DNA of 32,312 nt from a virus, in IMG/VR virus record IMGVR_UViG_3300030060_001790, positions 1 through 32,312 of that record. One strand, written 5' to 3'. Positions 1 to 32,312 of the stretch are shown here, piece by piece. The notes beneath the pieces were generated by a model, which saw only the letters and a list, made by a program, of their open reading frames with translations, was not told where the DNA came from and ran no database searches. The position numbers were made by a program, and so were the translations under genes. The stretch's first letter is position 1. Each line of letters starts with the position of its first letter.

Positions 1-45
1 AACGTAACATTCTATAATTGGTATGTTTGCATTTAAATAAGCCAC
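1..45 (-). CDS. Start of a gene downstream of DNA polymerase (partial, runs off left end)
   Basis: A GTG start overlaps the polymerase stop by one base (TAGTG), the same coupling used at many other junctions here. Fifteen codons are visible, reading MAYLNANIPIIECYV, open to the window edge. A GGGGTGA stretch about ten bases upstream could serve as ribosome-binding site. From memory, similar N-termini (MAYLNANIP..) begin short conserved hypothetical proteins next to the polymerase in marine podoviruses, but with so few residues this is only a hint. Function unknown. Confidence 0.5.
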   Translation of the reverse strand, partial: MAYLNANIPIIECYV

Positions 46-1907
46 TATTTAATTTCACCCCAGTTAGCCCCCGACTCATAATCTACTTTGTTAGGAACTT
101 TTAATTTAACTGCAGATTCCATTATCTCAATAATTTCTTCTGCTTTTTTACTAGACTCAACAGAGATATCTACCTCGTCGTGAATTTGTATGTGTGGTAT
201 TATACCATTTTCATAAAGTGCTACCATAGATTTTTTTGTCATATCAGCTGCACTACCTTGTATTAATTTGTTTAAAGCTTTGTAAGTAAAGGCTCTCTTT
301 AATGGCTCATCATATTCTTTTCTAGCTTGTTCTAATGGTAGGGGTTTGAACACACCAAACTGCACTGGCTGCCATAAATCAAAATGACACGCACGACCTA
401 ACAAAGTTCTAATCTTACCACGATCATTTGCTTTACGAGATACATTATCCATTAATTGTTTTACGAAAGGAGCTTTAGTATGATATTGTCTTATTAATTT
501 TTCTGCCGATTCTTTCATTAAACCTAACTCTGACATTAACTTATTTTTTCCCATGCCATACATTAATCCTAAATTAATTGTTTTGGCTTGCTTACGTTCA
601 ATACCTGCCATATCCGCTACAACTTGGTGGAAGTCTGCGTCACCTGTATTGTATGCTTCAACAATTTCATCAACACCATCTAAGTTTTGTAATTTAGCAT
701 AATGTACTAAAATTCTTGGTTCCTGTTGGGAGTAGTCAAACGATCCCCATTTACATTTTTCTTCTGGAATAAAAATAGATCTAATCATCGGTCCCAGCTC
801 CGGGTGCCTCGCTGGAATTTGCTGTAAGTTTGGATTGCTCATAGAGAACCTACCTGTTACCGTTCCACCGGCATCTGATCTAATTTGATTTATGTCTGCA
901 TGTATTCTTCCATTGTGTGAATGTTTGGTAATAGAATCTATAAAAGTGGTATGTGCTTTATTAATCTCTCGTGCGTCTGCAATTGACCTCGCTAACTCAT
1001 GAGGATGGTTTTGTAAAAAGTTTTTTGTAAAGCTAGGTTCATTACTTTTTTCAGTTCTATCATATGGAAGTTTTAATTTGTCGAACGCTTTTGCAATGCT
1101 TCTAGCTGCATGTATTTCAACCTCAATTCCTGTTAAACTTTTGATTTTACTAATAATTTTGGACTCTCGTTCCATAAGATTTTTTTTCAAATTGTCTGCA
1201 TGTTCAAGATCAACTTTTACACCTTTGAATCTCATGTCTACTAAACAAGGAAATAATTTTGTCTCTAATGTAAAGACATCCATTAATTCTTGATTATGTA
1301 ATTCTATGTTTAATCTTTGCCAAAGTTTTAAGGTAGCTTCGACATCACGTTCTGCATACTCACCTACATACATTGCAGGTAATTTATACATTTCTGCTTT
1401 AGCATTTACTGAATAACTTTTGGCTGCTTCTTGTAATATTTTTTCATCTTTACCAATACCTACATAAAATTTTGCAAGTGTATTTAGTTGATAAGATAAT
1501 CTATTCTCATCAATTAAAGATGCTGCAATCATAGTATCAACAATCTTACCTCTAATCTTAATACCAGCAGATCTAAGCCAACAGACATCATACATTGCAT
1601 TGTGAAATATAAAGGTAGTTTTTTCTTGGTTTACTAAGTCTTGAACCCACTCTAAAACGAGTTTTTTGTCCATATTTCCACCACCCTCATGACCTATCGG
1701 ATAATAGCCTGACCACCCCTCTACGGCCACGGCAACGCCTACAATGTGGCCTTTTTGAGTCACATTACCTGACCCTAGGGTCATTAAATGAGGATCATAG
1801 GTTTCTAAGTCAATCGCAACTTCTTTCGCGCCTGATAAATCTTTAAGTTCATGTGGAGCAACCCATTCGGTTTCGGGTGCAAAGAGTGGGATCTGAGTAC
1901 TTCTCAC
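45..1907 (-). CDS. Family A DNA polymerase with 3'-5' proofreading domain
   Basis: Replicative phage DNA polymerase of 620 residues, copying phage DNA in the host cytoplasm. The N-terminal proofreading domain shows Exo I (D33-x-E35), Exo II (N103-x3-D107) and Exo III (Y184-x3-D188). The polymerase domain shows TGRFSMSNPNLQQIP at 351-365, motif A DYSQQEPR from D391 (steric-gate Glu kept), motif B with K442, N445, G447 and Y450, and motif C HDE at 576-578. There is no 5' nuclease domain, as in T7-type polymerases. Motif B reads KTINLGLMYG, so the residue equivalent to E. coli Phe762 is Leu446. The GTG start overlaps the preceding stop (GTGA) and has AAAGGGA upstream; it is the last complete gene of the replication operon. 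Confidence 0.97.
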   Translation of the reverse strand: MRSTQIPLFAPETEWVAPHELKDLSGAKEVAIDLETYDPHLMTLGSGNVTQKGHIVGVAVAVEGWSGYYPIGHEGGGNMDKKLVLEWVQDLVNQEKTTFIFHNAMYDVCWLRSAGIKIRGKIVDTMIAASLIDENRLSYQLNTLAKFYVGIGKDEKILQEAAKSYSVNAKAEMYKLPAMYVGEYAERDVEATLKLWQRLNIELHNQELMDVFTLETKLFPCLVDMRFKGVKVDLEHADNLKKNLMERESKIISKIKSLTGIEVEIHAARSIAKAFDKLKLPYDRTEKSNEPSFTKNFLQNHPHELARSIADAREINKAHTTFIDSITKHSHNGRIHADINQIRSDAGGTVTGRFSMSNPNLQQIPARHPELGPMIRSIFIPEEKCKWGSFDYSQQEPRILVHYAKLQNLDGVDEIVEAYNTGDADFHQVVADMAGIERKQAKTINLGLMYGMGKNKLMSELGLMKESAEKLIRQYHTKAPFVKQLMDNVSRKANDRGKIRTLLGRACHFDLWQPVQFGVFKPLPLEQARKEYDEPLKRAFTYKALNKLIQGSAADMTKKSMVALYENGIIPHIQIHDEVDISVESSKKAEEIIEIMESAVKLKVPNKVDYESGANWGEIK

Positions 1908-2143
1908 GAGTAATCCCTTTCTAAAATCATTTCTAGGTAATGAATAGCTTTTCTCACGTCCTCTTCTTTTCCTTTTATTGAATGTCTACATATATACTTT
2001 ATAGCATTTCCCTCAGCAAACAAGAGTTTATTTTCATTTATAAACTCTGCTGGCTGAATAGCCATATTGCGGTAGTGTTTCCCTCCGACCTGCTTGTCTA
2101 ATGAATCATATGTAGCTTTTTTAAATATTTCTTTATTTGTCAT
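1904..2143 (-). CDS. DUF3310 family phage protein
   Basis: Small protein of 79 residues. The pattern KHYRNMAIQPAEFI, then NAIKYICRH, KGKEEDVRKA and IHYLEMIL is typical of DUF3310, a small helical phage family often found in replication gene clusters and sometimes labelled nucleotide kinase without firm proof. I chose the ATG at 2143 because AAAGGAA lies seven bases upstream; an upstream in-frame ATG at 2188 would add 15 residues entirely inside the nuclease gene. The start overlaps the nuclease end by 11 bases, and the end overlaps the polymerase start by four bases. Its biochemical role is unknown; context suggests DNA or nucleotide metabolism. Confidence 0.85.
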   Translation of the reverse strand: MTNKEIFKKATYDSLDKQVGGKHYRNMAIQPAEFINENKLLFAEGNAIKYICRHSIKGKEEDVRKAIHYLEMILERDYS

Positions 2144-2462
2144 GGTATATTCCTTTCGGTGGATGGTAGTGTCCTTCATGATTTTCATCTATATAAAATA
2201 ATCTTACACCCCATTGTTTTTGTTTATCAGATAAGGATCTATGTATAGGAGATCCGTCTCTTTTTCGTTCACATCTTGTTTTAACATCTAGCTTTTCTAT
2301 AGTTCCATCTGGATGAATAACTACAATGTCTATGCAACCGTGTTGTCTAACATTTTTAAATACTTCACAACCATTTGCTAAAAATTCTATAATTGCTCGG
2401 TATTCATTAACAGCTCCTAAACTGTCATCTCGTTCGTGTTGATCTGATATTCCTGTTCTCAT
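2133..2462 (-). CDS. PD-(D/E)XK-type nuclease, possibly Holliday-junction resolvase-like
   Basis: Protein of 109 residues with the layout of a minimal PD-(D/E)XK nuclease: an N-terminal helix with E20, a hydrophobic strand ending in D45 (GCIDIVVI), and a second strand with D59-V-K61 (KLDVKT). These would be the metal-binding and catalytic residues. The family cuts DNA structures such as branched intermediates or acts in recombination; which substrate applies here cannot be read from the sequence. It lies between the UvrD-like helicase (four-base ATGA overlap) and the DUF3310 gene, so a role in replication, recombination or host DNA breakdown fits. The C-terminal third (residues 75-109) is rich in His and aromatic residues. 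Confidence 0.75.
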   Translation of the reverse strand: MRTGISDQHERDDSLGAVNEYRAIIEFLANGCEVFKNVRQHGCIDIVVIHPDGTIEKLDVKTRCERKRDGSPIHRSLSDKQKQWGVRLFYIDENHEGHYHPPKGIYHDK

Positions 2463-3967
2463 ATTATATAAGCACGATCAAAGTTCTTAGGATCTAATAC
2501 ATGCAATTCACGCTTCGCTCTCGTCGCTCCAGTATAAAATAATCTATGTAATTCATCTGGGTCATGACTAAGAGTTTCTAGTGCTGCACCTGTTAAGTCT
2601 TGCATTAATAAAACATTGTCGGCTTCTCCTCCTTTCGCTCCGTGTATTGTTGACATTATTATACGAGGATTTTTATTTATCATCTCTCCATTCGCCCTCA
2701 TATTACGAATATAGTTTTCGGTCATATTATCTAGACCTTCAAAAGAATCATACCAAACCTTGTCAGTACTAAGGCCATGTTGTTCTCGACATTCTTTTAG
2801 AGTATATTTGCTATCTGAATGGAGAGTTTTACCTTTTCTAAATCCTACTAAAACATTTTCCCCTAAATATTCATAAATGTTTTTAATCTCTAAGTGATTT
2901 AATAGTTCACCTTTACGCCACGATTCCCAATTATTTAATGCTAATAATAATTTTAATGAAATAGAATTTCTGCCACGATATTGATAATACCATCCTTGTA
3001 TTTCACATAAGTCTTTAGCATCTTCTAAAAAATAATTAGCTGACGATAAAACTAACCAATCACCTTTGGACATATCTACTTGAGTTATATCGGAATATCT
3101 TTTTAATATGCCTATTTCTTCTCTTGGTTTATATTTTTTTTCAAATCTATTTTGTACTTTACTTATTATTTTTTGAGAAAGTTCGTGAATAGGTCCACCC
3201 GGTATACGATAAGATTGATCTAATACTTTAATATCATTTACTTCTTCTTTAAGTGCAATGAAGTGATCCACATCTGCACCAGCCCATTTGAATATAGCTT
3301 GGTCATCGTCACCGGCAATATAAGTTTTCTTGGCATTAGTCCAAATACACCTAACCATATCCCATTGTAAAAGAGATAAGTCTTGTGCTTCATCTATAAA
3401 TAAAACTTCAAAAGTATTTTTAATATTTTTTTCTATAAAATCTTCTAAGAGATCATTAAAATCTTTTAAATTTTTTTCTTTTTTAAATCTATTTAGTTCT
3501 TCAGCAAGGAGATACAAAGTGTTTCGTTCTATATCTATAATATTTTTTCTTGAATCATAATATTCTAAAAGATCCATTCTTTTAACTGCAGCTGTATTTA
3601 TTATTGTAAGATACTCATTATCTGAATTAAATGTACCATCGTCAGTGGAGAACTTTGCAGTCTTAATAGGTATGCCACATTTTTGCCCAAATTCTTTATA
3701 GTCTTCAGTCTTCATCATTTTTTCTTTAGTCATACCTAATTGATTGAAAGCATAAGAATGAAGAGTTCTAAAATTAGTTAAATCATTTTCAATATCTAAA
3801 CCAAATTTATCGGCAGCTCTGGTTGCAGCTTCGGTCGCTGCTTTTTTGGTAAAAGAAAAATAACCTATTTGTTTAGGTCTAATTCCTTTTTGAATGAATT
3901 CGTCCACTAAGTTTAACAACGTTGTTGTTTTGCCCGTTCCTGGTGGACCTAGTATTATTGTCTTCAT
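2459..3967 (-). CDS. UvrD/PcrA-like superfamily 1 DNA helicase
   Basis: ATP-driven DNA helicase of 502 residues. Motifs appear in the expected order: Walker A GPPGTGKTT at 7-15, motif Ia-like FSFTKKAA near 37-44, Walker B IDEAQD at 191-196, motif III GDDDQAIFKWAG at 219-230, motif IV-like QSYRIPGG at 251-258, motif V STIHGAKGGEADNV at 439-452 and motif VI YTGATRAKREL at 478-488. It is shorter than bacterial UvrD (about 720), with a reduced 2B region. It probably unwinds DNA during phage replication or repair, next to the primase and polymerase in one operon. The start has AAAGAAG close upstream and lies inside a short ORF that bridges the primase end. Confidence 0.95.
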   Translation of the reverse strand: MKTIILGPPGTGKTTTLLNLVDEFIQKGIRPKQIGYFSFTKKAATEAATRAADKFGLDIENDLTNFRTLHSYAFNQLGMTKEKMMKTEDYKEFGQKCGIPIKTAKFSTDDGTFNSDNEYLTIINTAAVKRMDLLEYYDSRKNIIDIERNTLYLLAEELNRFKKEKNLKDFNDLLEDFIEKNIKNTFEVLFIDEAQDLSLLQWDMVRCIWTNAKKTYIAGDDDQAIFKWAGADVDHFIALKEEVNDIKVLDQSYRIPGGPIHELSQKIISKVQNRFEKKYKPREEIGILKRYSDITQVDMSKGDWLVLSSANYFLEDAKDLCEIQGWYYQYRGRNSISLKLLLALNNWESWRKGELLNHLEIKNIYEYLGENVLVGFRKGKTLHSDSKYTLKECREQHGLSTDKVWYDSFEGLDNMTENYIRNMRANGEMINKNPRIIMSTIHGAKGGEADNVLLMQDLTGAALETLSHDPDELHRLFYTGATRAKRELHVLDPKNFDRAYII

Positions 3968-4094
3968 ACTTCTTTAGTTTCCTCTCAGCTATGTTTAAGT
4001 GTATTTGTGTTAGTTCTAGTTCTTCTGTTAGTTCTTGTATTATTAATCTAAATCTTAAATGCCAATTAGGTCCTACATCTTTAGAATATTTCAT
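3879..4094 (-). CDS. Small charged helical protein overlapping the helicase start
   Basis: ORF of 71 residues starting at ATG 4094, sharing one base with the primase stop (TAATG), which is the usual coupling in this genome. It then overlaps the first 89 bases of the helicase gene in another frame. Residues 17-45 alternate hydrophobic and charged positions and could form an amphipathic or coiled-coil helix; the C-terminal part that overlaps the helicase is Asn/Arg-rich and looks unconstrained. Without it there would be a 126-base gap between primase and helicase, unusual in this packed operon, which supports it being translated. No recognised family. It could still be a chance ORF. Confidence 0.5.
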   Translation of the reverse strand: MKYSKDVGPNWHLRFRLIIQELTEELELTQIHLNIAERKLKKYEDNNTRSTRNGQNNNVVKLSGRIHSKRN

Positions 4095-5611
4095 TAAAAA
4101 TCTTCTTGTTGGTAAGGAACTTTAGAAACAGCAGCTTCAACCTTTTTCATTGTTTTAATTTTAACAACTCGTGGGTGTTGAGATTTAATTCTAAGTCTAG
4201 TCTCTTCTATAAATATATTTTCTAATCTTTTAATTAGATTACCTGTTTTTATTTTATCCATTTCCCAATTATTTTTTTTACAAAATGCATAAAAATCTTC
4301 TAATCTAAAATATGTAAACTCTCCTTCAGTAAAAGGAAGTTTATTAAATATGTCATCTAAAGTTCTCGCCGATTGTCTATTGGTAGTCCAATCTTGAAGA
4401 AGTCCTGTAATTTCATTAATAGGATCTAAAGAAGCTAAAGGTTCTACTTCTTGTAAATTTTGCATCATTGGTTTTAAAAAATGTTGTTTCCAATCTCTAG
4501 GTTTAGGGACGGGTACAATTTTATTTGCTTGATCTAAACATGCTAAAGCAAACATACCTGGATTGTAAAGTTGTTCTGATTTTAATTCTATTCTTTTATC
4601 TGATACATCTAAAAACCATTGTGGAGGATTAGAAGTATATTTAGTTAAACTTCCAAGTACAGGCATCTCTTCTTCACCAAACCCTACACCAAATCTTTTA
4701 GTTCTACATAAGCCAGCTTGACAGACTGAATTAATAGGTGCATCTTTACATCTATATTTATCATAGCCTTTTCTGTTTACTGATTTAATTAATTGTTGAA
4801 CTTCATTATTGCTTAAAGCTGGATCCATATATTTAGAATTAGCTTTTACAATTTCATCTTCCCAAGAATCTGGTTTAGATTGTTTATAATAAACCGCTAT
4901 ATTAAATAATGCGTTATTCCTTGAGCCCTCCCCAAAACCAATTGCTGCCAATTTGTTTAAACAAGGAGGACCACCGGGAAATGCCTCTTCTATTTTTTTC
5001 TCTTCCGTTTTAATTTGTTCCACCTCTTCCCTTCGGCAAGCCAAAAGATCATAGAGCTTATAAAATTCCTCAAGTGTACAACCGGCGCCAGTATCGTTGA
5101 TAGCATAACGTAGTCCTTTCATTCCATTGTAGTAGGGTAAATTTAAAAAGTTACCAGTGTCCCCACGATCCACTAATATCTCTGTTTGTTTAGGAAAAAT
5201 TTCTGACCCTTCATACCCAAGTATGATGGCTATTTGTTTTAATTTGGATTGCATCAAAGATGCTGGAATATTTTCTTTAGTAAATAAAAATACGTGTGCA
5301 CCACCGGATTTACTACGACAGACTATTAATGGAAGATTGAGATTCCTAATGCTTTTAATGAGGCTAAGGTGATCAAAGTTATATTCGTCAATATCAATAC
5401 AACCCCACCTACAATCATTATTTTCCGTAATAGGGATGATTCCCAAGGCTGCACCTTTTCCTGCGAGATGATCGTCCCAAAGCCCGTCGGTGACGTCTTT
5501 ACGAACAATAAAGGCTTTTCCTTGTTGTTTACCATTCTCTCCTCTGTCACCGGGTTGGTATTGTCCATATGCTATTGTTAATCCGCTAAAAATTGTTTTG
5601 AATTTCTTCAT
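4094..5611 (-). CDS. Archaeo-eukaryotic primase (AEP/PrimPol type) with four-Cys PriL-like region
   Basis: Protein of 505 residues, probably making primers for phage replication. The N-terminal half has AEP signatures: D73-x-D75 (CIDIDEY) as metal ligands, SKSGGAH at 100-106 with the catalytic His, and the strand IFPKQTEI near 138-145. A following region starts with GGPPCLNKL (C217) and GFGEGSRNNALF (225-236), the latter typical of primase C-terminal helical domains, and continues to a Cys cluster C288, C297, C302. C217 plus these three resemble the ligand set of the PriL iron-sulfur domain. The last 200 residues are unassigned. It follows the SSB-like gene after a GC-rich hairpin and overlaps the next start by one base. 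AEP assignment is firm; the metal site is inference. Confidence 0.88.
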   Translation of the reverse strand: MKKFKTIFSGLTIAYGQYQPGDRGENGKQQGKAFIVRKDVTDGLWDDHLAGKGAALGIIPITENNDCRWGCIDIDEYNFDHLSLIKSIRNLNLPLIVCRSKSGGAHVFLFTKENIPASLMQSKLKQIAIILGYEGSEIFPKQTEILVDRGDTGNFLNLPYYNGMKGLRYAINDTGAGCTLEEFYKLYDLLACRREEVEQIKTEEKKIEEAFPGGPPCLNKLAAIGFGEGSRNNALFNIAVYYKQSKPDSWEDEIVKANSKYMDPALSNNEVQQLIKSVNRKGYDKYRCKDAPINSVCQAGLCRTKRFGVGFGEEEMPVLGSLTKYTSNPPQWFLDVSDKRIELKSEQLYNPGMFALACLDQANKIVPVPKPRDWKQHFLKPMMQNLQEVEPLASLDPINEITGLLQDWTTNRQSARTLDDIFNKLPFTEGEFTYFRLEDFYAFCKKNNWEMDKIKTGNLIKRLENIFIEETRLRIKSQHPRVVKIKTMKKVEAAVSKVPYQQEDF

Positions 5612-5640
5612 ATATTACATTCTCATTTCTTTGTAAAGGG

Positions 5641-5662
5641 GGAGCGATAAATAAATCGCTCC
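5641..5662 (-). other. GC-rich intergenic hairpin between SSB-like gene and primase
   Basis: GGAGCGAT (5641-5648) and ATCGCTCC (5655-5662) form a perfect 8-bp stem with a 6-base loop, extendable by two G-C pairs past one mismatch. In the minus-strand RNA it is followed by CCCTTTAC, only a short U run. It could be a leaky terminator or a processing/stability element that lowers primase expression relative to the upstream genes. It stands out in an AT-rich genome. Confidence 0.6.
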
Positions 5663-5677
5663 TCCCTCAAACTAAAT

Positions 5678-6448
5678 TTAGTACGGAGTACTATCTTTAG
5701 CTTTCTCTTCCACATCTGCTTTTGTTTGCACGTTTCCTTTAGAGACACTAGAATTAAAATCTTTAGCCGTTAGGTATAAAGTTTTATCCTTTTGTCCCAT
5801 TATTCTGTCTTGTGTAACAGACCAACCATACCAAGAACCTTTATCGTTCTTTTGTAATACAGATGATAACTTATACACAACCCCATGCATTGGAGGGATA
5901 GCCATTCCACCTTTTCCATCAGGTATTTGTATGGTCTTCATCATAGAATTCCATTTTTTACTGACGTTAAGCTGCGTCGACTTCATAGTAATCAACGCTG
6001 GTGTCATTGCACCTCCTTTTGTTTCAACCAAAACATAGTAAGAAGCTGTTTCTTCTAAATAATTACCATTTGGTAATCTAATTTTAGAACCATCTCTCTT
6101 ACCTGTTTGGATTATCGGACTGTTCGGTAGATGAACTGCGACTGGAGCACCTGGTCCGTCCCCTCTATCCGACCATTCTGGATAATCCTTTTTGTAGTAA
6201 CAAGGAATAACCTTGATACCTTGCTTACCATCGAAGCACTCGCTGGTAACAGTATTATAAATCATGCCTGGTTTAGCACTTTCTATATACTTCGCATCAC
6301 CGTCAGTTACCTGTGGTGATAGTTGTCCTAAGATTCTGACAAACGGTAACGCCATATCTTCTTGCGTCATGTTCTCAAAACCTTTTTGGAGGTCATTGCC
6401 AAATAAGGCCACAGACCCTGTGTCTTTTTTCATTACTTCATTACTCAT
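5678..6448 (-). CDS. Conserved phage protein, candidate single-stranded DNA-binding or replication accessory protein
   Basis: Protein of 256 residues with no family I can name with certainty. It is mostly beta-type sequence with many Gly, Lys and aromatic residues (for example YYKKDYPEW near 84-92, GSWYGWSV near 213-220), and a charged C-terminal tail (VEEKAKDSTPY). Soluble, no signal peptide or membrane segment. It sits directly before the primase, where many phages encode their SSB, and the hairpin after it could allow higher expression than the downstream enzymes. SSB is therefore a hypothesis from position and composition only. The start is supported by GGAGAATG upstream. From memory, similar ALPFVRILGQLSPQV proteins recur in uncultured marine phages. 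Confidence 0.85.
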   Translation of the reverse strand: MSNEVMKKDTGSVALFGNDLQKGFENMTQEDMALPFVRILGQLSPQVTDGDAKYIESAKPGMIYNTVTSECFDGKQGIKVIPCYYKKDYPEWSDRGDGPGAPVAVHLPNSPIIQTGKRDGSKIRLPNGNYLEETASYYVLVETKGGAMTPALITMKSTQLNVSKKWNSMMKTIQIPDGKGGMAIPPMHGVVYKLSSVLQKNDKGSWYGWSVTQDRIMGQKDKTLYLTAKDFNSSVSKGNVQTKADVEEKAKDSTPY

Positions 6449-6465
6449 TACACATTCTCCATTAG

Positions 6466-7029
6466 TTATTTCCGGCTTATTTTAGTTTTATCTTTAATCC
6501 AAAGACTAAAGCTATCAGAAGGCATGTCCAAACCGGATTGAACACGCTCCTGATATAGAGCCGTCAATGTATTCCAAGCCACATCAGATTTCTGCTGTGG
6601 ATTAAAACCATGTTCAGCTGCAAGGTTAAGCATTTGCTCAGCCTTGTCATCTTCTCCTTTACCAAAAGATACAATAACATTGTTTTTAATAATGTCACCC
6701 AACCCTTGGTCACGAAGCCATTGTAAACAACTTTCCCGTCTTGCCTCATCTTTAGGAATAGTTGCTCTAAATTCTTTTTTAACAGAAACTTTAGATCCAT
6801 CTTGAAGTTTAAGTTCAGACAAACCTTGTTCTGCTAACAATTCTGGAATTACTCTAGAACCTATATCATCAGCTTCTGCTTTTTTAGCTTTCAACTGTTC
6901 TTCTAGTGCAGCAATCTCGTCTTCTTTTGCTTTAAGCTTAACGCATTCTGCAGCTATCGTCGTTATTTCAACATTATCTAAAAGATCTTTCGAATCATTT
7001 AGCATCATGTTTTGTACATCATTACTCAT
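6466..7029 (-). CDS. Coiled-coil phage protein of unknown function
   Basis: Protein of 187 residues. Residues about 25-55 (KLKAKEDEIAALEEQLKAKK) form a clear coiled coil, followed by a strand-rich segment (KLQDGSKVSVKKEF, 75-88) and a helical, charged C-terminal half. The coiled coil followed by a short beta segment recalls Gp157-like and Gam-like phage proteins, but the match is only architectural. AAGG lies close upstream of the ATG. It is the second gene of the replication operon, 17 bases before the SSB-like gene, so a role in DNA metabolism or in protecting phage DNA from host nucleases is possible but unproven. Confidence 0.85.
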   Translation of the reverse strand: MSNDVQNMMLNDSKDLLDNVEITTIAAECVKLKAKEDEIAALEEQLKAKKAEADDIGSRVIPELLAEQGLSELKLQDGSKVSVKKEFRATIPKDEARRESCLQWLRDQGLGDIIKNNVIVSFGKGEDDKAEQMLNLAAEHGFNPQQKSDVAWNTLTALYQERVQSGLDMPSDSFSLWIKDKTKISRK

Positions 7030-7041
7030 CTTTCTACCTTT

Positions 7042-7443
7042 CTAGTTATAAAAGTCTAATTCTAATGGGTAGTATCTATACTCTCTTCTATCCCATTTTA
7101 AAACATTAAACTTTCCGTTGGTTACATCACTTATAGCAATATTGCAAATCCCAATTATAATAGGATCTCCTATTGCTAATAAATAATCTTGTGATCTAAA
7201 ATCTTGTAAATTTTTTTTCATCTTTCTTACGAAAGGTTGTGTTGAATAAATTGCTTGAGACTCTGGTCCTGTGTTTGGTAAACATATAACTAAGTATCCA
7301 AAATCGGATGCACTTAATATATTTATATTTGCTGGTGGTTGTTGTGCCACATAGACAAATTTTTCTTTAGGATTATTTTTATAAAATTCTAAAAATTCTC
7401 TTAAAGAATTTGGTTTATATAATTCAAAAATTTTATTTTTCAT
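7042..7443 (-). CDS. Hypothetical protein, first gene of the replication operon
   Basis: Protein of 133 residues, mixed alpha/beta, with a hydrophobic core around residues 50-56 (LVICLPN) and a Tyr/Arg-rich C-terminus (WDRREYRYYPLELDF). No signal peptide, no membrane helix, no motif I recognise. It starts about 25 bases downstream of a candidate minus-strand sigma-70 promoter, which makes it the probable first and early gene of the replication transcript. The ribosome-binding site is weak (GAATGAAGA). As a leading early gene it could act on the host, but nothing in the sequence shows how. Confidence 0.75.
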   Translation of the reverse strand: MKNKIFELYKPNSLREFLEFYKNNPKEKFVYVAQQPPANINILSASDFGYLVICLPNTGPESQAIYSTQPFVRKMKKNLQDFRSQDYLLAIGDPIIIGICNIAISDVTNGKFNVLKWDRREYRYYPLELDFYN

Positions 7444-7459
7444 TCTTCATTCTTTTTTC

Positions 7460-7490
7460 TTGACATATCTTGTATAGGAATTTATATACT
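7460..7490 (+). promoter_or_regulatory. Sigma-70-type promoter for the plus-strand SNF2 cassette
   Basis: A perfect -35 TTGACA at 7460-7465 is followed by TATATA at 7483-7488 (17-base spacer) or TATACT at 7485-7490 (19-base spacer). Either gives a start of transcription near 7495-7497, before the ATG at 7514. This also excludes the TTG at 7490 as translation start, since it lies within the -10 box. Confidence 0.75.
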
Positions 7491-7496
7491 TGTCAA
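7469..7496 (-). promoter_or_regulatory. Candidate divergent sigma-70 promoter for the replication operon
   Basis: On the minus strand a perfect TTGACA occupies 7496-7491, followed after 16 bases by TACAAG (7474-7469), or after 14 bases by TATACA (7476-7471). The -35 box is ideal but the -10 is weaker than that of the opposing promoter. It overlaps the plus-strand promoter almost completely, so only one polymerase could probably bind at a time. Confidence 0.5.
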
Positions 7497-7513
7497 CAAA
7501 GAAAGAAGAAAAA

Positions 7514-8950
7514 ATGATAAATTATAAATTTAAAACTAAACCTTATGCACATCAATTGACTGCATTAGAAAAGTCGTGGGATAAATCAGAATATGGCTAT
7601 TTTATGGAGATGGGTACAGGTAAATCCAAAGTATTAGTTGATAATATGGCTATGCTTTATGATAAAGGTAAAATAAATGGGGCGCTAATTATAGCACCTA
7701 AAGGTGTTTATAACAATTGGTTTACTCAAGAAATACCAATACATTTACCTAGTCATATACAACCTACAATGGTATTATGGACTGCTTCAACATCTAAGAC
7801 AAAGGATAAAGAGTATCAATTATTATTTGAAACAGGACATGACCTTCACATCCTTATAATGAATGTTGAGGCCTTAAGTACTAAAAAAGGTTTAGACTTC
7901 GCTGCTAAATTTTTAAGATCGCATACCACTATGCTTGCAGTTGATGAGTCTACTACTATTAAAAATCCTACTGCTAAACGTACTAAATCAATTTTGCAAT
8001 TGGGGAAACAGGCCGAGTATAGAAGAATACTTACAGGTTCTCCCGTTACAAAAAGTCCTTTAGACTTATTTACTCAATGTAATTTTTTAAATGAATTTTT
8101 ATTAGGATTTGATTCGTTTTATGCTTTTAGAAATAGATATGCTCATATGATTGAAAGAAATTTTGGAGGTCGTAGAGTTCAATTAGTAGGGAGTTATAAA
8201 AGACTCGATGAGTTAGCTGATAATATTAAGGCTTTTTCTTACAGAGTTTTAAAAGAAGATTGTTTAGATCTTCCTGACAAAATATATACTAAAAGGGAGA
8301 TAGAACTTACTGAGGAACAAAGTAAAGCCTATGCAACAATGAAATCCGCGGCTCTCGCTCTACTAAAAGGCAAAATGGCTACCGCTCCTCATGTTTTAAC
8401 TCAATTAATGCGCTTACACCAAATTACTTGTGGTCATTTAAAGAATGATGACGGCACTATAACTAAAATTAAAAACAATAGAATAAAAGAACTTTTAAGT
8501 TTGCTTGAAGAAGTAGAAGGAAAAGTCATTATTTGGGCTAATTATATTTATGATATTGAAAATATAGTAGAAAACATTAGTGAAGAATATGGAGAAGACT
8601 CTATAGTACAATATTATGGAGCCATAAGTTCTCAAGACAGAGCCGATGCTATTAAAAAGTTTCAAGATCCTAATTCTAATGTTAGGTTTTTTGTCGGTAA
8701 TCCTCAAACAGCGGGTTATGGTATAACTCTAACTGCAGCCAATAATGTAATTTATTATTCTAATGGTTATGACTTAGAAAAAAGATTACAATCAGAAGAT
8801 AGAGCACATAGAATAGGTCAGAGTAAATCAGTAACATACATCGACCTTATAGCACCTAAAACTGTAGATGAAAAGATAGTAAAAGCCTTACGTTCTAAAA
8901 TGGATATTGCTAATACTATTATGGATGAGGATTGGAAAGAATGGATTTAA
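7514..8950 (+). CDS. SNF2-type superfamily 2 helicase/translocase
   Basis: DNA translocase or helicase of 478 residues from the ATG at 7514, preceded by an A/G-rich GAAGAA site. Motifs: Q-like YAHQ at 11-14, Walker A MGTGKS at 33-38, motif II D144-E145-S-T in place of DEAH, motif III LTGSP at 173-177, motif IV/V region GNPQTAGYGITLTAAN at 395-410 and motif VI QSEDRAHRIGQ at 426-436. The last element with its Arg fingers is diagnostic of SNF2-like enzymes. Compact, with no extra domains, as in phage members of the family. It is the only large gene on the plus strand and leads a three-gene operon. It may act at forks or remodel protein-bound DNA; the exact role is not known. Confidence 0.93.
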   Translation: MINYKFKTKPYAHQLTALEKSWDKSEYGYFMEMGTGKSKVLVDNMAMLYDKGKINGALIIAPKGVYNNWFTQEIPIHLPSHIQPTMVLWTASTSKTKDKEYQLLFETGHDLHILIMNVEALSTKKGLDFAAKFLRSHTTMLAVDESTTIKNPTAKRTKSILQLGKQAEYRRILTGSPVTKSPLDLFTQCNFLNEFLLGFDSFYAFRNRYAHMIERNFGGRRVQLVGSYKRLDELADNIKAFSYRVLKEDCLDLPDKIYTKREIELTEEQSKAYATMKSAALALLKGKMATAPHVLTQLMRLHQITCGHLKNDDGTITKIKNNRIKELLSLLEEVEGKVIIWANYIYDIENIVENISEEYGEDSIVQYYGAISSQDRADAIKKFQDPNSNVRFFVGNPQTAGYGITLTAANNVIYYSNGYDLEKRLQSEDRAHRIGQSKSVTYIDLIAPKTVDEKIVKALRSKMDIANTIMDEDWKEWI

Positions 8951-9153
8951 TAATTCTGACAGATGGTTTGTATCATCTAGTCCCAGTGACTAAAGCTATG
9001 TTGGCAGATGTCAAACTCTTTACTAAAGGCATTGACTGTTTTGCTTTGTGTGACATTTTAAGAATTAAATTAAGTACCTATATGGAGCCTCCTTTTAATC
9101 AACATGTGATGAATGATGGTAGCGGGGAATTCTTCGGGTGTATCTGTAGATGA
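8941..9153 (+). CDS. Small hypothetical protein coupled to the SNF2 gene
   Basis: Protein of 70 residues starting with an ATG that overlaps the helicase stop by ten bases and lies right after GGAAAGA. A TTG nine bases further upstream is in frame but less likely. The sequence begins with a hydrophobic strand (DLIILTDGLYHLVPV) and contains three or four Cys (C33 and C37, then C-x-C at the C-terminus, GCICR). No membrane helix is obvious and I recognise no family. Its stop overlaps the next ATG by four bases (ATGA), so three genes are translationally chained. Confidence 0.6.
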   Translation: MDLIILTDGLYHLVPVTKAMLADVKLFTKGIDCFALCDILRIKLSTYMEPPFNQHVMNDGSGEFFGCICR

Positions 9154-9236
9154 TTTTTATAAGTATAGGATTAATAATTTTTATCTATTTAGTAATTGTT
9201 TTGTTGTTGCTTCAATGGAATAAAGAAAAGAATTAA
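9150..9236 (+). CDS. 28-residue single-span membrane peptide
   Basis: The ATG at 9150 forms an ATGA overlap with the preceding stop and opens 28 codons. Residues 2-21 are nearly all Ile, Leu, Val and Phe (IFISIGLIIFIYLVIVLLLL), followed by QWNKEKN, a polar and basic tail. This is the pattern of a one-helix membrane micro-protein with a cytoplasmic positive end. The coupling and clean topology argue that it is real in spite of its length. It could tune the host membrane, aid lysis or block superinfection; nothing in the sequence chooses among these. It ends 49 bases before the convergent speD-like gene. Confidence 0.6.
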   Translation: MIFISIGLIIFIYLVIVLLLLQWNKEKN

Positions 9237-9285
9237 TTGGGATTTTCTAAGATGAAAGTATTTTTGTCAAAAATTTAGAATGCAA

Positions 9286-9663
9286 TTATATATCTTGTAA
9301 TCCCGTTTCCCGGTTCAAATATTTATATTCAATTTTGTGAATATCAAAATCTTCCATAATTTTTTTACAGATGTCTGTATGATTAAATTCCCCACAACTA
9401 TAAACATCAAACTGCATAAGAGCTGGGTGTGGTTCATCCCAAATATGCATAGCAATGTGTGAAGTTTCTATAACAGCTACCGCAGTGATACCTTTATTGC
9501 CTGGCATACTACAATACTTAACGTAAGGACCCATAAATATTTTCATATTTATAGATTCAACAAACTCTGTCATCCATTCTTTTAATTGTTCTTCGTCGGT
9601 TGGAGGTTTTACAGCTTCGGCACGTATAATAAGATGCTTATGCACCAACAAACTGTTTTGCAT
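9286..9663 (-). CDS. speD: SpeD-like S-adenosylmethionine decarboxylase family protein
   Basis: Protein of 125 residues of the small bacterial/archaeal (class 1B) AdoMet decarboxylase family. The proenzyme cuts itself before a serine, which becomes the pyruvoyl group used to decarboxylate AdoMet for spermidine synthesis. The core VIETSHIAMHIWDEP aligns with the family pattern: S68 is the future pyruvoyl residue, H73 and C90 (FDVYSCGE) are the processing and proton-donor residues. The residue before S68 is Thr rather than the usual Glu. AGGA precedes the ATG by about eight bases, four bases after the endolysin stop. It is a probable auxiliary metabolic gene expressed late. Some family members have changed substrate to ornithine or arginine, so activity is not certain. 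Confidence 0.88.
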   Translation of the reverse strand: MQNSLLVHKHLIIRAEAVKPPTDEEQLKEWMTEFVESINMKIFMGPYVKYCSMPGNKGITAVAVIETSHIAMHIWDEPHPALMQFDVYSCGEFNHTDICKKIMEDFDIHKIEYKYLNRETGLQDI

Positions 9664-9667
9664 ATCA

Positions 9668-10153
9668 CTATCCTACAACGCTTCCGTCTTTCCATTCCAT
9701 ATCAGGTAGTCCGTTCTCGTAGCTTTTCCCGTCGTAAGTTAGAACTTGTTTTCTGTTCGCACCCTTTTCATTGTATGACACGTGAACCCAGCCACCTGCT
9801 GGATCATCTTTTTTATAGAACTCTAAAATTAATTGATCAAAGTCACAGTTGTTTTGAATCCAGTAAGCCGTCTTAATATTTGGCACACCTGCAATCTCGA
9901 AATCAACCGCCTGGCCCTTTGCATGTTGCGACGTCTTTTTGCTGCCGATCGCTTCACAAAGCGCCTCAGACCTGTAGCCCGATGTTATTGTAATTGGTTT
10001 GTCAAACTTAGCTCGAACTGGTTCTAGTATTTCATAGCATACATTCTCTAAATTTTTAATGTCACCAGCTCCAGGTGAGTTGTCAATTCCTTTCCGCGTC
10101 GCTGTCATCGACTTAGTCATCTCTTCAAGTTTGAAATGTTTACTTAGTTGCAT
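9668..10153 (-). CDS. M15-family peptidase endolysin
   Basis: Cell-wall peptidase of 161 residues. The M15A (VanY/Hedgehog-like) signature is complete: SGYRS at 58-62, SQHAKGQAVDFE with zinc ligands H77 and D84, the likely catalytic E111 in QLILEF, and the third ligand H124 in WVHVSY. Such enzymes cut peptide crosslinks of peptidoglycan to release phage progeny. There is no signal peptide, so it needs a holin or other route out; the adjacent 73-residue one-helix protein is the natural candidate. AGGAGAAAA provides a strong ribosome-binding site. Lysis role follows from family and position; a virion-borne entry role is less likely at this size. Confidence 0.93.
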   Translation of the reverse strand: MQLSKHFKLEEMTKSMTATRKGIDNSPGAGDIKNLENVCYEILEPVRAKFDKPITITSGYRSEALCEAIGSKKTSQHAKGQAVDFEIAGVPNIKTAYWIQNNCDFDQLILEFYKKDDPAGGWVHVSYNEKGANRKQVLTYDGKSYENGLPDMEWKDGSVVG

Positions 10154-10164
10154 AATATTTTCTC

Positions 10165-10386
10165 CTATCTGTTAAATAATAAATCTAGCACGAAAAGTGT
10201 AGTTGTTCCCGCAACTATTAAGAGAACCCAATAGAACTTATCTATCTTACCGCCCAATTTCTCAACGTCTTCGTGGATATGTTTTAAATCGTTTGTTTTG
10301 ATTTTATTGATATCTTTTTTGATGCCTGTCATATGTCCGTAAAGTGATATGATGTGTTCTCTTGTTGTTTTGGGTTCTATAGCCAT
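10165..10386 (-). CDS. Small membrane-anchored helical protein, holin-like candidate
   Basis: Protein of 73 residues. The first 50 are soluble and helical with a charged heptad-like stretch (DINKIKTNDLKHIHEDVEKL), followed by one membrane segment at about 51-70 (FYWVLLIVAGTTTLFVLDLL) and a short basic end. The layout resembles XhlA/hemolysin-type lysis accessory proteins. It lies directly before the M15 endolysin, which supports a role in lysis. A classical holin would usually have two or more helices or a longer span, so it could also be an endolysin anchor or a spanin-like part. No clear Shine-Dalgarno; it starts five bases after the preceding stop and may be translated by reinitiation. Confidence 0.8.
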   Translation of the reverse strand: MAIEPKTTREHIISLYGHMTGIKKDINKIKTNDLKHIHEDVEKLGGKIDKFYWVLLIVAGTTTLFVLDLLFNR

Positions 10387-10391
10387 AATGA

Positions 10392-13300
10392 TTAAGTCTT
10401 GATTAAACTATTAACGTTGCTAATTCTTTGAAGTTTTTGATCTTGGTTTTTAAGTTGAGCAAAATTAGGGGTAACACCTTGTACTTGATTTATATTTACA
10501 TTAGCTGCACCTAAGAAATTATTATTTACTTCAGGTGGGATAACAGCATTGTAAATATTGCCAGCTGCTTCTCCTAAACTTACACTAAATGGATTATCTA
10601 AATCTGGAAAAATATCTTCTCCCATAGGTATAGATTCTAATATTTCTGCAATCCTATCTAAAACAGGTCCCGCTGCATCTAATGGATTGGCTACTCCCAA
10701 CATATCTGCGTTGTGTTGGAATACTTGTTCTACTGCCTCAGAAACTGTGTAAGGTTTAAAGGTTCCACTTTCTAAATAATCATAAGCAGATCCCGCTCCT
10801 CTTTCGTCCATTGATGTTTCAACTCCTGTAGATGTCATACCTAATGTTTTAGCCGCTTCTATGTCTCTGTACATTATTTTATTAGTTTCGTACATAGCTC
10901 TGTTGGCATTAATATATGCATCTACTACTTCTTCTGGAGAAACAGGACCACCTTTTAATATTTTACTTGTAAATAATGATCGAGCATTTCTAACATTTTT
11001 TTGATACTCATTAATTTTATATTTAATTCCTTTTTCCGGGTCGACATCAACTGCTCTTAGTCCAACTAAACCTGAAAGTTCTTTACCTAATTCATAATCT
11101 TTACCATATTTGTCATAACTTAATGCCGTACCTTCAGGCATAGAAGCTTTAAATAATCTATTCATTTGTGAAGCATTGAACGGAGCAACTGCGTCTATTA
11201 AATGCATCATTCGTGCCATGATTTTATTTCCTGCACTATCCGATTCATTATAAACTCTTCTACCTTCAGCATCTAATCCTCCTCTTCCTAAAATAGCGGT
11301 AGGTAAAATATCTTGTAATGCTTCAACCCATAAAGAACTTGTAATAAATGGAGAAGCTATTTCTTTAGTACCTTCTGCTAAACCTTTTACAAAGTCTGCC
11401 ATGATTCCATTGTTATCTGTTCTCCCTGAATCAATAGAATTAATAACTCCTTGAATAGGTTTTAATAATAAATCGTAAGCATTCATTCTAGAGAAATCTA
11501 TGTAAGATAGTTTACCGTCTTCATTTCTTATAGGTATTAAAGTAGAATTCTTAGACCATTTTGGTACATATCTTCTTAGTGCTTCAATTTCATCTTTAGT
11601 TACATCATAAAGCATTGCAGCTCCTGTTGCAATTGAAGCTGGAACTACAGCCGTTGTTAAAGCCATTCCTCTTAATCTTTGTTTACCTATAGATTTAAAA
11701 GGTTGGACGATGGCTCCACTTGGTAATTGAATTTTAAAATTAATTTCTTTTAAAGCAGTTTCAACAATGTTAGTTGAAGTTCTCATAATTTCTGCAGGGA
11801 AAGATACAAAGTTTCCAACAGGATATTTTCTTAAGCCTTGTACAAAGTCAGAGACATATGCATAGTTAGGCACGTTGTTTTTAACTAAATCAGCTGCTCT
11901 CTTTTCTAAAAACTCTTCATTAAATTCACCTAATTTTCTAGTTGTGCCGTCATCTAACACTTCAATAACATCATCACCAAATGCTAAACCTTTTTCATTT
12001 GGTATTTCTCTTAAACCTTTTTCTAATCTTGTTTTTTCTCCTATCCAACTAAAGATTTTCCAAAAGTCATCTTCAGCTGTGTATGCGTCTTGAGCAAACT
12101 TTTTACCACGAGACATAAGGTTAACTATATTATTAATAGTTTTACCTTCTAGTTTACCTAAAGTTTCTCCAAACTTAACATCACTTAATAGTCTATTTAA
12201 GTCTCCTTGTGATACGTTAGAGTTAACAACTCCAAGATCTAATAGCTTTCTATAAAAAGCTTGAGACTGTGGATTGTTTTTACCGGTAAAGGCAGGACCC
12301 ATTGAAGAGTTCCATGCTTTTTTAAGTGCACCAAATTCATTATTTAATAATACACCATTAGCTCCAGCAAAAGCCATCGCACTTAAAAAGTTACGAGCGT
12401 GCGTTACAGGACCTAATACTGTTTTAGCTAATTGAGCTCCAGCTTTAGGATAAAGAATAGCATTTTTATATAATAAGTAACCTAAGTTAGAAGACTCTTG
12501 AACTATATCTCCCTTAACTAATGCATCAGCATTACCTGTTAAAGCAAACTTACCGTTTAAATTATTACTAAGATCTGCACCAATACTTTTTATTTCTCCG
12601 TCAGTGACAGTTAAAGGTCTTATGCCTTTTATTGGAGTAGGATCTTCTCTAGCTACCATCTCTACATAATCTCCTGTAGATTTTTGACCTCCCGTTCCCA
12701 TTTGACCTCGTTCCCCACCAAAGTATTTTTTAGCATCTTCTGCAGTATCTACAATTTCTGGAGCTTTAGGTCGTGGTCCTGATTTTTCTATGGTTGCGGC
12801 TTCACCTATTTCGTCTACACTTTTTAACCAATCGTCTACTAATTTTTTTTGTCTTGCAGAATTTCGTATTATTTCTTGATTAACTTCACCTCTTATAACT
12901 AAATTAGCAATTCTATTGGTACCAGTAATGGCAGTGTTTAAACCATCATTAGACTTACCTACAAGTTCTTTAAGTAATTTTTTTCTTTCGAATATACTAC
13001 CGTCAGGTAATGTAATGTCATCTATTTGAGATAAATTTCTTCCTTTCTCTACAGGTTGACTTAGCCCTTCTCTAAAATATTTTCTAGCCGTTTCACCTTC
13101 TCTTTGAAAAGCAGATAATAAAGTGTTTTCACCTTGACCTAAAATTTTAGGAGTATTTCTAAAAAATATTCCACTATTTTGGTTAAGATTAAATCCTTTT
13201 TCTAATACTGCACTATTATATGTATCTCTAATAATACCGTTAATTTCATCGGGTGTTAAATTAACTCCGTATGTTTGAGCCGCTCTGTCTATTTCAGCTG

Positions 13301-14792
13301 CAAATTTTTTAATAATAGGACTTGTGACAGGTAATTTTTCTAAGGCATTAATAGAACTTGTTTTATCTTTAAAGATTTTAGAACCCGCATCTATAAAATC
13401 TTTCATCTTACTTCCTGCTGAATTTTTAAAGTTAGCTAATTCTTTAGGGGTAAGCATTCGACCATAAGAACTAAATAGATCTGCCCATTTATTTCTTAAC
13501 AAATTCATTTCAAATCTAATACTCTCTTTTACTTCATCTACTGGTGCACCTTTGCCGTAGCTTTTACTGTTATCTAATTCTTTAGAAAAACTTTCAAAAG
13601 CATCGTCGGTTACATTACCAAATTTTAAAGTAAAGCCATCTTCCATTAATGAAGCAGCGTCATCAATTATTTTTCCATCTTGTGTTCTACCGGCCATCAC
13701 TTCATCTAAAGTAAAACCAGACTCTTTTCCTTTTCTAGTTAACTGTTTTGTTTCGTAAATAGGATTTTCTAAACCATCTAATAAAGTTTTATTTAAAGCT
13801 TCTTTCTTTTTAGCTAATTCTTTTATACCGTCATCACTAGCCCAGTACTTTTCCATCTTAGGATAAAGTCTATAGAGTTGGTTTTCTATTGTATTAGCTG
13901 CGTCTAGTCCTAATCTTTTATTAGCATCCACACCAGTTCTTATAGCGTCTGTTGCTTCGAAAGTAACTGTTCCTTTCTTACCTCTCTTACTTAAATTACC
14001 AAATAAGTTATTCCAAAATTTTTCCATAGGATCGGTAATAACTCTACCGGTATCTGTTGGTCCTTTTCTTAATCTATTAAAACCTACACCCCCTAGACCA
14101 ATACCCGCAGTAAACAGTCCACCTTCTACACCAAATTTTAATCTGTTAGCTAAGTCTCTACCTGCTTGCGTTCTTCCACTACCACCTGTTTCTCTATCTA
14201 GTTTAGTAGGTCCACCTAGAAAATCTCCTAGAGTTCCTGCCTTATCGACATCACCCACAAACACACCTTCAGCAACTCCACCTAATCCAGCTCCACCAGC
14301 ATACTCTAAAAATTTTCCTTTTTTATTTAAAGCTAGTTCTTGTACTTCTTTGTTAATGGGAGCTACATTCCATTTAGTAGCTTTAGGTACACCTTTAGAA
14401 ATAACATCGTCGGCTAATCCCGTTCCTGTTAGTGTATAATAATTACCGTTTTGTTTTGCAGCGAGTGCTGCTTTTGTTAAATTCTTACCAGCTTTGAAAG
14501 CAATACCACCTGGAACTCCAATGTTAACTATAAGCTCCGCGATCCGTCCAGCTGCAGTCGCTTCTGCCGCTTCGTCAAAAGGGTTGATTGTGTCAAAGAA
14601 TTTTTCTACGCTAGCCGCAGTATTTGTATTTAAACCTAAGTCAATTAAGTTTGCACCTAAAGAAAAAAATCCTTCAGGTATTTTAAATACACCTGATGCT
14701 ATGCCTGATAATGTAGATCTTATAACTCCAATATCATCGTCATCACTGCTCGAAGAATTTCCGCCAATTCCTAGATCCCCAAGAGTAGCCAT
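10392..14792 (-). CDS. Giant virion protein, candidate internal (ejection) protein
   Basis: Protein of 1466 residues, the largest in the window. It begins with an acidic Ser/Asp tract (SSSSDDDDIG), continues through Gly/Ala-rich hydrophobic helices in the first 250 residues, and is otherwise helical and charged. The segment containing NNVPNYAYV and GNFVSFPAEIMRT, and the later RRYVPKWSKN with IPIRNEDGKL, recall very large polyvalent or internal virion proteins of marine podoviruses (from memory). No lysozyme, transglycosylase or peptidase motif is evident. By analogy with T7 gp16 it may be stored in the head and injected to form a DNA channel. AGGGAG lies about 12 bases upstream of the ATG. 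It is the last of four genes in the ejection block, before lysis. Confidence 0.85.
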   Translation of the reverse strand: MATLGDLGIGGNSSSSDDDDIGVIRSTLSGIASGVFKIPEGFFSLGANLIDLGLNTNTAASVEKFFDTINPFDEAAEATAAGRIAELIVNIGVPGGIAFKAGKNLTKAALAAKQNGNYYTLTGTGLADDVISKGVPKATKWNVAPINKEVQELALNKKGKFLEYAGGAGLGGVAEGVFVGDVDKAGTLGDFLGGPTKLDRETGGSGRTQAGRDLANRLKFGVEGGLFTAGIGLGGVGFNRLRKGPTDTGRVITDPMEKFWNNLFGNLSKRGKKGTVTFEATDAIRTGVDANKRLGLDAANTIENQLYRLYPKMEKYWASDDGIKELAKKKEALNKTLLDGLENPIYETKQLTRKGKESGFTLDEVMAGRTQDGKIIDDAASLMEDGFTLKFGNVTDDAFESFSKELDNSKSYGKGAPVDEVKESIRFEMNLLRNKWADLFSSYGRMLTPKELANFKNSAGSKMKDFIDAGSKIFKDKTSSINALEKLPVTSPIIKKFAAEIDRAAQTYGVNLTPDEINGIIRDTYNSAVLEKGFNLNQNSGIFFRNTPKILGQGENTLLSAFQREGETARKYFREGLSQPVEKGRNLSQIDDITLPDGSIFERKKLLKELVGKSNDGLNTAITGTNRIANLVIRGEVNQEIIRNSARQKKLVDDWLKSVDEIGEAATIEKSGPRPKAPEIVDTAEDAKKYFGGERGQMGTGGQKSTGDYVEMVAREDPTPIKGIRPLTVTDGEIKSIGADLSNNLNGKFALTGNADALVKGDIVQESSNLGYLLYKNAILYPKAGAQLAKTVLGPVTHARNFLSAMAFAGANGVLLNNEFGALKKAWNSSMGPAFTGKNNPQSQAFYRKLLDLGVVNSNVSQGDLNRLLSDVKFGETLGKLEGKTINNIVNLMSRGKKFAQDAYTAEDDFWKIFSWIGEKTRLEKGLREIPNEKGLAFGDDVIEVLDDGTTRKLGEFNEEFLEKRAADLVKNNVPNYAYVSDFVQGLRKYPVGNFVSFPAEIMRTSTNIVETALKEINFKIQLPSGAIVQPFKSIGKQRLRGMALTTAVVPASIATGAAMLYDVTKDEIEALRRYVPKWSKNSTLIPIRNEDGKLSYIDFSRMNAYDLLLKPIQGVINSIDSGRTDNNGIMADFVKGLAEGTKEIASPFITSSLWVEALQDILPTAILGRGGLDAEGRRVYNESDSAGNKIMARMMHLIDAVAPFNASQMNRLFKASMPEGTALSYDKYGKDYELGKELSGLVGLRAVDVDPEKGIKYKINEYQKNVRNARSLFTSKILKGGPVSPEEVVDAYINANRAMYETNKIMYRDIEAAKTLGMTSTGVETSMDERGAGSAYDYLESGTFKPYTVSEAVEQVFQHNADMLGVANPLDAAGPVLDRIAEILESIPMGEDIFPDLDNPFSVSLGEAAGNIYNAVIPPEVNNNFLGAANVNINQVQGVTPNFAQLKNQDQKLQRISNVNSLIKT

Positions 14793-14806
14793 AATTTAGT
14801 GTCTCC

Positions 14807-16231
14807 CTATGTTATAAATAAGTCTGATAGTGGATTAACTTCTGTTTCTGAAATTTTATCAAGTATTATTTTTCCACCTTTATAAGTTACAATGTTTAAA
14901 CCAATCTCTAAGTCTTTGGAATCTATTTCATTTAAATTTTTCTTACTAAAAGTTTTAGTATTAATTTGTTTACCTGGCATTTGTATACTTAAGACACCTT
15001 TAATAACTTGAGGATCCATTCTACCTTTTTTACCCTTGAATACATTTTCTGCATAGAAAGTCAAAGCTTCCCCAAAGTCCATGCCTTTAATATCTTTAGC
15101 AGCTTTTTGAGCATCTAATGTATAGTCAACTCCAAATTTAGTTTTCTCTAACATCATCTCCATGTTTTCTTTAGATCTCTTACCGGCGATATAATCGTTA
15201 ATAGCTAAACTTGCTGCAGCTTGATTAATTTTTTCTGTTCTACTAGGGCCAGCCATAGCTTCTGCACCAATGTATTGTTGGAATTTTTCACCTACAGTAT
15301 TACCACCGGAACCTGCAAATCTTAATAACATATCCGATACATCTTTACCTCTAGCTTCACCTTCGCCTAATAGTTCTGCAAACAATGCTTTGTCTTTTTC
15401 TACTTGTTGTTTCATTGTTAGTGGAGCTGGTTCTTCTATTTCAGGTTTTGTGTATGTCATCTCTGGATCTCCACCACCCGGAGGTCCTATAATACCGGTT
15501 GGTGCTTTCTCACTTTCAAGATCAGTTTCTGCTGCTCCTTTAGCCCATGGCCAGTAAGAAGATTTTTCTGGATCATAAAGAGGGTGTTCTTTTCTTGGTC
15601 CATATTTATATTTATTATATCTCCAAGGATTATTAGGATTAGCTTCTTCCTCAAGATTTCTTTTAAATTTTTTCTCCATAGTTGATTTAGTATCACCGAT
15701 CATTGGAAATAGATTTTCCATTCGTGTAATTCCATATTTTTCATCTACAGGTGTAGCTTCTGCCGCTGAATATAATGCATAGGGAACTGCTACCCTAGAG
15801 GCAAGAGGAAATCTTTTTACTGTACCCATAATACCAGTTTTTCCAGCCTTTAAAACTTTAGGACCGTATTTTTTAATAGCTTTTTTTAAACCTGCTTCAC
15901 TAAAATTTTTAGATTTTAAAAAGCTTTTAGATTTATTGTAAAGGTTTTTTGTTTTACTTGTGCCTGTTGAAACTTTATCTTTTGCTTTTTGAACTATTTG
16001 AGAACCTGTATTTTTTGCTGAGTCCGATACATTTTTCCAATTTATATTTTTCCAATTGTCAGCATATGAATAAGAACCGGGTCCTTTTACTATTCCTCTT
16101 TTAGGAGTGTGAATTGATCCACCCCGTGCATAACCTGGAGGTTGATTAGTTAAGCCACTAGCAATACCAGTTCCATAGCTAGAAACTTTACCACCCCCTC
16201 TAAACATTGGTCTTCTTAAAATTCTACTCAT
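14807..16231 (-). CDS. Virion protein with GG-rich N-terminus and basic helical region
   Basis: Protein of 474 residues. It opens with RRPMFRGGGKV and a string of Gly-rich short motifs (TGIASGL, GYARGGSI), then a strongly Lys-rich section at roughly 65-125 that could bind DNA, then an acidic/Pro-rich linker (GPPGGGDPEMTYTKP) and a helical C-terminal half. The N-terminal RRPMFRGG pattern is one I associate with structural proteins of uncultured marine phages. Translation is coupled to the preceding gene by TAATG. Its place among the ejection-type genes suggests a head-internal or DNA-associated virion protein. No enzymatic motif seen. Confidence 0.85.
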   Translation of the reverse strand: MSRILRRPMFRGGGKVSSYGTGIASGLTNQPPGYARGGSIHTPKRGIVKGPGSYSYADNWKNINWKNVSDSAKNTGSQIVQKAKDKVSTGTSKTKNLYNKSKSFLKSKNFSEAGLKKAIKKYGPKVLKAGKTGIMGTVKRFPLASRVAVPYALYSAAEATPVDEKYGITRMENLFPMIGDTKSTMEKKFKRNLEEEANPNNPWRYNKYKYGPRKEHPLYDPEKSSYWPWAKGAAETDLESEKAPTGIIGPPGGGDPEMTYTKPEIEEPAPLTMKQQVEKDKALFAELLGEGEARGKDVSDMLLRFAGSGGNTVGEKFQQYIGAEAMAGPSRTEKINQAAASLAINDYIAGKRSKENMEMMLEKTKFGVDYTLDAQKAAKDIKGMDFGEALTFYAENVFKGKKGRMDPQVIKGVLSIQMPGKQINTKTFSKKNLNEIDSKDLEIGLNIVTYKGGKIILDKISETEVNPLSDLFIT

Positions 16232-16998
16232 TATCCGAACAGTCCTAGTTTGCCCATGATACCTGCGCCACCCGCTGCTCCTGTTAAGAAGTTAGTCATT
16301 GGACTTGCTGGTGCTGCTGGAGGTGCGTAACCTACAGTTTGCGAAGCGAAGGCTCCTGGTTGTATTTGTGCTAATTGTTGTCCAACTAAACCTAATCTTG
16401 TAAAGTCTTCAAACTCTGCTTCTCGAGCTGCAATTTGATTAGCATCTAAAATAGCTTGGTCATATCCTTGTTGTGCTTGACCCAATGCTTGTTGGTATTG
16501 ACCTAAACCTTGTTGAGCAGTTAAGTCTGCACCTCTTGCTGCTTGTGCTTGATTGAAAGCTTGATTTAATAATTGTGCTTGAAGGCTAGCTCTGTTCATT
16601 TGATTGCCTCTCATAGCTTCAGCTTGCATAACACCTTCTCTACCACCACCATAAGCACCACGTGAGATAGCTTGATCTCTTAAACCTGTTTGTTGAATTG
16701 CCGCATTTCTATCAAATTCAGCTAAAGATGTGTCAATAACTTCTTGTTGGTACGGCGACATGTAAGAAGCAATAGAACCAGCGACATCCGCGGCCCCCGC
16801 TCCTGTACCCGTTAATGCACCTAAACCAGCCGCTGCTGTTGCTGGTGCTGTCTGTAAAGCATTTTGTGCTGCAACTTTAGGTGCGTAAGCTGCTGTATTA
16901 ATTTGTTGTCCACCAAGTGGATCTAATTTTTTAAGGAACGCTGTAAGCGAACCTTCTAGTGTTGGGTTTACGAGTGATCGTGTTTCTGTTACTGCCAT
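16231..16998 (-). CDS. Ala/Gln-rich virion protein, candidate ejection protein
   Basis: Protein of 255 residues dominated by Ala, Gln and Gly. Residues about 85-215 form long helices with repeated Gln/Ala pairs (AQLLNQAFNQAQAARG, QQGLGQYQQALGQAQQG), flanked by Gly/Ala-rich flexible or membrane-seeking ends (AGLGALTGTGAGAADVAGS, FLTGAAGGAGIMGKLGLFG). Composition resembles T7 gp14 and other small internal core proteins that insert into the host envelope. It is joined to both neighbours by one-base TAATG overlaps, consistent with stoichiometric production of a complex. Function is inferred from composition and position. Confidence 0.85.
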   Translation of the reverse strand: MAVTETRSLVNPTLEGSLTAFLKKLDPLGGQQINTAAYAPKVAAQNALQTAPATAAAGLGALTGTGAGAADVAGSIASYMSPYQQEVIDTSLAEFDRNAAIQQTGLRDQAISRGAYGGGREGVMQAEAMRGNQMNRASLQAQLLNQAFNQAQAARGADLTAQQGLGQYQQALGQAQQGYDQAILDANQIAAREAEFEDFTRLGLVGQQLAQIQPGAFASQTVGYAPPAAPASPMTNFLTGAAGGAGIMGKLGLFG

Positions 16999-18287
16999 TA
17001 TGCTCTAGCCTCTAAGTTGTTCATTAAATCATACATACGTTGTGCTCCTTTATTTACACTTCCACCACCTGCTGCTTTAACAGCATCCGCTGTCATTACA
17101 AATTCATTTTTACTCACTCTTGCCGGAACGTCGTCAGCTCTTTCTTGAGAACCCATAGGAATAAATCCACCACCTCTATAATCCATTTCTATTCCTGGAG
17201 GTAATACACTTCCCCCATTATTATAACCCATTATACCACCTTGTGCAGCCATTTGTGTAACAGATTCTTCTGTGATGTTTTCTGACATTGGCATTGGTAT
17301 TCCAAACTCTTTATACCAATCTGATTTTATTTCAAATATTTTATCATCATCGCCCTTCATTATAGCCTCTTCTAACATCATAAATAAATCTTGTTGTCTG
17401 CTAGCTATTAAATCATTTTTTTCTTCTACATTACCTATTGCTAGTTCTATACCACCAAAGTCTGGTTTACTAAAACTTGCTTCTGCAAAAATATCTGTAA
17501 TACCTCCACCTACTGCATAACCTACTCTACCACCGTCTCTTAATCCTAATTCTGCTAATGTACTTTCAATTAATTCTTCTGGATGGTTGTAAGCTTTCAT
17601 AGCTGCAAGGATCGCTGCTCTTCTACCTTCATTAGTTCCACCGCCTAATGCTGCTTGTTCTGCATCATATTCGGCTAAAGCTAATCTGTAAGCCTCCATT
17701 GCTTTATCTGCTTCGTATCTCATAGCTTCACCTGTACCAACAGAGAAAGGTATACCCGCTGCTTGGATTACATTTTTCATTGTCATTGGTGTTTCCCCTG
17801 GACGTAATATACTTCCAGCTTCTCCTATAAATTCTGAACCTTTAGCTAATCCTTCTAAACTAAAGTTTTTAGCTTTATCTAAAAAACTTAATTTACTTGG
17901 ATCATATTTAAAACCACCTATTCCTTGACCAGGCATATTTCCTCCAGGAATACTAATTGCATCTCCTGGATTTTTATAACTTCTAAATTTACTAGCAGCA
18001 CCTTCGGCTCCCATTCCACCTTGTAAAGCTGCAAGTCCTAAAGACATTGCATTAAGATCTCCTTCATTACCTTCTTGTGCTAATTGAGATAAAGCATTAA
18101 TACCACCACTAGCCAATGCTCTTGTTATCATAGGATTAGACATAATACCTGTACCAAATGATAAACCTGCTGGTAACATATAAGGTGCAAAGGCTGCAGC
18201 GTAAGGTAAAAAAGGTTTAATCTCGTTAGGTATTATTTTGTCTAATACCTTTGATACTGGTTTAAATATTTTTTTAAAGAATCCCAT
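16998..18287 (-). CDS. Virion protein with hydrophobic N-terminus and conserved C-terminal motif
   Basis: Protein of 429 residues, first gene of the ejection block. After a basic start (FFKKIFKPVSKVLDKIIP) comes a hydrophobic region at 28-50 that could enter a membrane, then Gly-rich and helical parts. Two Gly motifs, LRDGGRVGYAVGGG and AAQGGIMGYNNGGSV, frame the middle. The C-terminus carries ADDVPARVSKNEFVMTADAV, a signature I know from many marine phage virion proteins (variants of VPA-x-LS-x-GEFV), of unknown role. It is preceded by a 99-base gap holding a candidate promoter and several dyads, so it may start its own late transcript. Confidence 0.85.
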   Translation of the reverse strand: MGFFKKIFKPVSKVLDKIIPNEIKPFLPYAAAFAPYMLPAGLSFGTGIMSNPMITRALASGGINALSQLAQEGNEGDLNAMSLGLAALQGGMGAEGAASKFRSYKNPGDAISIPGGNMPGQGIGGFKYDPSKLSFLDKAKNFSLEGLAKGSEFIGEAGSILRPGETPMTMKNVIQAAGIPFSVGTGEAMRYEADKAMEAYRLALAEYDAEQAALGGGTNEGRRAAILAAMKAYNHPEELIESTLAELGLRDGGRVGYAVGGGITDIFAEASFSKPDFGGIELAIGNVEEKNDLIASRQQDLFMMLEEAIMKGDDDKIFEIKSDWYKEFGIPMPMSENITEESVTQMAAQGGIMGYNNGGSVLPPGIEMDYRGGGFIPMGSQERADDVPARVSKNEFVMTADAVKAAGGGSVNKGAQRMYDLMNNLEARA

Positions 18288-18342
18288 ATTTTATCTATAT
18301 TATATTGTTGAAAAGCAAGTTCGCAAGACTTGTATATATGCG

Positions 18343-18381
18343 ATTGTACCACAATTTACTAGAGTTTTCGTGTCTAGTCAA
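18343..18381 (-). promoter_or_regulatory. Candidate late promoter for the ejection block
   Basis: On the minus strand an extended -10 TGGTACAAT occupies 18351-18343. A TTGACT -35-like box at 18381-18376 lies 17 bases before TAAATT (18358-18353), giving a second possible -10. The transcript would start roughly 40-60 bases before the ATG at 18287. The -35-like box lies within a cluster of inverted repeats. Confidence 0.4.
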
Positions 18382-18401
18382 CTAACTTACAAGTTACTAG
18401 A
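18358..18401. repeat. Cluster of short inverted repeats in the gap before the ejection genes
   Basis: ACTAGA (18358-18363), TCTAGT (18373-18378) and ACTAGA (18396-18401) alternate in orientation, and TAACTT/AAGTTA (18383-18388, 18391-18396) form a further dyad with a two-base centre. The dyads cover the end of the 83-residue gene and the -35-like box of the candidate late promoter, as operator sites would. No U tract follows, so a terminator is less likely. Confidence 0.5.
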
Positions 18402-18638
18402 TCCACCAAGAGGGGGCATTTCTGCTATTTTTATTTCAACATCTCTCTTAATATGATCTTTAGTAGTGCTTGTATGTGGGCTGTTAATATCATCTTCTGC
18501 TTCTTTTTCTGAAAGATACTCTCTTCCACTTTCTTTGTGTGTAATAGTCAATATTACTTCAGGTGTAATAACTGGTATCATTTTACCGTCTATCTGTTTT
18601 TCATATATTTTTTCTGATTTTTGTTTGACAATTGGCAT
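18387..18638 (-). CDS. Small hypothetical protein
   Basis: Protein of 83 residues, charged and soluble (ITHKESGREYLSEKEAEDD, then DHIKRDVEIKIAEMPPLGG). No recognised domain. It is linked to the preceding gene by a TAATG overlap and is the last gene before the regulatory gap, so it belongs to the tail operon by position. Its stop codon lies inside an inverted repeat. A similar arrangement of a tiny acidic protein after tail genes is common in marine phages, but the role is unknown. Confidence 0.75.
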   Translation of the reverse strand: MPIVKQKSEKIYEKQIDGKMIPVITPEVILTITHKESGREYLSEKEAEDDINSPHTSTTKDHIKRDVEIKIAEMPPLGGSSNL

Positions 18639-18982
18639 TATAAATCCTCTCTGTTTATTTCTAATATAGAAACGATAGCAAATAAACGATCGGCCGTAGT
18701 TGCTGTCATTCTTAATATTTCACCTTCCATCATAATTAAAGGTTCGGTTATTAATTGTAATGATTGATTAGAAGTTATTGATTGTGCTTTAAATAAATTA
18801 AATACTGCACTTCCTGCTGAAGATGGTGTGACTAAATCAACTTGGATAGTATCTCCACTACTAGAATCATCTGTTATCAAAATAGATTTTATAATAGCTC
18901 TAGAGTTTTCTGGAACTGTATATACCGAAACATTACCTGTACCAGTAAAATCATGTTTTGCATTTTTATAAATATTAGCCAT
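18638..18982 (-). CDS. Small beta-rich virion/tail protein
   Basis: Protein of 114 residues made of alternating hydrophobic strands: AIIKSILITD, TIQVDLV, SLQLITEPLIMMEGEILRMTA, LFAIVSILEI. This is the pattern of a small beta-sandwich. The order of strands and the closing segment match the 107-residue protein at 30158-30481, so the two may be paralogs placed at either end of the tail block. Adjacent to the 54-residue gene upstream with no gap. Probably a tail or fiber-attachment component; no direct evidence of function. Confidence 0.8.
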   Translation of the reverse strand: MANIYKNAKHDFTGTGNVSVYTVPENSRAIIKSILITDDSSSGDTIQVDLVTPSSAGSAVFNLFKAQSITSNQSLQLITEPLIMMEGEILRMTATTADRLFAIVSILEINREDL

Positions 18983-19147
18983 TTAATTTATAAACCAACT
19001 ATATCTTTCTTGGTCTTCTTTTAATTGTGTTAGGTATGTAGCATTTAATTGTTCCACAATCAAACTGATAGATCTGTTAATTTGTCTTTGGTTATCTTCA
19101 CTATATTCTTTTCTAGGTTCTGGTAATCTTACTACAATTTTTGTCAT
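18983..19147 (-). CDS. Small conserved phage protein following the nozzle gene
   Basis: Protein of 54 residues beginning MTKIVVRLPEPRKEYSEDN. I chose the ATG at 19147 because it overlaps the upstream stop by one base and has AGGAGAGG directly before it; a longer reading to 19201 lies inside the nozzle gene and lacks such a site. The remainder (ISLIVEQLNATYLTQLKEDQERYSWF) is one amphipathic helix. From memory, near-identical short proteins accompany tail genes in marine podoviruses. Likely a structural or assembly factor; function unknown. Confidence 0.8.
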   Translation of the reverse strand: MTKIVVRLPEPRKEYSEDNQRQINRSISLIVEQLNATYLTQLKEDQERYSWFIN

Positions 19148-21468
19148 TATCCTCTCCTTCCATCGGGTTGTATATCTACTTGAAATGTACCAAATCTCCA
19201 AGACTCGCCAGCTGCTGTGTTAGCTAGTTTTAAATTTGCATATCTTCCTCTAGCACGTGTATCTACTTTTGTAGTAGTTGATGTAATAGTAAAAGGACTT
19301 AATGCAGTTTTTTCATCATTATCAGCAGGAAAATCTTTAACTGAAATAGTTATTTGATTATTACCTGTTAAAACTTTAAAATTTGGTAAAAATCTCCGCA
19401 TAGCTAAAAAGACTTCACTTTGATCTGCTTGTAAAGAAAAACTAAATGATTGAATAAAAGATTCTAAAGTTGTGGTACTTCCATCGGGATTAACTTGATC
19501 GGTTCCCGTTTCTTGTGCAAAATAAGTTGTATTACCTAATCCTGATTGACCCACCACTGTAGGAAAAGTTCCTGTACCTGTACTATCATAAGCAGTTGCA
19601 TAAGGTTGAGGATAAATTAATGTATCCATCCAAGTTGTTCTATTAAAGTTTGTATTACTATTAGTAGTCCATGTACCTAACGGAGGTTGTTTAGCTTCAC
19701 CATAATTATAAGAAACAGATCTATTATTATATTCAGATCCAGCCGAAGGGTACCACCAAATTACTTCTGTAAATAAATTATTTAATCCTGCACATACTTG
19801 TTGACCTTTAGTTGTGTCTACATCATCAAATACATAATCTTCTACACTACAAGGTAGTGAGTTTACCGTACCATCAAATGCAAAGAAACCATTGTTAGAC
19901 ATCCAATAAGCAACACCATCAATTTCAACAGCTGCATTTTTACCAATCAATCCACAGTTAGTACCAACTTGTTCAAATCCAAATGTAAAGGGAGCTCCAA
20001 CAAATTTCATTGTGTACAATGCATTATTAGTCCATATTAAAATATTTTCTTTAGCGATTAACGCTCCAACAATTTTAGTTCCGTCTTGTAATCTTTGTGT
20101 ACCTGCAGAGTTGGTAGCAAGTGGAGTAAATTGATTTAATTGTTCACCTGTCGAGAATCTAATAAACATATCATCTTGTGTTGTAGTATCTCCAATAGTT
20201 GTTTCCGTGCCTAAATGAATTAAGTGTCTTGTTGTAGGAGATACTAATGTTAGTCTTGAAGATGTAGGATTACCCACTGCTTCGCCGTTGTCTCCACCTA
20301 AAGTATTAGTAGCATCTAAAGTTCCTGTTGCTGTCCAATACTCTGAGTTTTGTACACTAGTTGATCCTGAAGATAATGTTTGTCTAGATGCTTTTACACT
20401 TAATCTTGAAGAAGCAGATGCATCCCAAGTATAAGTTTTTCCATTTGCAATAGTTGCTATTAATACATCACCCCAATTAGTTAAAGACCAAAGACCTGGT
20501 TCTAGTTGAACTGTTGAAGCATTAACTGCTGAACCCCAACCATTATAATTAGTAGCATTGGTAACAGTTTCACCATCACTATGGGCTTGACCATTAGAAG
20601 TTCCAGTTGTGGCGGTTCCTAATGCACCTCTAGTTATACCTGTAAGTTCAACACCTGCAACTCCCGTGTATGTTATTAATTCATTTTCCACAGCTATTGT
20701 ACCAGCTGTTGGAAATCCTGTTGTAGATGATAATCTAATTTGTGTAGCGGAACCATTATTACCTTGAGTGTCTGCGGCCAACGCTCCGTCTAAATCGTTT
20801 GTTACAACCCCTGTTACAGTTCCACCATATAATCCAGCACCATATCCATAACCATAGGACTGGGCACTTGGACCAATACTTGCGTAAGGTTGAACTATAC
20901 ATGAACTTCCAGAAGTTAAATCTGCACCTCCTCCACCTGTTTCAGCACTTGGAGACGTAATTGTAAAAGTAGTTGATGAAGGAACAGTTATCACTTGACA
21001 AATTTTATCTTCAAAATCTGATGCAGATATACTTGAACTTGTAGGCATAGTTACTGAATCTAAAACAACCATATCTCCTTCAATTAATCCATGAGCACTG
21101 GTTGTTGTAACTGTAATGGCTGTTCCTCGTGTGGTACTCGTCGTCAGGGTAGAACTTGTAAAAGTAGTTTGAGTTCCGACATTATTATCTACCCATGGAG
21201 TAATGTCATAAAGTTGACCTTCAAAATATATAAGTAAAAATTTATCTGTACCAATAGCCACATATCTATTTCCTTCTTTATCTACAAAAGAGTGTTGTGC
21301 TCTAGCAACACCTTGTATTGTGTCGGTAAGTAAAGAAGACCAACCACCTATTTTTTCTGGTAGTCCATATCTAAATCTTGCTAAGTCTGAATCAACCCAA
21401 CGACCTGCTGCTCCAACACTAGTATCTTGTTTGTCTATTCCCGGAGCAAACTTTATTTCAGTGAGCAT
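19147..21468 (-). CDS. Large tail protein, nozzle/tail tubular B-like
   Basis: Protein of 773 residues. It begins LTEIKFAPGIDKQDTSVGAAGRW followed by WVDSDLARFRYGLPEKIGGW, a start I associate with phage tail nozzle or stabilisation proteins that detect a scalar 'table' of coordinates. The rest is beta-strand and Ser/Thr/Gly-rich with repeated Trp-containing segments (WSLTNWGDVLIA, YTWDASASS, IWWYPSAGSEYNNRS), as expected for a beta-propeller-like tail tube. Size and position between small tail proteins and the fiber genes match T7 gp12 or P22 gp10 analogues. AGGAGC precedes the start. Assignment rests on architecture and context, not on a single diagnostic motif. Confidence 0.75.
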   Translation of the reverse strand: MLTEIKFAPGIDKQDTSVGAAGRWVDSDLARFRYGLPEKIGGWSSLLTDTIQGVARAQHSFVDKEGNRYVAIGTDKFLLIYFEGQLYDITPWVDNNVGTQTTFTSSTLTTSTTRGTAITVTTTSAHGLIEGDMVVLDSVTMPTSSSISASDFEDKICQVITVPSSTTFTITSPSAETGGGGADLTSGSSCIVQPYASIGPSAQSYGYGYGAGLYGGTVTGVVTNDLDGALAADTQGNNGSATQIRLSSTTGFPTAGTIAVENELITYTGVAGVELTGITRGALGTATTGTSNGQAHSDGETVTNATNYNGWGSAVNASTVQLEPGLWSLTNWGDVLIATIANGKTYTWDASASSRLSVKASRQTLSSGSTSVQNSEYWTATGTLDATNTLGGDNGEAVGNPTSSRLTLVSPTTRHLIHLGTETTIGDTTTQDDMFIRFSTGEQLNQFTPLATNSAGTQRLQDGTKIVGALIAKENILIWTNNALYTMKFVGAPFTFGFEQVGTNCGLIGKNAAVEIDGVAYWMSNNGFFAFDGTVNSLPCSVEDYVFDDVDTTKGQQVCAGLNNLFTEVIWWYPSAGSEYNNRSVSYNYGEAKQPPLGTWTTNSNTNFNRTTWMDTLIYPQPYATAYDSTGTGTFPTVVGQSGLGNTTYFAQETGTDQVNPDGSTTTLESFIQSFSFSLQADQSEVFLAMRRFLPNFKVLTGNNQITISVKDFPADNDEKTALSPFTITSTTTKVDTRARGRYANLKLANTAAGESWRFGTFQVDIQPDGRRG

Positions 21469-21478
21469 CTAGTTGCTC

Positions 21479-22252
21479 CTATGTATTCGTTGATTGTTTT
21501 TGCCAGCCTTTAGTGCTGTTTGTGTAGACTAAAGTTACTGCTTGGTTAGTAGTATCTAAAGTAAGATTAGAAGCTGCACCTTCAATATTAGAACCATTTC
21601 TATCTACAGTACAATTGTTAGAAGCAAAGCCTCCACTTAATGATGCATCCATTATAGTTACAACATCCCCTGCACTTGGTGAAGCTGGTAAATTAACTTG
21701 AATTGTACCTCCACCACCATTAGATGTTTCACCAAATATTACATCACCATGAACTGCAGTGTAAGGAGTATTAGTTCCTGTTTGAACTTGTACTGTTCCT
21801 TGACTTAAAATTCCAGCAAGTTTCATAGAATTAGCAGTAGTACCATCTGTATAAAATACACAAGTAGATCCGACAGGCATATATTTAATTCCCGTTCCCG
21901 TTCCACCTACATTTTGTACACCAATAGTATAATTAGAACTGGATCTTGTTGTGCTATCTTTAACTATAAAAACTCTTTCCGAACCCGTAGGCATTGTAAT
22001 AACTCTGTTAGCTGCCAATGTACCAGTAACCTCTATCATTAAATTTTTACCTGTAGCCGTGCTGTCCCCTAAAGCAGAACCACTGTCGAGGTTTAATGTT
22101 AAATCAGATGCAGCGATACTTACTGTATAATAACCACTAGCTGATAATTCTAAAATTTTTAAATTGTTGTTAGTAATTGTTCCCCATAGACCAGCTTTCT
22201 CACCGGTTGCTATAAGTTCTAATTGTAAATCTGATGAATATGTTGATGCCAT
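21479..22252 (-). CDS. Tail fiber-like protein with AGDVV beta domain
   Basis: Protein of 257 residues. The N-terminus (STYSSDLQLELIATGEKAGLWGTITNNNLKILE, seen in pieces) is a typical phage fiber beginning. The C-terminal part around 188-255 (SPSAGDVVTIMDAS, then CTVDRNGSNI, AVTLVYTNSTKGW) repeats in the three glycine-rich proteins at 25727-29973, so it is a shared beta domain. No glycine-rich tip is present here, so this may be the shaft or adaptor to which the others are related. It starts three bases after the upstream stop with no clear Shine-Dalgarno. Confidence 0.85.
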   Translation of the reverse strand: MASTYSSDLQLELIATGEKAGLWGTITNNNLKILELSASGYYTVSIAASDLTLNLDSGSALGDSTATGKNLMIEVTGTLAANRVITMPTGSERVFIVKDSTTRSSSNYTIGVQNVGGTGTGIKYMPVGSTCVFYTDGTTANSMKLAGILSQGTVQVQTGTNTPYTAVHGDVIFGETSNGGGGTIQVNLPASPSAGDVVTIMDASLSGGFASNNCTVDRNGSNIEGAASNLTLDTTNQAVTLVYTNSTKGWQKQSTNT

Positions 22253-22255
22253 AAT

Positions 22256-22705
22256 TTAATAAGGTTCTATTGGTACCCAAACGTTGCCTGCACCTGGAAT
22301 AATAGGGTTCCAAGTAATTACCCCTACGTCATTAGATGTGATTGTTAATTGATTAGCACTTACATCTATGTTTGCCGTACCTGTTATTGTAACACTGCTA
22401 GCCTTTAAAGTCAAAGGCATTCCACTTATGTTAATATTCGCCGATCCACTAGCTGTAACTAGAGCAGAATTTAAAGTTAAAGGAGAGGCACTAATATTGA
22501 CATTAGCATCCGCTGTAAGTGTAACTGCACCAGATCCTAGAGTTAACGGATCTCCAGCCACAATTACATTGGCTGCATCCCCTGTTGCAGTAGAAGCTCC
22601 TACCGATAAAGTTAATGCATTAGCACTAACATTAATAGTAACATTGCCTACTAATGTTGTAGTGGCAAATGGTAATGCTGATATTGCGTCAAATCCTAAA
22701 CTCAT
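22256..22705 (-). CDS. Tandem-repeat virion protein (beta repeats)
   Basis: Protein of 149 residues built of about five imperfect repeats of 22 residues between residues 17 and 127, each of the form (T)x-x-x-A-N-(V/I)-x-(I/V)-S-A-x-P-L-T-L-x-S-x-x-V. The LTL cores recur at 31, 54, 76, 98 and 120. It ends with a Pro/Trp segment (WNPIIPGAGNVWVPIEPY). Such a repeat should fold as stacked strands, for instance a fibre shaft or beta-helix. It is preceded by AAGGAT and by a GC-rich hairpin. A tail fibre or fibre-associated role is inferred from composition and neighbours. Confidence 0.8.
   Translation of the reverse strand: MSLGFDAISALPFATTTLVGNVTINVSANALTLSVGASTATGDAANVIVAGDPLTLGSGAVTLTADANVNISASPLTLNSALVTASGSANINISGMPLTLKASSVTITGTANIDVSANQLTITSNDVGVITWNPIIPGAGNVWVPIEPY
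22325..22657 (-). repeat. Five tandem copies of a 66-bp coding repeat
   Basis: The repeat region encodes five 22- to 23-residue units with core LTL, which is why the opposite strand also shows a long open frame. DNA identity between copies is moderate, so the units are old rather than freshly duplicated. Confidence 0.65.
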
Positions 22706-22720
22706 AAATAATCCTTAGAA

Positions 22721-22754
22721 GGAGACAGGGGGTATGTGGTGGTGCCCTGCCTCC
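22721..22754 (-). other. Strong GC-rich hairpin between oxygenase cassette and repeat protein
   Basis: In the minus-strand RNA GGAGGCAGGG (22754-22745) pairs with CCCTGTCTCC (22730-22721): ten pairs with one G-U, 14-base loop. It is followed only by TTCTAAGGATTATTT and then the ATG, so a strong U tract is absent. It may be a leaky terminator or an RNA-processing or stability element at the cassette boundary. Confidence 0.55.
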
Positions 22755-22768
22755 ATCAAAGAATTATA

Positions 22769-23446
22769 TCATCGTTTAAACCAAGATGGAAGACCTAAAT
22801 GAGGACGCTTATCAAACATATTATCTTTAGCTCCCGGTGTTTTACGATTATTATAATGAAGAAAAACCTGAATACATTCTTTTCCTTTAAATTTTTCTCT
22901 CCAATGCTCTAGCTCACATCCTGAATAAACCAACATATCTCCTGGTTTTAAATCTATTTTAATACCTTTGTCTTTTGTTGGTGCATAATCTTGAATTTTA
23001 TGTTCACCAAACTTAGGTCCATAAACATAACCTGCTTTTGGATCAGGGTTTAGATATATAGGCCAATCATCGCCCCCTAGATTCATTGTGGTAGATATCT
23101 CACAACTAAATCTATCTTTATGCCTTTTAAGAATGTCCCCTTTTTTATAAATTCTTGCATATGTATAAGCAGGATATAATTTAAGTCCTGTTGCTTTTTC
23201 CATTGCTGGTTGACATTTTAACATTAAAGTTTCCATAGCCATATTAGCATATTGAGAATAGGTGTTTGGTATTTGACCATCGGGTTCTTCATACGCTCCT
23301 AAAATATCTTCAAAAGGAGAAAAATATCTTGCAACTCTACACGTGTCATAAACTTGTTTTTGCATACTAAAATAGTTTGCAACAAAAGCTGCTAGCTCTT
23401 TTGATATTGCTTGACGAATAACTGTATACTTTTTTTTCTTAAACAT
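22769..23446 (-). CDS. 2OG-Fe(II) oxygenase (P4H-like)
   Basis: Protein of 225 residues with a double-stranded beta-helix fold pattern. Metal ligands H109-x-D111 (LKRHKDRF) and H181 (LEHWREKF) are at the expected spacing, followed by strand CIQVFLHYNN. PGDMLVYSG at 168-176 precedes the distal His, as in prolyl-hydroxylase-type enzymes. Such enzymes use 2-oxoglutarate and O2 to hydroxylate proteins, or sometimes other substrates. The start overlaps the previous gene by eight bases. It is the last of four jelly-roll genes in a row. The substrate is unknown; tail proteins nearby are candidates. Confidence 0.85.
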   Translation of the reverse strand: MFKKKKYTVIRQAISKELAAFVANYFSMQKQVYDTCRVARYFSPFEDILGAYEEPDGQIPNTYSQYANMAMETLMLKCQPAMEKATGLKLYPAYTYARIYKKGDILKRHKDRFSCEISTTMNLGGDDWPIYLNPDPKAGYVYGPKFGEHKIQDYAPTKDKGIKIDLKPGDMLVYSGCELEHWREKFKGKECIQVFLHYNNRKTPGAKDNMFDKRPHLGLPSWFKR

Positions 23447-24074
23447 CCTTAGCGTGCTCCTTTAATACAGCTGATATATTAAAATGAATAAATCTAAATG
23501 GAGCTTTACCATAATCTACAGAAAATTCGTGTTCTAAGTATCCAGGAAAAAAAATAAGTAATCCAGGTTCTGGTTTAAAATTAACTAATTCTGTTCCTGA
23601 ATATATTCCTTTTTGATCTTTCATATGTAATTTAGTTGCTCTTGCACCGGTCCTCGGTTCGTGAAAAACTGGGTATGAAGTTTTTTCACTAGCTTTTAAA
23701 AAATAAAAACCATTGACGTGTGTGTTCCAATGAATGTGCGCTGAATGATTTCCACCACCTTTTTTTGCAAACTCTTGTACCCACATTTGTTCAAAGAAAG
23801 TTGTATACTTACTCATATCAAATCCTGAATGATCTAAAAACTCCCAACACTTTTGACCTACATAATTTCTAAAATCCATAAATTGAGTATCGCCTAGTAA
23901 TTGTGTTGAATGAAATGATCGACCAAAATCGCCGTGAGCTTTTATATGAGCTTTAGCTTCTTTATTTTTTTTGGCTTCTTTAATATATGGATCAGACGCT
24001 TTATTTAAAGACTTAACAAAGTCTTTTTTAATTTCACTCCATATGGGTGTTACAAAATAATTATTTATATACAT
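23439..24074 (-). CDS. 2OG-Fe(II) oxygenase family protein (phage-type)
   Basis: Protein of 211 residues resembling the phage/marine 2OG-Fe(II) oxygenase family with consensus H-x-H ... G-x-Y-Y-L and PxPGxLxxFPxxLxH. Here NHSAHIHWNTHVNGFYFL (109-126) supplies candidate ligands H113 and H115, PEPGLLIFFPGYLEHEF (169-185) supplies H182, and R194 sits in the strand FRFIHFNIS. The second ligand is not Asp, so metal binding is less certain than in its neighbours. It starts one base after the upstream stop and overlaps the next gene by eight bases. Confidence 0.8.
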   Translation of the reverse strand: MYINNYFVTPIWSEIKKDFVKSLNKASDPYIKEAKKNKEAKAHIKAHGDFGRSFHSTQLLGDTQFMDFRNYVGQKCWEFLDHSGFDMSKYTTFFEQMWVQEFAKKGGGNHSAHIHWNTHVNGFYFLKASEKTSYPVFHEPRTGARATKLHMKDQKGIYSGTELVNFKPEPGLLIFFPGYLEHEFSVDYGKAPFRFIHFNISAVLKEHAKDV

Positions 24075-24075
24075 A

Positions 24076-24714
24076 CTATTTAAATGGATATCCTAAATGC
24101 CATAAGACAAGTGAGTATCTAGTTCCTCTCGTTATTGGTTTAACTCTATGCCACAAATGTGAAGGAAATACTACGATAGAGCCTTTAGGTAATATTTCCG
24201 GTACTTTTCTTATATGTTTACTTTCATCCCTCATATTAGGATCATAATTTCTAAAATCAAATTCTAATTCCCCACCTGTATATTCGGAGCCATCTGTTAA
24301 TTGACAAGTCATAGATAGTTTTCTAACTTTGCCATTATCAGGATCACCTTCTTTTCTTTGATAGGGTTTAGGCCAAGGATCTGTATGCCAATCATAATAT
24401 TGGTTTAATTTATATTTTGTAAACTGACAAGACTCGGATCTGTCCCACTGAAAATTCCATCCAGCATTTTTATTAGCCATATGAACATATGGATGTATTT
24501 CTTTATAGATCCAAGTATCGTTTAACCAAACTAAATCAGAATTTCTTTTTCTTTTTAAATCTAATACTTCATCTTTATTTAATATTTTCTTATCACCATA
24601 ACCGCCTGTCTTTGCCATTACTTCTTCTTTAGATAATGCATATTTAACAACTTCATCACAAAACTTAGGAGTTAACACTCCACTAAAATACCAAAAGTAA
24701 TTAGATAAATTCAT
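24076..24714 (-). CDS. 2OG-Fe(II) oxygenase (PKHD-type hydroxylase-like)
   Basis: Protein of 212 residues with the best oxygenase signature of the cassette: H110-T-D112 (YYDWHTDPW), the GGELEF strand at 148-153, then PKGSIVVFPSHLWHRV with H189, and R199 (TRYSLVLW) to bind 2-oxoglutarate. Length and motif order match PKHD-type hydroxylases such as PiuC/YbiX. It overlaps the preceding gene by 14 bases and ends one base before the next start. The substrate is unknown; similar genes lie near tail fiber genes in cyanophages (from memory). Confidence 0.92.
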   Translation of the reverse strand: MNLSNYFWYFSGVLTPKFCDEVVKYALSKEEVMAKTGGYGDKKILNKDEVLDLKRKRNSDLVWLNDTWIYKEIHPYVHMANKNAGWNFQWDRSESCQFTKYKLNQYYDWHTDPWPKPYQRKEGDPDNGKVRKLSMTCQLTDGSEYTGGELEFDFRNYDPNMRDESKHIRKVPEILPKGSIVVFPSHLWHRVKPITRGTRYSLVLWHLGYPFK

Positions 24715-25204
24715 AAGATGTAGTTAAAATAAAGTTTAAAGAATCCTTTTGATTGTTTGTTATGTAATACATCTGCGTAGATGGAAACATAATAAAATAA
24801 TTATTTTTTAAAGGTATGTCCCAACTTCTTCCCGCTCTTCTGTTTTGGTCATAGTGTATTCGAACACTACAGTCCTTAACATTTACTCCATAAAGGAATG
24901 TGTAATCAGGAGAATTTCTTAAATCAACTGGATCAATATTTAATAAAGGAATAGAAACTTCTTGTGGTTTATAAGCATTACCCCACGTTTCTTTATTTAC
25001 TAAAGTAAAACCGTGCTCGACATTTATATGCTCTCGCATATAAGTATTTAACATATCCCAGTTTCTTGAAAATGGAAATTTAGAATTTTTAATTTGTGAT
25101 GATAAAATATCTGATTGAAGTGTGTCTCGGTTTATTTCAAAACCTTTAGGCATATCAATCTTGCCATAATGTAAATCTATTTCAGATAATACTTTCTTGT
25201 GCAT
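24701..25204 (-). CDS. Jelly-roll protein resembling 2OG oxygenases, distal His missing
   Basis: Protein of 167 residues whose C-terminal half follows the oxygenase layout: H117-x-D119 (IHYDQNRRAGRSW), then NYFIMFPSTQMYYITNN and LNFILTTSYEF. Where the distal His ligand is expected (after FPS) the sequence has Met-Tyr-Tyr, so the metal triad looks incomplete. It may be an inactive relative, a cupin with another ligand set, or a non-enzymatic virion part. The start at 25204 has only a weak ribosome-binding site; M18 is an alternative. It leads the oxygenase cassette and overlaps the next gene by 14 bases. Confidence 0.7.
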   Translation of the reverse strand: MHKKVLSEIDLHYGKIDMPKGFEINRDTLQSDILSSQIKNSKFPFSRNWDMLNTYMREHINVEHGFTLVNKETWGNAYKPQEVSIPLLNIDPVDLRNSPDYTFLYGVNVKDCSVRIHYDQNRRAGRSWDIPLKNNYFIMFPSTQMYYITNNQKDSLNFILTTSYEFI

Positions 25205-25222
25205 ACCACATACTTTTTTAAT

Positions 25223-25678
25223 TTATGCTTTGCCGTCTGTCAAGTCCCAAGATTGACCAGCTTCATTCCAAACATAATGCCATCTGTGAGTATTTGCTGT
25301 ATTTTGTGATTCTTGTTCTGCTGTTAATGCTGGAGCATCGCCAATTGGTGATTTCCATAATGCTGTTGTAGTATCTTTTACCCAAGATGGATAAGGTGAT
25401 TGAGGCCAAAAAATTTGATTATCTTCGTCCCAAGTATAACCTATACCTGCATAGTTTCCTCTAAATGCTTTTGAATTGTCGCCTGATGAATGTGTATTTT
25501 GTCTAGTATTATATGAAGTTTGAATCCACATAGGAGCAGGCCAATTATTATGTCTCTCTAAATATTGTTGTCCTACTGATTCATCTTCAACGCCATCAGC
25601 GTTAAGCATATCATTGTTACCACAAGTTAATACTCCGATAACTTTTCCATTCATTCCTATTTTTGCAAAGTGTGCCAT
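25223..25678 (-). CDS. Conserved marine-phage virion protein
   Basis: Protein of 151 residues beginning MAHFAKIGMNGKVIGVLTC, with aromatic-rich segments (NNWPAPMWIQTSYNTRQN, GYTWDEDNQIFWPQSPYP, TTTALWKSPIGDAPAL) and a C-terminal WHYVWNEAGQSWDL. I recall near-identical proteins in many cyanophages and pelagiphages, usually annotated as hypothetical or virion structural. AAGGAGAAACAT gives a strong ribosome-binding site. Location between the glycine-rich tail proteins and the oxygenase cassette supports a tail or capsid-decoration role. No catalytic motif seen. Confidence 0.85.
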   Translation of the reverse strand: MAHFAKIGMNGKVIGVLTCGNNDMLNADGVEDESVGQQYLERHNNWPAPMWIQTSYNTRQNTHSSGDNSKAFRGNYAGIGYTWDEDNQIFWPQSPYPSWVKDTTTALWKSPIGDAPALTAEQESQNTANTHRWHYVWNEAGQSWDLTDGKA

Positions 25679-25726
25679 ATGTTTCTCCTTATATATTAAT
25701 TTTAAATTTGTGTAAATACATAAATA

Positions 25727-27178
25727 TTATTGATATTTATATCTAATTATTACTATACCACTTCCACCTGCTCTTGGTACTCCTGGATCTGGAGCACTAC
25801 CTCCTCCACCGCCAGTATTTGTACCTCCTGCTGTAGCCGCTTGTCCTCCTCCTGGATTACCTGGTTGACCAAATCCTTGTCCTCCACCCCCAACTCCTGG
25901 AGCTCCACCTGCACCTGGACCACCTGGGACTGAATTAATTGCTCCTCCTCCACCACCAGAAAAATATCTTGCATTAGGTACAGGACCTGTAGTTCCATTA
26001 CAATTTCCAAAACCTGTTTGAGCTACATAAGAACCAGCTCCGCCAATTCCTGCAAATCCAGGAGTGTTTGACGCGCCTGGTAATAATGAATCTCCACCAG
26101 CACAAGCAGCACCACCGCCGCCACCTCCGGCTGTTGCGTAAAGTTGACCATCTGCCCCTTTACCACCTGGAGTTCCTTGAGCTATAGGCGTTGCGGGAGT
26201 ATTTCCTGCTCCACCTGCATAAGCCGTTGGAAGGGCCCCAGTTACCGATCCTACTGCACCACCACCCGAGCCACCATCTAACCCAACATTGTGAGGAGGC
26301 GATTTTCCTCCTCCACCACCTGCTGAAATAATACTTGATCCAATAGATGAAGTTCCACCTGGTCCTCCATCAGTTGCTGTTGCTCCTACTCCTGCAGATC
26401 CAGCTGCTCCTACTGTTATAGCATATGGGGCTGCTGGTAAAGTTAAACCTGTTGGACTTGCTAAAGGTGAAGTAATAGGTGCTGACATACAAGTGTCATT
26501 AGATAGTCTAAAACCACCAGCTCCTCCTCCACCACCAAGGCCACCACCACCGCCACCACCACCAGCTACTACTAAATAATCTACTACAGACGAACCACCA
26601 GGATTTCCTGCACAAGTAATGGTAAAAGTACCTGGACTTGTAAAAGTATGAATTTTAAAATTATCCTGCGTACTTATACAACCACCTGTTGCTGCTACAT
26701 ATAAAGCAGTTGGTGCATCGGTTTGATTTCCTGAATCAGTTACAATCCATCCTTTTGTTGCATCTACATAAACTAAAGTAACTGCTACTCCATTTGTTTT
26801 TATAGTTGCATTAACTGCTTCTCCTCCAATATTAGAACTATTTCTAAGAAGAACACAATTAGCTGTAGCAAAATTTTTGGCATAATCAGCAACTCCCACT
26901 ACATCACCTGCTGTAGGTGTGGCAGGTAAAGTTACATCTACTGCTCCTGTTGTCGCGGTGTCTACAAAATATCCAACACCTGCTGTTGCTGTAAAATCTA
27001 CTGTTTTAATTGATGCTACATCCCAGTTAACTGCACCCGTTGCACCAAAACCTGTTGCTGTACCATTGTTTGAAATCGTTACACCTGCAGGAATATTAAT
27101 TGTATCTCCACTATCTCCTAATGTGGTTGTACCACACGCTGTTCTTGGACTAATTTTATTTACTTTAACTTCACTCAT
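25727..27178 (-). CDS. Glycine-rich tail-tip protein, copy 3 (receptor-binding candidate)
   Basis: Protein of 483 residues in three parts: an N-terminal anchor (EVKVNKISPRTACGTT, GFGATGAVNWD), the shared AGDVV beta domain near 85-150 (TPTAGDVVGVADYAKN to VTLVYVDATKGW), and a glycine-rich C-terminal half (VVAGGGGGGGGLGGGGG, GGPGAGGAPGVGGGGQG) ending GIVIIRYKYQ. Gly-rich tips of this kind form polyglycine-II bundles in T-even-type adhesins, so receptor binding is a reasonable inference. Pro occurs in Gly-x-Pro contexts (GQPGNPGGG). TAGGAAAAAATT precedes the start. Last of three tandem paralogs. Confidence 0.85.
   Translation of the reverse strand: MSEVKVNKISPRTACGTTTLGDSGDTINIPAGVTISNNGTATGFGATGAVNWDVASIKTVDFTATAGVGYFVDTATTGAVDVTLPATPTAGDVVGVADYAKNFATANCVLLRNSSNIGGEAVNATIKTNGVAVTLVYVDATKGWIVTDSGNQTDAPTALYVAATGGCISTQDNFKIHTFTSPGTFTITCAGNPGGSSVVDYLVVAGGGGGGGGLGGGGGAGGFRLSNDTCMSAPITSPLASPTGLTLPAAPYAITVGAAGSAGVGATATDGGPGGTSSIGSSIISAGGGGGKSPPHNVGLDGGSGGGAVGSVTGALPTAYAGGAGNTPATPIAQGTPGGKGADGQLYATAGGGGGGAACAGGDSLLPGASNTPGFAGIGGAGSYVAQTGFGNCNGTTGPVPNARYFSGGGGGAINSVPGGPGAGGAPGVGGGGQGFGQPGNPGGGQAATAGGTNTGGGGGSAPDPGVPRAGGSGIVIIRYKYQ
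26520..26575 (-). repeat. Low-complexity GGN-codon tract
   Basis: A dense run of CCACCACC-type triplets on the plus strand encodes the longest uninterrupted Gly stretches of copy 3. Comparable tracts occur near 27230-27270, 27905-27935 and 29318-29365. They are coding low-complexity sequence and possible sites of slippage or recombination between the paralogs. Confidence 0.6.
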
Positions 27179-27187
27179 AATTTTTTC

Positions 27188-28558
27188 CTATTGAAATTTA
27201 TACCTTATCATTACTATACCTGAACCACCACCTTGACCATTACCATTACCACCACCTCCGCCACCACCAGTATTTATTGTTCCTGCAACAGCAGCTATAG
27301 CAGGTGATGGTTGACACGCATTCCCACCTCCACCTGAACCACCTATTCCTTTACAAGTGCTATATTTATAAGAACCACCGCCTCCACCAGCAAAATATCT
27401 TGTTGAACTGACTGGTCCTGGAGTTCCATAACTTGGAGCTGTTGGACCTAATACAGCATCTGGCCAGTAATTTCCTGTACCACCATTACCACCAGTATTT
27501 ACGGGTGGACTACCAGGAGTACCATTTGTTCCTGCAGTAGTTGCACCACCTCCACCACCTCCACCATAATAAGGTGCAGCAGATCCTGTTCCACCATCTT
27601 CACCTTGAGAAACGGGAGTAGCCGGTGTATTACCTGATCCACCTACATCTGGTCCGTGGCCTCCACCACCTCCAGATCCACCATCAGCGCCAGTTCCTAT
27701 GTTACTATTAGCTCCACCACCTCTTCCACCGCCAGCTGATGTAATTGTTGTTGAACCTGCAAAAACTGAAGCATCTCCAGAAGTAGCACAAGGTATTCCA
27801 GTTCCTGCTCCTCCTACTGTAACTGGATAACCTGTTGCTGTAACTGGTAAACCTGCAGTAGTTGGACTTGGATAATTTTGTCTAAAACCACCAGCACCTC
27901 CGCCTCCAAAACTTCCTCCTCCACCACCAGCAACAACCGCGTATTCTATAGTATTTGAACCTGCGCAATTACCTACAGAACAAACTGTAAAAGTTCCTGG
28001 ACTTGTAAAAATATGAGTTTTGAAATCACCAACAGTAAGTGTAGTATTACCCCCACACGCTGCTATGTAGGTAGGTATTCCCGATGAAGAACTAAATGTT
28101 GTAGATTCTATTGATCTCCAACCAACAGTAGAATCCACATAAACTAAAGTTAAACCTTGACCCTCGGTACTTAATGTTAATAAACCTGCAGCAGTTCCAC
28201 CATTAATTTTAACACCTGAGGGTGCTTGAATTACAAATGAATAACTATCAAAAGTATTATTATAATCTTGAATTGAAATGATATCTCCTGCACTAGCAGT
28301 TGGTAAAGTCATTGTTATTTTACCTGCTGTAGTATTTATAAAATAACCTTCACCGTTTGCCCCTGTAAAATCTCCTGTTTTAGGAGTTGTTTGCCAATCT
28401 ACTGTTCCTGTTCGACCAAATCCTGATTGTGATGCACCAGCAGCTAAGTTAATACTATCGCCACTTGCACCCAGTGTAATTGTTGTACCACATTTTTTGA
28501 TGATGTTTGAATCATCTGAAACTTTATTTACATTATCTACTTTAATTTTACTTGTCAT
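27188..28558 (-). CDS. Glycine-rich tail-tip protein, copy 2 (receptor-binding candidate)
   Basis: Protein of 456 residues with the same plan as its neighbours: N-terminal anchor (KIKVDNVNKVSDDSNIIKKC, SGFGRTGTVDWQ), the AGD beta domain (TASAGDIISIQDYNNT to LTLVYVDSTVGW), and a Gly-rich C-terminal half (YAVVAGGGGGSFGGGGAGG, PYYGGGGGGGATTAG, TRYFAGGGGGSYK) ending SGIVMIRYKFQ. It is coupled to copy 1 by TAATG. The middle differs most from the other two copies, as expected if tips bind different receptors. Confidence 0.85.
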   Translation of the reverse strand: MTSKIKVDNVNKVSDDSNIIKKCGTTITLGASGDSINLAAGASQSGFGRTGTVDWQTTPKTGDFTGANGEGYFINTTAGKITMTLPTASAGDIISIQDYNNTFDSYSFVIQAPSGVKINGGTAAGLLTLSTEGQGLTLVYVDSTVGWRSIESTTFSSSSGIPTYIAACGGNTTLTVGDFKTHIFTSPGTFTVCSVGNCAGSNTIEYAVVAGGGGGSFGGGGAGGFRQNYPSPTTAGLPVTATGYPVTVGGAGTGIPCATSGDASVFAGSTTITSAGGGRGGGANSNIGTGADGGSGGGGGHGPDVGGSGNTPATPVSQGEDGGTGSAAPYYGGGGGGGATTAGTNGTPGSPPVNTGGNGGTGNYWPDAVLGPTAPSYGTPGPVSSTRYFAGGGGGSYKYSTCKGIGGSGGGGNACQPSPAIAAVAGTINTGGGGGGGNGNGQGGGSGIVMIRYKFQ

Positions 28559-29973
28559 TATTGATACCTATACCTTAATATTACTACTCCAGATCCACCA
28601 TTTCCGCCCGGTTGGTTAGAACTACTACAGCCACCACCTGCACCTCCACCTCCGCCAGTGTTAACTGTTCCTGCTGTTCCTGGACTACCTGATTTACCCC
28701 AACCACCAGTTCCACCACCACCAGTTCCACCGGTTCCTGGAGCGCCAGATGGGGGATCCCATCTCCGACCTCCGCCACCGCCGCCAGCATAAGCTACGCT
28801 AGCTCCTGAAATTTCTGTTGTTGCTCCTGCACCACCATCACCAGCTTCACCTGGTCCTGGATAATTTTGTCCGTTATCACCTACAGCAGTTGCTCCTCCA
28901 CCACCGCCGCCATTTTGAGCTAAAGCTGAACTACACGATAAGTTGGCTGTTCCTCCATTATTTCCTTGTGCTGGAGTTGTTGGAGGTGTGTTTCCTGTTC
29001 CTGCACCACATCCACCAATAGGGCCTGTATAACCGAAACCGCCTCCACCAGATCCACCATTTCCTCCTGGAGTTCCTGCACCTGAATAAGGACTGGCTCC
29101 AAATCCACCTGTACCACCACCCGCAGAAGTAATTGATGAAAAAGTTGAAACATCTCCTACGCCTGGTACATTACCCGCTGAATTAGCACTTCCTCCTCCT
29201 CCAACGGCTATTGGATAAGATGTTGCTGTTACTGTAATTCTGTTTCCTGGTGTGGGATATCCATCTAAGGGACTTGCTGTATAAGGAGTTGAAAGAGATT
29301 TTAATTCTCTATATCCACCAGCACCTCCACCACCACCACCACCTTCCGCACTTCCGCCACCTCCAGAACCACCAGCTACAACCATATAAGAAATTATATT
29401 TCTTGCAGCACAAGCTGCTATAGCTGAAACCGTAAAAGTTCCTGGTGCTGTAAATTTATGAATTTTGTCATTACCAGAATATGAAACTGTTCCACCACAG
29501 CAAGTAGCTTGTACAAAGGCACTTGCTCTTACATTAGATGTTGAATCCATAGTATTAACCCAACCTTGTGTTGAATCTGCATATACAAAAGTTACTGATT
29601 GACCTTCTGTAATTAAACTAACATCCGCATTTATTCCACCTATTTTATCTGTTCCATTGGGACTTATAGTGACAGCATATGTTTGCCAAGTAGCTGCGTA
29701 ATCCGCCATAGAAATTATATCTCCAGCAGAACCTGCTGGTAAGTTAAGTGTTATTGTGCCTGATGTTGTATTTAAAAAATATCCTTTTCCGGAAACTCCT
29801 GTAACAGGAGAATCTCCGGTTACTTTTGGAGTTGTAATCCAATCAACAGTTCCTGTTCTTCCAAATCCTGTTTGACTAGCACCACTACCTAAAGCTACTG
29901 TATCTCCTGAACCCCCTAAAGTTAAGGTTGTTCCGCATTGTGGTTCAATTGTATTTACTTCTACTTTACTCAT
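28558..29973 (-). CDS. Glycine-rich tail-tip protein, copy 1 (receptor-binding candidate)
   Basis: Protein of 471 residues: anchor (KVEVNTIEPQCGTTLTLGG, QTGFGRTGTVDW), AGD beta domain (PAGSAGDIISMADYAATW to VTFVYADSTQGW), and Gly-rich C-terminal half (YMVVAGGSGGGGSAEGGG, NGGGGGGATAVGDNG, VNTGGGGGAGGG) ending GVVILRYRYQ. The closing RYRYQ matches RYKYQ and RYKFQ of copies 3 and 2, so the tip end is conserved. It begins at the TAATG overlap with the 58-residue gene and has no separate Shine-Dalgarno. Confidence 0.85.
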   Translation of the reverse strand: MSKVEVNTIEPQCGTTLTLGGSGDTVALGSGASQTGFGRTGTVDWITTPKVTGDSPVTGVSGKGYFLNTTSGTITLNLPAGSAGDIISMADYAATWQTYAVTISPNGTDKIGGINADVSLITEGQSVTFVYADSTQGWVNTMDSTSNVRASAFVQATCCGGTVSYSGNDKIHKFTAPGTFTVSAIAACAARNIISYMVVAGGSGGGGSAEGGGGGGGAGGYRELKSLSTPYTASPLDGYPTPGNRITVTATSYPIAVGGGGSANSAGNVPGVGDVSTFSSITSAGGGTGGFGASPYSGAGTPGGNGGSGGGGFGYTGPIGGCGAGTGNTPPTTPAQGNNGGTANLSCSSALAQNGGGGGGATAVGDNGQNYPGPGEAGDGGAGATTEISGASVAYAGGGGGGRRWDPPSGAPGTGGTGGGGTGGWGKSGSPGTAGTVNTGGGGGAGGGCSSSNQPGGNGGSGVVILRYRYQ

Positions 29974-30149
29974 TATACTATTACTAAAGTTCCTGTTACT
30001 GTTATCGTCGCAGGAATTGTAATAGGTCCTGCAAGAACTCCATTTTCTACAGTTTGAGTTCCATCAATCGTTGCCGCTTGATTATTTATAAATTCATTTG
30101 GAGAAGTCTGCCCTCCGATGTATTGGATTCCATTTACTACTGCCGTCAT
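29973..30149 (-). CDS. 58-residue small tail-associated protein
   Basis: A short gene with a perfect TAGGAGGAATT site directly before its ATG at 30149, and an end that shares one base with the start of copy 1 (TAATG). It encodes MTAVVNGIQYIGGQTSPNEF at the N-terminus and a beta-type end (VLAGPITIPATITVTGTLVIV). The last segment resembles repeated shaft motifs of phage fibres (from memory: LAGP-x-TI-x-x-T-x-TV-x-GTL-x-I). It fills the only gap between the fibre genes and the preceding small tail gene. Likely a fibre- or tail-associated protein; the exact role is unknown. Confidence 0.8.
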   Translation of the reverse strand: MTAVVNGIQYIGGQTSPNEFINNQAATIDGTQTVENGVLAGPITIPATITVTGTLVIV

Positions 30150-30157
30150 AATTCCTC

Positions 30158-30481
30158 CTACGAACTAATTTGACTAATGTATGACGTAACAATATCACAG
30201 CTTGAAGCTGTATTTGAAACTGCCGTTAATACATCGCCTAGTTTTAAAACAATTTTAGCTCCGCCTTGGATTAATTCAATTGCAGAATTTGGTGGGATAA
30301 CAACACCTTTTGCAAGATATTTATTTCCACTGTTGATAATGTAAACATCAACTTCAATTGTAGAAGTTAAAATATTACATAATCTAATTCCTATGACCGC
30401 ATCATAATCCGCTCCAGTTACAAGCGTTGCTGCAACTGTTCCTACTGCTGATTGTAAATTGTTTCTAAAATTTTGTGCCAT
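30158..30481 (-). CDS. Small beta-rich virion protein
   Basis: Protein of 107 residues beginning AQNFRNNLQSAVGTVAATLV, then strands (IGIRLCNILTSTIEVDVYII, YLAKGVVIPPNSAIELI, KIVLKLGDVLTAV, DIVTSYISQ). The strand pattern is close to that of the 114-residue protein at 18638-18982, so the two may be paralogs. AAGGAAAAAAAT is a good ribosome-binding site. The last three bases plus a G form the stop that overlaps the next gene's SD (TAG-GAGG). Probably a tail or capsid-surface component. Confidence 0.8.
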   Translation of the reverse strand: MAQNFRNNLQSAVGTVAATLVTGADYDAVIGIRLCNILTSTIEVDVYIINSGNKYLAKGVVIPPNSAIELIQGGAKIVLKLGDVLTAVSNTASSCDIVTSYISQISS

Positions 30482-30494
30482 ATTTTTTTCCTTT

Positions 30495-30881
30495 TTATAA
30501 CGCCACGGCCATTGCTAATGCAAAACCTGCGCTCGCTGCTCCTACTGGATCCCCAGATGAATCTAGGTAGACCGATTTACTTGCAGGCATTGTACAAAAT
30601 ACATCTTTAGTTGTACTAGTCCCGAAACTTATTTTTGAAGTGTTACCTGCAGAGTTACTTAAAACTGTATCTCTTTGTAAATTGGTAGAACTTGTAAGAG
30701 TTCCTAAACCTACTTCAAAATTTGCTGTACCTTGTTCGAATATACAATAATAAGTTGTATTAGAAGTTCCAATACCACTATTAAAAGTTACAAAACCAGT
30801 TGAAGCACCTGCAAGTGTAAAATCACCTGCTCCCGATGTTGTACTAGTTTCTTTTACTCGATCGTTAATTACTAATGCCAT
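30495..30881 (-). CDS. Tail/virion protein with fiber-like beta fold
   Basis: Protein of 128 residues: ALVINDRVKETSTTSGAGDF, then GFVTFNSGIGTSNTTYYCIF, VGLGTLTSSTNLQRDTVLS, KDVFCTMPASKSVYLDSSG and an Ala-rich end. This is a pattern I recognise from many phage structural proteins that follow the adaptor (from memory: RVKETSTTTGTGDFTLAGA..). No enzymatic residues. AGGAATAGTTA precedes the start. Likely part of the tail or fibre base. Confidence 0.82.
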   Translation of the reverse strand: MALVINDRVKETSTTSGAGDFTLAGASTGFVTFNSGIGTSNTTYYCIFEQGTANFEVGLGTLTSSTNLQRDTVLSNSAGNTSKISFGTSTTKDVFCTMPASKSVYLDSSGDPVGAASAGFALAMAVAL

Positions 30882-30890
30882 TAACTATTC

Positions 30891-31364
30891 CTATGGATTT
30901 CCAGTTATACTTAATAAAGCTCCAGATCCTGAAGGTGCCCCTGCTGTTGCACTTGGGAAAGTAACTTTAAAATCACCAGACGTAGAAGTAATGCTCGCAC
31001 CAAAATCTAAAATTGCTACTAGATATTGGTTCGTTGTTGTTCCACCAGGTGCTACATATTTATATAACACTCCAGTTCTTGCTGTGATTGTAGAAGTTGT
31101 CCATGTAGGATCAGTTGTAAAATCTACTGTTGTATAATCTCCTGTTTGTGCCACTACTCCTTGACCACAAGTTTTACCATTAGTTGTATAATTAGTTCCA
31201 ACTGTACCAACTTGGTTTGCAGTAGCAGAAGTATAACTTGTATCACTTGCTCCGTAAGGCGTAGCGTTAGTAAACAAAGCGAGATAATAACCATCGTTAA
31301 CAGATAGATCATGCTGTCCTTTTAGGATCCCTTGTTTAAAAGCATAAGGTACTACATTTGCCAT
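30891..31364 (-). CDS. Virion structural protein
   Basis: Protein of 157 residues beginning NVVPYAFKQGILKGQHDLSV with GYYLALFTNATPYGASDTSYT and later KVTFPSATAGAPSGSGALLSI. Mostly beta and Ser/Thr/Gly-rich, no motifs of enzymes. Strong ribosome-binding site (AAGGAGAAAAAAT). It follows the adaptor and precedes tail genes. The start resembles small head- or tail-surface proteins of podoviruses, but I cannot assign a name. Confidence 0.82.
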   Translation of the reverse strand: MANVVPYAFKQGILKGQHDLSVNDGYYLALFTNATPYGASDTSYTSATANQVGTVGTNYTTNGKTCGQGVVAQTGDYTTVDFTTDPTWTTSTITARTGVLYKYVAPGGTTTNQYLVAILDFGASITSTSGDFKVTFPSATAGAPSGSGALLSITGNP

Positions 31365-31380
31365 ATTTTTTTCTCCTTAA

Positions 31381-32082
31381 TTAATTTGTTCCGTAACTTG
31401 ATGACGATTTAGATTTTAATTGTTGACGAATCATGCCATCTTCGTATTCGTCTCTGCGTCTGTAACCGATTTGTTCAGTTGCGTACGTTGTAAGAGCGTT
31501 TTCGTATTGCCCTTGGTAGTATTGTATCATATCTTGTGGACCTTTCAAGTATCCATATGCATTTATCAAACATCCATATAAAAGCAAGTCTTGATATTTG
31601 TTAGACAGATAAGTTCCTAAAGTAGCATAACTTATTGGAGTTGTTTCTGTAATACTTGGAGCTTCTTTATTATATGCTAATGTTATAGCATATGTTTGAT
31701 TAGGTGTAGGAGCCACAACCCAAAATTCTTCGTCCCAATTACCATAATATTTAGGAATATCCACAGCTGCTGTTCCTGGTGTAGAATAATATTCAGCCAT
31801 AAAACTAGGATCTCTTTGTTCTAGAAAGAATTGATTCCCGGCAGTGTCTTTAAGTTGAACATAATTAATAGATCTTAAGTCTTGTGGAATTGTTACATAT
31901 CTATTTCCAACAATTAAAGTAGATGTTGCATAATGAGCATTTTGATCTGTAGGTATGGCTCTTAAAATTGCATTTTCAGCATTTTTAATTTGAGTTGCTA
32001 AAACAGCATCGGTTAAAACTGTATCAGATACTTCAGTGTATCCTCTAATATCTGTTCTTAAATTTGCTAAAGTGTATGCCAT
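31381..32082 (-). CDS. Head-tail adaptor protein (SU10-like)
   Basis: Protein of 233 residues. The start YTLANLRTDIRGYTEV, the segment AENAILRAI, strands around ATSTLIVGNRYVTIPQD and INYVQLKD, then a helical C-terminal half (TYLSNKYQDLLLYGCLINAYGYL, YYQGQYENALTTY) match the adaptor family typified by phage SU10, which forms the ring under the portal. Residues 47-100 would be the beta insert and the C-terminal helices contact the portal. AAGGGAATATAAG provides a ribosome-binding site. Its presence implies a short, non-contractile tail and that portal and capsid genes lie just upstream, outside the window. Confidence 0.88.
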   Translation of the reverse strand: MAYTLANLRTDIRGYTEVSDTVLTDAVLATQIKNAENAILRAIPTDQNAHYATSTLIVGNRYVTIPQDLRSINYVQLKDTAGNQFFLEQRDPSFMAEYYSTPGTAAVDIPKYYGNWDEEFWVVAPTPNQTYAITLAYNKEAPSITETTPISYATLGTYLSNKYQDLLLYGCLINAYGYLKGPQDMIQYYQGQYENALTTYATEQIGYRRRDEYEDGMIRQQLKSKSSSSYGTN

Positions 32083-32083
32083 C

Positions 32084-32311
32084 TTATATTCCCTTCAATG
32101 TTACTGGTCCTGCTGAACAATTTTCTTCACCACCTTTTACACCATGTAGAGTTGCACTGTCCGCACTTTTAAAATAAAAATAACTAATAGGATTAGTTAA
32201 AGAATCGGTTGTAGTTGCTCCTGTCACATTTCCGTATTTATCAATTTTTCCTAACGAAATTGTAAAACCACTTGCCGAATCTATATCAGTTACACCACTT
32301 ATATTTGGAAT
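32084..32311 (-). CDS. C-terminal part of an upstream virion gene (partial)
   Basis: An open frame enters from the right edge and ends with TAA at 32084, one base before the adaptor ATG. The visible 75 codons give beta-rich sequence (IPNISGVTDIDSASGFTISL, KIDKYGNVTGATTTDSLTN, PISYFYFKSADSATLHGVK). No recognised family. Its position upstream of the adaptor suggests a head or decoration protein. Confidence 0.6.
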   Translation of the reverse strand: MPNISGVTDIDSASGFTISLGKIDKYGNVTGATTTDSLTNPISYFYFKSADSATLHGVKGGEENCSAGPVTLKGI

Positions 32312-32312
32312 A

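Follow-up and report, generated by a model that had tools for sequence, protein, structure and literature searches.

A predicted pseudo-oxygenase maintained in an oxygenase cassette beside the glycine-rich fibre genes of HTVC023P-type pelagiphages

The co-location of oxygenase and 'ferrochelatase' genes has been published for gp64-gp67 of HTVC023P, together with the observation that a 2OG oxygenase is adjacent whenever the ferrochelatase is present (Wittmers et al. 2022, PMC9599517). The ferrochelatase name is also carried in PMC11561400, which states phrog2954, and Sullivan et al. used the label 'Hyp. with ferrochetalase domain' (PMC3037559). In seasonal marine viruses, the auxiliary metabolic genes reported as enriched include phrog_2954 'ferrochelatase' and 2OG oxygenases, and the ferrochelatase name had been taken to mean iron or heme metabolism. 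A catalytic 2OG domain paired with another domain that shares its fold and has no metal site is known from OGFOD1/Tpa1, where the authors think that substrate or partner binding by the latter is likely (PMC4396695). The co-location of oxygenase and 'ferrochelatase' genes is already known, whereas no report of a corrected identity for phrog_2954, of a pseudo-oxygenase, or of fibre hydroxylation or a fibre link in such phages was found in the open-access literature (with few subscription papers).

The stretch analysed in this study (the window) is a virus record 32,312 bases long and represents part of an HTVC023P-type pelagiphage genome. Its DNA polymerase shares 86% identity with the enzyme of phage 023Pt_psg01 and 53-56% with the enzymes of HTVC023P and HTVC027P. 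The main genes of the region all lie on the minus strand, and in order of transcription three glycine-rich PF21722 genes and a phrog_7759 gene are followed by the four cassette genes g4, g3, g2 and g1:

28558..29973, minus strand: glycine-rich fibre-type protein, PF21722
27188..28558, minus strand: glycine-rich fibre-type protein, PF21722
25727..27178, minus strand: glycine-rich fibre-type protein, PF21722; 25% Gly, 6.4% Pro
25223..25678, minus strand: phrog_7759 protein (E 6e-30), 151 aa, between the glycine-rich fibres and the cassette
24701..25204, minus strand: g4, 167 aa; predicted conserved pseudo-oxygenase, metal histidines and 2OG arginine replaced
24701..24714, minus strand: g4/g3 overlap, 14 bases, ATGAATTTATCTAA
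24076..24714, minus strand: g3, 212 aa; predicted PF13640 oxygenase, PKHD/PiuC-like, H110-x-D112...H189...R199
23439..24074, minus strand: g2, 211 aa; predicted PF13759 (2OG-FeII_Oxy_5) oxygenase, H113-x-H115...H182...R194
22769..23446, minus strand: g1, 225 aa; predicted P4H-like 2OG oxygenase fold, H109-x-D111...H181; phrog_2954, misnamed 'ferrochelatase' as judged from motif and model

The spacing between g3 and g2 is 1 base, and g2 and g1 overlap by 8 bases. An earlier reading of the letters alone (the sequence-only reading) had proposed four consecutive genes at 22769-25204 with overlaps of 14 and 8 bases, three of them with oxygenase motifs and one degenerate. Open reading frames, profile matches and models bear out the four genes, the overlaps are present (g4/g3 and g2/g1), and the block is co-oriented beside tail genes, with three probable oxygenases and one degenerate relative. 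Promoter-like sites in the region were not above background and terminator-like sites were few and weak. Downstream of the cassette, positions 22256-22705 encode a 149-residue protein composed of repeats centred on 'NISxxPLTL'. Its matches, beta-helical and phrog_430 baseplate, are weak; it is probably a fibre or spike.

The fibre-cassette-tail order of the window is also carried by HTVC023P, whose gp64-gp67 are the same four genes in the same order. The two differ in how these genes are read: in the HTVC023P annotation the last gene is a 'ferrochelatase' and gp64 (g4) is hypothetical, whereas here g1 has a predicted oxygenase fold and g4 appears to be a pseudo-oxygenase. The arrays of S-SM1 and S-RSM4 resemble the window in that a glycine-rich gene and phrog_7759 are followed by PF13640, PF13759 and phrog_2954 genes. 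They differ in being longer (about ten genes; those scanned in S-SM1 are mostly oxygenases), in containing extra families, in an unrelated virion core and in that no g4 was found.

Two profile-supported oxygenases and the so-called ferrochelatase

g2 matches Pfam PF13759 at 46.8 bits (cut-off 27) and scores 50.7 bits against TIGR02466, under the cut-off of 62.5; its closest PDB sequences are 2rg4 and 3bvc. Its motif is invariant in 72/72 dereplicated sequences, with H-x-H where H-x-D is usual. g3 matches PF13640 at 54.2 bits (cut-off 27) and resembles PiuC chain 9ghl (E 3e-4), and H110-x-D112 is found in 75/75 dereplicated relatives, H189 and R199 in 74/75 with one gap. Because the best score of g3 against the NCBIfam YbiX/PiuC equivalogs, 53.2 bits, misses the cut-off of 143, we call it PKHD-like only. 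Both g2 and g3 are predicted 2OG-Fe(II) oxygenases, in keeping with the H-x-H type and the PKHD-like type with H-x-D...H...R that had been read from the letters.

g1 falls in phrog_2954 (E 4.6e-51), which PHROGs labels ferrochelatase, and has no Pfam family match; its relatives in HTVC023P, HTVC033P, HTVC008M, Mosig and S-SM1 likewise match phrog_2954 and no Pfam family (5/5). The H-x-D...H triad is invariant in 62/62 dereplicated relatives and in 29/29 sequences of an alignment reaching down to 36% identity. The AlphaFold model of g1 (pLDDT 89.9, pTM 0.87) has a double-stranded beta-helix fold, and its best PDB match by Foldseek is the prolyl 4-hydroxylase 4j25 of P. putida (E 2.5e-8). VIA matched it to SnoN (Z 16.6, rmsd 3.3, 198 residues) and P4H (Z 15.3), PHD2 was also matched, and the Foldseek and VIA matches listed are 2OG-dependent oxygenases and close relatives. 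No significant match came from comparing the g1 alignment with g3 by profile, nor from PDB sequence searches with A3 and A4.

The view implied in PMC9599517 and PMC11561400, that g1 is a real ferrochelatase acting in iron or heme metabolism, draws only on the inherited family name. Against it, PF00762 (ferrochelatase) has zero matches in the virus record, with 8/14 control genomes positive, and g1 itself gives none at E up to 1. Since the H-x-D...H triad is invariant, the model matches are 2OG oxygenases and no ferrochelatase match exists, the name 'ferrochelatase' is, judged from motif and model, wrong for g1 and phrog_2954; we regard a real ferrochelatase as ruled out, its probability being practically nil.

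The P4H-like label given to this gene in the sequence-only reading holds for the fold and the triad and fails at one point. P4H and PHD enzymes hold 2OG via a position 8-10 residues past the distal histidine, and the g1 family alignment has no conserved Arg or Lys 8-10 positions past that histidine. R98 and R183 are invariant, and either of them could hold the 2OG in g1.

In a genome scan, most relatives of g1 lay on short contigs from marine metagenome bins or in SAR11 single-cell assemblies. Those in bacterial assemblies (L416-L430, several from one Maricaulis bin) are probably phage DNA, so no cellular function can be borrowed from them for g1.

The degenerate relative g4

g4 has neither a Pfam nor a PHROG match, and profile comparison of its alignment with g2 gave no significant match. 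Its AlphaFold model (pLDDT 88.4) is a double-stranded beta-helix that VIA matches best to 2rg4 (Z 14.8 over 157 residues) and 3bvc (Z 14.7). Both are uncharacterised marine alphaproteobacterial proteins, and the fold search with g4 and the sequence search with g2 alike rank them best; they keep the H-x-H, whereas g4 does not. Among the best matches is also the prolyl 4-hydroxylase of chlorovirus PBCV-1 (5c5t, 5c5u; Z 13.8). The related beta-helix folds that had been proposed from motifs find support in the models of g1 and g4, both of which match 2OG oxygenases (best VIA Z 16.6 and 14.8).

The site residues of g4 were compared in 49 proteins 43-87% identical to the window g4, and losses were read against an intact-motif relative (L118:305-859, upstream of g4, profile E 5e-10). 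The proximal histidine is Asn in 38/49 and otherwise Gln, Asp or Glu, with His in 2/49, while Asp91 is retained in 45/49; the distal histidine is Tyr in 48/49 and the 2OG arginine is Asn in 49/49. The missing distal histidine had been recognised before, and the proximal histidine and the 2OG arginine must be added to it as replaced. An 'H-Y-D' in g4 (H117-x-D119) belongs to a different strand and not to the metal site, and Tyr or Phe frequently replaces H117. The intact-motif relative lies between a glycine-rich fibre gene and a phrog_7759 gene, and in some phages active-looking and dead g4 paralogues stand close together (L118).

Median pairwise dN/dS is 0.147 for g4, compared with 0.126 for g1, 0.149 for g2 and 0.175 for g3. 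The next cassette gene is g3 for 201/211 distinct g4 genes, 6 of the other 10 being at contig ends, and the overlap with g3 has the same 14-base length in 155/211 distinct g4 loci. A decaying pseudogene is ruled out by dN/dS and conservation. Because purifying selection resembles that on its neighbours, the substitutions are near-uniform and the 14-base overlap recurs, g4 is, to judge from sequence conservation and the model, a maintained pseudo-oxygenase, conserved after its chemistry was lost.

A role for such a protein may be sought by comparison with OGFOD1/Tpa1. That protein is one fused eukaryotic polypeptide and a ribosomal prolyl hydroxylase, whereas the dead g4 is a separate gene and a putative partner. 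g4 and g3 may be co-translated and form a complex, with g4 made in proportion to g3, and g4 could then be a subunit that binds the substrate or has a stabilising effect, much as is supposed for the non-catalytic second domain of OGFOD1/Tpa1.

The weaker structural matches of g4 include an AlkB entry, and nucleic-acid repair or manipulation of the 2-oxoglutarate/nitrogen signal has been proposed for cyanophage 2OG oxygenases in PMC3037559, citing earlier work. We consider such a role very improbable for the cassette, which in structure matches protein and small-molecule hydroxylases best and lies among tail genes, away from the replication genes.

Fibre neighbours and a possible hydroxylation substrate

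The dominant order in HTVC023P-type contigs is glycine-rich fibre, phrog_7759, g4, g3, g2, g1 and a downstream tail gene, and the cassette order is conserved in well over a hundred of them. On two contigs (L211, L224) the cassette (g3, g1, g4) is inverted and still adjoins phrog_7759 and a glycine-rich gene. A glycine-rich fibre and phrog_7759 also stand beside an oxygenase array in HTVC033P, HTVC008M, S-SM1 and S-RSM4; in HTVC008M, a T4-like myovirus, five oxygenase-type genes face the phrog_7759 gene and the gene of a protein of 297 residues, 33% of them glycine. Glycine-rich proteins are also encoded near the arrays of Mosig and S-RIM44. Both podovirus and myovirus lineages thus show the fibre link, with the genes in either orientation.

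Other phages depart from this arrangement. The three oxygenase genes of HTVC027P adjoin a tail-collar gene, and the stretch covered around them contains neither a glycine-rich fibre nor phrog_7759; g1 relatives of Syn30, S-RIM32 and S-SCSM2R are away from glycine-rich fibre genes. In HTVC027P, gp72 and gp74 (L336:17093-18754) are annotated as hypothetical and match PF13759; gp72-gp74 therefore form a three-gene oxygenase cassette, on the opposite strand.

The phrog_7759 loci allow the association to be counted. At 63 loci found with the window's phrog_7759 protein, which represent one lineage, a cassette gene is present in 62 and an upstream glycine-rich gene in 61. A glycine-rich gene lies within 3.5 kb in 46/47 near and 54/63 distant phrog_7759 loci, whereas an oxygenase is nearby in only 15/63 distant loci, which indicates that phrog_7759 belongs with the fibre and that the oxygenases are an optional extra. 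As 48/63 distant loci have no oxygenase nearby, the fibres do not need the oxygenases. Within distant loci, oxygenase genes are five times denser at 3.5 kb or less (32 in 442 kb) than farther away (6 in 428 kb). A strict all-or-none module of oxygenases and glycine-rich fibres is ruled out by HTVC027P and by the 48/63 loci without oxygenases, and the oxygenase link is to the tail-fibre region in general.

These counts bear directly on whether the tail-fibre region is a hotspot that collects auxiliary genes, in which case the oxygenases would act on host proteins or metabolites and have only their address in common. The variation in array size and content between phages, the many fibre loci without oxygenases, and the oxygenases of HTVC027P and S-SCSM2R without glycine-rich fibres nearby are consistent with such cargo. 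Against it, well over 100 HTVC023P-type contigs keep the cassette order, arrays recur beside glycine-rich and phrog_7759 genes in podo- and myoviruses in both orientations, and the dead subunit g4 is maintained; we judge it fairly unlikely, though a rival to be taken seriously.

The reading we put forward, with somewhat less than an even chance of being right, is that the cassette is a hydroxylation set whose target is a fibre protein of the virion, g4 being a partner without catalytic activity. The three 2OG/Fe(II)-dependent oxygenases, each from a different subfamily, and their catalytically dead sister g4 would be expressed as a single co-oriented, overlapping unit along with the glycine-rich tail-fibre proteins. 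Side chains of a nearby glycine-rich fibre or partner protein may be hydroxylated while the virion is assembled or earlier, which would make the fibre stiffer or alter receptor contacts. Protein modification is favoured because the fibre-gene link recurs across lineages and orientations and because the closest folds of g1 and g4 include protein hydroxylases (P4H, PHD2, the viral collagen P4H and P3H1). The sequence-only reading had suggested protein or glycan modification; the former is the one we favour, and glycan or host targets are possible. In S-SCSM2R, g1-like and PF13640 (g3-like) domains are fused in one protein of 427 residues, which supports joint action of the oxygenases. Points against the reading are the many distant phrog_7759 loci that have no oxygenase, the arrangement in HTVC027P, the g1 relatives of Syn30, S-RIM32 and S-SCSM2R that lie apart from such fibres, and the missing basic residue in g1.

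Proline would be the leading candidate residue. The glycine-rich proteins of distant loci contain 4.1% proline where oxygenases are present (13 loci) versus 2.4% where they are not (50 loci), a difference (Mann-Whitney p 2.7e-4) that is not corrected for ancestry. Pro-Gly pairs in the glycine-rich proteins are not enriched (observed/expected 0.84), which rules out a collagen-type X-Pro-Gly substrate. The PBCV-1 enzyme is a precedent for a viral prolyl hydroxylase. Unlike the cassette, it is one active protein, from a virus of algae, and its title calls it a collagen prolyl hydroxylase, whereas the fibres here have no Pro-Gly enrichment.

Hydroxylation could also prepare residues or sugars that are later glycosylated on the virion. 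In HTVC023P and HTVC027P, glycosyltransferase genes lie at a distance of a few kb, and the S-SCSM2R fusion heads a cluster (L269:12010-20043) with glycosyltransferases, a radical-SAM maturase and an amidinotransferase. No glycosyltransferase is present among the family-searched genes of the window, however, and none is annotated in the arrays of S-SM1 or S-RSM4, so that a glycan or protein-glycan route seems improbable to us.

The arrays hold further proteins of interest. That of S-RIM44 (L266:4906-12032), near three glycine-rich genes, contains two genes annotated as tryptophan halogenases and also a JmjC_2 gene, of the ribosomal-oxygenase family, which counts in favour of the hydroxylation reading. 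In the S-SM1 array, a 233-residue phrog_33749 protein (L271:15213-15914) with weak 4Fe-4S/SCIFF-like cysteine matches is possibly a peptide-modifying enzyme. Proteins named 'DNA endonuclease V' (phrog_274; L003:7242-7724, L006:5663-6175, L271:13145-13633) and 'DNA endonuclease' (phrog_2297; L271:12618-13142) also lie inside oxygenase arrays. Several of them score with PF13640 or PF13759, or with phrog_274 or phrog_2297 plus oxygenase PHROGs, and none has a Pfam endonuclease V match; the endonuclease labels are probably a second misnaming.

It is possible, though on balance doubtful, that several marine phage lineages carry a module of this kind for fibre maturation, in which hydroxylases organised by a pseudo-oxygenase modify the phage's own glycine-rich receptor-binding fibres. 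A dead oxygenase kept as a separate gene in an oxygenase operon, and with it a possible hydroxylated phage fibre, are directly testable with existing isolates.
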